Assembly: GCA_020849275.1 (NCBI GenBank)
Contig: JADLGO010000012.1
Coordinates: forward strand, 1 to 63,956
DNA from: Chthonomonadales bacterium
GTDB lineage: Bacteria; Armatimonadota; Chthonomonadetes; Chthonomonadales; CAJBBX01
Length of the DNA: 63,956 bases
Direction of reading: 5' to 3'
The position numbers were made by a program, and so were the translations under genes. The notes under the pieces are model-generated. The model had not been told where the DNA came from and ran no database searches. It was given only the letters and a program-made list of their open reading frames with translations. Positions 1 through 63,956 of this stretch are shown piece after piece (positions within the stretch are counted from its first letter, which is position 1; the number at the start of each line of letters is the position of its first letter).

Positions 1-1
1 G

Positions 2-127
2 GACCCGGCGCTCGACCCCGCCCTGGCGGCCTACGCCGTCTCCGAGATGTGGCGCATCGCCTCCCCCAACGCCGAGAGCCTCATCGACGCGCTGCGGGCC
101 GAGGGCCGCTGGCGCCCGTTCGGGTAG
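2..127 (+). CDS. C-terminal end of an unidentified protein (5' truncated by window)
   Basis: The reading frame is open from the first bases and stops at TAG 125-127, leaving 41 residues that end in RAEGRWRPFG. The fragment is too short to assign a family. A perfect 12-bp hairpin follows 1 base after the stop, which supports this being the true 3' end of a gene on the plus strand. Confidence 0.5.
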   Translation, partial: DPALDPALAAYAVSEMWRIASPNAESLIDALRAEGRWRPFG

Positions 128-128
128 C

Positions 129-160
129 CGCGCGGCCGGCAGGACTCCGCCGGCCGCGCG
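129..160 (+). terminator. Strong hairpin, probable terminator
   Basis: CGCGCGGCCGGC (129-140) and GCCGGCCGCGCG (149-160) form a perfect 12-bp stem with an 8-base loop. There is no T tract, as is common in very GC-rich genomes. It separates the upstream partial gene from the fucosidase gene. Confidence 0.6.
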
Positions 161-214
161 TGGCATAGGACCACGACTCGCCCCGCCCCGGGGGCAGTGC
201 GCGGAGGAATGCAT

Positions 215-1654
215 ATGCCCTCGCCGACACCGCCCGAACACCCCACGCGGCGCGACCTGCTCCGGTCGGCCGGCCTCGGCGCCGCCGGCCTCCTCCTCGG
301 CCGCGCGAGCGCGCGCGCCGCGCGTTCTGGCGCCGGCCCGGAGGACACGATGCCCCACGACGGCCTGGCCCGGCCCTCGCGCCAGCAGATCGCCTGGCAG
401 GAGGCCGAGCTGAGCATGTTCCTGCACTTCGGAGTCAACACCTTCACCGACCGTGAGTGGGGCGAGGGCACCGAGGACCCCGGCGTGTTCGACCCGAAGC
501 GCCTGGACGCGCGCCAGTGGGCGAGCGTGGCGCGGGAGGCCGGCTTCCGCTACGTCATCCTCACCGCCAAGCACCACGACGGCTTCTGCCTCTGGCCCAG
601 CCACTTCACGGAGCACTCTGTTACGCGCAGCCCGTGGCGCGGCGGCAAGGGCGACGTCGTGCGCGAGTTCTCGCGCGCCTGCCGCGACGCCGGGGTCCAA
701 ATGGGCCTCTACCTCTCGCCGTGGGACCGCCACGAGCCCACCTACGGCGACTCACCGGCCTACAACCGCCACTTCCGCGACCAGCTCACGGAGCTCCTGA
801 CGGACTACGGCGAGGTCGCCGAGGTCTGGTTCGACGGCGCCTGCGGCGAGGGGCCCAACGGCAAGAAGCAGGAGTACGACTGGCCCTCCTACTACGAGAC
901 CATCCGCCGCCTGCAGCCCCAGGCGCTGATCGCCATCTGCGGGCCCGACATCCGCTGGGTGGGCAACGAGGACGGCTTCGCGCACGAGACGGAGTGGAGC
1001 GCGCGCCCCGGCGACCCGGCGATGCACGGCACGAGCCGCGAGGTGTGGTACCCCGCCGAGTGCGACGTCTCGATCCGGCCGGGCTGGTTCTGGCACGCCG
1101 GCGAGGACTCGAAGGTGAAGCCGCTCGAGCATCTGATGGACATCTACTTCCGTTCCGTGGGCCGCAACAGCGTGCTCCTGCTCAACGTGCCGCCCAACCG
1201 CGACGGCCTGCTGGCCGACCCCGACGTCGAGCGGCTGCGCGCCTTCCGCGCCGAGCGCGACCGCCTCCTTGCCCGCGACCTGGCGCGCCGCCGGCCGGCG
1301 CGCGCCGAGAGCGCCGCTCCCGCCGCCCCGGCCTCCGCCGCCGTCGACGGGCGACCCGCCACCCACTGGTCGCCCGCGGGGAACGCGACAACGGGATGGA
1401 TCGAGGTGGACCTGGGCCGACCGGCGACCTTCGGCGTCAGCATGGCGCAGGAGCTGATCCGCGAGGGCCAACGGATCGAGGAGTACGCCGTGGAGGCGCT
1501 TGTGGACGGCGCCTGGCGCGAGGCGGCGCGCGGCACGACCGTGGGGCACAAGAAGCTGGACCGCTTCGAGCCGATCACGGCGTCGCGCGTACGGCTGCGC
1601 GTCCTGCGGGCGCGGGCCGTGCCGCTCGTGCGCTCGTTCGGCCTGTACGCCTAG
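215..1654 (+). CDS. GH29 alpha-L-fucosidase, Tat-exported, with C-terminal discoidin-like domain
   Basis: This 479-residue protein belongs to glycoside hydrolase family 29, retaining exo-alpha-L-fucosidases. The N-terminus carries a twin-arginine signal (TRRDLL at residues 11-16, then a hydrophobic GLGAAGLLLG stretch), so it is probably exported folded. The TIM barrel has the GH29 signatures FLHFGVNTF, TAKHHDGF and EVWFDG; Asp207 in WFDG is the expected nucleophile. After about residue 390 a discoidin/CBM32-like domain follows (HWSPAG, WIEVDLG). I chose ATG 215 because GGAGGA at 203-208 lies 6 bases upstream; the GTG at 197 and ATG at 209 are worse placed. Release of L-fucose from glycans fits the surrounding deoxyhexose and hydrolase genes. 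Confidence 0.9.
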   Translation: MPSPTPPEHPTRRDLLRSAGLGAAGLLLGRASARAARSGAGPEDTMPHDGLARPSRQQIAWQEAELSMFLHFGVNTFTDREWGEGTEDPGVFDPKRLDARQWASVAREAGFRYVILTAKHHDGFCLWPSHFTEHSVTRSPWRGGKGDVVREFSRACRDAGVQMGLYLSPWDRHEPTYGDSPAYNRHFRDQLTELLTDYGEVAEVWFDGACGEGPNGKKQEYDWPSYYETIRRLQPQALIAICGPDIRWVGNEDGFAHETEWSARPGDPAMHGTSREVWYPAECDVSIRPGWFWHAGEDSKVKPLEHLMDIYFRSVGRNSVLLLNVPPNRDGLLADPDVERLRAFRAERDRLLARDLARRRPARAESAAPAAPASAAVDGRPATHWSPAGNATTGWIEVDLGRPATFGVSMAQELIREGQRIEEYAVEALVDGAWREAARGTTVGHKKLDRFEPITASRVRLRVLRARAVPLVRSFGLYA

Positions 1655-1686
1655 CCGCCCGCGGCTGCGCCCTCGAGGAGACCCCC

Positions 1687-2940
1687 ATGCTCGCACTGCC
1701 CGTGCTTGCCGGCGCGCTCGCCGTCCTCGCCTCTCCGACGCCTTCCCCGCTGCCCCGCGTCGTCGACCCGAACGGCGTCCGGGGCAAGGTGATGGCCGGC
1801 TACCAGGGGTGGTTCCGCTGCCCCGGCGACGCCGCCGGCATGGGCTGGGTGCACTGGAGCCGCGACTCGCGCCGAATCTCGCCGGGCACCCTCACCTTCG
1901 AGATGTGGCCGGACATGCGCGAGTACGGCCCGCGCCAACGCTACCCGACTCCCGGCTTCACCTACCCGGACGGCCGGCAAGCCTCCCTCTTCAGCTCCGA
2001 GGACGCCGCCACCGTGCAGCGCCACTTCGAGTGGATGCGCGACCACGGCATCGACGGCGCGTGGCTCCAGCACTTCCTGGTCGACCTGCCCGGCGGCCTC
2101 ATGCCCGAGCGCTACGAGTCGCGGATGCGCGTGCTGCGCAACGTGCGTCGCGCCGCCGCGCGGACCGGGCGCGTCTGGGCCATCGCCTACGACATCGCCG
2201 CCATGCCCGAGGAGCGCGTCTTCGACGTGCTGAGCGCCGACTGGCGCCGCCTCGTGGAAGCGGGAGTGACGCGCGACCCGCGCTACCTCCACGACGGCGG
2301 CCGGCCCGTCGTCCTGGTCTGGGGCTTCTACCGCAACAACGCCTCCAACCACATGACCCCGCGCACGGCCAACCGGCTGATCGACTTCTTCCATGCTCCG
2401 GGCCCCTACCGTGCCTACCTGGCCGGTGGCGGAGACTGGAACTGGCGCCGTCACCCCGAGCCGGCCTGGCAGGCCTTCTGTCTCCGCTTCGACGCCTACA
2501 TGCCCTGGAACGTGGGCAACTACAGCCTCGATGCCGCCGGCAACCAGCACGCGAGCATGCAGACCTGGGAAGAGGACCGGCGCCTCTGCGAGCGCGCGGG
2601 CGTGCTCTGGGTGCCGGTGGTCTACCCCGGTTTCTCCTGGGACAACCTGATGCGCAGGCCTCCGGGCGCCACCCTCATCGCTCGCCGGCGCGGCATGTTC
2701 CTCTGGGAGCAACTCGCCGCGCTGGCCCGCCAGGGCGTCGACTCCGTCTACCTTGCGATGTTCGACGAGGTGGACGAGGGCACCGCGCTCTTCAAGGTGA
2801 CGAGCGATCCGCCCGCGCAGGCGCACTTCGTGGACTACGAGGGCCTGCCGTCCGACTGGTACCTGCGTCTGGTGCGCGAGGGCGTCCTCATGCTCCGGGG
2901 AGCGCGGCCGCCGAGCGGGGCGATGCCCCTTCGCCCCTGA
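1687..2940 (+). CDS. GH71/GH99-like secreted glycoside hydrolase
   Basis: The 417-residue protein starts at ATG 1687, 6 bases after GAGGAG (1675-1680). It has a short hydrophobic leader (MLALPVLAGALAVLA) and begins its mature part with GKVMAGYQGWF, the typical opening of GH71/99-like TIM barrels. Other family-like blocks are GIDGAWLQHF, VVLVWGF, DAYMPWNVGNYS and YLAMFDEVDEGTA near the C-terminus. GH99 enzymes are endo-alpha-mannosidases and GH71 are alpha-1,3-glucanases; the substrate here cannot be told from sequence. It lies 32 bases downstream of the fucosidase and is probably co-transcribed with it. Confidence 0.75.
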   Translation: MLALPVLAGALAVLASPTPSPLPRVVDPNGVRGKVMAGYQGWFRCPGDAAGMGWVHWSRDSRRISPGTLTFEMWPDMREYGPRQRYPTPGFTYPDGRQASLFSSEDAATVQRHFEWMRDHGIDGAWLQHFLVDLPGGLMPERYESRMRVLRNVRRAAARTGRVWAIAYDIAAMPEERVFDVLSADWRRLVEAGVTRDPRYLHDGGRPVVLVWGFYRNNASNHMTPRTANRLIDFFHAPGPYRAYLAGGGDWNWRRHPEPAWQAFCLRFDAYMPWNVGNYSLDAAGNQHASMQTWEEDRRLCERAGVLWVPVVYPGFSWDNLMRRPPGATLIARRRGMFLWEQLAALARQGVDSVYLAMFDEVDEGTALFKVTSDPPAQAHFVDYEGLPSDWYLRLVREGVLMLRGARPPSGAMPLRP

Positions 2941-3046
2941 GCCGCGCGCGACAGCCCCAACCGAAGCTCCTGGCCACGCGGCAGCAGGTGCTTGCCGACG
3001 CCGCGCCGATCCTCACGGCCCCTCTCGCCACCTGGGCCGTTGCGCC

Positions 3047-3406
3047 TCAAACGTGATAGCGCTCTCCCAGGAAGGCGCGCAACACGACGGCGCCGTTGTG
3101 CTCGGTGTCTCGGGCACCGTAGACGAGCGTTACATCGCCTTTCCTCGCCCGATCCGCCAGATCCTCAAGGAGCGGCTGCCTCTCAGGCGCCTGCAACTCC
3201 TCGCGGTACCTCCGCTTGAACTCGGGCCAGCGCTCCACGACGTGCCCATACCACTTGCGAAGCTCCGTGCTGGGCGCCACGTTCTTCATCCATGCATCGA
3301 GGTGAGCTTCGTCCCTCGTGACGCCGCGCGGCCAGAGCCGCTCCACCAGGACCCGCCTTCCGTCGGCGTCGCTAGCGTCCTCGTATGCCCGCTTCAGCCG
3401 AATCAT
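3047..3406 (-). CDS. DUF488 (YeaO-like) protein
   Basis: This 119-residue cytoplasmic protein has the DUF488 features: an N-terminal IRLKRAYE strand, RVLVERLWPRG, a WYGH block, WPEFKRRYREEL and a C-terminal TLVYGARDTEHNGAVVL strand. The molecular function of the family is unknown. The start was set at the ATG whose first base is 3406 because GGAGG (3413-3417) lies 6 bases upstream; the in-frame ATG at 3412 abuts the Shine-Dalgarno. It is the last gene of a minus-strand run with folE, but a perfect hairpin in the 76-base gap may reduce read-through. Confidence 0.85.
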   Translation of the reverse strand: MIRLKRAYEDASDADGRRVLVERLWPRGVTRDEAHLDAWMKNVAPSTELRKWYGHVVERWPEFKRRYREELQAPERQPLLEDLADRARKGDVTLVYGARDTEHNGAVVLRAFLGERYHV

Positions 3407-3422
3407 CGCCATCCTCCGGTGT

Positions 3423-3455
3423 GGCCCCGGCGTCGCTCGTGGCGGCGCCGGGGCC
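3423..3455 (-). terminator. Intercistronic hairpin between folE and the DUF488 gene
   Basis: GGCCCCGGCG (3423-3432) pairs perfectly with CGCCGGGGCC (3446-3455) across a 13-base loop. It sits just after the folE stop and before the Shine-Dalgarno of the DUF488 gene, so it could be a terminator or attenuator. Confidence 0.5.
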
Positions 3456-3482
3456 AGGCGGAGCGCCGCTGCTCCAGCGGCC

Positions 3483-4139
3483 CTACCGCTCCAGTCCGCA
3501 CGCAGCGAGAAACTCGGATCGCAGCGCGGGGTTTGCCGCGTAGACGCCACGCCACAGCGTCGAACGCGTCAGCGGTGAGGTTTCGCGCACACCGCGCATC
3601 TCCGCGCACAGGTGGTGCGCGCCAAGGCAGACGGCGATACCGTGCGGCTGAAGCATCGCCTCCAGGGCATCCACGATCTGCTGGCCCAGGCGCTCCTGCA
3701 GCAGGAACCGCTGGGCGAACAGGCGCACCACCCGCGTCAGCTTGGAGATCCCGGCGATGCGCTCGTGAGCGACGTAGCCCACGTACGCGCTCCCGAAAAC
3801 GGGCAGCGCGTGGTGCTCGCAGAGCCCGTAGAACTGGATCGGCCCCTCGATGATCTGGCTCAGGCTGCAGTCCGGGTCCCCGCGGCACTCCGTGGGGAAC
3901 GCCTTGATCAGGTTCGGGTCGCCGTCATAGCCGGCGGTTACGTCGAACAGGGCGCGCACGAAACGCGCCGGTGTCTCGCGCGTGGACGGCGTGTCGAGGT
4001 CCATGCCGAGCGCCTGGAAGATCTCGGCGGCATAGCCCTCGAAACGACGGGTCTGCTCCTCGCTGAGCGTGCGATGGTGCAGATGCAGGGCGGCCTGCAC
4101 GTCTGGCTCATCGGCTTCGGATCGCAGCGTCACTCGCAT
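3483..4139 (-). CDS. folE: GTP cyclohydrolase I (type IA)
   Basis: The 218-residue protein catalyses GTP to 7,8-dihydroneopterin triphosphate, the first step toward folate and the start of the queuosine route. The family blocks are clear: FYGLCEHHALPVFG with the zinc Cys and catalytic His, HERIAGISKLTRVVRLFAQR, QERLGQQI and GAHHLCAEMRGV with the second zinc Cys, then TRSTLWRGVY. Length matches the family. ATG 4139 is only 2 bases from AAGGAG; the GTG two codons later has 8-base spacing and could be the real start. No other folate genes are in the window. Confidence 0.95.
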   Translation of the reverse strand: MRVTLRSEADEPDVQAALHLHHRTLSEEQTRRFEGYAAEIFQALGMDLDTPSTRETPARFVRALFDVTAGYDGDPNLIKAFPTECRGDPDCSLSQIIEGPIQFYGLCEHHALPVFGSAYVGYVAHERIAGISKLTRVVRLFAQRFLLQERLGQQIVDALEAMLQPHGIAVCLGAHHLCAEMRGVRETSPLTRSTLWRGVYAANPALRSEFLAACGLER

Positions 4140-4163
4140 GGCTCCTTTCCGACGCGTGGCGCC

Positions 4164-4685
4164 TCAACTGCCCTGATGCAACCCGGGCGGCGCGTTCACG
4201 GCGGCCGGAGGCGCGGCGCTCGCCAGTGAGCTCGGGGCGTTCAGGTTCGCCCCCTGGCCGACGCCAACCCCCAGCCGCTCGACCAGCTCGCCGCCGAGCC
4301 ACCCGGTGACCAGCGCCAGCGCCAGGCCGATGCACGAGAGCACGAACCCGGAGACCGGCGTGACGCTCGGGTTGCCCAGGCGCAGCAGCCAACTCACGAT
4401 GAAGAGCACGACGACCACGACGTTGCCGGTGCCGTGCCACAGGCCGACAGCCCTGGCGCGCGTGCCGGACGGTATTGCCAGCCAATCCCACACGCCGAAG
4501 ATTGCCGCCAGCAGGCCGCCGATGACGCCCGCGGCGATGCACCAGAAGGCCATGAAGGCCCATGCGCCTTCCCCCGTGCTCAGGTACACAATGTCCCACA
4601 CCACCGATATGGAGAGAAGGCCCAGTGGGAACACGATCAGCATGGGGTGGATGCCATGCCCAACGAGCTTCGCTCTGCTTTCCAC
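4164..4685 (-). CDS. DUF2231 family membrane protein
   Basis: This 173-residue protein has four hydrophobic segments. Its N-terminal block GHGIHPMLIVFPLGLL is the hallmark of DUF2231, an inner-membrane family of unknown function whose His residues are sometimes proposed to bind haem or metal. GTG 4685 is the start because GGAGG (4692-4696) lies 6 bases upstream and because translation from it includes the conserved N-terminal His block. A low-complexity Ala/Pro tail follows the last membrane segment. It precedes folE by 24 bases and is probably co-transcribed with it. Confidence 0.8.
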   Translation of the reverse strand: MESRAKLVGHGIHPMLIVFPLGLLSISVVWDIVYLSTGEGAWAFMAFWCIAAGVIGGLLAAIFGVWDWLAIPSGTRARAVGLWHGTGNVVVVVLFIVSWLLRLGNPSVTPVSGFVLSCIGLALALVTGWLGGELVERLGVGVGQGANLNAPSSLASAAPPAAVNAPPGLHQGS

Positions 4686-4987
4686 AGCGCACCTCCAGAC
4701 AACGTTGCCATCGGTCCGCGCTCGCCTTGAGAGACGGCGGGGAGCGCCCGTTCCCTCATCGCGCCGGCGTTCGCCGGCTCCGTGGCGACGGCAGCCACCG
4801 TGACGGTTCCGCGGAGGGCGAAGGCCGCTCTCGCACAGAAGGTCGGAGACGCCGCTGGCACGCGCGCAGCGGCCCGCGGGGGCCTCGATGGCGGCCAGAA
4901 CGGCGATGGCGGACAGATGACAAGGACAAGTCGGACCGGGGGGTCGGAGGGTTCCCGCCTCGAGCGCCCGGGCGAGGAGCGGACTGC
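4686..4987. other. Intergenic region with no recognised gene
   Basis: This 302-base gap separates two minus-strand genes. Reading frames here are open only because of the high GC content; none has a convincing start, family motif or codon pattern. Promoter elements for the DUF2231 gene should lie here, but I see no clear sigma-70 match. Confidence 0.4.
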
Positions 4988-7579
4988 CTACCTGGCACGG
5001 CCCGCCAGGGCGGCCGCGCTGGCCCGAGGGGAGCGCCAGCGCACGATGCAGGCCGAGTCGAAGGCCGGCAGCGCCACCTCGCGGCCGCGCCATTCGGGCG
5101 TCAGGCTTACGCCGTCCGCCCACACGGTGAGGCGGCGCGGGCGCGCGTCGAACCGCAGCCGCACGCCGCCGGCGGGCAGCTTGCTGTTGGGGGCCACGGC
5201 CAGATGAATGGCGCGCTCGCCGTCACCCCGGTAGGCGACGGCGCGCACCCCGGTTCCGGCACCCGCGAGCGCGACGCCCACGCGCTCCGCGCCGGGCAGG
5301 AGCCGCCGCAGTGCCGCGCGCGCCCGCGAGCCCGCCGCGCGCGTCGTCGCCGTGTCCGGGCGCCACAGGAAGAGCGGCGGCGTGTTGCCCGCGTGCGTGT
5401 CGCGCACCGGGGTGCCGGCGTAGGCGCGGCCCAGGTCGGGCAGCCGGCGGGCGGGGAACGCCGCGGCGACGGCGGGCAGCAGCCGGGCGGCCTCGTCCCG
5501 CCGGGGAGCCCGGCCCGCCCACACCACGACGCCCCCGGCGCGCGCGTAGGCGGCCAGGCGCGCGAGCGCGGCGCGAGGCAGGTAGGCGCAGTCCGGCGCA
5601 AGGACCCAGCGGTAGCCGTCCAGGGGAGCCCGCCCGCGCGTTAGCTCGCGCGCCGTCACGACGTCGAAGGTCCGGTGCCCCTCCTCCAGCAGGCGGTACC
5701 AGCCCATGAAGCTGCGCGGATCGTTCTTGAACCCCTGGCCATCATTCGGCGAGGCCGGGAGGATCGGCTGGAGGATGGCGCCCTCGGGGTCCACGCGCAA
5801 GCCGTCAAGCCGCCGGATGGCTGATCGCGCGTCGCGAAGCATGCGTTGGGTCTCCGGCAGCGGCACGTAGGGGTAGAAGCTGTAGTCGAGCACGGTGGGA
5901 ATGTGCCAGGCGCAGTAGACGATGCCGCGCGCCCCGTGCTGCACCGCCGCCTGGGTCACCCGGCCGAGCACGCGCGCGCCCACGTGCACGCCGGAGGTGA
6001 AGTCCACCAGGTCGACGGCCCACAGCGGCTTGCCGTACTTGCGCATCAGGTCCAGGACGGCCGTCACGCGGTAGGGGTCACCGTCGGCGCTGCAGAGCTG
6101 CATTCCGAACACGTCGATGGCGCTCCCACGCATCGCCACCTCGTCCGGGGCGATGGCGCTGCGCTGAGTCTCGTCCCATTCCGCCGGGAACGCCCACGAC
6201 ATGGTGAGGTAGGTGACGGTGGGACGCGTGGGGTCCAGCCGCTTCACGAGCGCCGAAAGCCCGTTGATGTAGTCGGCGGCGGCCTCGTACCAGAAGACGC
6301 TCCAGTCGTGGGCCGCCGCGTCGGCATTGCGGTAGGGCGCCGCGCCGCCCTCCGGGATCTCCACGCGCAGGCAGGCGCCGCTCCGCCCACCCTCGCGCAG
6401 ATAGGCGGAACGCACGGCGCGGCCCGCGCTCCAGTTCTGGAACCGCCACGCCGCCGGCTCGCCGTCGCCGGACTCCATGCGCGGGTTCGGCGCCAGGTTC
6501 GGCCCGGCCGCCCCCTCGCGCATCTCCACGTCGTCGAATCGCACGCTCCCGGAACCCATCACCTTCAGCAGCACCCAGGCGCGAGCGGCCTCCTTCGGCG
6601 CGCGGAACCTGGCGTGTAGGCGCGTCCAACCCCGGGTGCCGCGCACCGGCATCCCGTCGTCGAGCAGGAACGGCGCGCCGCCCGAGGCGCGCACCCAGGC
6701 CACCTCGATGAAGGCGCCATAGCCGCGTACCCCTGCCAGCTTCGCCCACGCCGAGACGGTGTACTCGCGGCCGGGAGTCACCGCCGCGAAGGTGTCGGCC
6801 GCCGGCTTGGCGGCCGCGTCGATGGCGGCGGGCGTGCTCCACGAGACGTGCTGCGCGCCCCGGTCCAGCGCCACCACGGTCGCCCAGTCCGTGCGGCCGC
6901 GCCCACCGCCCATCATGTCCAGCGCCGGGGCCGGGACCGCGTCGAACGAGGGGAACGCGGCGCCCCACGAGGCGTTGAGACGACCAACGGACCGGTAGCG
7001 CGCCCGCAGCCAGCGCCGGAACCGCGCCACGTCGTCCGGATGGTAGCGCTCGCCCATCGGGAACCACCACTCGGCGCCCGGGTGGTACCAGGCCACCACG
7101 CGCCGCGGGTCCGCCTGCCGCAGGTGCTCCACCGTGGCGCGGACGACCTGCTCCTGCCGCCGCGCGAAGATCGCCGAGGAGATAGAGGGGATCGACCCGG
7201 GCTCCCCGTTGGCGTTACGCACGCACTCACCCGCCGCGCGCGCCCGCGCGCGCAGCCACTCCGGAGTGTAGACCGGGTTCAGCTCCTGGATGAGCGCCAG
7301 CCGCAAGCCGGCCTGCTCGGCGAAGGCGATCTGCCGGTCCAGAGCGGCGAAATCGAATCGGTCCGGCTGCTGGGCCATGCCCCAGCCCCCCGCGCACACC
7401 GAGAGCATGCTCGCGCCCGAGCGCGGCAGGGCGTCGGTGCCCACGTCTACCGAGGGGTAGAAGGCGCACCAGCCCACCGGCGGCTCGACGCGGGGCGCCG
7501 CCGGCAAGCGCGGCGGCGCTCCGCCGAGGGCGGCCAGCGCGGCGGCAGGAAGGAGGGCCCGGAGGACTCGGCTGACCAT
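4988..7579 (-). CDS. GH42-like beta-galactosidase-type glycoside hydrolase
   Basis: This 863-residue protein starts with a signal-peptide-like segment (VLRALLPAAALAALGGAPP). Residues about 45-250 look like a clan-A TIM barrel: FDFAALDRQIAFAEQAGLRLALIQE, WYHPGAEWWF near residue 169 with a candidate acid/base Glu, and GRLNASWGAAFPSF, typical of GH42. A carbohydrate-binding-like beta-sandwich (about 260-410, RFDDVEMREG and Asn-Pro-Arg-rich blocks) appears inserted within the barrel. The C-terminal part resembles the GH42 trimerisation domain (YLPRAALARLAAYARAGGVVVWAG). AAGGGAG lies 6 bases before the ATG. The substrate is not determinable; beta-galactoside or another beta-glycoside is likely. 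Confidence 0.7.
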   Translation of the reverse strand: MVSRVLRALLPAAALAALGGAPPRLPAAPRVEPPVGWCAFYPSVDVGTDALPRSGASMLSVCAGGWGMAQQPDRFDFAALDRQIAFAEQAGLRLALIQELNPVYTPEWLRARARAAGECVRNANGEPGSIPSISSAIFARRQEQVVRATVEHLRQADPRRVVAWYHPGAEWWFPMGERYHPDDVARFRRWLRARYRSVGRLNASWGAAFPSFDAVPAPALDMMGGGRGRTDWATVVALDRGAQHVSWSTPAAIDAAAKPAADTFAAVTPGREYTVSAWAKLAGVRGYGAFIEVAWVRASGGAPFLLDDGMPVRGTRGWTRLHARFRAPKEAARAWVLLKVMGSGSVRFDDVEMREGAAGPNLAPNPRMESGDGEPAAWRFQNWSAGRAVRSAYLREGGRSGACLRVEIPEGGAAPYRNADAAAHDWSVFWYEAAADYINGLSALVKRLDPTRPTVTYLTMSWAFPAEWDETQRSAIAPDEVAMRGSAIDVFGMQLCSADGDPYRVTAVLDLMRKYGKPLWAVDLVDFTSGVHVGARVLGRVTQAAVQHGARGIVYCAWHIPTVLDYSFYPYVPLPETQRMLRDARSAIRRLDGLRVDPEGAILQPILPASPNDGQGFKNDPRSFMGWYRLLEEGHRTFDVVTARELTRGRAPLDGYRWVLAPDCAYLPRAALARLAAYARAGGVVVWAGRAPRRDEAARLLPAVAAAFPARRLPDLGRAYAGTPVRDTHAGNTPPLFLWRPDTATTRAAGSRARAALRRLLPGAERVGVALAGAGTGVRAVAYRGDGERAIHLAVAPNSKLPAGGVRLRFDARPRRLTVWADGVSLTPEWRGREVALPAFDSACIVRWRSPRASAAALAGRAR

Positions 7580-7769
7580 GCGCGCTCCCTTGCCGCGGCC
7601 CGCGCGTGGCGCCGCGGCACGTGTGCCGTTTCGCCGGGCGCGGCGTTGCGCCCTGCCGCGCTCCAGACTTGCGCCCGAGGGGCCGAAGATGGGTACTGGC
7701 TACCGCGGTCTCCGGCACGTGCCATCGTGACACGCCCCCGCATGCTGCCCCGCGAAAGGAATCGGAACG

Positions 7770-9890
7770 TTGCACTGGTTCATGAACCTCCGCACCGGAG
7801 CCAAGCTTGTCATCGGCTTTGGGACCTGCCTCGTGCTCGCCGGCGTCATGGCCGTCGTGGGGATCGCTCGGCTGGCTGCCGTCAATGCCGCCTCAGACAG
7901 CATCGTGTCCGATGCCCTGGCCGGCACCGCGGCGCTCTCGCGCATCAACGGGCTCATGCGCCAGTTCCGCCTGTATGAGTTCAACTACTGCATCGACAAG
8001 CGTGACGCGGGGCGTGCCGAGCACGAGCGCGATATGGCGGGCACGCTCTCCGGCGTGGAGCAGGCGATGGCGGCCTATGACCGCAGCATCACCGCGGCAG
8101 ACGACCGGGCCAGCTTCGAGCGCCTGGGCGAGGAGTGGAAGGCCTACCTCGCGCAGCACGCCCGGGTGGCCGCGCTGGTGCGCGGCGGGCGCCCGCAGCA
8201 GGGCCTGGCAATGCTGGACACCTCGATGACGGACGCATTCGTGGAGCAGATCACCCCGCATCTCGACGAGATGATCGCCTGGAACGAGGAGCACGGGCGC
8301 GTCAGGCATCGCGAGGCGACCGCCGAGTACCGCTCCGGCCGCGCCACGCTGATCCTCCTGCTCACCGTCAGCCTGCTGATCGGCGTCGGCATCGCCCTGG
8401 TGATCGGCCGTCGGGCCGCCGCCGCGATGCGCGAGATCACCGTCTCGTTCGACTCCATCGCCCGCGGCGACCTGGCGAGCATGGAGGCCGCCATGCACAG
8501 CCTGGCCGGCGGCGACCTGAGCGCCAGCGTTAAGAGCGCCGCCGAGCCGCTTCGCATCGCGGTTGAGGATGACTTCGGGCAGCTCGGGCACGCCGCCAAC
8601 GCCATGATCGAGCGCCTTCGAAGCATGATGGCGGCCTACGGCGAGGCGCAGGCGAGCCTGCGCTCCGCGCTCGGCCAGATCGGCGAGAGCACGCAGCACG
8701 TGGCGCGAGTGAGCGGCGAGCTCAGCTCCTCCGCAGCGAACACGGAGGCGGCCGCGGCCGAGATCGCGCGCTCGATGCAGGAGGTGAGCCAGGCGGCGGA
8801 GCAGTCCGCGCGCACCAGCCAGGAGATAGCGCGCGGCAGCGAGCAGAGCGCGCGGGCCGCCGGCGAGGCCGCCGAGGCCATGGAGCGCCTTCAGCGGGCC
8901 GTACTCAGCGTACACCGCGGGGGCGAGGCCCAGCGCCAGGCCTCCGACACCGTTGAGCGGGAGACAGAGCGCGCCTCACTCGGCATGGCCGAGAACGTGC
9001 GTATCGTCGCCACCGTCGGCGAGGCCGCTGTGCAGACCGAGGGCCTCGCGCGCGAGGGTGCCGACACCGTCCAGAGCGCTGTTGGGAGCATGCAGCGCAT
9101 TCAGCGGGAGGTGCGCACCGGGGTCGAGCGCGTCAAGGCGCTCGGGCAGAAGGGTCAGCAGATCGGGGCCATCGTGCAGACGATCCAGGAGATCGCCGAG
9201 CAAACCAACCTGCTTGCCCTCAACGCCGCCATCGAAGCGGCGCGCGCGGGCGAGCACGGCCGCGGCTTCGCCGTGGTGGCCGACGAGGTGCGCAAGCTGG
9301 CGGAGCGGTCCGCAGTGGCCACGCGGGAGATCGGGACCCTGATCGGCGGCGTCCGCTCGGAGGTGGAGGCTGCGGTGCAGGTGATGGAGGTGAGCGACGC
9401 GGCCGTGCGCGAGGGCTCGGAGGCAAGTTCCCGGACGGGCGAGGCGCTGGCGCGGATCCTCTCGGGATCGGAGAGCATCACGCGCCTGATGGCCGAGGCC
9501 CGCCCGATCGTCGAGAGCCTGGCGACTGCGATGGAGCGCGTGCGACAGGAGGTCGCCCGGGTTCGCGACGGCGCGGCGGAGAACCTGCAGTCGGCGACGG
9601 AGATGGCGGCCAACGCCGAGCAGGTGTCCGGAGCCATCGCCTCGGTGGCCTCGGTGAGCCAGCAAACGGCGGCGGGAGCCGAAGAGATGTCCGCGTCGGC
9701 CGAGGAGGTCTCCGCGTCCACCCAGAACGTCAGCGCCTCCATCGAGGAGCAGACCGCCACGGCGGGAGAGGTGAACGCGGCGGCGCAGAGCCTGAGCGCG
9801 ATGGCTCAGGAGCTTCGCGCGCTCACGGCGCGGTTCCACCTCGACGAGAGCGCGCCAGCGCGCGCGGCCGATCTGCGGCTCGCGGCCTGA
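7770..9890 (+). CDS. Methyl-accepting chemotaxis protein with four-helix sensor
   Basis: The 706-residue receptor has a first membrane helix (about 11-32), a periplasmic helical 4HB-type sensor (about 33-190), a second membrane helix (about 192-213), a HAMP-like linker and a long cytoplasmic coiled coil. The signalling tip is textbook ([35 protein letters not shown]; about 473-511). No C-terminal CheR-binding pentapeptide is visible. I accept the TTG at 7770: GAAAGGA (7754-7760) is 9 bases upstream and [13 protein letters not shown] matches the start of related receptors, whereas ATG 7782 is too far from the Shine-Dalgarno. No che genes are in the window. Confidence 0.93.
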
Positions 9891-9918
9891 GCACCGGCTC
9901 AGCCGCGCTCGCGGGGGG

Positions 9919-11937
9919 TCAGGCCTCGTCGGCCACGGTCGCCATGCGGAAGTCGATGTGTCGCGGCGGCGGGAACTCGCGGCGCGCGCGCCGGCGGATC
10001 GCCTCGTCTACCGGCACGCCCTCCTTCGCGGCCAGGAGCCGGGCGTGCCAGGCGAACCAGAGGTCGGTCAGGGTGACCTCGCCCTCGCGTATAGTGGCGA
10101 ACGGGTGGTCAAACACGCGCTCTACGCCCTCGAGACGCCCGGTCTCCAGCGCCGCGCGCGCCCATGCGAGCAGCACGCGCTCGTGGCTGCGTGCCGGCTC
10201 GGGCAGTCCCGCGATGAGCTCCAGCGCCTCGCCGAATCGGCCGGCGTCCACCAGGGCGCTCGCCAACTCCACGGCCAGGGCGGGCGCGGGCGGCCCCGCC
10301 TCCCATGCCTCGCGCCGAAGGGCCAGTGCCGCGTCGCGGTCGCCCTCGCGCTCCGCCAGCACGGCCAGGTTGCGCAGCGCCCAGCCCGTGCGGGTGTGCC
10401 GCAGCGAACGCTCCCAGGCCGTGCGCGCGGCCCGCGGATCGCGCTCCTCCAGGCGCATGTTGCCCAGGTGCCACCAGGCAAGCCAGTGGTCGCCCTCGGG
10501 GCGGCGAACCGAGGCCTCCAGCCGCGCGCGCCACTCCGGCTGCGCCATCAGCGCGCCCGGCTCGGCGCGTCGATCCACCGGCGGCAGGACGCCACGCTCC
10601 AGCAGCGCGAGCCAGGGAGCCTGTTCCGGGCCGAGCGCCGCCTCGAACGGCAGCGCCTCCGCCAGGGGGTCCGCCTCGCCGTCTGCGGCGGCGCGCCGCC
10701 GCTCCAGCTCTCCCCAGCCGGAGCCCGCGCGCAGCACCTCCGCCGGGGCGCGCGCGGCGACGGCGGCCAGGGCGCGGTGCGCCTCCTCCACGCGAGCCCG
10801 GGGCAGCAGCGCCTCGATCGCCTCGTCCGCGGAGCGCCAGGCCCGCTCCCAGTCCGCGCCGTGCACCGCCGAGGGGTCCGCCTGAAGCAGACCGAACGCC
10901 TCGGTCCAGGCCCATTCCGCGCGCGCGGGCATGGGAACGCACTCCATCTGGGTGCGCGCGAGGCCGGCCTGAATCTCGATGTAGGCGACGCCGGGCTCGG
11001 CCAGGAACTCCTGCCATTGGCGACCGCCCGGGCCCATGCCCCAGCAGAAGAGCTTGCGCCCTTTGAGGCGGTCGGTGGAGGTGTGAAAGAGCCCGCTGCC
11101 GGAGGCATCCAGCGCCGCGATCCAGCGCCGCTGGCCGTCCGGGATACGCGAGAAGAAGTCGCAGGCGTGTGGCGCGCGTGTGCTGTAGGTCATGTCGCGG
11201 CCGGCTGCCGCCGGCAGCGGCACCACCTGCATCGCCTTCCAGTACGGGTTGCAGAGCGCCGAGTCGGCGGGCACCAGCACCCGCACGTCCTCGCGCTCGT
11301 CCACGGCGATGTTCGTCCACCAGTACTGCGCCAGCTCCCGATCGTGCGGGTTGACCAGGCGCGCGCGGGCGAAGAGAACCGGCGATCCGGACGGAAGGTG
11401 GAAATCGATCTGCCAGGGGAAGCCTTTGACTCGGTCCCATTCGTACAGGCGCAGGACCGGGTCGCCGTCGGGCCCCTCCACGCGCCCGGCGAACACCGGC
11501 GCGCACGTGAGATAGTGGTGGCCGGGCTGGCCGGCGTTCCACTCGACGCCTCCGCTGAACCAGGCGTTGCGCAGCGCCAGGTTGGCCGGCTGGAAGACGG
11601 GGTTGCGGCAGAGGAGCTCGCGGCCGGTTGGCAAGTGGAGGAGCGAGACCATCCGGCCGCCGAGCTGCGGCAGGAAGCGGGCGCGCAGGTGCTCGTTCTC
11701 CAGCACAAGCGAGTCCAGCGCGCGCGGCCGGCGGTCGCGGTTGTAGCCGTCCTGCATACGGTGCGGCAGCACGCGCCACGCCGTCCGCCACCCCAGATGG
11801 CGCCGGTCCTCCCGCGGCACGGAGGCGTCGACGTCAACCGCGCCATCGTCCTCGGCGCCGCGGAACATGGGCAGCGGGTTGGGCCTGCCCAGGTCGGCGG
11901 CAGGCAGATGATAGGGCTCCACGCGTAAGGAGGTCAT
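9919..11937 (-). CDS. DUF5107 protein with TPR-like C-terminal region
   Basis: This 672-residue protein opens with a DUF5107 domain, a galactose-mutarotase-like beta-sandwich: LENEHLRARFLPQLGGRMVSL, ELLCRNPVFQPANLALRNAW, GGVEWN and YWWTNIAV are all visible in residues about 60-250. The C-terminal third is helical with tandem motifs (HLGNMRLEERDPRAARTAWE, LRNLAVLAEREGDRDAAL) resembling tetratricopeptide repeats. DUF5107 proteins often accompany sugar catabolism genes, and a glycan-binding or epimerase-like role is possible. ATG 11937 has AGGAG 8 bases upstream and overlaps the previous gene's stop by 4 bases (ATGA), implying coupled translation. Confidence 0.8.
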   Translation of the reverse strand: MTSLRVEPYHLPAADLGRPNPLPMFRGAEDDGAVDVDASVPREDRRHLGWRTAWRVLPHRMQDGYNRDRRPRALDSLVLENEHLRARFLPQLGGRMVSLLHLPTGRELLCRNPVFQPANLALRNAWFSGGVEWNAGQPGHHYLTCAPVFAGRVEGPDGDPVLRLYEWDRVKGFPWQIDFHLPSGSPVLFARARLVNPHDRELAQYWWTNIAVDEREDVRVLVPADSALCNPYWKAMQVVPLPAAAGRDMTYSTRAPHACDFFSRIPDGQRRWIAALDASGSGLFHTSTDRLKGRKLFCWGMGPGGRQWQEFLAEPGVAYIEIQAGLARTQMECVPMPARAEWAWTEAFGLLQADPSAVHGADWERAWRSADEAIEALLPRARVEEAHRALAAVAARAPAEVLRAGSGWGELERRRAAADGEADPLAEALPFEAALGPEQAPWLALLERGVLPPVDRRAEPGALMAQPEWRARLEASVRRPEGDHWLAWWHLGNMRLEERDPRAARTAWERSLRHTRTGWALRNLAVLAEREGDRDAALALRREAWEAGPPAPALAVELASALVDAGRFGEALELIAGLPEPARSHERVLLAWARAALETGRLEGVERVFDHPFATIREGEVTLTDLWFAWHARLLAAKEGVPVDEAIRRRARREFPPPRHIDFRMATVADEA

Positions 11938-13151
11938 GGGGCGGGCTCCTCTCGCGCCGCGTCGGAGGGCGGCGCGGCGATGCCGTGCTGCCCGTCGGGG
12001 GGCCGCCCACTCCTCCCAGCGGCTTGCCTCCCCGGCCGCGAACACTCACGCAACTCGCGGAGCATCGCCGCGTCGTTCGCGTCGACGATGCGGAGGTAGC
12101 CGAGCAGCCTCGCGCGTCGCACGCCGTCGCGGAGCGCCTCGATGTCCTCGCCAACGGGCGGGCGCAGACACCCTCCGCACATCCGGCAGGGCTCCTCCTC
12201 CCGAAGGTCGCACCGGTGCCGCACCCGCATGGTGCGCCAGGCCTCCCAGCACAGGTCATGCGTGTGGCTCATGCGCCCGGCGGCCCGCGCGAGGCATCGA
12301 GCGGCCTCTTCGTCGCCGCGCGCGCCCTCCATGGCGGGAAGGATCTCGCCGAGTGCGAAGCCGGTGAAGCAGCGGTTCTCCGCGTACCAGCCCACCCAGC
12401 CGTTCGTGTAGTGCCAGAGCGACTCCAGGCGATCCCTGGTGGCCGCGCGGAAGAAGCGTTCGTCGGCGAGGCGACCGCGCAGCTTCCCGTCGTACCCGGC
12501 CTCCCGCTGCTCGGTCAGCGTGGCCGCCATGTGGGCGATCACCGCAACCGCGTCGCGTCTCGGGGCCGTTCTGGCCTCCGGGATCACCAGGCGCGAGAGA
12601 GCGTCGGGCCAACTCGCGGTGGCGAACATCCCGCTCTCCAGGTAACCGTCCGGCGCCACGGCGGGCGCGCCCCAGTACGTGTGCGCGCCGTCCCAACCGA
12701 CCAGCACCTCGCCGTCGCGATCGTAGCCGGCCACCACGCTCCACTCCGCCGCCGTGGATCGCGCCAGCACGGGCCACCCGCGGTCGATCGAGGCGGCCAC
12801 GCGCCGTTGCGTCCTCTCCCGGTCCTCCCGAAGGACATCGCGAGGCACATCGGCGCAACGGAGGCCGGCGAAGGCCATCGTCCGGTCCACGTAGTCGGGA
12901 AAGAAGCGCTCGACGACCTCCTCGTGTGAGCAGGGCTCCAGGCGCTCGTTCCACACCGTCGAGACACCGATACCCGAGACGGCCAGGTAGAGGTGATAGG
13001 TCCGCTCGTGCTCCGCATGAAGCTCCCTCTCGTCGCCGCGCGCCTCCTCGATGCGCATCAGCATCGAGGCGAACGACGACAGGTATCTCCGCGACTCCGG
13101 TCCGCCCCACGGCGTCCCGACCGGCAACACGTCCTCCAGGATGCGCGTCAT
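11934..13151 (-). CDS. Uncharacterised 405-residue protein, possible C39/BtrH-like fold
   Basis: I cannot name this protein with confidence. The central part (DRGWPVLARST, EWSVVAGYDRDGEVLVGWD; about residues 125-160) resembles papain-like C39/BtrH-type domains, where a regulated Gly-Tyr-rich strand follows RGxPVL. I do not see a convincing catalytic Cys-His pair. The C-terminal region is helical, then carries a Cys cluster CRMCGGC and a low-complexity tail. ATG 13151 overlaps the stop of the upstream metzincin gene (ATGA), and its own stop overlaps the DUF5107 start, so the three genes form one translationally coupled operon. No signal peptide or membrane segment is seen. Confidence 0.7.
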   Translation of the reverse strand: MTRILEDVLPVGTPWGGPESRRYLSSFASMLMRIEEARGDERELHAEHERTYHLYLAVSGIGVSTVWNERLEPCSHEEVVERFFPDYVDRTMAFAGLRCADVPRDVLREDRERTQRRVAASIDRGWPVLARSTAAEWSVVAGYDRDGEVLVGWDGAHTYWGAPAVAPDGYLESGMFATASWPDALSRLVIPEARTAPRRDAVAVIAHMAATLTEQREAGYDGKLRGRLADERFFRAATRDRLESLWHYTNGWVGWYAENRCFTGFALGEILPAMEGARGDEEAARCLARAAGRMSHTHDLCWEAWRTMRVRHRCDLREEEPCRMCGGCLRPPVGEDIEALRDGVRRARLLGYLRIVDANDAAMLRELRECSRPGRQAAGRSGRPPDGQHGIAAPPSDAAREEPAP

Positions 13152-16072
13152 CGGGGGCTCCGTCCTGGCGGCATCACCGCGAACGTGCCGATGGAGCGCG
13201 CGATGCCGTAGTCGGCCATCAGCGAGACGTCGTCGAAGTCGGCCATGTCCACGTCGCCGACCGCCGTGCCGTTGTAGGCGCAGAACACGCCGCAGTCGCC
13301 GCCCGCCGTGGTGGACGCCCAGGTGGTGGCGATCACGATGTCGCGCTCCTGAGACGACCAGGCCGCGCCGATGCCGCTGCGTGTGTTGGTCCACTCGTCG
13401 TAGTAGCGCCAGAGTTGCCACCCCTCGTTGACGTCGGGGTAGCCGATGGTTTGCGCAAGGTAGCAGCCCGTCGGCTGGCTCTTCGGCTCGGAGATGCCGG
13501 CCCCGATCCAGTAGAGCCGTCCGTTCGGGCCGTGCTCGCGATCCGACCGGAACACCAGCGTCGGCCGGTGGCTGCCCGCCCAGCCGGACTTCTCGCCACC
13601 CACGAAGGCGCAAGATACCTCCCGCAGCCCGCCCGTCGCCTCGTCGCGCACGAAGCGACGAAGCTGCCAGCGGTAGGGTTGTGTGCCGAGGGGCGCGGCG
13701 ACGCCCAGCAGAAGCTGGTCGCGGCGCGTGTCGACCGCCGGGCCGGGCGGGATCGTGCTCTTGACCCCCAGGTCCACCACGGTGCCGAGGACACCGTCGC
13801 GCACCGTTCGGTAGACGATGGGGCTGTCCGGCCCCTTCCAGAGGAATAGGAGCAGCCTCCCCTTCCAGGCGACGGCGCTGGCGCTCGCGCCCTCGCTGTC
13901 GGGCACCAGGCTCGCCTCGCCGAGCGCCTCCGGCCGGCCCCAGCGGTACCGAACGCCCTCCGCGGTGGGATAGAAGACGTAGAGCGAGCGCCCGTCGCTC
14001 GCTGCATAGGGGTCGCCGGTCACGGCCGGCGCCACAGTCGAGGGCGCGCTCCAGGCGTGCTTGCCCAGGTAGGTCTGCATCACCAGCGTCGCGGTCTTCG
14101 GCCGGGGCGCTTCGGGGTCGACGGGCGGGCGGTTGGCCGTGAGCATGTACAGCCGGCGGCGGTGCTCCACCAGCGACGCCTGCCAGTCGGTCATCAGCTC
14201 GTAGGGGCCGTTATAGCTCATGGGCTGCTTGCCGCTCGGCTGCAGGCGCTCGCCTGCGCTCACCGCGTAGCCGTAGGTGATGTTGGCGCGCACCTTGCGG
14301 TCGGCGAACACGCCCGACCAGCCCCAGTCCACATAGGTGGCGTCCTTGCCGGCCGGCTTCAACGGAAACCGGTAGGGCGGGCCCGACAGGAACCTCAGCT
14401 TCTCGATGGGATAGGGCAGCTTGCCTGGCAGGCGCGACTCGTTCAGAACGAGGTCGGCGAACTCCCCGGTGCTGAAATGCACCTTCGCGCCGTCGCCCTC
14501 GAAGCCGTAGCTGTAGCTGTAGTTCATCAGGCTCGTGTAGGTAGGCGACCATACCGACCACTTGCCAGTGTGCGAGAGACCAAGCTGGTGGCCAAACTCG
14601 TGGATCCAGGACCCCATTCCGCTGGACCCGGCGTCCGCCAGTTGCCCGGACTGGCCGCCGCCGCCCATCCCGCTCACCAGCATCCAGTGGAAGATCCCGA
14701 TGCGGTCCTCGGGAAAGGTCTCGCCGGCGAGCTGTTGCCAGCCCTTGCCCTCGTTGCCCTTCGTGGGCAGCGGCGGCCGAGTGATCCAGTGCACGGCGAA
14801 GCCCGTCGTGCCGTCCAAGTTCCTAGCGGGCAGCGCGGCGAAGAAGGGCACCACCCGGTCCCGCATGTACCGCTCCATCTGGTCTACGGGCACCGAGTCG
14901 TAGGGGAGGTTCATCACAAGGATGTCGCGGTGCAGGGGAGAGGCGCCCATGCCGGGCAGATCAACGCCGGCGAACCCGTGCACCTTCCAGCCGTCGGGCA
15001 GGCCGTCGTGGCTCGTGCAGCGGTCGAGGGGATCGCTGCCAATGCGCGCCTCGTCCACGTCGGCCAGTCCGTCGCGGTCGCGGTCGGCGTCATCCCGGCG
15101 CCAACTCACGTAGAGGTCGCAGTCCGCCTCGGTGCTGCCGAAGTACTCCGGGCCACGGTGCTGCACCACGACATCGACGCGACCGTGCCCCACCACGTCG
15201 GCCAGGAAGGCGATCACCGGCTTCTTGAACCGATCCCAGCCGGGCACCGACACCCAGCGGCGGAAGTCCGGAGCAAGGAAGACGCGGCCGTTGGCGAGCA
15301 GGTCGGCGCGGCCATCGCCGTCCAGGTCGCCCAGGGCGAGCGCCTCGCGGCCCCGCGGGGCGGCGATGGCGGCGATCGGCTCGGCTGACTCGCCCAGGCG
15401 GTAGATCGTCGCGCGTCCACGCGCCAGCACGGCCAGGTCCGCGCGGCCATCGCCGTCCACGTCGCCCGCCGCCGCCGCGGCCACTGGAGCCCGAAGCGCG
15501 TACCCGGCGCGAGGCGCTCCCGTGGCATCGAGCACCCGCACGCGCCCGGTGCGCTCCACCAGCAGCAGATCGTCGAGGGCGTCGGACGCGGCGGCGTTTC
15601 CCGCGGCGAGGAGCCAGGCGACACCCCGCGCGTCCCCGGCGTCGGCCAGGCGATCGGGCGCCGCGAGTCCGCCGCGGCCGTCGCCCGCTGCGCGGTAGAG
15701 CCCGCCGTCACGGCCCAGGATCGCCAGGCCGACGCCCTTGCCGCCGAAGCGACCCAGGCACATGGCGGCGATCTCCTCCGGCACCTCGGAGAGCATCCGG
15801 CTGCCGCGGAGCGGCTTCCAGCCGCGCCCGTTCAGGGAGACGTCGACGAGGCGCTCGCCCGGCGAGGCGTAGATGAAGTCCGCGTAGCCGTCGCCGTTGA
15901 GGTCGCCGATCAGAGGCAGGCGCGGCGGAGCGACCCAGCCGCCGAACAGCCACGTGTACGGCTTGCAGAGCCCGACCGCGCCGTCGGCGGGCGGCGGGGC
16001 GGGGCCGCTCAGGCACGCGCGCGGCGCGGCGAGCGCCGCGGCCAGCAGAAGGAGAGCGGAGAGTGTTCTCAT
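13148..16072 (-). CDS. Secreted FG-GAP repeat protein with metzincin metalloprotease domain
   Basis: The 974-residue protein starts with a signal peptide (LSALLLLAAALAAPRA). The N-terminal half contains several FG-GAP/VCBS calcium-binding repeats (GDLNGDGYADFIY, GDVDGDGRADLAVL, GDLDGDGRADLLAN), expected to form a beta-propeller, and then a thrombospondin-type-3-like stretch (DADRDRDGLADVDEARIGSDP). A zinc protease core follows: HEFGHQLGLSH at residues 491-501 gives the HExxHxxGxxH ligands and SLMNYSYSY is a plausible Met-turn. The C-terminal 350 residues look like more propeller or lectin-like repeats. It heads the three-gene operon and is likely an extracellular protease or a surface protein. 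Confidence 0.8.
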   Translation of the reverse strand: MRTLSALLLLAAALAAPRACLSGPAPPPADGAVGLCKPYTWLFGGWVAPPRLPLIGDLNGDGYADFIYASPGERLVDVSLNGRGWKPLRGSRMLSEVPEEIAAMCLGRFGGKGVGLAILGRDGGLYRAAGDGRGGLAAPDRLADAGDARGVAWLLAAGNAAASDALDDLLLVERTGRVRVLDATGAPRAGYALRAPVAAAAAGDVDGDGRADLAVLARGRATIYRLGESAEPIAAIAAPRGREALALGDLDGDGRADLLANGRVFLAPDFRRWVSVPGWDRFKKPVIAFLADVVGHGRVDVVVQHRGPEYFGSTEADCDLYVSWRRDDADRDRDGLADVDEARIGSDPLDRCTSHDGLPDGWKVHGFAGVDLPGMGASPLHRDILVMNLPYDSVPVDQMERYMRDRVVPFFAALPARNLDGTTGFAVHWITRPPLPTKGNEGKGWQQLAGETFPEDRIGIFHWMLVSGMGGGGQSGQLADAGSSGMGSWIHEFGHQLGLSHTGKWSVWSPTYTSLMNYSYSYGFEGDGAKVHFSTGEFADLVLNESRLPGKLPYPIEKLRFLSGPPYRFPLKPAGKDATYVDWGWSGVFADRKVRANITYGYAVSAGERLQPSGKQPMSYNGPYELMTDWQASLVEHRRRLYMLTANRPPVDPEAPRPKTATLVMQTYLGKHAWSAPSTVAPAVTGDPYAASDGRSLYVFYPTAEGVRYRWGRPEALGEASLVPDSEGASASAVAWKGRLLLFLWKGPDSPIVYRTVRDGVLGTVVDLGVKSTIPPGPAVDTRRDQLLLGVAAPLGTQPYRWQLRRFVRDEATGGLREVSCAFVGGEKSGWAGSHRPTLVFRSDREHGPNGRLYWIGAGISEPKSQPTGCYLAQTIGYPDVNEGWQLWRYYDEWTNTRSGIGAAWSSQERDIVIATTWASTTAGGDCGVFCAYNGTAVGDVDMADFDDVSLMADYGIARSIGTFAVMPPGRSPR

Positions 16073-16132
16073 GCATTCCAGTTCGCCGTCGGCCGCGCGT
16101 CCCCTGCGCGAGTTGGGGCGGGCGCGTCGCGG

Positions 16133-17809
16133 CTACTCCGGTATGCGGAGTACCGCGCCCGTGCTCGCGCTCGTCACCATGCTGGCGTAGCGCCCCAGCC
16201 AGCCGGATCGAATCTTGGGCGCCGGCTTCACCCACGCGGCCCGGCGCCGCGCCATCTCTTCGTCGTCCACGAGCAGGGCGAGACTGCGCCCAGGGATGTC
16301 GATGCGGATACGGTCGCCGTCGCGCACGAGCGCGATGGGCCCGCCTTCGGCAGCCTCCGGGCTCACGTGCCCGATGCAGGTGCCCGCCGTGCCGCCGCTG
16401 AAGCGCCCATCCGTGATGAGCGCCACGCTCTTCCCCAGGCCCTGCCCCTTGATCATCGAGGTCGGCGAGAGCATCTCCGGCATGCCCGGGCCGCCGCGCG
16501 GCCCCTCGTAGCGGATGACGACCACCTGTCCGGGCTTCACGGCGCGCCGCTTCAGCGCCTCCAGACACTCGTCCTGCGACTCGAAAACGACCGCCTCGCC
16601 CTCGAACTGGAAGCACTCCGGCGCGACGCCCGCGCTCTTGACGACGGCCCCGTCCGGCGCCACGTTGCCGAACAGCACCGCCAGGCCGCCATCCGGCGTG
16701 AAGGCCTCCTCCCAGCGGTGGATCACGTCTCCATCGGGCGCCGGCGCCGAGGCAATGTTCTCGCCGAGCGTCCGGCCCGTCGCGGTGGGCGTCTCCGTGT
16801 TGAGCACCCCCGGCTTGCGCGCGATCTCCTTGAGGATGGCGCTCACGCCGCCCACCCGGTGCACGTCCTGCACGTGCACGTCGGGGCGGGATGGCGACAC
16901 CTTGCAGATGCAGGGAACGCGCGCCGAGATCTCGTTGAGCCGCGAGAGCGGGTACTCCAGGCCCGCCTCGTGGGCGACCGCGAAAGCGTGCAGCACCGTG
17001 TTGGTGGAGCCGCCCATCGCCATGTCGAGCGCGAAGGCGTTGTCCAGCGACTCGCGAGTAACGATGTCGCGCGGGCGGATGTCGTGCTGGATGAGATAGA
17101 GGATCTGCCGCGCCGCGGCGCGGGCAAGCTCGCAGCGAGCAGGGTCGACGGCCGGGGTTGTGCCGTTGCCCGGCAGCGCAAGCCCGATGGCCTCCAGCAG
17201 GCAGTTCATCGAGTTGGCGGTGAACATGCCGGAACAGGAGCCGCAGCCGGGGCAGCAGGAGTCCTCGAGCGCCTTCAGCTGCGCCAGCGTGATCTTGCCG
17301 GACTGGAGCTCGCCGACCCCCTCGAAGATCGTGACCAGGTCGCCGCTCTTGCCGTCGGGCGTCGTCCCGGCGAGCATGGGACCTCCGGAGACGAAGACCG
17401 TGGGCACGTTGAGCCGGACGGCGGCCAGCGTCATGCCGGGCGTGATCTTGTCGCAGTTGGGGATGCAGATCAACCCGTCGAAGCAATGGGCGAGCGTCAT
17501 CGTCTCCACGGCGTCCGCGATGATCTCGCGGCTCGGCAGCGAGTAGCGCATGCCGAGATGGCCCATCGCGATGCCGTCGTCCACGGCGATCGTGTCGAAC
17601 TCGAACGGGACACCCCCGGCATCGCGAACCGCCTGCTTAACGATCACGGCGAAGTCGTGAAGATGGATGTGGCCCGGAACAATATCGGTGTAGGAGTTGG
17701 AGATGCCGATGAAGGGCTTGTTCATGTCGGCGTCGGTGAGCCCGCAGGCCTTGAGCAGCCCGCGATGCGCCGCCCGCTCGTACCCTCGCTTGATGGTATC
17801 GGATCGCAT
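16133..17809 (-). CDS. ilvD: Dihydroxy-acid dehydratase
   Basis: The 558-residue Fe-S dehydratase converts 2,3-dihydroxy-isovalerate and 2,3-dihydroxy-3-methylvalerate to the 2-keto acids of valine and isoleucine synthesis. The cluster cysteines lie in [12 protein letters not shown] and [18 protein letters not shown]. Family blocks [54 protein letters not shown] and DGRFSGGT are all present. The family also includes sugar-acid dehydratases, but the pattern favours true IlvD. It stands alone, divergent from the endonuclease IV gene, with no other branched-chain genes in the window. The ATG at 17809 is preceded only by a G-rich stretch rather than a classic Shine-Dalgarno. Confidence 0.93.
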
Positions 17810-17911
17810 GGCCGACCCCCCCTTCTCTTTAGCCTCACTTAACGATATACCACACGCTTGGCCCGGCGCGCCCAGGCACCTCGCGCGGGCCCCGCGCGCA
17901 CGGGCCGCAGG

Positions 17912-17917
17912 TATACT
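17912..17917 (+). promoter_or_regulatory. Possible -10 box upstream of the endonuclease IV gene
   Basis: TATACT is a close match to the sigma-70 -10 box and stands out from its GC-rich surroundings. No good -35 hexamer is seen 16-18 bases upstream, so only the -10 element is proposed. Confidence 0.35.
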
Positions 17918-17974
17918 TGCCGTGTCGGGAGCGCGCGCACCGCCGATCGCCTCCCCGAGAGGAGCCCCGCGCCC

Positions 17975-18823
17975 ATGATCGCCGAACGGCCGGAGGCCGC
18001 CGCACTCCTGGGCCCCCACATCGATCCGCCGCTCGCCGCCATCCCGTCGGTGCTGGCCGTGAGCGGCCTGCGCGTGTTTCAGACCACGCTGCGCGACCCG
18101 CGCCGCCTCTCGAAGGATGGCGTACCGGACGAGGCGGACCGGGCCGCCTACCAGGCCGGCCTCCGGGTGAGCGACACGCCGTGGGGCATCGCCCACGCCT
18201 CATTGCTCACGAGCCTGGGCTCTCCGGACCCGCGCATCCGTAACGGCTCCGCCGGGGCGCTCGTCGCCGATGCCAACCTGGCCGCCTCCATCGGCCTGGC
18301 CGGGGTCTGTTTCCATGTCGGCTACCAGAAGGGGCACGACACGCGTCGGGCCGCCCTCGACGCCGTGGCGCGCAAGCTCGGCGAGGCGATCGGGCGCCTG
18401 AACCCCGGCGCGCGCCTGCTGCTGGAGAACGGATGCGAGGGCACCGAGCTCGGCCAGGATGTGGAGGAGCTGGCGTACGTGGTGCGCGCGGTCGGCGCGG
18501 GCCCTGCGGCGCTCGGGCTGGTGATCGACACCTGCCATCTGCACGTGGCCGGCTTCGACATGGCCGCGCCGGACGCGCCGGCCCGTCTGGCCGGAGAGCT
18601 GGCCGCCGCCGGCCTCGACAGCCACCTCAGCGCCCTGCACCTCAACGATGCCAGGGCGCCGTGCGGCAGCCACCGCGACCGCCACGCCACCCCGGGCGAG
18701 GGCACCATCGGCGAGGGCCTGCGCCGCCTGCTGGCCCAGCCGCCGTTCGGCGGCCTGCCCGCCGTGCTTGAGGTGAGCTTCGAGGACGCCCTGCGCGGCA
18801 TCGCCTATCTCTGCGCCGTGTAG
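17975..18823 (+). CDS. nfo: Endonuclease IV (AP endonuclease family 2)
   Basis: This 282-residue TIM-barrel enzyme should cleave DNA 5' of abasic sites in base excision repair. Its trinuclear zinc ligands can all be located by motif: the His of GIAHASL, VCFHVG, the Glu of [21 protein letters not shown] (Asp and His), [10 protein letters not shown], the Asp-x-His of HRDRHA and the Glu of AVLEVSFE. Size fits the family (about 280). ATG 17975 follows GAGAGGAG with about 10-base spacing. The related sugar-isomerase superfamily shares the fold, but the full ligand set and the HRDRH motif favour a nuclease. Confidence 0.88.
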
Positions 18824-18828
18824 GCGCG

Positions 18829-18856
18829 GGGCCCGCAACGGGCGCGTCGCGGGCCC
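18829..18856. terminator. Bidirectional hairpin between convergent nfo and rhaI
   Basis: GGGCCCGC (18829-18836) pairs with GCGGGCCC (18849-18856) across a 12-base loop, midway between the two convergent stop codons. Confidence 0.5.
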
Positions 18857-18881
18857 ACGGCGCAACGGCTTCGTGCCGCAA

Positions 18882-20081
18882 TCAGGCGTAGCTGGTGCCC
18901 TGCGTCTCGCCACGGGCGGCGCGGGCCTCGGTCCGCGCCTTCGCCGCCTTCTCCACGTAGCCCGACGCCCGCAGCTCGGCCAGCGGATCGGCCGGCAGGC
19001 CGCGCCGCCGACGCCACTCCGCCAACACCGGCCGCACGTCGGTCTGGAACGCGTCGGTGAGGCAGCGTTCGGCCGTCACGATGTCGCCGGAGTCCTGCGC
19101 CGCGGCCAGCCGGGCGCGGTTCACCAGGTGGGCCTTCGCCCAGAGGATCTGCGCGGTCTCCACGGTCTGGATCATCGCCTCGATCTTGGGCTTCAGGTTG
19201 TGCGACTGGTCGACCATGTACGCGATGTCGGTTCTCGTGCCGGCGTCGTGCTCGTGCTGGGCGATCGCGTTAAAGATGCGGAAGGCGGCGTACGGGTCGA
19301 TGGAGCCCATCGTCAGGTCGTCGTCGGCGTACTTGCGGTCGTTGAAGTGGAAGCCGCCGAGCATCCCCTCGTCCAGAAGGAAGGCCACGATGTGCTCCAC
19401 GTTGGCGCCGGGCAAGTGGTGTCCGGTGTCCACGAGCACGCGGGCGTTGGGGCCGGCGTGCCTGGCGACGACGTAGGCCATTCCCCAATCGGCCAGATCG
19501 GTGTGGTAGAAGCCGGGCTCGAACGGCTTGTACTCCACCAGGAGGGTCATGCCGTCCGGCATCTGGTCGTGGATCGCCCGGAACGCCTCCTGAAGGTAGC
19601 GTTTGCGGCGCGTCACGTTGTCCTGGCCGGGGTAGTTGGTGCCGTCGGCCAGCCACATGGAGAGCAGCGTGGAGCCGGTGTCGCGGCCGATCCGGATCGA
19701 CTCGAGCGTGTGGTCGAGCGCGGCCTTGCGGGCGGCGGGGTCGGGCGAGCAGAACGAGCCGAGCTTGTAGGCCGGGTCCTGGAAGACATTGGGGTTGATG
19801 GCGCCGATCCGCACGCCGTGCTCGCAGGCGAGCTCCGCCACCTCCTTCGGGGCCTGGCCGGGCCGGAAGTCCCACAGAACGTGCACCGCCACGCTCGGGC
19901 AGGCTCCCGTGAGGCGGTTCACCAGGCCGGCGTCGGCCAGCTTCTCCTCGATCGTGGACGCCGCCGCGGGCTGGCGGAACTTGCCGAATCGGGTCCCCGT
20001 GTCCGCGAAGCCCCAACTCGGCAACTCCACCTGGAAGTCGTCGAGCGCACTGAGAACCTGGTCATCGGTGTTGGTGGTCAT
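18882..20081 (-). CDS. rhaI: L-rhamnose isomerase (RhaI type)
   Basis: The 399-residue TIM-barrel aldose-ketose isomerase interconverts L-rhamnose and L-rhamnulose. Motifs that match the RhaI type include VAVHVLWDF, LLSMWLADGTNYPGQD, LLVEYKPFEPGFYHTD with a metal Glu, RVLVDTGHHLPGANVE with Asp and His ligands, and GGFHFNDRKYADDDLT. This is the Pseudomonas/Streptomyces-type isomerase rather than the E. coli RhaA type. Its ATG overlaps the stop of the upstream propeller gene (ATGA), so it is translated from the GH106 - propeller - rhaI transcript. RhaM and RhaB are encoded 10-14 kb away. Confidence 0.92.
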   Translation of the reverse strand: MTTNTDDQVLSALDDFQVELPSWGFADTGTRFGKFRQPAAASTIEEKLADAGLVNRLTGACPSVAVHVLWDFRPGQAPKEVAELACEHGVRIGAINPNVFQDPAYKLGSFCSPDPAARKAALDHTLESIRIGRDTGSTLLSMWLADGTNYPGQDNVTRRKRYLQEAFRAIHDQMPDGMTLLVEYKPFEPGFYHTDLADWGMAYVVARHAGPNARVLVDTGHHLPGANVEHIVAFLLDEGMLGGFHFNDRKYADDDLTMGSIDPYAAFRIFNAIAQHEHDAGTRTDIAYMVDQSHNLKPKIEAMIQTVETAQILWAKAHLVNRARLAAAQDSGDIVTAERCLTDAFQTDVRPVLAEWRRRRGLPADPLAELRASGYVEKAAKARTEARAARGETQGTSYA

Positions 20082-20752
20082 ATGCGTACCTCCTTGATGC
20101 CGCGAAGCGCCGCCGAAGGCGTCTCCGGCAGCGGCTTGCTGGTGAGCAGGCCGATGCCCCGGCCCCGCGGCCCCACGGCGCAGTAGAACATGTAGAACGT
20201 GTCGGTCTCCTTGCGGTAGACCAGGGCCACCTTATGGGCGTACCGCTGGTCGAGGCCGCCGGGATGGCCGCCCGCAGGATAGAGCGGCTCCGGGTCCGAG
20301 GTCCAGTGCAGCAGGTCGCGCGAGAAGGCGGCCATGATGTGGGCGCCTCCCCGGCCCACCCCGAAGTAGATCATCACCCAGTGGTCGCCGTCGCGGAAGA
20401 CCTTGCCATCGGAGCAGAACTGCTCGTCAAAGCTGCCCGGGCCGCCGTTGCGGACGACGGGATTGCCGGGGTAGCGCTCCCAGCGCGCCAGGTCGCGCGA
20501 GGTGGCCACTCCCATCTGCTCGACGCCGCCGTTGGCGGCGCTAGAGAAGCCCCAGAACCTCCCGTCGTGCTCCGGCAGCCAGGGCGAGTAGATGCGGCCC
20601 TTCTCCCACTCCGCGGCGCCCTCCACCGAGAGGATCGGCGTGTCGTCGGACTGCCGGCTCCAGGCGACCCCGTCGTCGCTCCAGGCCGCGCCCTCGGCGC
20701 CGGGCCGCAGCTCGTAGCCGCCCTGGCGCGGGTCGTGGAACCGCCCGAGCAT
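20078..20752 (-). CDS. Beta-propeller glycosidase (GH43/GH130-like), apparently N-terminally truncated
   Basis: The 224-residue frame shows repeated propeller-blade motifs: AWSDDGVAWSRQ, FWGFSSAANGG, VATSRDLARWERYPGNP, WVMIYFGVGRGGAHIMAAFSRDLLHWT and FYMFYCAVGPRG. Five-bladed propeller hydrolases of this kind are normally 300 residues or more, so about one blade is missing at the N-terminus. The only upstream ATG (20752) lies inside the loop of a 48-base hairpin repeat and has no Shine-Dalgarno. I infer that the 5' end has been replaced by the repeat. The stop overlaps the rhaI start by 4 bases, so the segment may persist because rhaI translation is coupled to it. It could be a pseudogene. 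Confidence 0.6.
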   Translation of the reverse strand: MLGRFHDPRQGGYELRPGAEGAAWSDDGVAWSRQSDDTPILSVEGAAEWEKGRIYSPWLPEHDGRFWGFSSAANGGVEQMGVATSRDLARWERYPGNPVVRNGGPGSFDEQFCSDGKVFRDGDHWVMIYFGVGRGGAHIMAAFSRDLLHWTSDPEPLYPAGGHPGGLDQRYAHKVALVYRKETDTFYMFYCAVGPRGRGIGLLTSKPLPETPSAALRGIKEVRI

Positions 20753-20782
20753 GGCCGAGGCGGATCCACGCAGGGGATAGAC
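20735..20782. repeat. 48-base hairpin repeat, copy 1
   Basis: This is 46/48 identical to 31695-31742. GTGGAACCGCC (20735-20745) and GGCGGATCCAC (20759-20769) form an 11-position stem with one A-A mismatch and a 13-base loop, followed by a conserved tail ending TAGAC. The loop carries the presumed start codon of the truncated propeller gene on the minus strand. Confidence 0.85.
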
Positions 20783-20855
20783 ATGGCGTGGTCCGGCGGG
20801 CCGCCGGCGCCAGAGAGGGCGACGGCGATCGCCAGGGCGGCCAGCGCGGCCGCGC

Positions 20856-23800
20856 TCACGCCTCCACCCGCCAGGAGAGCCGCGGCGCTTCCAGCAGGCC
20901 GGCCGGGTAGAGCATGTAGCCCTCCGAAAAGCGCTTGCCGGTGGTTAGAAAGCTGTCGGGGCCGTAGGCCGGAGCGATCGGCGGCACCTGGTGCAGCGGC
21001 CCGAAGGTGTTGCGCCGGGTGAGCACCGCCTCCAGCGTTAGCCCGCCGCCCGCGGCGAGCCCGTCGGTGACGTCGGCCTCGTAGGGCTGCCAGGCGATCA
21101 TCTGCTCGCCTCCCCGCGAATCGGCGACCTTCACGCAGGCCGCGGAGAAGCCGGGCAACGTCACGAACAGGCTCTCGCCGGGCGCGGCGCGCGCGCCGGA
21201 CTCCACTCGATAGCGGACGGCTCCAGAGTAGAAGGGAAGCCCCTGCGCGGTCAGGTCGCCGGCCTCCAGGCGCTCGGGGAGCCGCCCGAGGCCCGCGCGC
21301 GTTCCCGAGAGGGCCACGCCGAAGCCGCCCAGCAGGTAGAGCGCCTCCAGGCCCATCGACTCGTCGTAGGCGCACTCGAGCTCCACGGCGTTGGCGCCGG
21401 GCCGCAGCGCGCCTTCCGGGAGCGGCAACCGCCGGAAGCAGGCGTCCACCCACCAGCCGGCATCGCGTGCCGTGTCGAGCTCCGCGCCGTTCACGCGTAC
21501 CAAGAACCGCTCCGGCCGCTCCATCGCCAGCTCCACCGGCCCGGCCGGCACCTCGCGCACATCGAGCTCGAAGCGGAGCGCCACACGACCCCTCGCCTCG
21601 CAGCCGCGGCCGCGCACGAGCCAGGGCTGGAGCATCGCCCCGCCGCGATAGGGCAGCCCGAACCGCTCGCGCACCGCGCGATCCACCTTCAGGATCTCCT
21701 TCTCCGGCTGCCAGTCCCCGTGGTCCACGCGGAAGGCGGCGCGGTCCAGCACGCAGACGTTCGGTTCGGACAGCGTGTAGGCGAACGGGCCGTCCAAGGG
21801 CTCCTCATGCCGCTCGATCTGGGCGCGCTTCACGGGCACCGACGCGTCGCGCGTGGACATCACCACGTAGAGGCGCTCGCCGGCGGGAGCGAAGTCGGTG
21901 GCGATGCCGAGCCACCCGTCGTCGCGGGCGAGGGTCGGCACGTGGCGCGCGCCGGTCAGGCAGCTCCACTCCTCGGCATGGCTCGCGCCGCGCACGCGCA
22001 CCCGCGCCCCGCGATGCCAGCGGTCGCGGTTCACATTCAGCGCGAGCACATAGCGCGCGTCGCCGTCGTGGCGCACCTGGCAGAAGATGTCCGATACGCG
22101 CTGGCCGGTGGCCGCGTCGACCACCTCCACCTCCGGCGGCGACGCCTCGCGGCAGGCCACGACCACGTGCTCGCGGTTCCACGGCACGCGAACGGCCGGG
22201 CGCGCCAGGGCCGCCGCCTCGCCGGACTCCAGGGCGTCGACGTGCGCGGGCGGATCGCCGGCGAACAGGACCGCGCCGCCGGCGGCCAGGTGCTCGGCGA
22301 GGAGGCGCAGCGTGGAGGAGCGGATCGTGGCCATGCGGCCCACGAGCACCGTGTGGTAGGATGCCCGGCCAACGCGGAGCACGGCCCGCCCCTCCGAGTC
22401 GCGCACGGCGCTCCCGAGCCGGCCGAGCATCTCCTCGTTGCCGTAGTCGAAGTCGAGCTGCGCGCCCTGCAGCCAGTGGAACAGCTCCGCGTAGCCGCGT
22501 TCCAACTCCTGGAGCTCGGGATCGACCGCCCCCAGGAAGCGCGCCCAGCCGGGATGCACCTGGCACCACATGCTCTCGACCGGATCCAGCACGAGGATAT
22601 CGCAGCGCGCCTCGCCCTGGCTCATGGCCAGGCCCATCCGGGCGAAGTAGGTCTCGACGTGGCGGTAGTCCTTCCACCATGCGGACTGGTGGAAGATGCT
22701 GGCCGGGTAGTCGCGCTTGGCCTCGCCCTCCATCGTGTACCAGGAAAGGTGCGGGCAGCGCACGTTGACGCCGAAGAGCGCCTGCCAGTCGCCCACGGCC
22801 TTGTGCGCCTCGAAGCTCATCTGCCAGCCGGTGCACCCGTAGAGCTCGGAGAGCAGCCAGCGCCGCCCGATCTGGCGCGCCACGGATTGGAGCTGCTTGG
22901 CCACCCAGTAGCCGCGGTTGCCCTCCGTCAGCAGGTCGATGCCCGGCCAGCCCATGTGCTCGTAGCAGCGCATGACGGAACCGCACATCGCCGTCTGGGC
23001 CGCCAGGCTGTCCTCGTGCAACACGTGGCCGGTCAACACCACGCCGTGCTCGCGGCACCACCCGTCGATCGGCCGCAGGAAGCGGTCGAGGAACAACTCC
23101 TGCAGCAGCTCCACGTAGTGCCATTTGACCTGGGAGACACGGCGTCCGCCGGGCTGCAGGAAGAGCTCGGGAAGGCGCTCGAGCAGGTCGTAGCCGAAGC
23201 GCTCGCGGAACCGCTCCGGCAGGTCGCCGGTCCAGGGGACCTGGTGCTCGCAGTCCATGTGCGGGCTGCCGAAAGGGTCCATGAGCGCGCCACGGTGGGG
23301 CTCGTCGGTGAAGATCCCCTTGATGGAGCGCCCGAGGCGGTCGCCGCACTCCTCGCGGTAGCGCTCGTGGGTGAGCGCGATGAAGCGCTCGGTGGCGGCC
23401 CGGTTCATGGTGTCGACGTACGTGTAGCCGTTGTAGAAGGTGTCCGGCGCCATCTCGACGATTCGGAACACGAGCACGCTCCGGCCGGGCGGGGGCGGGG
23501 CACCCTCCCTCAGGCGGGTCAGGTCGGCGAACGCGAGGCCGTCCAGTTGGCAGGCAAAGGTGGCAAGGTCGCCCTCGCGGGGCGCGTGGCTCTCGGCCGG
23601 CTCGATTCGCATCTGAACGAAGCGCATGCGGAAGGCGGGATCGCGCGTGACCGCGCCGCCGGCGGTGCCGCTCGGCCAGCGGTCCTCGTCGTATAGCCAG
23701 GCCTCCATTCCGAGCCGCTCGGCCTCGTCGGCGCAAGCGTTTATGTGCGCGAACCACTCCTCGCCCAGGTACTCGGTGACGAGGCCGGTGCGCGAGTGCA

Positions 23801-23951
23801 TGAAGAAGCCGCCCATCCCCATGTCGCGCAGGACGCCAATCTGGCGAAGGAGCTCCCCACGCTCGAGCAGCCCGTTCCACGACCAGAACGGCTTGCCCCG
23901 ATAGGCGTTGCCGGGGTTCAGGAACTGGCGATGGAGCTCGGCGATGGTCAC
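20856..23951 (-). CDS. GH106-like alpha-L-rhamnosidase
   Basis: The 1031-residue protein begins with family-like blocks: GKPFWSWNG, GMGGFFMHSRTGL and AWLYDEDRWPSGTAGG. Later parts include IKGIFTDEP, LTGHVLHED and WLLSELYGCTGW with candidate catalytic Glu residues, a central glutamine-amidotransferase-like region (AEHLAAGGAVLFAGDPP) and a C-terminal galactose-binding-like domain (FLVRVNGAELD, LPEGALRPGANAVELE). This order matches GH106. No signal peptide is present, suggesting cytoplasmic action on imported oligosaccharides. GTG 23951 was chosen because AGAAGG lies 7 bases upstream. It heads the transcript that ends with rhaI, which supports rhamnose as product. The family call is good; the exact linkage is unknown. 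Confidence 0.75.
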   Translation of the reverse strand: MTIAELHRQFLNPGNAYRGKPFWSWNGLLERGELLRQIGVLRDMGMGGFFMHSRTGLVTEYLGEEWFAHINACADEAERLGMEAWLYDEDRWPSGTAGGAVTRDPAFRMRFVQMRIEPAESHAPREGDLATFACQLDGLAFADLTRLREGAPPPPGRSVLVFRIVEMAPDTFYNGYTYVDTMNRAATERFIALTHERYREECGDRLGRSIKGIFTDEPHRGALMDPFGSPHMDCEHQVPWTGDLPERFRERFGYDLLERLPELFLQPGGRRVSQVKWHYVELLQELFLDRFLRPIDGWCREHGVVLTGHVLHEDSLAAQTAMCGSVMRCYEHMGWPGIDLLTEGNRGYWVAKQLQSVARQIGRRWLLSELYGCTGWQMSFEAHKAVGDWQALFGVNVRCPHLSWYTMEGEAKRDYPASIFHQSAWWKDYRHVETYFARMGLAMSQGEARCDILVLDPVESMWCQVHPGWARFLGAVDPELQELERGYAELFHWLQGAQLDFDYGNEEMLGRLGSAVRDSEGRAVLRVGRASYHTVLVGRMATIRSSTLRLLAEHLAAGGAVLFAGDPPAHVDALESGEAAALARPAVRVPWNREHVVVACREASPPEVEVVDAATGQRVSDIFCQVRHDGDARYVLALNVNRDRWHRGARVRVRGASHAEEWSCLTGARHVPTLARDDGWLGIATDFAPAGERLYVVMSTRDASVPVKRAQIERHEEPLDGPFAYTLSEPNVCVLDRAAFRVDHGDWQPEKEILKVDRAVRERFGLPYRGGAMLQPWLVRGRGCEARGRVALRFELDVREVPAGPVELAMERPERFLVRVNGAELDTARDAGWWVDACFRRLPLPEGALRPGANAVELECAYDESMGLEALYLLGGFGVALSGTRAGLGRLPERLEAGDLTAQGLPFYSGAVRYRVESGARAAPGESLFVTLPGFSAACVKVADSRGGEQMIAWQPYEADVTDGLAAGGGLTLEAVLTRRNTFGPLHQVPPIAPAYGPDSFLTTGKRFSEGYMLYPAGLLEAPRLSWRVEA

Positions 23952-24206
23952 GGCGCTGCCTTCTGAGCGAGATGGCGCGGCGCCCATCGCGCCGCGGTCA
24001 TGCATAGTTACGGCGAGTGCCGGCCTCCTCCCTGCCCGCGCCGGGCCTCCTCCGGATCCGCCGAGCGTGCGGGAGAAGGCCTGCCCCGGCAGCGATGCCC
24101 ACGGTGGAGAAGGAACGGGCCGAGGGCCGGCCACGTAGGGAAGGCCATCGCCCGGCGCACGGGGCGCCGGAGAGGAGCGCCGCGCGCGGCGCGAGGAGGC
24201 CCCACG

Positions 24207-25223
24207 ATGGAGACACAGGGCCGCGCCCGACCGTCCCCAGCGCTGTTCCTCGAGACGGCGACCGCGTTCGAGCGCTCCGCCGCGCTCAACGCCGCCGTCG
24301 AGCTCGACCTGTTCACCGCGATCGGCGACCGGGCCGTCTCCGCCGCCGAGGCCGCCGCCGCATGCGGCGCCTCCGAGCGGGGCGCCCGCATCCTCTGCGA
24401 CTTCCTGACGGTCTGGGGCTTTCTGCGAAAGGACGACGGCGCCTACCGACTGACCCCCGACTCCGCCGCCTTCCTGGACCGCCACTCGCCGACCTACCTG
24501 GGCGCGGCGCTGGAGTTCCTGCAGGCGCGGCGGGCGCGGGAGGGCTTCTGGAGCCTCGCGGACGCCGTCCGGCGCGAGCAACCGGCCGACACTGCCGGGT
24601 TCACCTCGACGGCGGACCCCGTCTGGCCGGTGTTCGCCCGCACGATGATGCCCATCATGATCGGCCCCGCCCGCCGGTTGGCCGAGGTCGTCGAGGTCGA
24701 CCCTGACCGGCCGCTGCGAGTGCTGGACATCGGGGCCGGCCACGGCATGTTCGGCATCACGCTCGCGCGGAGGTACCCCCGGGCCGAGGTCGCTGCGCTC
24801 GACTGGCCAGAGGTCCTGGAGGTGGCCGAGGAGAACGCCCGAAACGAGGGCGTCCGTGAGCGCTACACCTTCCTCCCCGGGAGCGCGTTCGAGACGGATC
24901 TCGGCGCGGGCTACGACCTGGTGCTTCTCACCAACCTGCTGGTGCTCTTCGATCGCGCCGCCGACGTGCGCCTGCTGCGCCGGGTGCATGCCGCCCTCGC
25001 GGAGGGAGGCCGGGCGCTCAGCGTGCAGTTCATGCCCGACGAGGACCGCGTCTCGCCACCGGGCCCGGCCGCCTTCGCCCTGACGATGCTGGCCCTCACC
25101 CCGTCGGGCGACGCCTACACGTTCGGAGAGATGGAGGCGATGTTCCGGGCCGCCGGCTTCTCGCGCTCGGAACGCCGCTCCCTGGACCCGGCGCCGCAGA
25201 GCCTGGCGATCGCGCACCGGTGA
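24207..25223 (+). CDS. SAM-dependent O-methyltransferase family protein
   Basis: The 338-residue protein resembles the acetylserotonin/hydroxyneurosporene O-methyltransferase family. A winged-helix dimerisation domain lies at about 15-90 (AVELDLFTAIGD, LCDFLTVWGFL, YRLTPDSAAFL). The SAM-binding Rossmann fold follows with VLDIGAGHGMFGITLARR as motif I, VAALDWPEVLEVAEENA and GYDLVLLTNLL. The native substrate is unknown. GAGGAGG (24193-24199) is 7 bases before ATG 24207. It is monocistronic, divergent from the GH106 operon and convergent with the GH116-like gene. Confidence 0.85.
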   Translation: METQGRARPSPALFLETATAFERSAALNAAVELDLFTAIGDRAVSAAEAAAACGASERGARILCDFLTVWGFLRKDDGAYRLTPDSAAFLDRHSPTYLGAALEFLQARRAREGFWSLADAVRREQPADTAGFTSTADPVWPVFARTMMPIMIGPARRLAEVVEVDPDRPLRVLDIGAGHGMFGITLARRYPRAEVAALDWPEVLEVAEENARNEGVRERYTFLPGSAFETDLGAGYDLVLLTNLLVLFDRAADVRLLRRVHAALAEGGRALSVQFMPDEDRVSPPGPAAFALTMLALTPSGDAYTFGEMEAMFRAAGFSRSERRSLDPAPQSLAIAHR

Positions 25224-25309
25224 CGCGGGGCGCCCGGGCCGGCGGGTTCGCCACGGCCCGGAGGAAGCCGGCCGGCAGCGAGAGGGCGGCCAGCCGACGG
25301 CGCGCCGCG

Positions 25310-28300
25310 CTACTCCAGCGTCACATCGAGCGCCTGCCCCGCGCGCAGCGTCACTTCGTCCAGGTCCACCGCAAGGCCGCCGCTCTCCTCCGCCGGCCGG
25401 GCGGGCACCGGCGCGCCGTCGAGCGCCACGCGCACGCCCGCCGGCCTCCTCGCTCGGGGCGTCTCCAGCAGCAGGCGGCGCAGGCGCAGCCTGCCCCGCA
25501 CAAGCTCGACGCGCGAGCGCTGCACGCCGCCGGAGCGCCGCTGCGTGAACAGGCCCCAACCCTCGGCCGCCACGAAGAACGAGGCGTGGTCCTCCGGCCG
25601 CCAGCGCGGACGGAAGCCGATGATGCCGGCGGGGCCATCGTGCGTGAACCCCTGGCAGGCCAGCAGGAGCGACCAGACGCTCATCGCCCGCGCATAGAAC
25701 TTCCCGCACTCGTCATCGCCAAAGGGATTGCCGCTGTAGCCCCACGAGGAGGTGTCGCCGGGCGTCAGCCCGGTGCGAAGCCGGCCATCGTAGCGGTCGG
25801 AGACGGCGAGGGCGACCATGAGCCCCTCGCGCAGCAGGCCGTACTGCACCATGGTGGCCGCCGCCGCATACTCGAACCCGGTCATCACCTCGTCGCCGTA
25901 GAGGATGGTTGGCATGGGCCGGGGCCCGCGCGGCCACTGGATCATCTGCAGGCCCGCGTCGCCATCCGCCGCGAACCGGCGGGGCACCTGCGTCACGTCG
26001 TGGAAGTCCGGACGGAAGTTGTGGCGCACGAGCGCCCGCAGGGCGGATCGCACGTGCTCGGCCGGATAGTGCGCCTCGATGCCCACCTGCCGGCTCCACC
26101 ACTCCCCCAGGCACTGATCTATGTGACAACCGTCTCCATAGTCCTGGCGGGGCGTCGGGTCGCGCCGCTGCACGTAGTACTCACCGTTCCAGAGCGCCCT
26201 GTCCTGGTTGGCAGCGCCAACTCGCCGTATGCGCCCGAAGCGCGCCGCGGCCTCCGCGTCGCCGAAGTGCTTCGCCAGCCGCTCGCACGCGCCGAGCGCT
26301 GCCAGGTAGAGTGAGCCGATCCAGGTGGTGCTCCCGCCGAGCTCGCCGTCCAGCGTGTTGAGCTGCGGGCCGGCCAGCATTCCGTCCTCGTCCGGATCCC
26401 AGCAGGCGATCGTGTGCTCGATGGCGCGCTTCACGCGCGGCCAGAGCGCGCGCATCCAGGCGTCGTCCGCGCTGCCGAGATGCTCGCGGTAGGCGCCCAG
26501 GATCTCGCCGCATTGCCCGTCCAGGGCGGGCTGCGCGCCGGGGTGCCGGTGGGGCAGGCCGCCGTCCGCGAACTGGTAGCCGAAGGTCGCCTCGCGCATG
26601 CGCCGGGCGATGGCGGGGAAGAGGCGCGCGTGGGCCTGCGCGTAGTGCCATACGTGGTCGCAACTTCCCATGCAGCACCCGGCGCCGGCGCCGCACCCCT
26701 CCCAGCCGCCGAAGTAGCCGTCCGCCGCCCAGAAGCAGGTCTTGCTGCGCAGGATGGCGACCTGCGAGCCAACGCGATCCAGCAGCCAGCGGGGCAGGTT
26801 GCCACGGTAGAAGGTGTCGTGGTATAGGCGCGTCTCGGCCGTGAGCTCGTCCAGCCGCTCCCCCACCTCGCGCGCCACGGCGAGCGCATCCGGCCACCAC
26901 AGGCCATAGCGGTTGCCTTCATGCCCCCAGCCGACTTCGGGGTCACCGTGGCGCGCGTTGGGGAAATGCCATGCGAGCACGAAGCGGACCGAGCCCTTGG
27001 CACCGGGCGGCAGCCGAAGCGACACCTCCAGCGCACCATTGAGCGTCTCGCCGGCAGCGCTGGGGCCCGCCTCCTGCGGCCCGGAGAGGGCGGCGCCGCG
27101 CGCGAACGCGGCGTGCAGGGCCGCCGGGGCCGGGGACGACGCGCAGCCCTCGGCGCGCGGCGCGCAGGCGCGCAGCGCCATGTCGCCGGCCGCTGCGTCA
27201 CCGGCCGGCCGGTCCGAGGTCATGTGCAGCGTCACGCCGGCCGCGTCCCGGATGATGCGGCCGCGATTGCCGCCGTAGCCCCGGTGGGCGCGCCCGAGCG
27301 TCGGGTCGCGTCCGTTCTGGCCGACCGCGTTCTGCTGCGCCGCAAGAAGCGCTACCTCCACGGGCGCGGCGGCGCGGTTCTCCACCGTGAACGAGAAGAC
27401 CGCGCACGGCATGGCCGAGTCGCGCTCCACGAGGGGAACGAGCGGCGTGAAGGCCTCCAGACCCACGCGCACAGGCAGATCGGGGTCCTCGAAGTCATAC
27501 CACGCGAAGGGGTACTCCCCGCGGAAGCTCAGGCCAGCAACGGCCGGAAAGGCGCCCGCGCGCGAGGTCTGCAGCGCCCGCACCACGGGCTGCGCGCCCT
27601 CGACGCCGGCGCGCACGGCGAAGAAGCTGTCCGGCAGCGCGACGCCGAGGAAGTTGTTGAACACCTGCCACGAGAAGCGCTCCGCCCGACCGTTCATCTG
27701 AAGCGTGCCCGCGCCGATGCCGCCCAGCGGGAAGGCGATCGCGCCCAGGTGCTCGCCGCGATAGACGCGCTGCTCCCCCCGCGCGAACAGGCGCGGGTCG
27801 CGCAGGCGGCGCGCGATCTTGGCGCGGCGCGCGCGCTCGGCCTCGGCCTGCTCCCGGCGGCGCTCCTCGTCGCGACGCCGACGTTCGCGCGCGGCGTGCT
27901 CCCGGCGAGCGCGCCAGCCGGCCGCGTCCACGTGCCGCGCGATCGCCTCCGGCGTGAGCGCCTCGGCGTAGAGGGCGATGTTGGCCAGGAGACACGGGAA
28001 CGCTTCCTCCCCCGATGGCGAGGAAGCACCGATCTGGAAGGGGAGGCCGACCTGCGCCAGGTTGAACGGCAAGATGCCGACCACGGGCGGGCACTCGACG
28101 CCGTCCAGGTAGAGCCGCAACGCGTCCGGCCGACTCGTCACGGCCAGATGGCGCCACGCGCCGGGCCGGAGCGAGCCCTCATGCGGGGTGAACAGGGAGA
28201 CGGCCTGCGCGTTCCACACGGCGAGAGCGCGCAGATCTCTCATCACGTGCAGGCTGAATCGGGTGCGCGCCGAGCTGGCGCGCGCTGCGGCCAGGCAGGG

Positions 28301-28660
28301 GTTGTAGCTCGTGGGGAGGGCATCCGGCAGGCGGAAGAAGAGCTCGACGGTGGCGCGCTCCGTGTCGAGCCCGAGCACGACCCCGGCCGTGGCGTAGCGC
28401 CCTGGCGCCAGCATCAGCGCCCGCCCGCCAGCCGGCCCGGCTTCCCAGATCGCTTCGCCGCCGCGCATGGCCAGGTCCGCCGGTCCGGCGGCGGCGGCTA
28501 GGCTGCCCTGAAGCGGCCAGAACGCGCACAGCGTGGGCTCCGCCCGAACGGCGGCCGCGTAGGCGTGCTGCCCGTCAGCGGACGCGTCCGCCGACGCGCC
28601 CGCGGCGCCGGCCATCACGGCGCCCGCCGCCCTCAGGAAGTCACGCCGGCTTCTGCCCAT
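25310..28660 (-). CDS. GH116-like (DUF608) glycoside hydrolase with N-terminal LamG-like domain
   Basis: The 1116-residue protein has a twin-arginine signal (SRRDFLRAAG at residues 4-13). Residues about 40-260 form a LamG/concanavalin-like domain (ERATVELFFRLPDA, WRHLAVTSRPDALRLYLDG, NIALYAEAL). A charged coiled-coil linker rich in Arg, Glu and Ala (about 270-300) follows. The catalytic part has GH116 blocks: AIAFPLGGIGAGTLQMNG, an N-terminal beta-sandwich, then the helical barrel with NTLDGELGGSTTWIGSLYLAAL and IDQCLGEWWSRQVG. GH116 includes beta-glucosidases, beta-xylosidases and glucosylceramidases. I chose the ATG at 28660 because it places the Tat motif at the N-terminus. Export suggests action on external glycans. 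Confidence 0.78.
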   Translation of the reverse strand: MGRSRRDFLRAAGAVMAGAAGASADASADGQHAYAAAVRAEPTLCAFWPLQGSLAAAAGPADLAMRGGEAIWEAGPAGGRALMLAPGRYATAGVVLGLDTERATVELFFRLPDALPTSYNPCLAAARASSARTRFSLHVMRDLRALAVWNAQAVSLFTPHEGSLRPGAWRHLAVTSRPDALRLYLDGVECPPVVGILPFNLAQVGLPFQIGASSPSGEEAFPCLLANIALYAEALTPEAIARHVDAAGWRARREHAARERRRRDEERRREQAEAERARRAKIARRLRDPRLFARGEQRVYRGEHLGAIAFPLGGIGAGTLQMNGRAERFSWQVFNNFLGVALPDSFFAVRAGVEGAQPVVRALQTSRAGAFPAVAGLSFRGEYPFAWYDFEDPDLPVRVGLEAFTPLVPLVERDSAMPCAVFSFTVENRAAAPVEVALLAAQQNAVGQNGRDPTLGRAHRGYGGNRGRIIRDAAGVTLHMTSDRPAGDAAAGDMALRACAPRAEGCASSPAPAALHAAFARGAALSGPQEAGPSAAGETLNGALEVSLRLPPGAKGSVRFVLAWHFPNARHGDPEVGWGHEGNRYGLWWPDALAVAREVGERLDELTAETRLYHDTFYRGNLPRWLLDRVGSQVAILRSKTCFWAADGYFGGWEGCGAGAGCCMGSCDHVWHYAQAHARLFPAIARRMREATFGYQFADGGLPHRHPGAQPALDGQCGEILGAYREHLGSADDAWMRALWPRVKRAIEHTIACWDPDEDGMLAGPQLNTLDGELGGSTTWIGSLYLAALGACERLAKHFGDAEAAARFGRIRRVGAANQDRALWNGEYYVQRRDPTPRQDYGDGCHIDQCLGEWWSRQVGIEAHYPAEHVRSALRALVRHNFRPDFHDVTQVPRRFAADGDAGLQMIQWPRGPRPMPTILYGDEVMTGFEYAAAATMVQYGLLREGLMVALAVSDRYDGRLRTGLTPGDTSSWGYSGNPFGDDECGKFYARAMSVWSLLLACQGFTHDGPAGIIGFRPRWRPEDHASFFVAAEGWGLFTQRRSGGVQRSRVELVRGRLRLRRLLLETPRARRPAGVRVALDGAPVPARPAEESGGLAVDLDEVTLRAGQALDVTLE

Positions 28661-28717
28661 GCCCACCCCCCTGCTTCGCCGCAATCCCATGGCACGGTGG
28701 CATGCCGCCCGTCCCGA

Positions 28718-29953
28718 TCAGTCCAGAGAGGTGTCGATCAGGGTGTGCTGGTAGCCCTTCCGTGCCTGGAACGCTCGGCCGAAGAAGTCCGCAAGTCGAT
28801 CGACGTCGCCAGGCTCAGCGATCGCGTCGTACACCCACAGCCGCACGAAGTTGTCTCGCGACCTCCATCTGGGAAGGCTGTGATCCCAGTCCACCCAGCC
28901 CAGACCCGGAACCTGGAACTGGAGGATCGTGTGCTGGGTGGAAAGGTGCGAGCCCGGCGAGACGGCGCTCTGTCCGCGGATCATTCGGGCCGGCACCTTG
29001 CAGGCTCGGAGAAGCGCGACCTCCACGGAGGTGAGGGCTTCGCAGTGCCCGCCCTTTCGCCTGATCACCTCGGACGGGTTATCGGCGCCCGGGGGAGAGC
29101 CGGGCGGGCAGTACTTGAGCTCCGAGTTGACCCAGTCCATCGTCGCCTCGATCGCGCGAATGCCCGTCGCGCCGCCGAATGTGCCGGTCACCGCCAGTAC
29201 CTCGGGCGCGTCAGGGTCGATCGTCGAAGTCGGGATCGGGCTCTTGCTCGCGCCGAGGAAGGACGGGCCCGGGGCGCCGGAGTCCGCCGCGCCCCTTCGC
29301 GCCAGCAGCTCCCTGGCGCTGAAGGGCGTCAGCTTGACCTCCGTGCTGACCCGCACGGGCTCCCCGCCTCTGGCCTTCGCCACGGCGAACGTGTTGCCGT
29401 ACCGGTCGGTTCGCTCCTGCAGGTCCACCACGCCGGTGGCGCTCCAGGCCACTCGCTTCTGGTTCCATGTGTCCAGCGGCTTGGGAAGCCAGAGGGACTC
29501 GCCCGCACGCAGGCGCGTCACCGGGACCTCCCAGACGAGCCGATAGGTCTTGCTGGAGACTCGAGCGACGGCGGCCTGGACGGCGCCGGCAAGCTCACCC
29601 CAGCTCGCACGATCGGCCAGCAGCGTTCGCGCTGCCTTGCGGGCGGTGGCGAACTGACCATCGTCGGCAGCTGCTTCGAGGCAGTTCAGTGCGCTCCAGA
29701 CACACGGGTTCCATTCGTAGTTCCGCAGCGCTACCACAAGCCCCTCGTCGGTGCGTCCCAGGCGGCATAGGGACCAGCTCCACGAACGCACGATGTACTC
29801 GATGCGGCAACCCCCGCGAACCGCCTCCGCGCAGATCCGCTCCATGGCGGCATAGTCCTTGCGATCGCGTGCAGCCTCCATGGCCTTGACGTACTGGACA
29901 GCGGTCGGCCCCTGGTAGAGCAGGACGCACGCAAGGGCAACGGCACCGATCAT
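28718..29953 (-). CDS. Transglutaminase-like domain protein, exported or membrane-anchored
   Basis: The 411-residue protein starts with a hydrophobic leader (MIGAVALACVLLYQ), then a helical TPR-like N-terminal part (about 20-125). The transglutaminase core has the Cys in KGGHCEALTSVEVALLR (Cys304), the His in STQHTILQFQVPGLG (His341) and an Asp in WVDWDHSLP, giving a plausible Cys-His-Asp triad. The ATG at 29953 has an AAAGGAGA Shine-Dalgarno about 7 bases upstream. Bacterial members are often proteases or of unknown role rather than cross-linking enzymes. It is a separate minus-strand gene between the GH116-like gene and rhaM. Confidence 0.8.
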   Translation of the reverse strand: MIGAVALACVLLYQGPTAVQYVKAMEAARDRKDYAAMERICAEAVRGGCRIEYIVRSWSWSLCRLGRTDEGLVVALRNYEWNPCVWSALNCLEAAADDGQFATARKAARTLLADRASWGELAGAVQAAVARVSSKTYRLVWEVPVTRLRAGESLWLPKPLDTWNQKRVAWSATGVVDLQERTDRYGNTFAVAKARGGEPVRVSTEVKLTPFSARELLARRGAADSGAPGPSFLGASKSPIPTSTIDPDAPEVLAVTGTFGGATGIRAIEATMDWVNSELKYCPPGSPPGADNPSEVIRRKGGHCEALTSVEVALLRACKVPARMIRGQSAVSPGSHLSTQHTILQFQVPGLGWVDWDHSLPRWRSRDNFVRLWVYDAIAEPGDVDRLADFFGRAFQARKGYQHTLIDTSLD

Positions 29954-30180
29954 GTCTGGGTCTCCTTTCGAACGTCCTGCTCGAAGCACGCGTGGCTCCG
30001 CGAGGGGCCGGCTCAGCCAGGCGGGAGTCCGGCAGGACCTCCAGTGCCTGACCGCGGGGACCGCAGGAAGGCGCTTGCCGCTGGCCGTCGCGCGCCGGAA
30101 GGACTCGCCGGCGCCGGGCCCGAAACGGGACACCGAGACGGCCCATCCGGGCCACAACCATCGCCGCCGAGGAGATGCCG

Positions 30181-30504
30181 ATGCAGCGAGTGGGCCTGCT
30201 GCTGCGCGTGAAGCCCGAGAAGCTCGATGAGTACCGCGCCCTGCACGAGAACATCTGGCCCGACCTCAAGGCCGAGCTCAAGGCCGCGGGCATGCGCAAC
30301 TACAGCCTCTGGCTGCTCCCGGACGGGAGGGAGTTCGGTTATCTGGAGTGCGACGACTGGCAGGCGACCTGCGACTATCTGGCCACCAGCGCCGTGCACG
30401 AGCGGTGGCAGGCGCTCATGCAGAACTATCTGGACAGCCCGCAGGACACCGGCCAGGGCGGCCAGCCCGTCCAGCTTCTTGAGATGTCGTTCCTGCTCGA
30501 GTAG
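30181..30504 (+). CDS. rhaM: L-rhamnose mutarotase
   Basis: The 107-residue protein belongs to the RhaM/YiiL dimeric alpha-beta barrel family that interconverts the alpha and beta anomers of L-rhamnose. Diagnostic segments are RVGLLLRVKPEKLDEYRALHENIWPDL with its catalytic His, GMRNYSLWLLPDGREFGYLE and the C-terminal WQALMQNY. ATG 30181 was preferred over ATG 30175 because GAGGAG (30169-30174) is 6 bases from the former and abuts the latter. It is alone on the plus strand, convergent with the URO-D-like gene. Confidence 0.93.
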   Translation: MQRVGLLLRVKPEKLDEYRALHENIWPDLKAELKAAGMRNYSLWLLPDGREFGYLECDDWQATCDYLATSAVHERWQALMQNYLDSPQDTGQGGQPVQLLEMSFLLE

Positions 30505-30528
30505 CCCCGCCACGCCGGCCGGGCGGGC

Positions 30529-31620
30529 TCAGCGCGCCCGGCCGTGAGTGCCCCAGCGCGCAACGCGCGCGACCAGCGCGTCCGCCTCCTCGGGCGTCCG
30601 CGCCCAGGTCTTGAGCATCACGCCCTCCGGCCGCAGCGCCTCCATGAAGGTGTCCAGCTCGTCCGGCGCGATGTCGATGTGCAGGTTCTTTCCGCCCTCC
30701 TGAATGCGCCGAAACACGTGCATCCACCGGGAGGCCGGCTCGTTGCCGGCCCCGATGACGTACTGGATGGCGTCCAGCCGCTCGATCTCCAGCAGCGTGT
30801 CCAGGTGCCGCAGCGCCCCCGGGCCATCCAGATGGTAGATGGAGCGGTCAAGCCACTCCACCTCCTCCACGATCTCCTCCAGGAAGAACTCGCGAAACAT
30901 CGGCTCGGACACCATGCAGGAGAAGTCGTTGGATGGGATGTAGTAGCGGCCCTCGGCGCAGAGCGGCAGCCAGCTCGTGGTGATGGTCTGGCCAGCGGCG
31001 CGCATCATCTCGTGCTGCAGCACAAAGAACTGGTAGAAGGTGGGGCGCAGTCGGCCCATCAGAGCGTGAACCTGCTCGGGCGTCTCGGCCAGGTCCACGC
31101 ACAACTGCTGCGGGTCGCGAAGCGAAGCCGCGAGGTCGCCGCCGGGGTGCAGGTCGGTGATTCCGGTAAGGAATCGGCCGCTGCCCACCTCCAGCCCACG
31201 GCGGGTCATCTCCGCGACCGTGCGGACGGCCGAGCTGGCAGGGTCGAACGCCAGGTTCGGCACGTCCGCCCAGTTGCGCAGGATCGGCACGGAGTAGGAT
31301 GTCTCGTTCATGAACTCGAGCGGAGCCCCGAGCGCCGCCGTGAGGACCTCCGGCCCCAGGTTCGGGAAGAAGGCCGGCAGTATCTCACCGCCCCAGTAGG
31401 TGCTCGCGATCCACGCATCGGCGCAGGCGACGGTGTGCTCCACGTCCATCCAGCGCTCGGCGAGCGTGGCGTGCTCCTTGCGCGGCACCGGACGCGGGTT
31501 AGCTGCCGGGGCGGTCACCTGGAGGGTAGGCCGGTCCAGAATCCCCTTCTCCCACCAGGCGGCAATGCGCTCGAAGGCGCGAGCGGCGTCGGGCTTGTAC
31601 TCGAGGCAGAGCTCGTTCAT
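30529..31620 (-). CDS. Uroporphyrinogen decarboxylase (URO-D) superfamily protein
   Basis: The 363-residue protein has the URO-D/MtaA TIM-barrel look: PTLQVTAPAANPRPVP near the N-terminus, PEVLTAALGAPLEF, GITDLHPGGDLAASLRDPQQLCVDLAETPEQVHAL, YIPSNDFSCMVSEPMFREFFLEEI and YHLDGPGALRHLDTLLEI. These paralogues in sugar-rich genomes are not haem enzymes; many are thought to be cobalamin-dependent methyltransferase components or to act on unknown substrates. No corrinoid protein gene is adjacent. The ATG at 31620 has GAGGA just upstream. The function is unassigned. Confidence 0.8.
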   Translation of the reverse strand: MNELCLEYKPDAARAFERIAAWWEKGILDRPTLQVTAPAANPRPVPRKEHATLAERWMDVEHTVACADAWIASTYWGGEILPAFFPNLGPEVLTAALGAPLEFMNETSYSVPILRNWADVPNLAFDPASSAVRTVAEMTRRGLEVGSGRFLTGITDLHPGGDLAASLRDPQQLCVDLAETPEQVHALMGRLRPTFYQFFVLQHEMMRAAGQTITTSWLPLCAEGRYYIPSNDFSCMVSEPMFREFFLEEIVEEVEWLDRSIYHLDGPGALRHLDTLLEIERLDAIQYVIGAGNEPASRWMHVFRRIQEGGKNLHIDIAPDELDTFMEALRPEGVMLKTWARTPEEADALVARVARWGTHGRAR

Positions 31621-31651
31621 CGGTCCTCGATCTCGTGGTGATGCCAGCCTA

Positions 31652-31675
31652 CCTACCTGCCTGCCGGCAGGTAGG
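31652..31675. repeat. Palindromic element P1
   Basis: CCTACCTGCC (31652-31661) and GGCAGGTAGG (31666-31675) form a perfect 10-bp stem with a TGCC loop. It is the best copy of a small palindrome family found in the gaps of 31.6-33.1 kb. Confidence 0.8.
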
Positions 31676-31694
31676 CGTGCGGGCGCAGTCGGTG

Positions 31695-31742
31695 GTGGAA
31701 CCGCCCGAGCATGGCCGAGGCGGATCCACGAAGGGGTTAGAC
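31695..31742. repeat. 48-base hairpin repeat, copy 2
   Basis: This is 46/48 identical to 20735-20782, with the same stem arms and TAGAC tail. It lies between the URO-D-like and CHAP genes, 19 bases after palindrome P1. Confidence 0.85.
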
Positions 31743-31744
31743 GC

Positions 31745-31778
31745 GGAAGCTGTGTCAGACAGGTGTCTGTCCGCTTCC
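31745..31778 (-). terminator. Nested hairpin downstream of the CHAP gene
   Basis: CAGACA (31756-31761) and TGTCTG (31764-31769) pair across GG, and an outer GGAAGC (31745-31750) pairs with GCTTCC (31773-31778). It starts 6 bases after the stop of the minus-strand CHAP gene and could terminate it. Confidence 0.45.
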
Positions 31779-31784
31779 CCCAAC

Positions 31785-32558
31785 TCAGATGCGCGTGGCG
31801 TGCACCTCGCGCTTGTCGTTGTCGACCCGCAGGCGCAGGCCGGCGGACGTGGCCAGGTCGCGGACGGGCGCGTAGGCCTGCCCGTCGATGAGGGTGATCT
31901 GGGTGGTGACCTCGTGCCCGTCGAAGAGCGGCACCTGCTCCTCCTGGTTCCAGCCGACCTCGAAGCCCAGGCGCTGGCCCCAGGCACGCACCGGGCAGAG
32001 TGAGCGGCCGCCGCGAACCGGCATATCGCACAGGAAGTGATCGCCCACGTAGAGCTTGTAGGTGAGCTCGTCGCGCTCCTTCAGCAGGTCGCCCCAGCGC
32101 ACGAACCGGTAGGCGTTGCCGTTGACGCGCTTGCGCGCGAAGACGCCGATCCCCTCGCGGGAGCCGTCGATGTTCGTGTTCCCTTCGATGGTGGAGAACA
32201 CCGACCCGTCGACGGCGGTCACGAAGCCGGTATGGCTTGCGCGATACTCCCCAGCGACGGTGCCGTACCGCAGGAAGACGTCGCCGGCCTGCGGAGTCGA
32301 ATGCAGCACCTCGTTGTCGCGCGCCCAGGCGGCGATGGTCGGGCAGTAGGCCGTGCGCACGAACGGGTTGGGCACGCCCTCGGCGGCCGCGGCCTTGTTG
32401 ACGCACCAGTAGACGAACGCCGCGCACCAGGGATTGCCGGGGCTCACCCCGGCCGTGGTCAGGTACTCGGAGACCCGCGGTCCCCGGTTCTCTCCCTCCT
32501 CGCGGACCCCAAGCTGCGACTTGGCGGTCTCCAGCGCGCGCTGAACCAGTTCCTTCAT
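31785..32558 (-). CDS. CHAP/NlpC-like amidase with C-terminal copper-amine-oxidase-N-like domain
   Basis: The 257-residue protein has an N-terminal CHAP-type cysteine amidase or endopeptidase domain (VSPGNPWCAAFVYWCVNKA, Cys45; PQAGDVFLRYG; RASHTGFVTAVDG with the candidate His; STIEGNTN). The C-terminal 90 residues (PVRAWGQRLGFEVGWNQEEQ, ITLIDGQAYAPVRDLATSAG, VDNDKREVHATR) match the copper amine oxidase N-terminal stalk domain, often attached to peptidoglycan hydrolases. No signal peptide is visible. The ATG at 32558 has AAGGAGA about 7 bases upstream. A cell-wall hydrolase or phage-derived lysin-like role is likely. Confidence 0.82.
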   Translation of the reverse strand: MKELVQRALETAKSQLGVREEGENRGPRVSEYLTTAGVSPGNPWCAAFVYWCVNKAAAAEGVPNPFVRTAYCPTIAAWARDNEVLHSTPQAGDVFLRYGTVAGEYRASHTGFVTAVDGSVFSTIEGNTNIDGSREGIGVFARKRVNGNAYRFVRWGDLLKERDELTYKLYVGDHFLCDMPVRGGRSLCPVRAWGQRLGFEVGWNQEEQVPLFDGHEVTTQITLIDGQAYAPVRDLATSAGLRLRVDNDKREVHATRI

Positions 32559-32598
32559 GGGATCTCTCCTTGCGCCGGCCTTCATGGGCCGGCCTGCC

Positions 32599-32610
32599 TG
32601 CCTGCAGGCA
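32599..32610. repeat. Palindromic element P2
   Basis: TGCCTGCAGGCA is a perfect 12-base palindrome within a longer CCTGCC-rich segment, related to element P1. Confidence 0.5.
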
Positions 32611-32634
32611 TGGTGGCGTGGGTCCCTCGCCTCC

Positions 32635-32704
32635 GAAGCGTAGCGCTCCGCTCGCGACGGCTCGACGGAGCTCGCCGAAGTCGGCAAGCGGAGCGCTGCG
32701 CTTC
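32635..32704. repeat. Long imperfect inverted repeat
   Basis: GAAGCGTAGCGCTCCGCT (32635-32652) pairs with AGCGGAGCGCTGCGCTTC (32687-32704) at 17 of 18 positions across a 34-base loop. It lies between the CHAP and S4 genes and is flanked by palindromes P2 and P3, resembling a small non-autonomous mobile element or folded intergenic repeat. Confidence 0.6.
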
Positions 32705-32733
32705 GCGGGATTCGCGCAAGCTGAGCCCGACTC

Positions 32734-32751
32734 CTGCCTGACGGTAGGCAG
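32734..32751. repeat. Palindromic element P3
   Basis: CTGCCT (32734-32739) and AGGCAG (32746-32751) form a 6-bp stem with a 6-base loop, 12 bases from the S4 gene stop. It is related to P1. Confidence 0.5.
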
Positions 32752-32763
32752 ATCGGGCGCGTG

Positions 32764-33003
32764 TCACCGGCCCGGCGTGCCGTGCTCCGCGACCAGGCGA
32801 ACCAGGACCATGCCGGGAACCGAGACGAGGTCGCCCGGACGCAGCTTGCGGCCGCGGCGAGCCTCCGGCTCGCCGTTGACACGCACACCGCCCTCCGCCA
32901 GGAAGGCGCGCGCACCGCCCCCCGCGTCGATGACGCCCACGAGCTTCAGAAGCTGCCCCAGCGTGACGTGATCGCCACGCACGGCGAAGGTGGCGGGCCG
33001 CAT
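32764..33003 (-). CDS. RNA-binding S4 domain protein
   Basis: The 79-residue protein is essentially one S4 domain: VTLGQLLKLVGVIDAGGGARAFLAEGGVRVNGEPEA gives the helix-turn-helix-like RNA-binding surface and LRPGDLVSV the closing strand. It resembles the YaaA/RlbA-type stand-alone S4 proteins. The ATG at 33003 has GGAGGA about 4-5 bases upstream. The biological target is unknown. It stands between palindromic repeats and the divergent rhaB gene. Confidence 0.85.
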   Translation of the reverse strand: MRPATFAVRGDHVTLGQLLKLVGVIDAGGGARAFLAEGGVRVNGEPEARRGRKLRPGDLVSVPGMVLVRLVAEHGTPGR

Positions 33004-33067
33004 GGCGTCCTCCCGGGCCGGCGCTCCCGGCCGACCCCGTGCTGTTCGGTGGCCCGCCGCCTGGCAC

Positions 33068-33077
33068 CTGCCGGCAG
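33068..33077. repeat. Palindromic element P4
   Basis: CTGCCGGCAG is a perfect 10-base palindrome, a degenerate copy of the P1 core, upstream of the S4 gene. Confidence 0.4.
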
Positions 33078-33195
33078 ACAGCTAGGGGCTTCGGCCGGGT
33101 CTTCCAGGACGCGGGCGTTCACAGGAAACCGCGCGCACCCGGCGAATGACTCCCACGGTGGGCTCGAACGAACCACGCGAGGAGGAGCGCACGCG

Positions 33196-34677
33196 ATGGC
33201 GGCAGACGGCAGGTTTCTCACCTTCGACCTGGGCGCGGAGAGCGGGCGCGCCGTGCTCGGAACCGTGGCCGGCGGCAAGGTCGGCCTGGAGGTCGTGCAC
33301 CGCTTCGCCAACGAACCTCAGTGGACTCTCGGACGCCTCCACTGGGACACGCTGCGCCTCTTCGCCGAGATGAAGCGCGGCCTGGCCCTCTGCGTGCGCG
33401 ACCACGGCCGCGGCCTGGACGGCATCGGCGTGGACACCTGGGGCGTCGACTTCGTCCTCCTCGACCGCAACGACGATCTGCTCGGACTGCCCTACCACTA
33501 CCGCGATCGCCGCACCGACGGCATGATGGAGCGCGCCTTCGCCATCGTGCCGCGCGAGGAAATCTACCGTGCCACGGGCATCCAGTTCATGCAACTCAAC
33601 TCGCTCTTCCAGCTTCTGGCTATGCGTCTGGCCGGGTCCCCGCTTCTGGAAGTGGCGCGCTCCTTCCTGATGACCCCGGACCTGCTCAACTTCTGGCTCA
33701 CCGGGCGCAAGGCGAACGAGCTCACCAACGCCACCACCACGCAGTGCTACGACCCCAGCGCCGGCGCGTGGGCCCGTACGCTGCTGGAGCGCCTTGGCAT
33801 CCCTCACCACTTTCTGGGGGAGGTCGTGCCGCCCGGAACGGTGCTCGGACCCCTGCACGCCACGGTTCGCTCCGAGACGGGCGCCGGCGACGTGCCGGTC
33901 ATCGCGCCCGCGACGCACGACACCGGCTCCGCCGTCGCCGCCGTGCCCGCGCAGGGCCGGGACGGCTGGGCCTACATCAGTTGCGGCACCTGGTCGCTCG
34001 TGGGGCTGGAGGTGCCCGCGCCCGTCATCACGGAGAAGAGCCTGGCCTACAACCTGACCAACGAGGGCGGCGTCGACGGGACCATCCGTCTGCTTCGCAA
34101 CGTGATGGGTCTCTGGCTGCTCCAGGGGTGCCGGCGCGCCTGGGAGCGCGGCGGCCGCGCGTACGGCTACGACGAGCTCTCGCGTATGGCCGCCGGGGCG
34201 CCCGCCTTCGGCGCCCTCGTCGATCCCGACGACCCGGCATTCCTCAACCCCGACGACATGTGCGAGGAGATCGCCGCCTACTGCCGCCGAAGCGGCCAGC
34301 GCGCGCCGGAGGGCGTCGCCGCCACGGTCCGCTGCATCGTGGAGAGCCTGGCGCTGAAGTATCGCTGGGTGCTGGAGCGTCTGGAGGACGCCACCGGGCG
34401 GCGCGTGGAGACGGTGCACATCATCGGAGGCGGCAGCCAGAACGCCCTGCTCTGCCAGGCCACGGCCGACGCCACCGGGCGGCGCGCGCTGGCCGGGCCG
34501 GTGGAGGCCACGGCGCTCGGAAACGTGGTGGCGCAAGCGGTAGCCACGGGGCGCCTCGGCTCCATCGCCGAGGGCCGGGCCATGGTGCGCCGCTCGTTCC
34601 CGCTCGTGGAGTACACGCCGACCGACACGGCGGCCTGGGAAGCGCCCTATGCGCGGCTGGAGAAGGCGCTCGCCTGA
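33196..34677 (+). CDS. rhaB: Rhamnulokinase
   Basis: The 493-residue FGGY-family kinase phosphorylates L-rhamnulose to L-rhamnulose-1-phosphate. FLTFDLGAESGRAVLG is the N-terminal phosphate-binding loop; GIGVDTWGVDFVLLD, PYHYRDRRTDGMME and QFMQLNSLFQL are typical of rhamnulokinases, and HIIGGGSQNALLCQATADA is the adenosine motif. GAGGAGGAG precedes ATG 33196 by about 9 bases. It is followed 105 bases later by the PhyH gene, which may be co-transcribed. No rhamnulose-1-phosphate aldolase gene is adjacent. Confidence 0.94.
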   Translation: MAADGRFLTFDLGAESGRAVLGTVAGGKVGLEVVHRFANEPQWTLGRLHWDTLRLFAEMKRGLALCVRDHGRGLDGIGVDTWGVDFVLLDRNDDLLGLPYHYRDRRTDGMMERAFAIVPREEIYRATGIQFMQLNSLFQLLAMRLAGSPLLEVARSFLMTPDLLNFWLTGRKANELTNATTTQCYDPSAGAWARTLLERLGIPHHFLGEVVPPGTVLGPLHATVRSETGAGDVPVIAPATHDTGSAVAAVPAQGRDGWAYISCGTWSLVGLEVPAPVITEKSLAYNLTNEGGVDGTIRLLRNVMGLWLLQGCRRAWERGGRAYGYDELSRMAAGAPAFGALVDPDDPAFLNPDDMCEEIAAYCRRSGQRAPEGVAATVRCIVESLALKYRWVLERLEDATGRRVETVHIIGGGSQNALLCQATADATGRRALAGPVEATALGNVVAQAVATGRLGSIAEGRAMVRRSFPLVEYTPTDTAAWEAPYARLEKALA

Positions 34678-34782
34678 GACGCTCGGGCAGGGGCACCCAC
34701 AGGCCCCGCCATCGAAGAGAGGATACCACCGCCGGGGCGGGGACCCGCCGCCCCCGGCCGCGCGCAACAACGGAGGTGCGCC

Positions 34783-35610
34783 ATGGCGCTCACACCGCGG
34801 CAGATCGCGTTCTTTGAGACGTTCGGCTACCTGGGATTCCCGGGCCTGCTCCGCGACCGCATCCAGGAGATCGTCGGAGCGTTCGGGGCGGTATGGGGCG
34901 CACGGGGCGGCGGACACGCCGGCAGCCCGCACGACGGCGCCCGCCGCTCCTGCATCGTCCCGTTCATCGACCAGCACGCCACCCTCTGCTCGCTGCTCGA
35001 CGACCCCCGCGTCCTCGGGATCGCCTCGGGCCTGCTTGGTGACGATTTCAACTACATGGGCAGCGACGGCAACTACTACGTCGGCGACACCTCCTGGCAC
35101 TCGGACGGCTGGCACCCCGAGTTCCGGCACCTGAAGATCGCCTTCTACCTGGACCCGCTCGCGCGCGATACGGGCTGCCTGCGCGTCATCCCGGGCAGCC
35201 ACCGCACGGGCGACTCCTACGCCCAGACGCTGCAGGCCGCCTCGCGCAGCGCGGAAGCGTGGGGCGTGGGGGGCGACAGCGTGCCGGCGGTGGCGCTGGA
35301 GACGCAACCGGGCGACGTAGTCTGCTTCAACCACAACACCAAGCACGCCGCGTTCGGCGGAGACGCGTGGCGAAGGATGTTCACCATCAATCTCTGCGAG
35401 CGCTATCCCGACGACCGGCTGGAGGATCTGCGCTCCTACATCGACGGCTTCGCCCGCTTCTGGGTCGACCGCGCCTACGGCGAGACGATGGTCGCGACGG
35501 CCGGACCGGAGCGCATGCGCCACCTGGAGCAGGTGATGGCCAACGACGGGCACCTGGCCGCGCTTTCTGAACGGGCGCGGGCCACCATGCCCGAGCCCGC
35601 GCGCGGGTAG
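34783..35610 (+). CDS. Phytanoyl-CoA dioxygenase (PhyH) family protein
   Basis: The 275-residue protein is a predicted Fe(II)/2-oxoglutarate oxygenase. The metal triad is visible as His106-Ser-Asp108 in SWHSDGWHPE and distal His188 in FNHNTKHAAFGG. FETFGYLGFPGLL at the N-terminus and CLRVIPGSHRTGDSY are characteristic of PhyH proteins. The 2-oxoglutarate-binding Arg is probably in WRRMFTINL. The substrate is unknown. In this phylum PhyH proteins often accompany sugar genes, and its position after rhaB hints at a carbohydrate-derived substrate, which is inference. Confidence 0.85.
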   Translation: MALTPRQIAFFETFGYLGFPGLLRDRIQEIVGAFGAVWGARGGGHAGSPHDGARRSCIVPFIDQHATLCSLLDDPRVLGIASGLLGDDFNYMGSDGNYYVGDTSWHSDGWHPEFRHLKIAFYLDPLARDTGCLRVIPGSHRTGDSYAQTLQAASRSAEAWGVGGDSVPAVALETQPGDVVCFNHNTKHAAFGGDAWRRMFTINLCERYPDDRLEDLRSYIDGFARFWVDRAYGETMVATAGPERMRHLEQVMANDGHLAALSERARATMPEPARG

Positions 35611-35622
35611 CCAGGCGCCAGA

Positions 35623-36972
35623 CTACCGCGCTGGCGCCGCGGTCACGTGCAGCGCCCAGTCGCGCGCGTCGGGCGTGCGCAGCGGAGTGGGCTCGTCGCC
35701 GGCATTCACCAAGGAGGAGGCCGCGAAGCGCCCCGAGCGCGGGTCCCACCAGGCCGCGCGATAGCGCCGGCCCGCCAGGAGTCGCAGCGCCACGTCCCCG
35801 CCGCGCGGGAAGTAGGCGACGTACTCCTCGCCGGGCCGTGCCATGCAGTAGCCGCCCCCGGAGGCGACCAGCGAGCGGTCCGGCGCAGAGCGCACGAACC
35901 GCCACCGCGACTCGCGCAGGAACCGCGCGATGCCCCGCACCACGTCGAGCGGCCGGGCCGAGGCCGCCGCGTCCTCGATATGGAAGTTGCCGCCGCTCGT
36001 CAGGATCGTCCAGCACATCCCGCGCAGCAGGTCGTTGCTCCGCACGCCGTTGGCGAACTCGTCCACATTGATCGCTTTGCCGAGGCGCCAGCGCGGCTCA
36101 AGGTAGGCGTTGAGCGCGTCCGGATCGCGCTCTGCCTCGCCGCCGAAGTGCCGGTTCACCACGTCGACCTCCGGGACCGCGTAGAACGCCTCCAGGTCGG
36201 GCCCGATACTGCTGTAGGAGACCAGACGCGGCTCGCGGCGATCCCTCGCGGCCAGGACGGCCTTGACGAAGCGCGCGTAGTGGCGGCCGAACTCCGGGCT
36301 GGCGTCGCCGATGTGCTCGTTCTCCACCTCGTAGATCACGTTCGGCAGCGAGGCCGTCTCCGCGACCATCTTGCGGACGTAGCGCTCTTGCTGGCGCCGC
36401 AAGCGCGGCCGGCTGGCAAACTGGTAGAACTCGGGAACGCCGTCGGCGGAGGAGGGCGGCGTCTCCAGGCCGTTCGAGTTGTTGTCGCTGGCCCACGGGT
36501 TGGCCGCCCAGCGTCGATCGCCGCCGGGCGACATGCCGCAGCGGTCGAAGAGGAGGATCTCGGCGTAGACGCCCGCCGCGTCCGCCGCCGCCACGGTGCG
36601 CCGCATCCGCGCCCAGTAGTCGGGGTCCCAGCGCTCCATGTCGAAGCGGTTGCCCCCGTGCCCGCCCATGTAGGCGCCGGGCACGTCGCCCCGCTGCCAC
36701 GGCCAGACCGCGAGGTTACCCTCCCACGGCAGGAAGTGCCAGACGCGCGCGTAGCGGGCGCCGTGCGCTTGCATCGCTCGCAACTCCGCCTCGTTATTGA
36801 ACCCCTTGGCCGTGGGCACCAGGTTACCGTAGCTGGCGATCACGACGGCCGCGCCGGTGCGCGTCTCGAGAAAGTAGCGGGGGTTGTCGGGGTGAAGGCG
36901 CAGGTAAGCGCCCGCCGGCCTGGCCATGCAGAGGCCGGCGAACGGCAGCGTCGCAAGCAGTCGGTAGAGCAT
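35623..36972 (-). CDS. GH5/GH140-like TIM-barrel hydrolase with C-terminal beta-domain
   Basis: The 449-residue protein has a leader (LLATLPFAGLCMARPAGA) and a clan-A-like barrel: AMQAHGARYARVWHFLPWEG, YWARMRRTVAAADAAGVYAEILLFDR, SLPNVIYEVENEHIG with the acid/base-type Asn-Glu, and KAINVDEFANG with a second Glu. The C-terminal 90 residues (YVAYFPRGGDVALRLLAGRRYRAAWWDPRSG) match the beta-sandwich (putative collagen-binding) that ends DUF4038/GH140-like proteins. GGAGAGA precedes the ATG. Apiosidase or related activity on pectin side chains is possible but unproven. Confidence 0.75.
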   Translation of the reverse strand: MLYRLLATLPFAGLCMARPAGAYLRLHPDNPRYFLETRTGAAVVIASYGNLVPTAKGFNNEAELRAMQAHGARYARVWHFLPWEGNLAVWPWQRGDVPGAYMGGHGGNRFDMERWDPDYWARMRRTVAAADAAGVYAEILLFDRCGMSPGGDRRWAANPWASDNNSNGLETPPSSADGVPEFYQFASRPRLRRQQERYVRKMVAETASLPNVIYEVENEHIGDASPEFGRHYARFVKAVLAARDRREPRLVSYSSIGPDLEAFYAVPEVDVVNRHFGGEAERDPDALNAYLEPRWRLGKAINVDEFANGVRSNDLLRGMCWTILTSGGNFHIEDAAASARPLDVVRGIARFLRESRWRFVRSAPDRSLVASGGGYCMARPGEEYVAYFPRGGDVALRLLAGRRYRAAWWDPRSGRFAASSLVNAGDEPTPLRTPDARDWALHVTAAPAR

Positions 36973-37011
36973 CGTCTCTCCGTCGTCGGGGGTCAGGGAC
37001 CGCCCGGCGGG

Positions 37012-37320
37012 TCAGTCGTCGGCCGGCTCAGGACCGGCTGGCGGCGCCTGCGCGGGCACCGCCGACAGGCCGCGCGTTCGCCAGAGGTCGAGCAGGAGCG
37101 GTCCGAGCCCGGCGAACCGGTAGCCGGGATCCACGTAGCGACCGATGACCTAGAACGCGAAGTAGCAGAACCGCGCGAAGCTCCACACGGCGATGGCCAC
37201 GGGGAGGGCCGTGCGGAGGGTGGGGCTCTGCAGGAGGAGCCCGGCCGAGGCCAACGCCCCGGCCAGCACGAACAGGAACCCCTTCACGCAGATGAGCCGC
37301 GGATCGGTGATGTCTCCCAT
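37012..37320 (-). pseudogene. Small membrane protein gene interrupted by an in-frame amber codon
   Basis: Reading from the ATG at 37320, codons 1-56 encode one hydrophobic helix (GFLFVLAGALASAGLLL) and a second start (VAIAVWSFARFCYFAF). Codon 57 is TAG (37150-37152). The same frame then continues for 45 codons to TGA (37012-37014) with sensible protein (VIGRYVDPGYRFAGLGPLLLDLW). I recall small planctomycete/armatimonad membrane proteins with a YYFAFYVIxRYVDPGYRF signature, which would put Tyr at the stop position. A single TAC/TAT to TAG change explains it. Alternatives are a sequencing error or suppression. It lies between the secretin-like and GH5-like genes. Confidence 0.6.
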
Positions 37321-37419
37321 GGCGAGTGCCCCCGGCCGCGGCCGATCGAGCCGGCCGCGCGCCCTGCTCCTCGCGCGTGGCCGGCCCTACTCCTCCGCGG
37401 CGCGCCGAGGCGCATCCCG

Positions 37420-39636
37420 CTATGCCTTCCAGCCGCTGCTGTAGCGCACCAGGTCCTCGATGGTCGGGATGACCACCGGCTCCAGTATGATGACGCTGCT
37501 CTGATAGACACCCTTCTGTCGTTTGCTCACCTTGAAAGGGGCGAAGGGGATGTCCGCCAGCAGGTCCTTCACGCCCGGCACCTTGCGCAGCACCGGGATG
37601 CCGCCGGTGTTCTCGAAGTAGCTAACGTTGCTGGTGAGGGTCGAGAGCACCGCGGGCTCGTAGGAGAGGACGCTGATCGTGGCGTTGTCGATGCTGTGGT
37701 TGGTTACGCGGTCGGTCACCTTGTCCGAGTCTGGCTGCAGCGTCTGGGCGGCGGTCAGCGTCAGGGTCACCGAGCTGTCGTCGATGCCGATGCTGGGCCT
37801 GGCCGAAAGGCTGATGCCGGCCTGCACCGGCGCGGCCTGCCCGCCGGCCATCAGCGCCTTGACGATCGCCTCGCCGGAGAAGCCGTACGCCTTCGAGAGC
37901 TTGCTCAGGGCGTCCTGCGCCTGGCTGGCCTGCCGCACGCGCTCCAGCAAGCTCGACTGGGACGGCAGCTTTGCCTGCACCTCCGCCGACACCGTGTTCG
38001 TGGTGTCCGCCGCGAACTGCAGGCTGACGCTGTTGGAGACGAAGAGGTTAACTCCCGTGTCGGCCAGCAGCAGGTCGCGCGCCACGTCGGGCACATCCTC
38101 AATCTCCGACTGTGCCAGGATCTCGCGGCTGGAACTTCTTGCGAGCTGCTTGTTGGCCAGCAGGCGCAGCTCCTCAACATAGCGGTTGTAGAACTGATGC
38201 TCCAGCGCGCGCTGCATCGCGTCGCTGGCGCGCCGCAGCCACAGGTTCAGCGCGGCCTCCAGCGCCTCCAGCCTGGCGTAGTTGATGTCCTCCGAGGCGG
38301 CGGGGTCCCTCGCCTCGAGGCGGCCGTCCAGCCGGTTGCGCTGCTCCGCGTACTGGCGAAACATGCTCACGAGCTGCTCGAGCGTCGGCGCCGCGCTGTC
38401 GCTGGCGGCCGCCACCGACTCGAAGAGCGCCAGCGGCACCGAGATCAGGCTGTCGGCGATCGCTTTGAGCGCCAGGAGCTGGCGCCCGGCGAACCCGGGC
38501 CGGTACCTCCGCTGCTTCTCCTCCCTCTGTCGGTCGGTGGTCGCTGGCTTCAGGTAGCCCCCGATGTCTCGTTCCACCTCCTCGGCGCGCTCCAGCGCCG
38601 TGCCGAAGCGGCGCTGAAGCTCCCGGAGGCTCGCCACCGTCTGGCGCTGGCCGAGCGCGGGGTACAGCCGGCGCGTCAACTCCAGCGATCGGCGCAGGCG
38701 CACGCCCACCCAGGTGGGCAGCGGGCAGTCGTCGCGCTGGAGCGCCTGCTCGAAGCCCGCGATGCCGAGGCCCTCGCGCTCGGAGAGTTGCTCGGCGTAG
38801 TGGGCGCACCAGTCGCGCGCGTGGGCCACCGCCTGCTTCCAGTCGGCCAACCGGGGGCCGATGGAGCGGGCCGTCGCGTCGTCGTCCGACCGGGGGTCCT
38901 GCACGGCAGCCCCGATGGCACGCGTGAGGGCCTCCAGGGCGTCCTCGGCCTGGGCGCCGGCCGCCGTCTCGCCTGGCCCGGGCGCCAGGTCCGGGAGCGC
39001 GCGATCGATCATCAGCAGGAGCAGGATCTCGGGCACGGTCAGCGGTCGCTCGCCCTTGCCGAGCGTCGGCAGGAGCTTGCGCACCTCCGTGTAGATCGCC
39101 AGGTCCTTGCCGGCGCGCCGGCTCAGGCGGCCAAGTAGGTAGCTCTGCAGGTCCGCGAAGGCGCGCACGACCTGGGCGCGCTGCGTGTCCACCAGGGCGC
39201 GCACCGTGTCGGTCATCTGAATCACGTCGGTGTTGGCAGGGCCGGTGAGCTGGACCACGCGCAGGTTGAGTTGCAGATGGGCGCGCGGGCGCTCGAACAG
39301 GAAGGCCATCATGCGGATGTTCTCGATCTCCGAGTCCACCCAGGCGCGGTCGCCGGCCACGAGGACGTAGTTGCCCGTCGCCACGAACGAGAGACGCGCG
39401 TAGCGGGGCTGCTTCGGGTCGCCTGGGAGCCGCTGCCGGAAGAGGCCCTGGCTCTGCAGCCGCTCCAGCTGAGCCTGGAACTCCTGGGCGGAGAGGGAGT
39501 CCTTCATCACCACGCGCCGCACCGCGGCGGCGCCGGGCACCGGGTCGGGCGCGGACGCTTGCGCAGGGGCGCAGGCGAACGCCATCGAGCAAGCGGCGAT
39601 CAGGGCGGTGACGAGGTTCCTCCGTTTCGGGGTCAT
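37420..39636 (-). CDS. Secretin-like outer-membrane protein with large helical insertion
   Basis: The 738-residue protein has a signal peptide (LVTALIAACSMAFACAPAQASA). Residues about 75-135 resemble a secretin N-domain (YVLVAGDRAWVDSEIENIR, RAHLQLNLRVVQLTG). The end resembles the secretin C-terminal beta-domain: LSARPSIGIDDSSVTLTL, ISVLSYEPAVLSTLTSNV, GGIPVLRKVPGVKDLLADIPF and SSVIILEPVVIP. Between them about 350 residues are helical and Arg/Leu-rich, which is not normal for GspD or PilQ. The ATG at 39636 has AAGGAG 9 bases upstream. No other secretion or pilus assembly genes are adjacent. The assignment rests on the two end regions. Confidence 0.6.
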   Translation of the reverse strand: MTPKRRNLVTALIAACSMAFACAPAQASAPDPVPGAAAVRRVVMKDSLSAQEFQAQLERLQSQGLFRQRLPGDPKQPRYARLSFVATGNYVLVAGDRAWVDSEIENIRMMAFLFERPRAHLQLNLRVVQLTGPANTDVIQMTDTVRALVDTQRAQVVRAFADLQSYLLGRLSRRAGKDLAIYTEVRKLLPTLGKGERPLTVPEILLLLMIDRALPDLAPGPGETAAGAQAEDALEALTRAIGAAVQDPRSDDDATARSIGPRLADWKQAVAHARDWCAHYAEQLSEREGLGIAGFEQALQRDDCPLPTWVGVRLRRSLELTRRLYPALGQRQTVASLRELQRRFGTALERAEEVERDIGGYLKPATTDRQREEKQRRYRPGFAGRQLLALKAIADSLISVPLALFESVAAASDSAAPTLEQLVSMFRQYAEQRNRLDGRLEARDPAASEDINYARLEALEAALNLWLRRASDAMQRALEHQFYNRYVEELRLLANKQLARSSSREILAQSEIEDVPDVARDLLLADTGVNLFVSNSVSLQFAADTTNTVSAEVQAKLPSQSSLLERVRQASQAQDALSKLSKAYGFSGEAIVKALMAGGQAAPVQAGISLSARPSIGIDDSSVTLTLTAAQTLQPDSDKVTDRVTNHSIDNATISVLSYEPAVLSTLTSNVSYFENTGGIPVLRKVPGVKDLLADIPFAPFKVSKRQKGVYQSSVIILEPVVIPTIEDLVRYSSGWKA

Positions 39637-39775
39637 GCGTCGGCTCCTTACGGTGCGGGGTCCGGGCAGCTCGAGAGAGGAGCGTGCAAGGCATCCGTAG
39701 TACGCACACAAGACGGTCGACGGGGAGGTTTCGTTCCGGTCGCGCAGCGAGCGGACGCGGCCCTGGCGCCGCGCG

Positions 39776-40870
39776 CTATGCGCCGCCCGGGCGGCCGGCG
39801 GTGGCCGCGGCGGCCGCGTCCAGCGCGTCGATCATCTCCCGCGCGCGCCGGTCGGCCGTGTGCTCCTCGAGCGCCCGGCGGCGGGCTGCCTGACCCACGC
39901 GCTCGAGCTGCGCGTCGTCCATCGCCACCGCCTGCTCGACGTCGTCGGCTGTGCGGGCGATCAGGATCTCGCTTCCGGGCTCAAAGAAGGTGTTGAGCCC
40001 TTCCCACCCGTCGCTCAGCATGACGACTCCGCAGGCGGCGGCCTCGAAGAGGCGGACGGAGGGGCAGTAGCCCGATTCGGCCATCGCGGGACGCGTTACG
40101 TTGAGCGCCAGGCGCGAGGAGCAGTGAAAGGCCGGGTACTCGGCGGGCGTCACGTAGCCGGCGAAGGCCACGTTGGCCGGCCAGCGGGCGCCCTCGGGGC
40201 AGCGGGCGCCGCCCACCAGGAAGCGCCGCTCGGGAAGCCGGCGCGCCGGCTCGATGAGCAGCCGCTCGAGCCCCTCGCGGCGGTCTTCGGTGCAGACCCC
40301 GAGGTACGAGACGTCGGCCATATACTCCGGCGTGGGAGGGACCGGCCGGTGCGCCTCCGGGTCCACGGCGCCGTAGAGCGGCGCCACTGTGCGCGCGCCC
40401 AGGCGGCCGCGCAGCGCACCGAGTGCCTCTCCGCCGGTGAAGCTGAGCACCAGATCGAAATCGCCGAGGCCGCGTGGCCCCAGGTAGAAGGCCGGCTCGC
40501 GTTCGGCCGCCTTGCGCAGCGTGATCGGCGTATCCAGATCGTAGAGGACGCGCACCCGGGCGCGCGACTCCAGCATCATCCCGGTAGCCGCCAGGCCGTC
40601 CGGGCAGCGAGAGGTGACCATCGCGACATCGGCGTCGCCGAGGTGGCGGCGCACCTGCGGGAGCGCTTCCCGCCAATCGCGGTAGATGACCAGATGCGCG
40701 TCCGGAAGCTCATAGAGATCGCGGTACGCGGCGTGGTCGGGCAGATCGCGCTCGAGGAACACGACCTCGTGACCACGGCGGGCCAGCGCGCGGATCAGCG
40801 CGCGCCAGAAGGTTGCGTGCCCGTTGCCCCAGGCAGAACTCACCGAAAGCCCGAAGATGACCAGCTTCAT
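39776..40870 (-). CDS. CgeB-like glycosyltransferase (GT-B fold)
   Basis: The 364-residue protein starts KLVIFGLSVSSAWGNGHATFWRALIRALARRGHEVVFLE and has a DUF3880-like middle (VRVLYDLDTPITL, DFDLVLSFTGG). The GT-B C-terminal domain follows with MADVSYLGVCTEDR, VAFAGYVTPAEYPAFHCSSRLALNVTRPAMAESGYCPSVRLFEAAACG and a MLSDGWEGLNTFFEPGSEI donor-site loop, as in the spore-maturation CgeB family. It probably transfers a sugar from an NDP-sugar to a cell-surface or secondary-metabolite acceptor; the acceptor is unknown. The ATG at 40870 follows a G-rich Shine-Dalgarno. Confidence 0.82.
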   Translation of the reverse strand: MKLVIFGLSVSSAWGNGHATFWRALIRALARRGHEVVFLERDLPDHAAYRDLYELPDAHLVIYRDWREALPQVRRHLGDADVAMVTSRCPDGLAATGMMLESRARVRVLYDLDTPITLRKAAEREPAFYLGPRGLGDFDLVLSFTGGEALGALRGRLGARTVAPLYGAVDPEAHRPVPPTPEYMADVSYLGVCTEDRREGLERLLIEPARRLPERRFLVGGARCPEGARWPANVAFAGYVTPAEYPAFHCSSRLALNVTRPAMAESGYCPSVRLFEAAACGVVMLSDGWEGLNTFFEPGSEILIARTADDVEQAVAMDDAQLERVGQAARRRALEEHTADRRAREMIDALDAAAAATAGRPGGA

Positions 40871-41639
40871 GGCCCCGCCTCCCCCGCGCGGCGCGCCCTG
40901 GAGCGGAGCATCGCCCCGGCGCCGGTGAGTTGGCGCGCCAGCATGGGCGACGCCCCGCCCGGCGCGTGCCGCGCGGCAAGCGCTCAGGCCGGGCATCGCG
41001 AGCAAGACGGCGGGCCGAGCACAAAGGTTCCGGCGATGGCATAGCCCGCCACGGCCGCCAGACCACCGGGTGAGAGCGCGGGCGACCAGGCGCCGACAGG
41101 CCCCGGCCCGAGTGGCCGGGGCCTGTCCGGAAGGCCCTGGTGGCACGGACTGGGCAGGGCCTACCGCCGGTTGATCTCTCGCCTGGAGTCCTCGCAGCCG
41201 GAGTAGCCGGAGCTCCTCGGGCGCGCCAGATCCAGCGCGTAGCTCAGCATGAGGTTGCCCTCCTGGCTGTCGGCAGGCAGGTGGTGGCCACTTCAGCGGT
41301 GGCAACGCCATCGAGGTGCCGCGATTCCGTCCACGGACCAGAGCCGTCACGTGAGCGCGCCCGCGCGCCGCATGGTTGCCTCCGGCCATGGCGCGCGGAG
41401 GCCACACCGCCTCCGGCGCGTGAACCCGTGCGTCGTCGCTCGCGGAGAGCACCGGAGGGCGAACCGCGCGGTCCAACGCTGCCAGGAAACGCGGCCCGGG
41501 GGCCAGGCGCCCGGGGGACTATGCCACGCGGGGCGCGGGGGCGCGCCTGTGCTCACTGCCGGTTGCGTGGGATGCGCTGGCGGACACCCGCGCGCTTGCG
41601 GGCGACGAGCGGCGCCGAGGGTGCCCTCCGCGCCCGCGC
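40871..41639. other. Gene-poor gap with a possible coding remnant
   Basis: This 769-base stretch has no intact gene I can support. On the minus strand a short frame at about 41162-41299 ends LDLARPRSSGYSGCEDSRREINRR followed by TAG and then by a perfect hairpin, as if it were the 3' end of a lost gene. Upstream of that fragment the frame is closed by TGA. A GGCAGGCAGG segment near 41272 resembles the palindrome family at 31.6-33.1 kb. The rest shows no motif. Confidence 0.4.
41096..41126. terminator. Perfect 13-bp hairpin
   Basis: ACAGGCCCCGGCC (41096-41108) pairs without mismatch with GGCCGGGGCCTGT (41114-41126) around a CGAGT loop. It lies just beyond a short minus-strand frame and far from any intact gene end, suggesting a terminator left from a decayed gene. 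No T tract is present. Confidence 0.6.
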
Positions 41640-42980
41640 TCAGGTCGCCGCGCCGGCGCGAGCCCGCCGCCAGCGCCGGTGCTTGAGCATGTCCAGCAAC
41701 ACCGCGAGCAGGATCACCATGCCAAGCACCACCTTCTGCGTGTAGGGCTCCACGTCCGTCAGGTTCATGCCGTTGCGGATCACGGCGATGATGAACGCGC
41801 CGATCAGCGTGCCGAGGATTCGGCCCTCGCCGCCGGAGAGGCTCGTCCCGCCCACCACGACCGCCGCGATCACGTAGAGCTCGTACATCAGCCCGTAGGT
41901 GGGCGCACCCGCCTTGAGCTGCGAGGCGGTGACGACGCCGCCCAGACCGGCCATCATCCCCGAGGCCGCGTAGACGAACAGGAGCGTGCCCTCGGTGCTC
42001 ACGCCGGAGAGGCGCGCCGCCTCGCGGTTGCCGCCGACCGCGTAGATGCGCCGGCCCAGGGCGGTGCGCGTCATCAGCACGTGCGCCGCCACATAGACCG
42101 CGGCCATCAGCAGCACGGCGTTCGGGATGGATGCCAGGCCGGCGCCGCGCCCCAGCCAGGTGAACGAGCGCGGAAGGTCGTAGATGGACTGCCCGCGCGC
42201 CACGATGAACGCCAGGCCGCTAGCGATCTGCATCACGGCCAGCGTGGCGATGAACGGCGGGACGTGGAACCGCGCGATGGTGAAGCCGGAGAAGAGGCCG
42301 ACCGCCCCGCCCATCGCGCAGGCGGCCAGCGCCGCGCCGGCCATCGCAGGGCCCGAGGCGCCCGCGCCGCCCGCCTCGCGGATGAGCCAGGCCGCCACGA
42401 CGGCGCTCAGCGCGACGATGGACCCAACCGACAGGTCGATCCCACCGGTGATGATGACCATCGTCATTCCGACGGCGACGATCGCGATCACCGCGATCTG
42501 GTCGGCCACGTTGCGCAGGTTGGCCGTGGAGAGGAAGGTGGAGCGCGTGGAGGGCCGGGGCGCGTGCACGGCGAGGCCTCGCAGCGCGGGCGCCGCCTCG
42601 CGCAGCCGATCCCACACCGTCCACTCCGCCGCGGCGCGGGTGGTGACCACGAGCGCGGGCGCCATGCCCGCCGCCGCGAGCCGCTCGATCGCCGCGCGCG
42701 CAGCCGCAGGGTCGCCCAGGGTCACGTCGACGGCCGGAGCGCCGCCACGCCGAAGCTCGTCGGACGCCGCCGCCGCGAACGCGCGGCCGTCGGCATCCGG
42801 CGAGGCAACGACCATGACCGGCCCGGTCAGTGGTCCGGCGCCCAGGGCCGCCCGCGCGGCCCGCGCGCCGCCGGACGCTCCCTCCGGGTACTCGCTGTGC
42901 AGCGTGGCCCACGCGAAGTAGGCGCAGAGCAGAACGAGCACCCCCAGCATGCCGTAGCCGGCGAGCAGGCGGCGTATCAC
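41640..42980 (-). CDS. Ribose-type sugar ABC transporter permease with soluble insertion
   Basis: The 446-residue inner-membrane protein belongs to the RbsC/XylH family: FLSTANLRNVADQIAVIAIVAVGMTMVIITGGIDLSVGSIVAL, AVGGNREAARLSGV, GLGGVVTASQLKAGAPTYG and VGGTSLSGGEGRILGTLIGAFI are diagnostic. Unusually, TM1 (about 7-27) is followed by a 119-residue soluble segment (about 30-148) before the canonical start of the permease. The insertion contains alpha/beta motifs (GPVMVVASPDADGRAFAAA, AIERLAAAGMAPALVVTT). Its ATG overlaps the stop of the binding-protein gene by 4 bases. No ATPase gene is in the window. Confidence 0.9.
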   Translation of the reverse strand: MIRRLLAGYGMLGVLVLLCAYFAWATLHSEYPEGASGGARAARAALGAGPLTGPVMVVASPDADGRAFAAAASDELRRGGAPAVDVTLGDPAAARAAIERLAAAGMAPALVVTTRAAAEWTVWDRLREAAPALRGLAVHAPRPSTRSTFLSTANLRNVADQIAVIAIVAVGMTMVIITGGIDLSVGSIVALSAVVAAWLIREAGGAGASGPAMAGAALAACAMGGAVGLFSGFTIARFHVPPFIATLAVMQIASGLAFIVARGQSIYDLPRSFTWLGRGAGLASIPNAVLLMAAVYVAAHVLMTRTALGRRIYAVGGNREAARLSGVSTEGTLLFVYAASGMMAGLGGVVTASQLKAGAPTYGLMYELYVIAAVVVGGTSLSGGEGRILGTLIGAFIIAVIRNGMNLTDVEPYTQKVVLGMVILLAVLLDMLKHRRWRRARAGAAT

Positions 42981-43948
42981 CGCAGCGCGGGGTCCTGGCG
43001 CGCGTCCTCCTGCATGTAGAGCCCCGTGGGGATGAGCACCCGCGACGGAACCTTCTCGCCGGCCATGTACTTCGCCACGCTCTGAATGACGGTGATGCCG
43101 ATCCGGTCGGGGTACTGCACGGCGTCGGCCCAGATGCGCCCTTCCTTGATGGCCTGCTTTGCCTCGGGCATGCCGTCGAAGCCGATGACCTTCACCTTGC
43201 CCGTGCGGCCGGCCTTCTCGATGGCCGCCACGGCGCCGAGGGCGGTGGGATCGTTGATGGCGAAGATGCCGGCGAGGTCGGGGTGCTTCTCTAGAATGTC
43301 CTGCGCCGTCTTGAAGGCAACGTCGCGCACGCCGCCGCCCGGAAGCTGGGCCACGACGCGGATGCCGGGCGCCCCGGCGAGCGCCTCGCGGAAGCCCCGG
43401 GTGCGCAGGAGGACCGACTCCACCTCGGGATGGTCGACGATGGCCACCGTCCCCTTGCCGCCAAGCGCCTGGATCATCGCCTTGCCGGCGAGCTTGCCGC
43501 CGTCATGGTTGTCGGTTGCGACGTGGCAGACGACCTTCGCCAGGGGATCCAGGCTGGCGATGTCCGCCGTGAACACGGGGACGCCGGCCTGGTTGGCCGC
43601 CGAGATCGCCGTGCCGACGGCGCGCGAGTCGCAGGGACAGAGCACGATCGCGCTGGCCCTCTTCACGATGAAGTCGTTGACCTGGTCCCTCTGACGGGCC
43701 GCGTCGTTCTCGCCGGCGGTCACGCTCAGGTCGAAGCCCTGCCGGTCGGCCTCGGCCCGCATGGCGTCGGCCATGTCCTTGAAGAACGGGTTGGCCATGG
43801 TGAGCAGCGAGACGCCGACGAGCGGGCGGCCCTTCGCCGCGCCGTCGCGCGCGGGCGCGGCGGGGCCGGACGGCCGGCAGCCGGCCGCCAGGGCGAGCAG
43901 GGCCGCCAGCAGCACCTGCACCGCGCGCCGGTTGGATCGCGCGGGCAT
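42977..43948 (-). CDS. Sugar ABC transporter substrate-binding lipoprotein
   Basis: The 323-residue protein has a lipoprotein signal ending LALAAGC, so it should be anchored outside the inner membrane. The rest is a type I periplasmic-binding fold: LVGVSLLTMANPFFKDMADAMRAEA, ASAIVLCPCDSRAVGTAI, GVPVFTADI, HVATDNHDGGKLAGKAMI, GIFAINDPTALGAVAAIEKAG and VKVIGFDGMPEAKQAIKEG. It is related to ribose, allose or rhamnose binding proteins; the ligand cannot be read from sequence. It is translationally coupled to the permease downstream and 23 bases after the GH130 gene. Confidence 0.93.
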   Translation of the reverse strand: MPARSNRRAVQVLLAALLALAAGCRPSGPAAPARDGAAKGRPLVGVSLLTMANPFFKDMADAMRAEADRQGFDLSVTAGENDAARQRDQVNDFIVKRASAIVLCPCDSRAVGTAISAANQAGVPVFTADIASLDPLAKVVCHVATDNHDGGKLAGKAMIQALGGKGTVAIVDHPEVESVLLRTRGFREALAGAPGIRVVAQLPGGGVRDVAFKTAQDILEKHPDLAGIFAINDPTALGAVAAIEKAGRTGKVKVIGFDGMPEAKQAIKEGRIWADAVQYPDRIGITVIQSVAKYMAGEKVPSRVLIPTGLYMQEDARQDPALR

Positions 43949-43971
43949 GCGGGATCCCCTCTGGCCGCGCG

Positions 43972-44973
43972 CTACACGCGCGAGTTGGCGCGGGTGAACG
44001 CGATCAGCTCGTCGACCTGGGCGAACGCCAGGCCGGTCACGGTGTCGGCGCAGCCGTAGTAGAAGGCGATGCGGCCGGTGACCGCGTCCGTGAGCGCGGC
44101 GCAGGGGAAGGCCACGTTGGGCACGTCGCCCACGCACTCGTACAGCGTCCTCGGCGCCATGATGTACGGAGCGGTGCGATACATCACCTTCCACGGCTCC
44201 TCCAGGTCCAGCAGGGCGGCTCCGGCGCTGTAGACGAAGCCGTTGCAGGAGGTCAGGACGCCGTGGTAGACGAGCAGCCAGCCCTCGGTGGTCTCGATGG
44301 GCGTGGGCCCCGCGCCGATCTTGGTGCTCTGCCATCCGCCGTTGGGGCGCATCACGTGGCGGTGGCGCCCCCAGTGCACCATGTCGGGGCTCTCGCTGTA
44401 GAAGATGTCGCCGAAGGGCGTGTGGCCGTTGTCGCTCGGCCGGCTCAGCATGGCGAACTTGCCCGCGATGCGCCGGGGAAAGAGGACGCCGTTGCGGTTG
44501 AAGGGAAGAAAGGCGTTCTCCGTCTGGTGGAAGGTCTCGAAGTCGTGCGTGTAGCCGACGCCGATGGTGGGGCCGTGGTAGCCATTGCACCACGTCACGT
44601 AGTAGCGGTCCTCAATCCAGCAGACGCGCGGATCATAGCCGTACTCCCACCGCAACACCTCGGGGTCGGCGCCCAGAAAGCGGATGCGCTCCGGCTGAAG
44701 CTGCCAGCGGATGCCGTCGTGGCTGCGCCCGGCGTGGAGTTGCATGGCCCGGCGAGTGTCGTCGCAGCGAAAAACGCCGGCGAACTCGCCGCGAAAGGGC
44801 ACGACGGCGCTGTTGAAGATGCTGTTTGAGGTGGGTAGAAGGTCGCGTGGGATGACGGGGTTGCCGCTAAACCGCCACACGACGGCGCTATCGCCGGCGG
44901 GCCGCTCCTCCCAGGGGATGTTCGGAAGCGCGTCGCCGACGATGGTGTGTCGTGCCGGGGCAGAGCCGCTCAT
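43972..44973 (-). CDS. GH130 family glycoside phosphorylase or hydrolase
   Basis: The 333-residue five-bladed propeller matches GH130: [90 protein letters not shown] and [22 protein letters not shown]130 members phosphorolyse beta-1,4- or beta-1,2-mannosides, with a single Asp as proton donor, probably the one in YDPR. No signal peptide is present, consistent with cytoplasmic phosphorolysis of imported oligosaccharides by the adjacent ABC genes. The ATG at 44973 follows AGGAAAGGA. Confidence 0.85.
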
Positions 44974-45134
44974 GGGCGTCGTCCTTTCCTGTCGCGTGTC
45001 CATCGGCCGGCGGCGGGCGGTGGCCCCGACCCCGGCGCATGTCGCTGCCCCTATTCGACGCGCGCCGGCAACCCGTCCTCTCGCCCGGCGGGACACGGGC
45101 CGGGCGTGTGGGCCGGGCAAGGCAACCCCGCTCC

Positions 45135-46466
45135 CTATGGTGGCTTGGCGCGGGGGGTCGCGTGCCCCTGCCCGGCCCCCCCGGCACGCGCTAGCAGGGG
45201 CACGTTGGCCGTCGCGGCGCCCCCCTTGCCGTCGCGCACCGTCACGAACAGCCGAAAGGCGCCGGGCTCGGCCGGCAGACGCGCCTCGACGCCGCGCGCG
45301 TCGCCGCGCATCACCGCGCCGCGAACCTCCGGCGGCACCCGCTCCGGGTCGCCGCCGGTGCCGTAGGAACCCTCGGCGCGCAACTCCCATCGAGCCAGCA
45401 GCGGGTCGCCGTCGGGGTCCGATGCCTCCAGCGCGGCGCGCACCGGGGCGCCGGGGTCACGCTCGGCGGGGCCCTCCAGCCGCAGCGACCGAATGACGGG
45501 GCAGCGGTTCGCGGGCGGCCGTCCCGACCAGAGTTCGGTCATCGTGTCGACGGCGGCCACCTTCTCGCCGTCCGCCAGCAGCATGCCGAACCAGGTGGCG
45601 GTTCCCTCCTGTTTGTTGCCCCACAGGAAGGCGTAGGAGCCCAGACAGAGCGGCTGGCCGATGACGGCTCCCTCGTAGGATCGGCGATAGGAGGCCGCCT
45701 TCTCGGTGCTGGTCGGCTCCAGCACGGCGCTCCAGGGTGTCTTCGCCACCTCCCAGGTGCCGGGAGGCCCGAACTCCGTGAGCAGATAGGGCTTCGTGCC
45801 GCCCGCCGCGACGTAGCGACGCGGCAGCGAGGCGGCTCCGGCGTAGCTGTTGATGCCCACGATGTCGACGCTCGGGCAGAGGCGATGCAGGTTGCGCACC
45901 TTCTCGCCGCCCACCTCGGCGATGACGGTCATCACCGGGTGCGCCGTATCGAGCCGCTTGACGAGCGCGGCCAGGTCCTCCACGGCCCTCCAGACGGCCG
46001 GGTCGGCCCCGTCGCCCTCCATCTCGTTGCCGAGGCCCCAGACGAGGACCGCCGGATGTCTCCGGTAGCGGCTCACCAGCGAGCGAACGCGCTCGCGCTG
46101 GCGCGCCACCTGGGCCGCGTCGTCGTAGCGGAAGCCCTGGCGCGGCTGCCCCAGCCAGATCCCCAGCGCCACGCTCATGCCGCGGCGGGCGGCCTCGTCC
46201 AGCATGGCGTCGGAGCCCTCGGCGTCCCAGAGGCGCACGGAGTTGGCGCCGGCCGCGCGCAGCCGGTCCAGCGCTCCGCTGCCGCCCGCGCCCTTCACGA
46301 AGTAGGGCTCACCGGCGCGCAGCAGGCGCCACGCGCCGCCGGAGCGCTCAATCCGCACGGGCACGGGCCCGGCGCTCACCGGGGTCTGGCCGACGCCGGC
46401 CAGACCGGCCGCCAGCGACGCCGCCAACGCGCCGGCCGACGCCAGCGTCACGCAAGGATCGCGCAT
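45135..46466 (-). CDS. Secreted GH2/GH5-like TIM-barrel protein with C-terminal Ig-like domain
   Basis: The 443-residue protein has a signal peptide ([20 protein letters not shown]). The catalytic part resembles the GH2 C-terminal barrel: [46 protein letters not shown] with the acid/base Asn-Glu, [11 protein letters not shown] and [11 protein letters not shown] with a nucleophile-type Glu. A C-terminal PKD-like beta-domain follows ([41 protein letters not shown]). GAGGAGGAGG precedes the ATG, whose A is the last base of the kinase stop (TGATG), so synthesis is coupled to the sensor kinase. Confidence 0.75.
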
Positions 46467-48049
46467 CAAGCCTCCTCCTCTCGGGCCGCGGAAACGGCCG
46501 GCGCGCCCGCGGTCGGCAGCGTGACGGTCACCGTGAGCCCCTCGCCAGGCGGGCTGGCGAAGGCGATCGCGCCCGCGTGCGCCTCCGCGATGCCCTTGCA
46601 GATCGAGAGGCCCAGCCCGGTGCCGCCGTCGGTGCGCGCTCGCGCCCTGTCGACGCGGTGGAAGCGCTCGCCCAGATGGGGCAGGTGCTCGGGAGGGACG
46701 CCCGTCCCAGTATCGACCACCGTGACGCGCACCGTGCCCTCGCCGGCCGCGGCGCACAGCGTCACGGAGCCATCGGGCGGCGTGTGGCGCGAGGCGTTCT
46801 CGATCAAGTTGGTGAAGAGGCGGGTGAGTTCATCCTCGTTCCCCAGGACGCAGAGCCCGGGATCGCACTCCGCGATGCGCGCCGGGGCGCCTCCACGGCG
46901 CGCGGCGGCGGCCACCGCGCTCTCCAGCACCTCGCGCAAGGGAAGGGAGATGGCCTCGCGGCCGAGACGGCCCTCGTCGGAGCGCGCCAACAGCAGCAGA
47001 TCGCGCACCAGGCGGCTCATGCCGGTCGCCGCCTGGTCGATGTCCTCAACCGACTGACGGTACTCCTCCTCCGTGGGGCGGCCGCTCAGGCAGAGGCTCG
47101 TGTTCGCCTTGATCACAGTGAGGGGCGACTGAAGCTCGTGGGAGGCGTCGGAGGTGAACCGCCGCTGCACGGCGACGAGGGCGCCCAGCCGCTCCACGAG
47201 CCCCTGCTCCGCGGCGAACGCGCCCTCGAGGCGGGCCAGCATGCCGTTGAAGGTGGCTGCGAGCCTGGAGAACTCATCCTCCCCGGCGACGGGCAACCGC
47301 TCGCGCAGCTCGGCGGCGCCGATGCGGCCCGCGGCGTGCGTCAGCCGGCGCACGGGCCGCAGCACGCGGTCGGTCAGCAGGAAGCCTCCGAGGCCCGCGA
47401 AGAGCATGGCGATCGGCGCGAGCGCCAGCAGCGCGCCGTCCAATCCGCTCACCGCCCGGCGCATCTCGCGCAGCGGATAGGCCGCCTGCCACACCACGGG
47501 CGGGCCCGCCGGCCCTGGCACAAGCTGTGTCAGCACCCGCATCGGGCCCTCGTCGGCGCTCACCGTCGTGAAGGTCTCGCCGAATCGGGCGCGCGATACC
47601 GCGGCGCGGTCCCAGGGCGTCAGCGTGGGCGAGGGACCGAGGGGCGCGCCCTCCGTGGTGAAGATGCGGGGCCAGAGCTCCGTTCCGGCATCCGGCGGCG
47701 GCCCCGACAGGGTCCGGGGGGCCGCCAGCGGCTGCCCGGGCATCGCCGCCATCCCCGGCAGCGGCAACCCGCCGGGCAGGGGGAGGCCCCCCTTCGGCGA
47801 CAGATCGCCTGGCCCGCCCGGGCCGAGAGGGGAGCGCCCATGCCCGAGCAGCCAGCCCGGCGGACCGAGAGGGCGCCGCGCCCGGGCGATGAGCTCGCGG
47901 TCGATGGAGCCGAGCATGAGCGAGCTCACCATGAAGTGCGCGACCAGGCCCATCGCGGCCAGGAGGGCGGCGAGGAGGGCGATGTTCCAGGCGATGAGCT
48001 GCGCGCGGATGGAGCGGCGCCGGCGGAGGGCGCGGGCCAGGTGGCTCAT
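46466..48049 (-). CDS. Sensor histidine kinase with Pro/Gly-rich periplasmic loop
   Basis: The 527-residue kinase has TM1 (about 20-40), a periplasmic region, TM2 (about 220-240), HAMP (DRVLRPVRRLTHAAGRI), a HisKA domain with phosphoacceptor His304 in TSDASHELQSPLTVIKAN, the N box LIENASRHTPPDG and G boxes VVDTGTGVPPEH and GTGLGLSICKGIAEAH. Residues about 60-122 of the sensor are dominated by Pro, Gly and Leu. The ATG at 48049 overlaps the response-regulator stop by 4 bases, and the stop touches the next hydrolase start. It is a canonical partner of the upstream OmpR-type regulator. Confidence 0.93.
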   Translation of the reverse strand: MSHLARALRRRRSIRAQLIAWNIALLAALLAAMGLVAHFMVSSLMLGSIDRELIARARRPLGPPGWLLGHGRSPLGPGGPGDLSPKGGLPLPGGLPLPGMAAMPGQPLAAPRTLSGPPPDAGTELWPRIFTTEGAPLGPSPTLTPWDRAAVSRARFGETFTTVSADEGPMRVLTQLVPGPAGPPVVWQAAYPLREMRRAVSGLDGALLALAPIAMLFAGLGGFLLTDRVLRPVRRLTHAAGRIGAAELRERLPVAGEDEFSRLAATFNGMLARLEGAFAAEQGLVERLGALVAVQRRFTSDASHELQSPLTVIKANTSLCLSGRPTEEEYRQSVEDIDQAATGMSRLVRDLLLLARSDEGRLGREAISLPLREVLESAVAAAARRGGAPARIAECDPGLCVLGNEDELTRLFTNLIENASRHTPPDGSVTLCAAAGEGTVRVTVVDTGTGVPPEHLPHLGERFHRVDRARARTDGGTGLGLSICKGIAEAHAGAIAFASPPGEGLTVTVTLPTAGAPAVSAAREEEA

Positions 48050-48732
48050 GGCGCGGAGTCCTCGTCCGGGCGGCGGAGCGTGTAGCCCACGCCGCGGACG
48101 GTGTGGATGAGCTTCTCGGGGAAGCCGGCGTCGACCTTCTTGCGGAGAAGGCCGATGTAGACGTCGACGGTGTTCGAGCAGCTCTCCTCGTCCATCCAGA
48201 CGCGCTCCTGGATCACCTCGCGGGAGAGGACATGGCCCTCGCGGGCCGCCAGCGCCTCCAGCAGGTCGTACTCGCGGTGACTGAGGCCGATGACGTGGCC
48301 GCCGCGCGTGACGCGGCGCTGAGCCGTGTCGATCCGCAGGTCGCCCACGCGGATGACGCGCGTGCGGTGGACCTTGTCGCGCCGCAGAAGGGCGCGCACG
48401 CGCGCGAGCAGCTCGGGGAACTCGAAGGGCTTGGGCAGGTAGTCGTCCGCGCCAAGCTCCAGGCCGCGCACACGGTCGTCCACGGCGCCGCGCGCGGTGA
48501 GCATGAGCAGCGGCACGCGGCTGCCGGCGGAGCGCAGTTCCTCGCAAACACGCCAACCGTCCATTCGGGGCAGCATCAGGTCGAGAATCACGACGCCGTA
48601 TCGGTCTTGCCCGGCCATCCGAAGCCCGGCGGCGCCGTCCTCGGCGACCTCGACGTCATAGCCCGCCTGCTCCAGGCCGCGGCGAATGGCCCGCGCGATG
48701 GCGGCATCGTCCTCCACTACGAGCACACGCAT
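48046..48732 (-). CDS. OmpR/PhoB-family response regulator
   Basis: The 228-residue regulator has a receiver domain with the acidic pair Asp8-Asp9, phospho-acceptor Asp51 in VVILDLMLPRMDG, Thr in LMLTARG and Lys in DDYLPKPF. The C-terminal winged helix (IDTAQRRVTRGGHVIGLSHREYDLLEALA, NTVDVYIGLLRKKVD, IHTVRGVGYTL) binds DNA. GGAGGG is about 9 bases before the ATG. It is first in a coupled set with the kinase and a secreted hydrolase, so it probably responds to an envelope or polysaccharide signal. Confidence 0.95.
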   Translation of the reverse strand: MRVLVVEDDAAIARAIRRGLEQAGYDVEVAEDGAAGLRMAGQDRYGVVILDLMLPRMDGWRVCEELRSAGSRVPLLMLTARGAVDDRVRGLELGADDYLPKPFEFPELLARVRALLRRDKVHRTRVIRVGDLRIDTAQRRVTRGGHVIGLSHREYDLLEALAAREGHVLSREVIQERVWMDEESCSNTVDVYIGLLRKKVDAGFPEKLIHTVRGVGYTLRRPDEDSAP

Positions 48733-49038
48733 GGCAGCGCCCTCCGCCCGCGCGCTGCGCGCGGACCAACACGAGCATGCCCCGCGACCATGAAGCGCCG
48801 ATGAATGCCACCGCGCGGGATGGCCGCGTCCCGTGGCTGCCACCGCCGATGGGCGTTCGCCGGCGGCATCTGGCTGCCTGAGCAGGTGCCGATTCGGGCG
48901 GGAGAACGCGCGATCCTCCTCGCTGGGCCGATGCGTGGCTGCACCGCGACCGGCGCCCGCCGCTGCTGTTTGGCGCTCAATGTGATTGCCCCCGTACCCA
49001 TAAGCATGCGGACAAAGTCGCTGAGCAATAACCCCGGA

Positions 49039-49059
49039 CATATTCCCTGAGCAGTTACA
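49039..49059 (+). promoter_or_regulatory. Conserved upstream element, copy A
   Basis: A 21-base segment starting CATATTC and ending CTGAGCAGTTACA is 20/21 identical to 63411-63431, in front of another regulator gene. It ends 17 bases before the -35 box, an activator-type position. A related half, GCTGAGCAATAAC, lies 28 bases upstream. Confidence 0.7.
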
Positions 49060-49076
49060 AGGGATTGGATTCACCG

Positions 49077-49105
49077 TTGACAAACTTTCGAAGCCTTGCT
49101 ACACT
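49077..49105 (+). promoter_or_regulatory. Sigma-70 promoter of the GntR/LacI regulator
   Basis: TTGACA (49077-49082), a 17-base spacer and TACACT (49100-49105) give a near-consensus promoter. Transcription should start near 49112, leaving a leader of about 50 bases. Confidence 0.8.
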
Positions 49106-49163
49106 GTTTTCACCGTTCGCAAGCGATGGTATTGCCAGATAAGCCGCAGGGGGCCATCCGCCG

Positions 49164-50297
49164 ATGAGCGCCTTCGTCCCTCTCTACCAGCGCATCAAGG
49201 AGCGAATCCGCGCCGACTATCTGGCGGCGCGATCGACCGGCCGCGACGCGCGGCTCCCCGCGGAGCGCGAGCTCCAGGCGCGTTACCGCGTCAGCCGGCC
49301 CACGGTCAGCAAGGCCCTCACCGCGCTCGCGGCGGAGGGCCTTCTCGTCAAGGCCCAGGGCCGCGGCACCTTCGCGGTTCAGCAAGACTGCCTCGCCCCT
49401 GCGCCCAACCCGACCGCCCACCGCATCGGTTACGTGGCCCCGCTCGCCGGCGCCGAGCTCGTGCAGCGCGCGCTGCGCGGCATCGACCGGGCCGCGCACC
49501 GACGCGGCTTCTCGGTCATCATGGGCAACGCTGGCAACGAGCCGGAGCGCGAGCGCGCTGCCGTTCGCGAGCTCCTGGCGGCCGGGGCGCGCGGCCTGGT
49601 GGTCTACCCGTGCCCCCGCGTGTGCGACGCGCCCTGCACTGACTACCTGGAGGCCGAGCACCTCGGCGTTCCCGTCGTCCTGGTCGACACCGCCGCGCCG
49701 GCCCAGGGGCAGGTGCGCGTGGTGTTCGCCAACCGGCGCGCCGCCCACGTCATGACGAGCTGGCTGATGGAGCGCGGGCATCGGCGCATCGGCCTCATCA
49801 CCTACGCCGAGCGGGTGCGCCACCCGCCCCTCGACGACCGACTTCTCGGCTACCGCGACGCGCTGCGGGACCACGGGATGGACCCCGATGACCGGCTTGT
49901 GCGCCGCTACGACCCGGCCCATGAGGTGGCGGCCCTGTCGGACCTCGCCGACGCGTGGCTGGTCGGGCCTGGCGCGCCGGACGCCGTGATCGCGCCCGAG
50001 GACATCGCCGCGCTCGAGCTGATCGAGATCCTGATGGCGCGCGGGGTGCGCGTGCCGGACGACATCCGCGTGGTCGGCTTCGACAACCGCGACGCCGCCC
50101 GCCGGTTCCGACCGGCGTTCGCCACCACCAACCCCGATTTCGAGTGCATGGGCGAGATCGCCGCCAACCTGGTGCTCGACGGCATCCGGGACGGCGCCAT
50201 AGAGCCCCACACCTACGTGCTCGACGTTCCGCTGCTCGTTCGGCGCGCGCCGGAGACGTTCCCGGCGGCCGTCGTGCAACGCGCCGCGGCACGATGA
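49164..50297 (+). CDS. GntR-LacI hybrid transcriptional regulator (AraR-like)
   Basis: The 377-residue regulator combines an N-terminal GntR winged helix (YQRIKERIRADYL, LPAERELQARYRVSRPTVSKALTALAAEGLLVKAQGRGTFA) with a C-terminal sugar-binding LacI/periplasmic-binding domain (RIGYVAPLAGAELVQRALRGI, AHVMTSWLMERGHRRIGLIT, DAVIAPEDIAALELIEIL, VVGFDNRDAARRFRPAFATT). This arrangement is that of AraR. Effector sugar unknown. It directly precedes a small membrane protein and a pseudopilin gene and may control them. ATG 49164 has only a weak AGGGGG Shine-Dalgarno. Confidence 0.92.
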   Translation: MSAFVPLYQRIKERIRADYLAARSTGRDARLPAERELQARYRVSRPTVSKALTALAAEGLLVKAQGRGTFAVQQDCLAPAPNPTAHRIGYVAPLAGAELVQRALRGIDRAAHRRGFSVIMGNAGNEPERERAAVRELLAAGARGLVVYPCPRVCDAPCTDYLEAEHLGVPVVLVDTAAPAQGQVRVVFANRRAAHVMTSWLMERGHRRIGLITYAERVRHPPLDDRLLGYRDALRDHGMDPDDRLVRRYDPAHEVAALSDLADAWLVGPGAPDAVIAPEDIAALELIEILMARGVRVPDDIRVVGFDNRDAARRFRPAFATTNPDFECMGEIAANLVLDGIRDGAIEPHTYVLDVPLLVRRAPETFPAAVVQRAAAR

Positions 50298-50361
50298 GCG
50301 TCTCGCGCTGAGAGTGGAGCGCCCGGGCGGGCGGCTCCACCGTTCGGAGAGGAGGTGACAC

Positions 50362-50634
50362 ATGAAACAGCGGATCCACCCGGCCGTCGCCGTCGCCGCC
50401 ATCGTGGTGGTGATTGGCATCGCCGCGTTCGCCTGGACACGCTTCAGCGGCGGCGCGGGCAGCATGGAGGGGCAGAAGCCTCCGGGCATGCCCGCCAGCG
50501 TGCAGGAGGAGTTCGCGCGCCGGGGCGCTTCGGTTGCGGGGCCGGGCGCCAACAGCCAGCCCAAGACCCTGGGCAACACGCCAGGCGGGTACCAGGGGCG
50601 CGGCGGCGCGCCGGTTCCCATGGCCCCGCGGTAG
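50362..50634 (+). CDS. Small single-pass membrane protein of unknown function
   Basis: The 90-residue protein has an N-terminal helix ([18 protein letters not shown], about 8-26) and a Pro/Gly-rich low-complexity tail ([26 protein letters not shown]). GAGAGGAGGTGA precedes ATG 50362, an excellent Shine-Dalgarno. No enzyme motif is seen. It lies between the regulator and a pseudopilin gene, an arrangement I recall as recurrent in Armatimonadota, where such proteins may be exported partners of the pseudopilin. Confidence 0.7.
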
Positions 50635-50780
50635 GTGCGCTGAGGAGCGCCTGGCCCGGCAGCGACCGGGAAGGGCCGCCCCGCCGGGCGGGCCCCCATT
50701 CCCAGCACGAACCCGACGAAGAAGACAGCATCGCGCTCGCGCAGACACGCGACGCAAACACACACGAGAGGAGCAGTGCG

Positions 50781-51581
50781 ATGAGGCAGAAGGGCTTCAC
50801 GCTGATTGAGCTGCTAGTCGTAATCGCGATCATCGCGATCCTTGCCGCCATTCTCTTCCCCGTCTTCGCCCAGGCAAGGGAGCAGGCGCGCACCATCTCC
50901 TGCCTGTCGAACAACAAGCAGATCGGCCTGAGCGTGCGCATGTACGCGCAGGACTACGACGAGGAGTTCCCTATGGGGACCTACAACGCCGCCCGCAACT
51001 GGGAGGTGAACCCGGACGTCCTCGGCAACCTGGGCTGGAACGACTGCTGGGTGGACGCCAATGGACAGGGGCCCGGCGCCTGGACCGGCTTCAACCCCGG
51101 CGACGGCGGGCCGGACTACGTGGGCTGCGCCTATGGCGGTGAGTTCTATCGCACCCTGATGCACGTGCAGCTCGGCGGCTACACCAAGAACGACCAGATC
51201 TGGTACTGCCCGTCCGATCGCTTCCGCACGGCCAGCGTCTCCAACCGCCGCAACGGGCTCCAGTCGTACCAGTGGTTCCCCAACTGGATCTGGAACACCG
51301 CCGGTTCCGGCTTCGCCCCGCCGTTCTGCGGGCCGGACCTGGGCGCCATGCCGCCGAACGAGAAGAGCGACTACGTGTCGCAGCGCATGCTGTTCGTGGA
51401 GCGCGGCGTCTTCGGCTGGGACGGTCCCGACGCGGCCACGCCGAACACGAACACGAACCACCCGCGCGGCTACAACGCGGTCTACTTCGACAGTCACGCC
51501 AAGCTGGTGCCGTTCGGCCGCAAGAACAGCACGATCCCGGCCAGCCACTGGACCGACAGGCAGTGCGGTAACCCGCTGTAG
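50781..51581 (+). CDS. DUF1559-type pseudopilin (prepilin-like, H-X9-DG-like C-terminus)
   Basis: The 266-residue protein has a class III prepilin signal [20 protein letters not shown] at residues 5-24, cleaved by PilD-type peptidase after Gly5, then [21 protein letters not shown] soluble DUF1559/SBP_bac_10-like domain follows with aromatic- and Gly-rich repeats, and the C-terminus [21 protein letters not shown] resembles the H-X9-DG motif. Armatimonads and planctomycetes carry many such proteins, whose role is unclear. GAGAGGAG precedes ATG 50781. It is followed by a very strong terminator hairpin. Confidence 0.9.
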
Positions 51582-51638
51582 CTCCGCACTGAGGGCTACA
51601 TCCGGGCGCGGCCACGTGCCCGGAGCTCGCGCAGACCG

Positions 51639-51675
51639 CCAGGGGGCGCCCGGAGCCATGCCGGGCGCCCCCTGG
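51639..51675. terminator. Strong bidirectional terminator hairpin
   Basis: CCAGGGGGCGCCCGG (51639-51653) pairs perfectly over 15 bp with CCGGGCGCCCCCTGG (51661-51675), with a 7-base loop. It sits between the pseudopilin gene and the convergent SH3-like gene, whose stop is 5 bases away. Confidence 0.8.
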
Positions 51676-51679
51676 CGTC

Positions 51680-52042
51680 TCAACCCTCCGCCCGCCGCGA
51701 GCGCGGGCGCTGGACCCTCCGCACGTCGCCAGCCGCCACCAGCACCACGTAGCGCAGCGCGAAGTCGCGCTGCTCGGGCGGCAGCTTGCGCCGCGCTTCG
51801 TCCGGCAGGCTCGCCAGCCATCGCTCCCGCATCTCGTCGCGCGCGCTCATGTGCCGCTTCCACACGTCCTCCGGCAGCGCGTCCGGGTCGATGTCCACCG
51901 CGACCTCGTCGCCGCCGTAGACCTTTCGCACGGTTCCGGCCAGGCCGCGCAGGTGCGCGTAGAACAGGCCCGTCTTCCGGTCGCGCGGCGTGGGCTCGCG
52001 GCTTGAGATGCGCACGCGATCTCCGGCCTTGACAGTTGCCAT
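51680..52042 (-). CDS. Small SH3/KOW-like protein of unknown function
   Basis: The 120-residue cytoplasmic protein begins VKAGDRVRISSREPTPRDRKTGLFYAHLRGLAGTV, a beta-barrel pattern of SH3/KOW-type domains, then GGDEVAVDIDPDALPEDVWKRHMSARDEMRERWL and a helical part, closing with the strand YVVLVAAGDVRRV. Homologues with this layout occur in Chloroflexota-like genomes as hypothetical proteins, from memory. GGTGAG precedes the ATG at 52042. Nucleic acid or ribosome binding is possible but unproven. Confidence 0.7.
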   Translation of the reverse strand: MATVKAGDRVRISSREPTPRDRKTGLFYAHLRGLAGTVRKVYGGDEVAVDIDPDALPEDVWKRHMSARDEMRERWLASLPDEARRKLPPEQRDFALRYVVLVAAGDVRRVQRPRSRRAEG

Positions 52043-52271
52043 GGATCTCACCCCCAGGGGATCGGCCGCCCCCCGATTCTACCCGATAGGTAGATTCATT
52101 TGCGCTATGAGTCGTCCCACACAGCACGCCGAACCGCTGGCGGCCTCGCGTCGTCTTGTCTGTGATCGGCGGCGCGTGTGGAGCGTTGGGCATGGTCGAG
52201 GCGCGCATCGCAACGTCACCCCCCGGTGCCCGACCGCCCCGAGCCGCCGCAGCATGGAAGGAGTACGGCGT

Positions 52272-52877
52272 ATGGCACGCAATCACGAGACGCTCCCCGC
52301 AAGGCGGAGCGGCGAGGGCCGGATGGCCCGCTGGGACGATGGCGGGTGGCTCAGCCCGGGCTCGCTACTCACGGCGTCGCCGTGGCAGATGATGCGGCGC
52401 ATGCAGGAGGACATGGACCGCCTGCTGGGCCAGTTCGTCGGGATCGGCGGCGAGAGCCGACAGCCGGGGGTCTGGGCGCCCAACATGGACGTGTGCGAGG
52501 ATGACTGCGAGTGGACGCTCACGGTGGACCTGCCGGGCGTTAACCGCGACGCCATCCACGTGAACGTACAGAACGGTCAGATCGACATCAAGGCCGAGAT
52601 GCGCCGCGAGGAGCCCGGCGGCGAGGGCCAGGAGCAGGGCGGCGAGCGCCGCTACCACCGCCGCGAGCGCCAGTACGGCAGCTTCGAGCGCATCATGGCC
52701 CTGCCCGGCGACGTGGACGAGCAGAACATCCGCTGCGAGTTCCACGACGGGGTGCTCACCTGCCACCTCCCCAAATCGAAGGAGGCGCAAGCCGCGGCGC
52801 GCGCGATCCCGGTGAGCGATGGTCCGAGCCCGCAGCCTCAGCCAGGCGCGACTAGCAAGACGAGCGGCCAGAAGTAG
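52272..52877 (+). CDS. Hsp20/alpha-crystallin family small heat shock protein
   Basis: The 201-residue chaperone has an N-terminal arm (SPWQMMRRMQEDMDRLLGQF), then the alpha-crystallin domain (NMDVCEDDCEWTLTVDLPGVNRDAIHVNVQNGQIDIKAE, YGSFERIMALPGDVDEQNIRCEFHDGVLTCHLPKS), ending in a Pro/Gln/Ser tail. The IxI-type tail motif is weak (AIPV). It should bind unfolding proteins without ATP. ATG 52272 follows GGAAGGAG by about 8 bases, better than ATG 52254. No CIRCE element is visible upstream. Confidence 0.93.
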   Translation: MARNHETLPARRSGEGRMARWDDGGWLSPGSLLTASPWQMMRRMQEDMDRLLGQFVGIGGESRQPGVWAPNMDVCEDDCEWTLTVDLPGVNRDAIHVNVQNGQIDIKAEMRREEPGGEGQEQGGERRYHRRERQYGSFERIMALPGDVDEQNIRCEFHDGVLTCHLPKSKEAQAAARAIPVSDGPSPQPQPGATSKTSGQK

Positions 52878-52927
52878 CGTCGGTCCCCGCGCGGGACCTC
52901 CGCGCTCCGGTTGACAGACGACGCGAT

Positions 52928-52963
52928 CGGGTGGGCGGTGCCGGCAGCGGCCCCGCCCACCCG
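52928..52963 (+). terminator. Terminator hairpin after the Hsp20 gene
   Basis: CGGGTGGGCGG (52928-52938) pairs perfectly with CCGCCCACCCG (52953-52963) across a 14-base loop, 50 bases after the Hsp20 stop. Confidence 0.6.
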
Positions 52964-53206
52964 CACTGCGACGCCCGAGGGTTCGCAGGCAGCCGGCAGC
53001 GCGCCAGGACCCTTGCCCGCCGTCCCGCGCGCCTGACGTCAGCCACGAGTTGGCGCCCGGCCTGCGTGGGCGACCCGCCGTCGCGCCAGCTCGCTCCGCG
53101 CGGACACGGGCGCGGGGTTGGACACCTCCGGGACCGGGCGAGAGCGCCTCAAGAGCGTCTTCGGCGCGCGGCCGCGGATCGTGAGCCTGCGCGCCGCGCC
53201 CGGACC

Positions 53207-53230
53207 GGCACGTCCGCCTCCGGACGTGCC
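53207..53230. terminator. Hairpin upstream of the GH63-like gene
   Basis: GGCACGTCCG (53207-53216) and CGGACGTGCC (53221-53230) form a perfect 10-bp stem with a 4-base loop, 77 bases before the next start codon. It might be a leader structure rather than a terminator. Confidence 0.4.
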
Positions 53231-53307
53231 CGCCGCTGCGCAGAACCTGCCCCGACGCGCCGGGCTAGCGGGCGAACGCCGTGCGGAACGGGCCGGGGGG
53301 AACGAAC

Positions 53308-55980
<2,673 letters not shown>

Positions 55981-56016
55981 CGGCGGCTCAGGCCGGCTGC
56001 CGGCCGGGAGCCGCCG
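55981..56016 (+). terminator. Terminator hairpin after the GH63-like gene
   Basis: CGGCGGCTC (55981-55989) pairs with GAGCCGCCG (56008-56016), and an inner GCCGGC pair extends the stem. It begins immediately after the stop codon. Confidence 0.6.
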
Positions 56017-56079
56017 GGCGAGCCGGGGCATCCCGGCACGAGTGGCCGACGAGGAGCATCACACACCAGGGAGCGAGCG

Positions 56080-56946
56080 ATGGCGACAGGCAACTCGGAG
56101 CGGATGATGGGGGCCTCGCAGGTGAAGCTGATGGAGCGCTACGCCCACCGGCCTCTGCGCGGGCAGGCGGCGCTGGTGACGGGGGCCAACTCCGGCATCG
56201 GCGAGAGCGTGGCGCGCCACCTGGCGGCGGCCGGCGCCTCCGTCGCGATCAACTACGTCTCGAACGAGCCGGCGGCCGCCGCCATCCGCGACGACATCGT
56301 GGCGAGCGGCGGCACGGCCATCGCCTGCCGCGCCGACGTGAGCAAGGAGGACGAGGTCCAGGCGATGTTCCGACGCGTGGTCGACGCGTTCGGAACCATC
56401 GACATCCTCGTGAGCAACGCGGGCGTTCAGAGGGACGCGCCCTTCCACGAGATGACGACGGAGCAGTGGAGGTTCGTGCTGGGCACCAACCTCACCGGTC
56501 AGTTTCTGTGCGCCAGGGAGGCGGTCCGCGAGTTCCTGCGGCGCGAGGCGCCGGCGGAGAGATCCAGCGCGCGGGGCAAGATCATCTGCATGAGCAGCGT
56601 GCATGAGGTCATTCCGTGGGCCAGGCACGCCAACTATGCGGCATCCAAGGGCGGGGTCATGATGATGATGGAGTCGTTGGCGCAGGAAGTGGCGCCGCGG
56701 CGGATCCGGGTGAACGGCATCGCGCCCGGCGCCATCAAGACGCCGATCAACCGGGCCGCATGGGAGACGCCCGCGGCGGAGGAGAAGCTGCTGCAACTGA
56801 TCCCCTATGGCCGCGTGGGCGCGCCGGAGGACATCGGCCGGGCGGCGGTCTGGCTGGCCTCGGACGAGTCCGACTACGTGACGGGCACGACGCTCTTCGT
56901 GGACGGCGGCATGACTCTCTACCCCGGCTTCTCGACCGGCGGGTAG
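56080..56946 (+). CDS. Short-chain dehydrogenase/reductase (glucose 1-dehydrogenase-like)
   Basis: The 288-residue SDR has the cofactor motif TGANSGIG (about 36-43), the NAG motif in VSNAGV, catalytic Ser in IICMSSVHEV and the YxxxK pair in YAASKGG. The C-terminal DESDYVTGTTLFVDGGMTLYPGF is typical of glucose 1-dehydrogenases and related sugar or alcohol dehydrogenases. A 30-residue N-terminal extension precedes the Rossmann fold. AGGGAGCGA is just upstream of ATG 56080. Its substrate is not identifiable. Confidence 0.9.
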   Translation: MATGNSERMMGASQVKLMERYAHRPLRGQAALVTGANSGIGESVARHLAAAGASVAINYVSNEPAAAAIRDDIVASGGTAIACRADVSKEDEVQAMFRRVVDAFGTIDILVSNAGVQRDAPFHEMTTEQWRFVLGTNLTGQFLCAREAVREFLRREAPAERSSARGKIICMSSVHEVIPWARHANYAASKGGVMMMMESLAQEVAPRRIRVNGIAPGAIKTPINRAAWETPAAEEKLLQLIPYGRVGAPEDIGRAAVWLASDESDYVTGTTLFVDGGMTLYPGFSTGG

Positions 56947-57015
56947 CGCCGAACCGAGGGCGCGCACCGACGCCGGACACGCACACCGACGCCCGCCAGC
57001 ACACCGATGCCCGCC

Positions 57016-57044
57016 TTGACGCTCGCCGGACCGTCCGCTACAAT
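57016..57044 (+). promoter_or_regulatory. Sigma-70 promoter of rarA
   Basis: TTGACG (57016-57021), a 17-base spacer and TACAAT (57039-57044) form a strong promoter. The expected transcription start is at or within a base or two of the rarA ATG at 57050, so the message is probably leaderless. Confidence 0.75.
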
Positions 57045-57049
57045 GGCCC

Positions 57050-58444
57050 ATGCCCGAGCAGGACGATCCCACGCCGCCGCGAGAGGGCCTTTTCGGCCCA
57101 GAGGACGACGCGCCCGACGCGGCGCCCGCCGCCGACGCCGGCGGGCCCCTCGCCGCGCGCATGCGCCCCCGTGCCCTCGACGAGTTCGCCGGCCAGAGCG
57201 GCGTGGTGGGGCCCGGCACGCTGCTCCGCGGCGCCATCGAGCGCGACCAGCTCTCCTCCATCGTCCTCTGGGGCCCTCCAGGATGCGGCAAGTCCACCCT
57301 CGCCCGCATCATCGCGCGCTCCACCCGCGCGGCCTTCGAGGAGTACAGCGCCGTCACCTCCGGCGTGGCCGACATCCGAAAGGTGATCGAGCGCGCCCGC
57401 GAGCGACGGCGCCAACTGGGCCGCAAGACCATCCTCTTCGTCGACGAGATTCACCGCTGGAACAAGTCCCAGCAGGACGCGCTCCTGCCGCACGTGGAGG
57501 ACGGCACCGTGGTGCTGATCGGCGCCACCACGGAGAACCCCTACTTCGAGGTGAACGCTCCGCTGCTCTCGCGCTCGCGCCTCTTCCGCCTGGAGGCGCT
57601 CGCGGACCACGAGGTTCGCGGCCTGCTGCTTCGCGCGCTGGAGGACTCGGAGCGCGGGCTCGGCGGGCGCGGGCTGCGGGTGGACCCGGAGGCGCTCGAG
57701 CACCTGGTGGCGATGTCGGGCGGCGACGCGCGCAACGCGCTGAGCGCGCTGGAGGCCGCCGCGGCCGCCGCGATGGCCGGCGGGAGTGACCGGCCGCACA
57801 TAACGCTCGCGCTCGCCGAGGAGGGAGCGCAGGAGCGGCGCCTGGGCTACGACCGCGCCGGCGACGAGCACTACGACACCATCTCCGCCTTCATCAAGTC
57901 GGTGCGCGGCTCCGACCCGGACGCGGCCATCTACTGGCTGGCCAAGATGCTGCTGGCCGGCGAGGACCCGAAGTTCGTGGCGCGCCGGCTGGTCATCCTG
58001 GCCTCCGAGGACGTGGGCAACGCGGACCCGCAGGGGCTGGTGATCGCCGCCGCGGCAGCGCAGGCCGTGCAGTTCGTGGGAATGCCGGAAGCGCAACTCA
58101 CGCTGGCCCAGGCGACGGCCTACCTGGCCTGCGCGCCCAAGAGCAACGCCGCGACGATCGCCATCGGCCGGGCCGCGGAGGAGATTCGGGCGCACGGCGC
58201 CGCGCCGGTTCCGTCGCACCTGCGCGGCACGGGCTACGCCGGGGCCGAGCGGCTGGGCCACGGGAAGGGATACGTCTACCCGCACGATCACCCCGGCCAC
58301 TACGTGCGCCAGCGGTACCTGCCGGAAGGCGTCGGAGGGCTGCCCTACTACGAGCCGACGGAGGAGGGGCACGAGGCGCGTACCGCTCGCCGCATGCAGG
58401 AGCGCCGCCGGGGCGTCGAGGGGCTGGGCGACGCGCCGAAGTAG
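57050..58444 (+). CDS. rarA: Replication-associated recombination protein A (AAA+ ATPase)
   Basis: The 464-residue protein is the RarA/MgsA/WRNIP1 family ATPase that acts at stalled replication forks. After a disordered acidic N-terminus it has ARMRPRALDEFAGQSGVVGPG, Walker A GPPGCGKST (about 74-82), Walker B ILFVDEIHRWNKSQQDALLPHVE, sensor 1 IGATTENPYFEVN, sensor 2 GGDARNALSALE and the tetramerisation domain (YDTISAFIKSVRGSDPDAAIYWLAKM, ASEDVGNADP). No Shine-Dalgarno precedes the ATG, consistent with leaderless translation. Confidence 0.95.
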   Translation: MPEQDDPTPPREGLFGPEDDAPDAAPAADAGGPLAARMRPRALDEFAGQSGVVGPGTLLRGAIERDQLSSIVLWGPPGCGKSTLARIIARSTRAAFEEYSAVTSGVADIRKVIERARERRRQLGRKTILFVDEIHRWNKSQQDALLPHVEDGTVVLIGATTENPYFEVNAPLLSRSRLFRLEALADHEVRGLLLRALEDSERGLGGRGLRVDPEALEHLVAMSGGDARNALSALEAAAAAAMAGGSDRPHITLALAEEGAQERRLGYDRAGDEHYDTISAFIKSVRGSDPDAAIYWLAKMLLAGEDPKFVARRLVILASEDVGNADPQGLVIAAAAAQAVQFVGMPEAQLTLAQATAYLACAPKSNAATIAIGRAAEEIRAHGAAPVPSHLRGTGYAGAERLGHGKGYVYPHDHPGHYVRQRYLPEGVGGLPYYEPTEEGHEARTARRMQERRRGVEGLGDAPK

Positions 58445-58801
58445 CCGGGCCCCTCGGGCGCAGCAGAGCGTGCGCTCGCGCCGGGCGAGACAGACCGCGA
58501 CGCAGGCACGGAATCGCCATGCCCGTGCCCGATGCGAACCTGCTCTGGCGCAACCTGCATGTGCGCGACGTCAGCCGGGTGAGCGGCACGCCGCAAACGC
58601 GCAACGTGCGCATCGGCATCACGGTCACCGGCGTCACTGCTGGGGAGCAATGGGAGTGTGGCCTCGAGCTCGACTGCTCCAACGCCGAGCCCAACTACTG
58701 CCGGCCGCTGATGCTCGGCGATCCGACGCGGCCGTCACGCCCGAGGGAGCCGGGTAGGCAGGGCGACGACGCATGGCTGTCGCGAAGCGTGCGCGCGCGG
58801 C
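58445..58801. other. Intergenic region with one weak frame
   Basis: This 357-base gap separates convergent rarA and the Ig-repeat gene. A plus-strand frame from ATG 58519 (MPVPDANLLWRNLHVRDVSR ... ECGLELDCSNAEPNYC) looks mildly protein-like but has no good Shine-Dalgarno, no signal peptide and runs on into the antisense of the Ig-repeat gene. I do not call it a gene. Confidence 0.4.
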
Positions 58802-60382
58802 CTAGCGGAGCGTCGCGGGTGGCGGCGCGGCGGGCGCGATCGGCTCTGGAACCTGCTCGTCCGGCGGTGGAGGGGGCGGCGCTGGCTTCACCGTCACCGT
58901 CGCCTGCTTCGACACCACGTTGCCCTTGCTGTCCGTCACTCGCAGCGTGTAGGTGGTTGTCTGCTGCGGGGAGACGTCGAACTTGCCCCGCGCCTCCAGG
59001 TTGGTGCCGATGCCGTTGTCGATCTCCACCGCCATCGCGTTGGACACGGACCAGGTCAGCGTGGACGGCTCGCCCGCCGTGATGCTGGCGGGCCGCGCTC
59101 GGAACCCCTGGATATCCGCCGTCGACACGTTCGGCGGCACCACGGTGATCTCCAGCGTGCGGGTCTTGACGTCGCCGTCCGCCCCGCGCGCGGCCAGCTC
59201 GTAGCGCGTTGTCTCCTCCGGCGTCACCTGCCGGCTGGTGTCCAGCCGGGGGTTCAGGGGCCCGATGGGATTGAGCACGAGCGCCACGGCGCCGTCCACC
59301 TTCCAGGAGAGCGTCACGGAGTCGCCCAGGTGGATGCGCCTCTGGGTCGCCGCGAACGTGGCGATGCGGGCCCTGGGCGCGGGCGGCCGCGGCGTGACGG
59401 CCACCGACACGCTGCTTCGTGTCTCCTTGCCTCCGCCGCGTGCCACCAGCGTGTAGGTGGTGGTCTCCTCGGGCGTCACGGCCATGCTGCCCACCGGCTT
59501 GTCCACTGGCCGATTGCCGGGGGTGATGAAACTGCCGACCCCCAGGTTGGAGACGTCCCACGAGAGCGTCACCGTATCGCCGGCCCGCACCTGCATCGGG
59601 TTGGCGACGAAGGAGTGCAGCTGCACGGGGCGCGGCCGCAGCAGCCACCACCCGCCCACCGCAATGACCAGGAGCAGAATGGCGATGGCGGCGGTGGTGG
59701 AGAGCAGCGGATGTCGCTCCAACTGGCCGTGCGCGTTCGTGGAGACGTACGAATCCTCCACGGAGCGCGCGGTGACCGTGAAGCCGTAGAGCCGGCTGGA
59801 GCCGAGCAGAGGGCGGGTGACCGGCTCCACGAGCAGCGGCACCGTCTCCGAGTGGCCCGGCTTGATGATGACGCGGTCCGTCTCGTACTCGTAGGCGCAG
59901 GCGTCCTCGGGATCGGACGCGTAGAGGTCGAGGGTCTCGGGCCGATTGCCCAGGTTGCCGATGGTCACGTCGAACACCTGCGCATGGCGCAAGAAGGTGG
60001 AGGAGGCCCGCCGCGGGTTCATCTCGACCTGCAGGGCGCTGAAGGGCTGGATGATCAGCGCGGCCTGCTGCACTCCGGACTCGCCGCTCTCCATGCCGCG
60101 CGCCCGCACCACGAAGGGGTAGGTGCCCGCCTGGCACTCGCTGGACCGGGCGATCCGGAACAGCACGCGCGCGGACTGCGTTTCACCGGCCGCGACGTTC
60201 AGGGCGGGCACGGGTAGCGCGTACCACTCCACGTCGATGCCCTCGATCTCGAGGGAGACGTGGTCGTCGTGCTCCTGCCGGTTCGTGATGGCGACGGAGA
60301 GCTGGGCCGTGTTGCCCGGCTCGATGGATATCTCCGCCGCCGACAGCTCGACCCGGATCACCGGAGTCTCCTTGGCTGGCAT
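58802..60382 (-). CDS. Membrane protein with multiple Ig-like/PKD-like domains
   Basis: The 526-residue protein has two N-terminal Ig-like domains (about 8-115 and 118-220: IEPGNTAQLSVAITNRQ, YPFVVRARG; VFDVTIGNLGNRPETLDLYA), one membrane helix at about 228-249 (TTAAIAILLLVIAVGGWWLL), and three similar C-terminal beta-domains each built as AGDTVTLSWDVSN ... VTPEETTTYTLVARG. It ends in a Pro-rich tail. There is no signal peptide, so by the positive-inside rule the N-terminal half is probably cytoplasmic and the C-terminal half external. Function unknown. A perfect sigma-70 promoter lies just upstream with a very short leader. Confidence 0.8.
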   Translation of the reverse strand: MPAKETPVIRVELSAAEISIEPGNTAQLSVAITNRQEHDDHVSLEIEGIDVEWYALPVPALNVAAGETQSARVLFRIARSSECQAGTYPFVVRARGMESGESGVQQAALIIQPFSALQVEMNPRRASSTFLRHAQVFDVTIGNLGNRPETLDLYASDPEDACAYEYETDRVIIKPGHSETVPLLVEPVTRPLLGSSRLYGFTVTARSVEDSYVSTNAHGQLERHPLLSTTAAIAILLLVIAVGGWWLLRPRPVQLHSFVANPMQVRAGDTVTLSWDVSNLGVGSFITPGNRPVDKPVGSMAVTPEETTTYTLVARGGGKETRSSVSVAVTPRPPAPRARIATFAATQRRIHLGDSVTLSWKVDGAVALVLNPIGPLNPRLDTSRQVTPEETTRYELAARGADGDVKTRTLEITVVPPNVSTADIQGFRARPASITAGEPSTLTWSVSNAMAVEIDNGIGTNLEARGKFDVSPQQTTTYTLRVTDSKGNVVSKQATVTVKPAPPPPPPDEQVPEPIAPAAPPPATLR

Positions 60383-60397
60383 GGATGGCCCCGCCGC

Positions 60398-60426
60398 ATT
60401 ATAGACGGGGCGGGGAGGCCTGTCAA
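60398..60426 (-). promoter_or_regulatory. Perfect consensus sigma-70 promoter of the Ig-repeat gene
   Basis: On the minus strand TTGACA (60426-60421), a 17-base spacer and TATAAT (60403-60398) match the consensus exactly. Transcription should start near 60391, about 9 bases before the ATG at 60382, leaving almost no leader and no Shine-Dalgarno. Confidence 0.88.
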
Positions 60427-60428
60427 TC

Positions 60429-60447
60429 GCGGGGCAGCGGGCCCCGC
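60429..60447 (-). terminator. Terminator hairpin of alaS
   Basis: GCGGGGC (60429-60435) and GCCCCGC (60441-60447) pair perfectly across a 5-base loop, just after the alaS stop and just upstream of the next promoter. Confidence 0.5.
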
Positions 60448-60463
60448 GCCGGGGTCCGGGCGG

Positions 60464-63187
60464 TCAGGAGGTGTCGCCCGCTCTCTCGCGCACCAGGTCG
60501 GCGGCGCGCGCGATGGCGTCGCCCAGGCGCGAGGGGTCACGCCCGCCGGCCTGTGCGAAGTCCGGGCGACCACCGCCGCCGCCGCCCGCCACGCGGGCGG
60601 CCTCGCGCACGAGCGTCCCCGCGTTGAACCCTCGTTCCACCAGGTCCGGCGTCACGCGCACGGCGAGCGCCACCTTGCCGTCGTGCGCGCCGCCCGCCAG
60701 CGCGACGGTGGCCGTGCCGTTTCGCGGCGCCGCATCGTCGACGAAGCCGGCCAGGATTTCGCCGTCGGCCGTGTCGAATCGCCGGCTCACGAAGCGCACC
60801 TGGCCGAAGCGCTGCTCCTCAGCCTCGTCGGCGGTGGCCGCGCGAGCCTTGAGCTGTTGCACCTGCTTCTCGAGCTGCGCGCGCTGCGCGGCCAGCTTCT
60901 CCGCCGCCGTCGCCACGTCGCGCGGACTGCTCTTGAGGGCGCGCGCCACCGCGCCGAGGACCTCCTCGCGCTGCTGCACCCATGCGTAGGCGCCCTGGCC
61001 GGTGAGCGCTTCCACGCGGCGCACGCCCGCGGCCACGCCTGTCTCGGAGACGATCTTGAACAGACCCACCTGGCCGGTGCGCGCCAGGTGGGTGCCGCCG
61101 CACAACTCGACGCTCGTGCCCGGCACCTCCACCACCCGCACGCGCTCGCCGTACTTCTCGCCGAAGAGCGCCATCGCGCCGCGCGCCTTCGCCTCGGCGA
61201 TGGGCACCTCCGCCTCGACCTCGACGGCCGCATCGCGCAGGACGGCGGCGTTGACCGCATCCTCCACGGAGCGGACCTCGGCGTCGGTCATGGGCCGGGT
61301 GTGGGTGAAGTCAAAACGCAGCCGGTCGGGCGCCACGAGGGAGCCCTTCTGGTGCACGTGGGTCCCAAGAGCCTCGCGCAGCGCAGCGTGCAGCAGGTGG
61401 GTGGCCGTGTGGTTGCGCTTCACATGCATACGTCGCTCGGCGTCGACCGCCGCCGTGACCTCGGCGTCCGTCGCCAGCTCGCCCTCCAGCACGCGCGCGC
61501 GGTGCAGCACGATGCCGGCGGCCCGCCGCGAGTCCAGCACCTGGGCCCGGGCCGCGCAGGTGGTGTCGCCGCGCGGCGTCTCCATCGTGCCGGTGTCGCC
61601 CACCTGGCCGCCCGACTCGGCGTAGAAGGGGGTGCGATTGAGCACGATCTCCACCTCGTCGCCGGCGCGGGCGAAGTCCACGAGCTCGCCGCCACGCACG
61701 AGCGCCACGACGCGGGCCCGGTCGGCCGCGAGTTGGTAGCCGGTGAACTCCGTGGCGGGCGTGGTGCGCTGGAGCTCGGCCAGGGCGGCTCCCATGCTAC
61801 GGAAAAGGTCGCGGTGGATCTCCGAGGCCTCCTGCGAGCGGCGGCGCTGCTCCTCCATCGCGCGCCCGAAACCGGCCCGCTCCACGTTCAGGCCGTGCTC
61901 CGCGGCAATCTCCTCCGTCAGCTCGAGCGGAAAGCCATAGGTGTCGTAGAGGGTGAAGGCGTCCTCGCCCTCCACGCGGCTGCCGCCGCTCCGCTCAACC
62001 GCCTCCACGAGTTCCAGCAGCCGGTGCATGCCGTGGTCCAGCGTGCGCCGGAAGCGCTCCTCCTCGGCCCGCACGGTGCGGAGGATATGCTCGCGGCGCT
62101 CGACGAGCTCCGGATAGGCGGGGGCCATGCGCTCGATGACGGCCGGGATCACGGCGTCGATGAACGGCTCCTCGAAGCCGAGCACCGTCTTGCCAAAGCG
62201 GATGGCGCGGCGCATGATGCGGCGCAGGACGTAGCCGCGCCCCTCGTTGGAGGGCAGGATGCCGTCGGCGATGCAGAAGGCGGCCGTGCGCGCGTGCTCG
62301 GCGACCACGCGGATCGCGAAATCCACGGGGCCCATCGTCCCGCCGTAGGCCCTGCCGCTCAGTTCCTCGATGCGCGCGACGACCGACGCGAACAGATCGC
62401 TCTCGAACACGCTTGGAACGCCCTGCAATACGCACACGATGCGCTCGAAGCCGGCGCCGGTGTCGTTGTTCCTGTTCGGGAGGGGCCGCAGCACGGGCTT
62501 GCCATGCTCGTCGACGTAGCGGTCGTACTGGGTGAAGACGTTGTTCCAGATCTCCAGCCAGCGGCCGGCGTCGTCGTCCACCTGGAAGCGCTCGGCGGGC
62601 GTCAGGGCGGGATCGGAGGTCATCTCGCCGGGCTCGACTATCCGGTAGAAGATCTCGGTGCAGGGGCCGCAGGGGCCGTTGGGGCCGTCCTCGATGGCGT
62701 TGGGCGGCCAGAAGTTCTTGTCGCCGCCCAGGCGGTGGATGCGGTCGGCGGGCAGCCCGACCGTGCGGCGCCACACGTCGAACGCCTCGTCGTCCTCCTC
62801 GAACACCGTCACGCACATGCGCTCGCCGTCGAGCCCGAGCCAGCCGGTGAGGAACTCCCACGTCCACGGGATCACCTCGGCCTTGAAGTAGTCGCCGAAG
62901 CTGAAGTTGCCCAGCATCTCGAAGAAGGTGAGGTGGGAGTGGTCGCCAACGCGGTCGATGTCGCCGGTGCGCACGCACTTCTGCACGGTGACGATGCGAC
63001 GGCCGGGCGGAACGGCCTCCGCCACGAAGTAGGGCTTGAACTGCTGCATCCCGGCGCTTGTAAAGAGGGTGCTGGGGTCCTCGACGCCGAGCACGTCGAT
63101 GGGAACGACGGGCGCGCCGGGCAGGTGCAGGTGGCCCTTGCCGATGAAGAACTCTATGTACTTCTGGCGCAACTCGTGGCCTGACAT
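60464..63187 (-). CDS. alaS: Alanine--tRNA ligase
   Basis: The 907-residue enzyme charges tRNA-Ala. The class II core is complete (YIEFFIGKGHLHLPGAPVVP, PSTLFTSAGMQQFKPYF, KCVRTGDIDRVGDHSHLTFFEMLGNFSFGDYFK, EIWNNVFTQYDR, DTGAGFERI, NEGRGYVLRRIMRRA). The editing domain has the zinc motif RNHTATHLLHAALR and CGGTHLARTGQVG. A coiled coil (TAAEKLAAQRAQLEKQVQQLKA) and the C-Ala domain ending in GGGGGGRPDFAQAGG close the protein. Its promoter lies about 110 bases upstream. The ATG at 63187 has a modest CAGGGAG Shine-Dalgarno about 11 bases away. Confidence 0.97.
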   Translation of the reverse strand: MSGHELRQKYIEFFIGKGHLHLPGAPVVPIDVLGVEDPSTLFTSAGMQQFKPYFVAEAVPPGRRIVTVQKCVRTGDIDRVGDHSHLTFFEMLGNFSFGDYFKAEVIPWTWEFLTGWLGLDGERMCVTVFEEDDEAFDVWRRTVGLPADRIHRLGGDKNFWPPNAIEDGPNGPCGPCTEIFYRIVEPGEMTSDPALTPAERFQVDDDAGRWLEIWNNVFTQYDRYVDEHGKPVLRPLPNRNNDTGAGFERIVCVLQGVPSVFESDLFASVVARIEELSGRAYGGTMGPVDFAIRVVAEHARTAAFCIADGILPSNEGRGYVLRRIMRRAIRFGKTVLGFEEPFIDAVIPAVIERMAPAYPELVERREHILRTVRAEEERFRRTLDHGMHRLLELVEAVERSGGSRVEGEDAFTLYDTYGFPLELTEEIAAEHGLNVERAGFGRAMEEQRRRSQEASEIHRDLFRSMGAALAELQRTTPATEFTGYQLAADRARVVALVRGGELVDFARAGDEVEIVLNRTPFYAESGGQVGDTGTMETPRGDTTCAARAQVLDSRRAAGIVLHRARVLEGELATDAEVTAAVDAERRMHVKRNHTATHLLHAALREALGTHVHQKGSLVAPDRLRFDFTHTRPMTDAEVRSVEDAVNAAVLRDAAVEVEAEVPIAEAKARGAMALFGEKYGERVRVVEVPGTSVELCGGTHLARTGQVGLFKIVSETGVAAGVRRVEALTGQGAYAWVQQREEVLGAVARALKSSPRDVATAAEKLAAQRAQLEKQVQQLKARAATADEAEEQRFGQVRFVSRRFDTADGEILAGFVDDAAPRNGTATVALAGGAHDGKVALAVRVTPDLVERGFNAGTLVREAARVAGGGGGGRPDFAQAGGRDPSRLGDAIARAADLVRERAGDTS

Positions 63188-63294
63188 GCCGTAACGGACT
63201 CCCTGTGGGGCGCTGCGGGGGCGGTCAGGGGCGGGCCCACGGCCGTCCGGCGCCCGGGCGGGTACGGGTGAAAGCCCCGGGCCTGCAGCGAAGG

Positions 63295-63324
63295 ATTATA
63301 GCATGTTGGCGCGGCGCGTGTCAG
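63295..63324 (-). promoter_or_regulatory. Sigma-70 promoter of alaS
   Basis: On the minus strand CTGACA (63324-63319), an 18-base spacer and TATAAT (63300-63295) form a strong promoter. The predicted leader from about 63288 to the start codon is about 100 bases. I see no T-box signature in it. Confidence 0.7.
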
Positions 63325-63410
63325 AGGCGCGCCCGCGGCGCGGCGCTGGTCTCACTCACTCAACGTGATGTCTCCCATGCCGCTCAGCATGAAGCGGCCT
63401 CGTGGGCGGG

Positions 63411-63431
63411 CATATTCGCTGAGCAGTTACA
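63411..63431 (+). promoter_or_regulatory. Conserved upstream element, copy B
   Basis: This segment matches 49039-49059 at 20 of 21 positions (core CTGAGCAGTTACA). It ends 15 bases before the -35 box, against 17 in copy A. Confidence 0.7.
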
Positions 63432-63446
63432 CAATGGATCTACCGC

Positions 63447-63475
63447 TTGACAGTCACCAGGGACTTCGCTATACT
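63447..63475 (+). promoter_or_regulatory. Sigma-70 promoter of the LacI regulator
   Basis: TTGACA (63447-63452), a 17-base spacer and TATACT (63470-63475) are near consensus. Transcription should start near 63482, at the left edge of an inverted repeat. Confidence 0.85.
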
Positions 63476-63481
63476 GGCGCT

Positions 63482-63497
63482 GTCAAAGGGTTTTGAC
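63482..63497 (+). promoter_or_regulatory. Candidate autoregulatory operator
   Basis: GTCAAA (63482-63487) and TTTGAC (63492-63497) form a perfect inverted repeat around GGGT at the predicted transcription start. Its position would let a LacI-type repressor block its own promoter. Confidence 0.5.
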
Positions 63498-63510
63498 TGA
63501 GGTGGACGCC

Positions 63511-63956
63511 ATGCGCATCAAGGAGTTCGCCCGAACGATCGGCCTCTCTCCCACCACCGTTTCCCAGGCCGTCAGCGGCACCGGGCGCGTCAGCCCGCAG
63601 ACGCGCGCGCTGGTTCTGCGGCGAATGCGCGAGCTGGGGTACGTACCCAACCCGCACGCGCAGCAACTCGTCACTGGCCGGAGCCGTATCGTCGTCCTGC
63701 ACCACACCGACCAGGACATCGTCACTGACCTCTACCTGATCGAGTTGGCCCACCAGGTTCAGCACGCCCTGCGCGCGCGCGGCTGCGGGCTGCTGCTCGA
63801 TACGGCCAACGAACTTCAGGATGAAGACAACCCGCTGCGGGCGTGGCTGGAGTCCGCCGCGGTGGACGGGGTGATGCTGGTGCGAGGCTGGAGCGAGGTG
63901 CACGGGTGGATGCGGCGCTTCGCCTCCGCGCGCACGCCGGTCGTGTTGTTCGGTAA
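63511..63956 (+). CDS. LacI-family transcriptional regulator (3' truncated by window)
   Basis: The visible 148 residues begin with a LacI helix-turn-helix (RIKEFARTIGLSPTTVSQAVSGTGRVSPQTRALVLRRMRELGYVPNPHAQQLVTGRS) followed by the start of the sugar-binding domain (IVVLHHTDQDIVTDLYLIELAHQVQHAL, GLLLDTANE, AVDGVMLVRG). The hinge helix is normal. GAGGTGG is just upstream of ATG 63511. The gene continues past the window end. Its control region is nearly identical in layout to that of the GntR/LacI hybrid regulator at 49164. Confidence 0.92.
   Translation, partial: MRIKEFARTIGLSPTTVSQAVSGTGRVSPQTRALVLRRMRELGYVPNPHAQQLVTGRSRIVVLHHTDQDIVTDLYLIELAHQVQHALRARGCGLLLDTANELQDEDNPLRAWLESAAVDGVMLVRGWSEVHGWMRRFASARTPVVLFG

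What the first reader, a model, noticed from the sequence alone, without database searches (positions are those of the whole stretch)
37012..37320. In-frame amber codon inside an otherwise intact small membrane protein
The frame continues for 45 sensible codons after TAG 37150-37152, with a VIGRYVDPGYRFAGLG block. From memory, relatives have Tyr at the stop position, so one base change accounts for it. It may be a fresh pseudogene, a sequencing error, or read-through by a suppressor tRNA.
Basis: partly seen in the sequence, partly recalled or inferred. Interest (0 to 1): 0.6.

Follow-up and report, generated by a model that had tools for sequence, protein, structure and literature searches.

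The report
Decayed copy of small membrane protein
A bacterium of the phylum Armatimonadota carries a copy of an undescribed small membrane protein gene that is cut short by a stop codon and shows other damage, so it is most likely an ordinary, fairly young dead gene.

Summary
Relatives run through this point: column 57 is Tyr in 101 of 102 other aligned members and Cys in one. TAG is an ordinary stop in this genome (Armatimonadota): 104 of 293 sampled gene ends; RF1 is present; none of the 44 tRNAs found has anticodon CTA; no PylS over its cut-off. Of five sampled gene ends where coding signal ran on past the stop, four separate different protein families and one is unresolved. Besides the stop, the gene has residues seen in none of the 102 others at three conserved columns (P40, C52, G60), and its part after the stop fits the family second worst of 103 rows, while the part before ranks only 25th worst. 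This favours a young pseudogene. An error at this one base cannot be excluded without reads; read-through has no support here. Another member (L146) also combines an amber codon with broken conserved columns. Interest is low; the undescribed parent family is the more useful by-product.

The parts
37150..37320 (-). Intact first part of the gene, 56 codons from ATG, then TAG; would give a 56-residue truncated product
   Evidence: coding LLR 19.1, 0.34 per codon
37150..37152 (-). In-frame TAG at codon 57, at a column that is Tyr in 101 of 102 other rows and Cys in one
37078..37149 (-). Remnant of the family's C-terminal part (codons 58-81)
   Evidence: aligns with the family; coding LLR 5.5 for 24 codons; lowest but one in family fit of 103 rows
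37012..37077 (-). Further open frame beyond the usual family end, up to TGA 37014-37012; little coding signal
37420..39711 (-). Upstream neighbour in the same direction, 99 bases away: 763-aa protein with a sub-threshold match to the Secretin domain
   Evidence: 17.2 bits against a cut-off of 27.5
35623..36972 (-). Downstream neighbour in the same direction, 39 bases away: 449-aa protein, Collagen_bind_2 domain over its cut-off, weak glycosidase-type matches

Best explanation
It is a young pseudogene of a small membrane protein family (about 80-85 residues, two long helices and a short C-terminal helix in the model of a relative). Shown: a nonsense codon lies in the second predicted helix, before the most conserved stretch YVIE(H/K)YVD, and three other conserved columns carry residues not seen in relatives. 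Inferred: translation stops at the TAG by RF1, a 56-residue piece without the conserved C-terminal part is made or degraded, selection on the gene has ceased, and the frame after the stop is still open only because the loss is recent.
For: Relatives continue through the stop with Tyr in 101 of 102 rows. Residues found in none of the 102 others: P40 (others L 97, M 3, F 1, Y 1), C52 (Y 101, D 1), G60 (E 90, Q 10, T 1, S 1). In the 27-row set (leave-one-out, columns at least 85% conserved in the script) the window row has 4 such departures counting the stop; the other 26 rows have 0 to 2. The part after the stop has the second lowest family fit of 103 rows (1.74 bits per column), the whole row the sixth lowest. 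RF1 over its cut-off; TAG ends 104 of 293 sampled genes; no CTA tRNA among 44. The gene is sporadic: 28 of 291 genomes held of the phylum, own genome counted, and 1 of 12 of its family, the own one, so it seems dispensable. L146 shows the same combination, TAG at column 46 with Y52D and Y57C.
Against: The signs of decay are moderate. With columns at least 97% conserved the window row has 2 departures, the stop included, and is tied with three other rows, of which L135 has no stop. The part before the stop ranks only 25th worst of 103, and a row without any stop (L023) has more badly fitting columns (9 against 6). No relative close enough for a dN/dS test was found: nearest identity 0.67. Coding signal persists after the stop.
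Confidence: 0.72

Rival explanations
1. Sequencing, assembly or strain-mixture error at one base; the gene is really intact.
For: One base separates TAG from either Tyr codon (genetic code). The genome is in 73 contigs, and other members in fragmented genomes also show lone ambers (L014, L022). The frame stays open after the stop and its codon usage is gene-like for 24 codons.
Against: It does not explain P40, C52 and G60, residues absent from 102 relatives, or the poor fit of the tail, unless several errors cluster here.
Confidence: 0.15
2. Read-through of the TAG by a suppressor tRNA, by pyrrolysine insertion, or by leaky termination, giving a full-length protein at some level.
For: The frame after the stop is open for 45 codons and still recognisable. 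In-frame stops under purifying selection are reported to be widespread in bacterial genes (PMC7918605, abstract and outline seen).
Against: None of 44 tRNAs has a CTA anticodon, though tRNA-Ile(GAT) was not seen either, so the tRNA set of the assembly is incomplete. PylS_Cterm matches of 30.1 and 26.8 bits against a cut-off of 178, as weak matches also ring in 13 of 14 control genomes. RF1 present. TAG ends 104 of 293 sampled genes, and of five continuing frames four are pairs of different families, one undecided. The tail fits the family second worst of 103. The stop is not conserved: 0 of 102 others have it at this column.
Confidence: 0.06
3. The 56-residue product is itself functional: both membrane helices are largely kept and the C-terminal part was shed.
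For: Predicted helices of the intact relative are 7-29 and 35-63, so most of both would remain; the part before the stop keeps a normal family fit (25th lowest of 103) and strong coding signal.
Against: It loses the invariant columns V58, Y62 and D64 (102 of 102), and the kept part has P40 inside helix 2 and C52 at a column otherwise Y or, once, D. No member that ends near codon 56 was seen among the 103 rows; members cut so short would however score low in these searches.
Confidence: 0.06

Closest known systems
Undescribed family of small membrane proteins in Planctomycetota, Verrucomicrobiota, Armatimonadota and a few others (aligned here as A1; L003-L028, L085-L164)
   Same: Same length up to about codon 82 and same conserved K13, R50, Y53, F56, V58, Y62, D64; nearest identity 0.67
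   Different: Stop at column 57 where 101 of 102 have Tyr; P40, C52, G60
Nonsense pseudogenes of prokaryotes (Liu et al. 2004, PMC522871; abstract and outline seen)
   Same: Single in-frame stop in a sporadically distributed gene, with further damage
   Different: Nothing in kind; the copy here is younger than many (frame still open)
Bacterial genes with in-frame stops kept under purifying selection (Belinky et al. 2021, PMC7918605; abstract and outline seen)
   Same: In-frame stop followed by a recognisable frame
   Different: Here the stop is not shared by any relative at this column and the part after it fits the family badly; dN/dS could not be tested

Membership tests
Small membrane protein family A1 | Columns invariant or nearly so: K13, R50, Y52, Y53, F56, Y57, V58, Y62, D64 | tested here: inconclusive
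   Seven of these nine kept; Y52 is C and Y57 is TAG in the window. Descent from the family is clear (E 3.6e-30 or better against the two best relatives); an intact member it is not.
Pseudogene | Disabling mutation inside the conserved part, relatives intact | tested here: met
   TAG at codon 57; 99 of 102 other rows have no stop inside the domain
Pseudogene | Relaxed selection | tested here: inconclusive
   Three unseen residues and tail fit second worst of 103, but head 25th worst and whole row 6th worst; no dN/dS possible
Pyrrolysine or suppressor read-through gene | tRNA with CTA anticodon in the genome | tested here: not met
   0 of 44 tRNAs; the assembly lacks some tRNAs
Pyrrolysine or suppressor read-through gene | Pyrrolysyl-tRNA synthetase | tested here: not met
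   best 30.1 bits, cut-off 178.15
Reassigned TAG (alternative genetic code) | TAG rare or absent as terminal stop, RF1 lost | tested here: not met
   104 of 293 gene ends; RF1 496 bits, cut-off 423
Sequencing error | Reads disagree with the consensus | not testable with these tools
   no reads available

The most novel reading that the evidence does not exclude
Loss by nonsense mutation recurs in this family: 4 of 103 aligned members carry an in-frame stop within the domain, all four TAG, at four different columns (13, 46, 57, 72), and one more member (G101) lacks most of helix 2. The boldest reading is that the family is under a conditional or phase-like switch in which amber alleles keep a leaky, low level of the protein.
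Probability: 0.03. Interest if true: 0.5.

Novelty: new member of a known kind. Interest (0 to 1): 0.13.

Why it matters
As a dead gene it matters little, beyond warning that gene callers will report a 56-residue protein here. The parent family is of some use: short, strongly conserved (12 invariant columns among 23 members), spread over several phyla, and without a match over a Pfam or NCBIfam cut-off in the alignments scanned, so it is a clear target for functional work. If read-through were shown, it would be a case of amber tolerance in a phylum where my paper searches brought up no such report.

Tried and rejected
First protein-based scan of genome contigs with the window protein gave 596 pattern matches but no relative; the scan with the alignment worked. 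Pfam, NCBIfam and PDB sequence searches gave no usable family: scattered matches, best Pfam E 0.0039 and best NCBIfam E 0.011, each to one or two of 23 members; no PDB match up to E 1. Foldseek against the PDB gave 12 matches, the best at E 3.1, none at E 0.001. A synteny test with the upstream secretin-like gene failed because it has no match in the other 11 family genomes. Neighbour clustering over 80 named loci plus the window found no shared partner: the two largest clusters (41 and 17 loci) overlap the gene in other frames and I take them as artefacts; the recurrent real neighbours look like LpxB (8 loci), a dihydrouridine synthase (7) and a DUF1501-like protein (9), names recalled from the sequences, not tested. 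TAG reassignment in the genus of G041 and G132, whose copies also hold ambers, was considered: TAG ends 7 of 56 and 12 of 43 sampled genes there and RF1 is present in both, so rejected. That all four in-frame stops are TAG was considered as a sign of suppression and rejected as too few, since for AAG-type and TTG-type codons TAG is the only or nearest stop. Paper searches: 2 of 3 terms, 2,274 papers, 10 listed, none on this subject by title; 0 papers; 20 papers, 10 listed.

Full report
What is there. On the minus strand an ATG at 37320-37318 opens a frame of 56 codons that meets TAG at 37152-37150 and would go on for 45 codons to TGA 37014-37012. It lies 99 bases after a 763-aa gene (37420-39711, sub-threshold Secretin match) and 39 bases before a 449-aa gene (35623-36972, Collagen_bind_2), both on the same strand. 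The window is contig C12 of a 4.80-Mb genome in 73 contigs, completeness 99.92%. Its phylum is Armatimonadota: the best relatives G112 and G046, listed as of the same phylum, are at the same contig positions as records titled Armatimonadetes bacterium (L085, L086).

Relatives. 28 of 291 genomes held of the phylum have a match, the own one counted; of 12 in the same family only the own genome does. An alignment of 23 of the 27 full-length rows (window, L014, L022 and the short L024 left out) brought in named relatives: 488 candidate stretches, 338 confirmed, the best 80 kept, mainly Planctomycetota, Verrucomicrobiota and Armatimonadota, with single Myxococcus, Parabeggiatoa, Elusimicrobia and others. 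Joined, after dropping three rows that are the same genes as L015, L003 and L004 and one identical row (L115), and without the two fragments of G101, there are 103 rows. Column 57 is Tyr in 101 of the 102 other rows and Cys in one, L146. The family usually ends at about residue 82-90.

Is TAG read as sense here? In 438,098 bases of this genome (window plus 20 stretches) I called 307 genes by codon usage; 293 ends fall inside the stretches: TGA 177, TAG 104, TAA 12. TAG is thus a regular stop. RF1 scores 496 bits, over its cut-off. RF00005 finds 44 tRNAs; I read the anticodon of all 44 with ARAGORN and none is CTA. No tRNA-Ile(GAT) was among them, so the tRNA set of the assembly is incomplete. 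PylS gives only weak sub-cut-off matches, as in 13 of 14 control genomes. At 5 of 293 gene ends (TAG 4 of 104, TGA 1 of 177) coding signal runs on through the next 30 codons; four of the pairs belong to different Pfam families (such as EF-Ts followed by an amino acid kinase), hence separate neighbouring genes, and one pair has no Pfam match and is undecided. This method sees genes of 80 codons or more only.

Is the gene decayed? Apart from the stop, the window row has P40, C52 and G60; in the 102 others column 40 is L 97, M 3, F 1, Y 1; column 52 is Y 101, D 1; column 60 is E 90, Q 10, T 1, S 1. In the smaller 27-row set the window row departs at 4 conserved columns counting the stop, the other 26 at 0 to 2. 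A leave-one-out profile, built without the four stop-bearing rows, puts the window row sixth lowest of 103 overall, 25th lowest before the stop and second lowest after it. Against this: at columns conserved to 97% or more the window ties with three other rows at 2 departures, and one stop-free row (L023) has more ill-fitting columns (9 against 6). The evidence for relaxed selection is therefore moderate, and strongest after the stop. Coding signal is still gene-like for the 24 codons after the stop, so the loss would be recent.

What the protein was. The model of the intact relative L015 (23 sequences, mean pLDDT 87, pTM 0.71) has helices 7-29, 35-63 and 72-81. By its sequence I take the first two as membrane helices (inference). 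The TAG falls near the end of helix 2 and removes the conserved stretch after it. No known fold or family was found, and no constant neighbour.

Other broken members. In the 103 rows, four have a stop inside the domain, all TAG: the window (57), L146 (46; also Y52D and Y57C), L014 of G041 (13) and L022 of G132 (72). G101 lacks most of helix 2 and L159 runs into unrelated sequence after column 67. In G041 and G132 TAG is an ordinary stop (7 of 56, 12 of 43 sampled ends) and RF1 is present. The gene thus seems lost now and then in different lineages, which fits a dispensable function. The 80 named rows were the best of 338 by score, so broken members are probably under-counted.

Verdict. Young pseudogene, 0.72; error at the one base, 0.15; functional truncated product, 0.06; read-through, 0.06. 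Nonsense pseudogenes are common in prokaryotes (PMC522871, abstract and outline seen), and stops kept under purifying selection are also reported (PMC7918605, abstract and outline seen); the second would need sister genomes to test here.

Noticed in passing
L003-L028 and L085-L164 (family A1): A strongly conserved membrane protein family of about 85 residues, sporadic in several phyla (338 confirmed stretches of 488 candidates), without a match over a Pfam or NCBIfam cut-off listed for it; function unknown.
   Followed up: partly
L146:3001-3246: Planctomycetota member with TAG at column 46 and unseen residues at columns 52 and 57: an independent decayed copy.
   Followed up: partly
L014:1501-1779 and L022:1501-1743: Two members from one Armatimonadota genus with a TAG at column 13 and column 72, otherwise in good shape; could be errors or very fresh losses.
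   Followed up: partly
L029/L030 (G101:C27:58188-58394): A member with an apparent in-frame deletion of most of helix 2.
   Followed up: no
31657-31670: Half of a palindromic repeat: the 14-base pattern CTGCCGGCAGGCAG occurs 7 times in the genome (4 places, in three of them on both strands, offset by 4 bases) and the backwards control 0 times.
   Followed up: partly
37420-39711: 763-aa gene with a sub-threshold Secretin match and no match in the other 11 genomes held of its family.
   Followed up: partly
35647-39138 (+): A 1163-aa open frame on the opposite strand covers this region; taken as a shadow of GC-rich genes on the minus strand, since the plus-strand frames score below the coding frame.
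   Followed up: partly

Follow-up and report, generated by a model that had tools for sequence, protein, structure and literature searches.

Within the IS1202 family of insertion sequences, the ISAjo2-type elements, described as 'dif site hunters', generate 5-bp duplications at dif/XerC sites, and dif-bound XerC has been proposed as the receptor of this short-duplication group (Harmer et al. 2023, PMC10132070). The same study found no target for the long-duplication sister group, which includes IS1202, ISSeq2, ISTde1, ISCARN53/62/63, ISHahy13, ISShha1, ISVbsp4 and ISVisp7 (PMC10132070). The elements described here, compared with these named types by description, have the same TGT/ACA ends, inverted repeats of about 24-26 bp, an extra binding repeat and duplications of 16-17 or 27-28 bp, and probably one TnsB-like transposase; whereas the group has no published target, they lie at sigma70-type promoters. 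We found two of them as remnants in a 63,956-nucleotide stretch of DNA from a Chthonomonadales bacterium (hereafter, the window). The IS1202 family is known, and the apparent use of sigma70 promoters as the target of its long-duplication group seems to be new: our literature search, in which subscription papers were thinly covered, found no report of sigma70-promoter targeting by the family.

Results

Two solo left ends in the window

The initial annotation of the window had described near-identical segments upstream of two regulator genes, and these were readily recovered. The 21-base element CATATTC(C/G)CTGAGCAGTTACA occurs at 49039-49059 and 63411-63431 with 20 of 21 bases identical; no further match was found in the window even at three mismatches, with 0 expected in 100 shuffles. 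The associated CTCAA(T/C)GTGAT segments lie at 48976-48986 and 63359-63369. The annotated promoters 15-17 bases downstream are also present at both sites, each with a 17-bp spacer: TTGACA (49077-49082) and TACACT (49100-49105) start 17 bp past the first element, and TTGACA (63447-63452) and TATACT (63470-63475) start 15 bp past the second.

At the first site, the homology extends beyond what had been annotated, over 102 bp on the reverse strand (48958-49059; 93% identity to the other left ends of the genome, E 1e-39), and the element begins at 49059 and reads leftward. Its outer terminal inverted repeat, the presumed transposase-binding site TGTAACTGCTCAGGGAATATGTCC (49036-49059, reverse strand), is identical to the termini of copies located at contig ends and matches the right end TGTTCCTGCTCAGCGATAATGTCC at 19 of 26 positions. 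A second, inner element copy, likewise unremarked before, lies at 49021-49032 (CTGAGCAATAAC), within the inner one of the two presumed binding sites, TTATTGCTCAGCGACTTTGTCCGC (49008-49032, reverse strand). It is followed by a truncated transposase N-terminus, MGTGAITLSAKQQRR... (48948-49001, reverse strand), which contains CTCAATGTGAT (48976-48986) and has 67% identity in tblastn to the intact N-terminus of other copies. On the forward strand, 17 bp of host sequence (49060-49076), occupying the position of the duplication in intact copies and lacking a second copy in the window, separate the element end from the predicted target promoter (TTGACA-17-TACACT, 49077-49105, by consensus match) of the next open reading frame (49164-50297), a regulator with a GntR HTH and a LacI-type sugar-binding domain as read from its translation.

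The second site carries a copy of a second subfamily (63333-63431, reverse strand; 89% identical across 93 bp with the left end of the own-genome locus L010), with the terminal inverted repeat TGTAACTGCTCAGCGAATATGCCC (63408-63431, reverse strand), a transposase start interrupted by a stop codon (MLSGMGDITLSE*DQRR) and its inner binding site lost. On the forward strand, it is followed by 15 bp of host sequence (63432-63446), the predicted promoter TTGACA-17-TATACT (63447-63475, by consensus match) and a gene for a LacI-type regulator (63511-63956), which is cut by the window end. A near-identical LacI paralogue in locus L014 also has an IS left end at its promoter; there, GCTCAGCGATAACCCCC, between the IS end and the −35, resembles an older IS end.

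Searches of the window for a partner end or a target duplication of either copy found none; both are solo-end relics. In sequence terms, the two segments are solo left ends (terminal inverted repeat plus first transposase codons) of decayed IS1202-family copies. The initial annotation was right that the shared DNA does not stem from a common ancestry of the two genes; it stems from transposon left ends.

The element is a high-copy repeat with long target duplications

In the genome of the same organism (4.8 Mb, 73 contigs), the 13-base core CTGAGCAGTTACA has 30 exact matches; the core pattern read backwards, used as a control, gave 2 matches with one mismatch allowed. Most of the core copies sit 111-173 bp, and about 25 of them 111-185 bp, from a contig start or end. 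The assembly breaks lie inside a high-copy repeat, and most left ends are found at contig breaks because the near-identical copies fragmented the assembly. On its reverse strand, the repeat starts with TGTAACTGCTCAGGGAATATGTCC, continues with a second, similar repeat and then enters the coding sequence MGMGTITLSVRQQRRLEVLGKLGCGDIG..., the transposase N-terminus; the CTCAAYGTGAT segment is the reverse complement of the transposase codons I-T-L-S. The partner right end TGTTCCTGCTCAGCGATAATGTCCACATATTGCTCAGCGATAATGTCC likewise lies at contig ends and encodes the C-terminus ...TRAWLFAQR*, which resembles that of an Anaerolineales relative, L122 (...RQRAWLFGQH).

Left and right flanks could be joined through a common stretch of 16-17 bp in 19 pairings, which represent 17 distinct insertions after subtraction of two nested self-matches, and most intact left ends found a right end in this way. 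The common stretches are target-site duplications. Two promoters were hit twice (L007/L013 and L010/L018), in the order older left end, duplication, newer copy. Since the older end in L010 belongs to the second subfamily, as does the window site at 63411, the two subfamilies use one target. A promoter of Paenibacillus lycopersici was also hit twice (L248/L249). In these double hits the adjacent copies are separated by the 17-18 bp duplication, and they give no sign of target immunity.

Insertions adjoin sigma70-type promoters of unrelated genes

All 28 non-nested left ends in the own genome are followed by a stretch of 15-17 bp and, directly after it, by a consensus match to a sigma70-type promoter (28/28); the distances of 17 and 15 bp at the two window sites fit this rule. 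The −35 begins with TTGAC in 26 of the 28 targets, the remaining two being TGGACA and TTGCCA, and is very rich in information in this genome (10.5 of 12 bits). The −35/−10 spacing is 17 bp in 24/28, and the −10 is conserved at T1 (27/28), A2 (28/28) and T6 (28/28). A −10 matching at 4/6 positions or better is present at 93% of the targets; among 40 non-target TTGAC sites of the window, the share is 5% (Fisher p=3e-14).

The DNA past the ACA end differs at each copy, and on the opposite flank of the element the duplication is found again but the promoter is not. The genes that follow include those for tRNA-Ser, tRNA-Arg and tRNA-Glu; others we take, from reading their translations, to be ArgC, a SigH-like factor, a GAF-domain protein, three LacI regulators and one GntR regulator. 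Since the promoters belong to unrelated genes, they are the target and not the cargo. The genome-wide recurrence expected in the initial annotation was thus borne out, at a fixed distance from promoters, but its restriction to sugar regulators was not, as tRNA, argC-like and sigma-factor genes also follow.

The same placement in other genomes and phyla

Relatives were gathered by a phylum-wide search and a scan of 84,980 species, spanning many phyla, and extra copies were taken from multi-copy genomes. The pooled set comprised 66 unique insertions with verified long duplications, some of them from metagenome assemblies; promoters were called as consensus matches and their scores are simple match counts. 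In 59/66 insertions, the −35 of the best promoter directly abutted the duplication edge (offset 0), and the spacing was 17 in 52; the promoter adjoined the left end in 57 cases and the right end in 9. These counts are descriptive, as offset and side were picked by best score. TTG stood at offset 0 on the left-end side in 46 of 65 cases, versus at most 5 at any other offset. Under a fixed scoring rule, 71% of the insertions had a promoter score of at least 9/12 on either side, the corresponding rate at the remaining positions of these flanks being 0.29% per side, and 85% versus 1.5% reached a score of 8. The misses include the tandem copies L248 and L249, for which automatic scores are meaningless, and L173, in which the duplication was over-extended by chance; verified insertions with poor promoters are L131, L139, L250 and L253.

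Multi-copy genomes concur (Caldicoprobacter, Paenibacillus, Acidithiobacillus, Caloramator, Bacilli including the 27-28 bp class, and Enterococcus plasmids). Both duplication classes, 15-18 bp and 27-29 bp, follow the rule; examples of the longer class are L101, L114, L119 and L121 of G051, Bacilli L289/L303 and L304, and Bacilli L299-L302, which were read by eye. Because the rule is common to both classes, the edge at the −35 is fixed and the far edge shifts by about one helical turn. On an Enterococcus casseliflavus plasmid, the element lies 27 bp upstream of TTTCTT-16-TATAAT with the extended −10 TGTGG, at a par-type locus; the homologous plasmid pTEF1 is unoccupied and continuous through this site, matching up to the same base (299 of 300).

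The right end, rather than the left, faces the promoter in L137, L161, L089, L113, L276, L279 and L296. L089, which lacks a −35 on the left-end side, had been considered an exception to the promoter rule, and this was dropped as its right end faces TGGACA-17-TATGAT. From these counts, the orientation with the left end toward the promoter appears as a strong but not absolute preference.

Some copies had other arrangements. L098 and L096 have no duplication, and each of their ends faces a different promoter, the left and right ends of L098 being near-identical; this suggests recombination between copies or inversion joints. L141 comes from a bin labelled archaeal, and its contig stops four bases past the duplication (TTGA); it was excluded as evidence for archaea. 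In several Enterococcus plasmids, a 27-bp class IS1202-family copy precedes the leader and promoter (TTTACT-17-TAAAAT) of cfr(D), as on the E. faecium plasmid NZ_LR135354.1 (L317, 2303-2330) and in L319, L320 and L324; a Streptococcus parasuis plasmid has a shortened version of this copy.

Family membership and the dif-site relatives

The elements have TGT...ACA outer ends with imperfect inverted repeats of 24-26 bp (TGTAACTGCTCAGGGAATATGTCC and TGTTCCTGCTCAGCGATAATGTCC, 19/26), a second presumed binding repeat inside each end (TTATTGCTCAGGGACTTTGTCC left, TATTGCTCAGCGATAATGTCC right) and duplications within the 16-28 bp range of the group or close to it (16-17 bp in the own genome, 15-18 or 27-29 bp in relatives). 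The DDE transposase of the family, of about 394-507 aa, has a Q at +7 from the catalytic E; in the relatives it measures 422-480 aa, and E260...Q267 is invariant in A2. The own-genome transposase was seen as N- and C-terminal pieces alone, as the assembly breaks in nearly all copies and the genus is represented by one genome, and an NCBIfam search with a 61-aa N-terminal fragment did not recognize it. The modelled transposase of L122 (pLDDT 78) had its best PDB matches in IstA, TnsB and MuA, so that the nearest solved folds are those of Tn7 and type V-K CAST TnsB, IS21 IstA and phage MuA. Tn7 also has TGT...ACA ends. In contrast to Tn7/CAST, IS21 and Mu, the present elements, of about 1.3-1.8 kb with one transposase gene, encode no AAA+ target-selection partner. 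MITEAba12 differs from the present elements in that it carries promoters outward.

The relatives with 5-bp duplications (Acinetobacter, Photobacterium, Methylobacter) lie mostly 5 bp from dif-like sites, with promoter scores near background, reproducing the placement reported by Harmer et al. 2023 (PMC10132070). One of them, L257 of Methylobacter, departs from the 5-bp norm: it lies near a dif-like site, but its matching flank is 15 bp long. The own copies share with the ISAjo2 type (PMC10132070) the family, a fixed orientation and a fixed distance to a protein-bound site, but have 16-17 bp duplications at promoters instead of duplications of 3-5 bp located 5 bp from dif/XerC. A maximum-likelihood tree of 40 transposases places the dif group as one clade (99/97) nested within the promoter-seekers, where it looks derived; dif sites were seen in this clade alone. 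In this midpoint-rooted tree, the simplest reading is that promoter targeting is the older state.

Discussion

The two window segments are very probably left-end relics of long-duplication IS1202 elements that insert just upstream of sigma70-type promoters, the part played by RNA polymerase in locating the promoter being what we infer. The staggered cut nearest the target gene coincides, to the base, with the upstream border of the −35 hexamer, and it is mostly the transposase-start end that faces the promoter. The duplicated stretch is the 15-18 bp immediately preceding the −35 or, with roughly one more helical turn, 27-29 bp. The core promoter is left intact and a copy of the adjoining upstream DNA retained, so the target gene remains undisrupted and the site open to re-insertion. 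Inserted copies would then decay to solo left ends such as the two in the window.

Two readings in the initial annotation did not hold. A genome-wide co-regulator of sugar regulators would explain the fixed spacing upstream of the −35 and the three LacI genes and one GntR gene among the 28 targets, but its binding site would hardly run on into transposase codons, possess an inverted partner end and duplications, or precede three tRNA genes and other unrelated genes, which makes this reading highly improbable. Still less credible is a mobile cassette bringing its own outward promoter: the constant distance of the promoter downstream fits it, but the spacer and promoter differ at each copy, the far-side duplicate has no promoter, and a promoter is already present at the homologous unoccupied site. 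The chance that insertion is random and that selection retained only copies upstream of promoters, where they are least harmful, is practically negligible, as selection cannot produce the exact register, to one base pair, between duplication edge and −35 that is seen in 59/66 insertions.

A more serious alternative, unlikely on present evidence, is that the transposase reads TTGAC directly, RNA polymerase being uninvolved and the −10 being present because intergenic TTGAC sites are mostly promoters. The strong conservation of TTGAC in the own genome agrees with this; against it stand the scarcity of matching −10s at the other TTGAC sites of the window, the targets with a weak −35 (TTGCTG, TTGTTT, TTGGGC) that still have TATAAT at exactly 17 bp, and the TTTCTT-16-TATAAT promoter of the E. 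casseliflavus plasmid with its extended −10. In the pooled insertions, TG is also enriched before the −10 (of 57 sites, 35 have the T and 37 the G). The perfect −10s at weak −35s, the TG enrichment and the scarce −10s elsewhere are sequence patterns that favour recognition of an occupied promoter.

Since these elements of about 1.3-1.8 kb have one transposase gene, targeting must lie in the transposase together with a host partner or the DNA. For insertion upstream of promoters, the likeliest mechanism is recruitment by RNA polymerase: the transposase may locate the promoter through the bound holoenzyme (sigma region 4 or the alpha CTD), by analogy with XerC at dif, as proposed for the short-duplication sister group. 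On balance, we lean toward a scheme in which promoter-bound holoenzyme recruits a single-protein IS, with base-pair precision, to the upstream border of the −35 in active promoters, and in which the family once exchanged RNA polymerase for XerC as its receptor and a stagger of 16 bp for one of 5 bp.

The yeast elements Ty1/Ty3 and Tf1 are directed by the transcription machinery to sites immediately before transcription starts, and they spare the gene. The present insertions are alike in position and in sparing the gene, and we propose them as a bacterial counterpart of Ty3 targeting; they differ in that a bacterial DNA element at a sigma70 promoter, with a putative machinery contact, takes the place of a eukaryotic retrotransposon.

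Promoter targeting would answer the stated question of where the long-duplication IS1202 group inserts, and points to a way of choosing targets that would be new for bacterial DNA transposons. The insertions mark sigma70 promoters to the base and may serve as natural promoter maps in uncultured phyla. As everything upstream of about −53 or −65 is replaced, they could also change how their target genes are activated, the enterococcal resistance gene cfr(D) among them.
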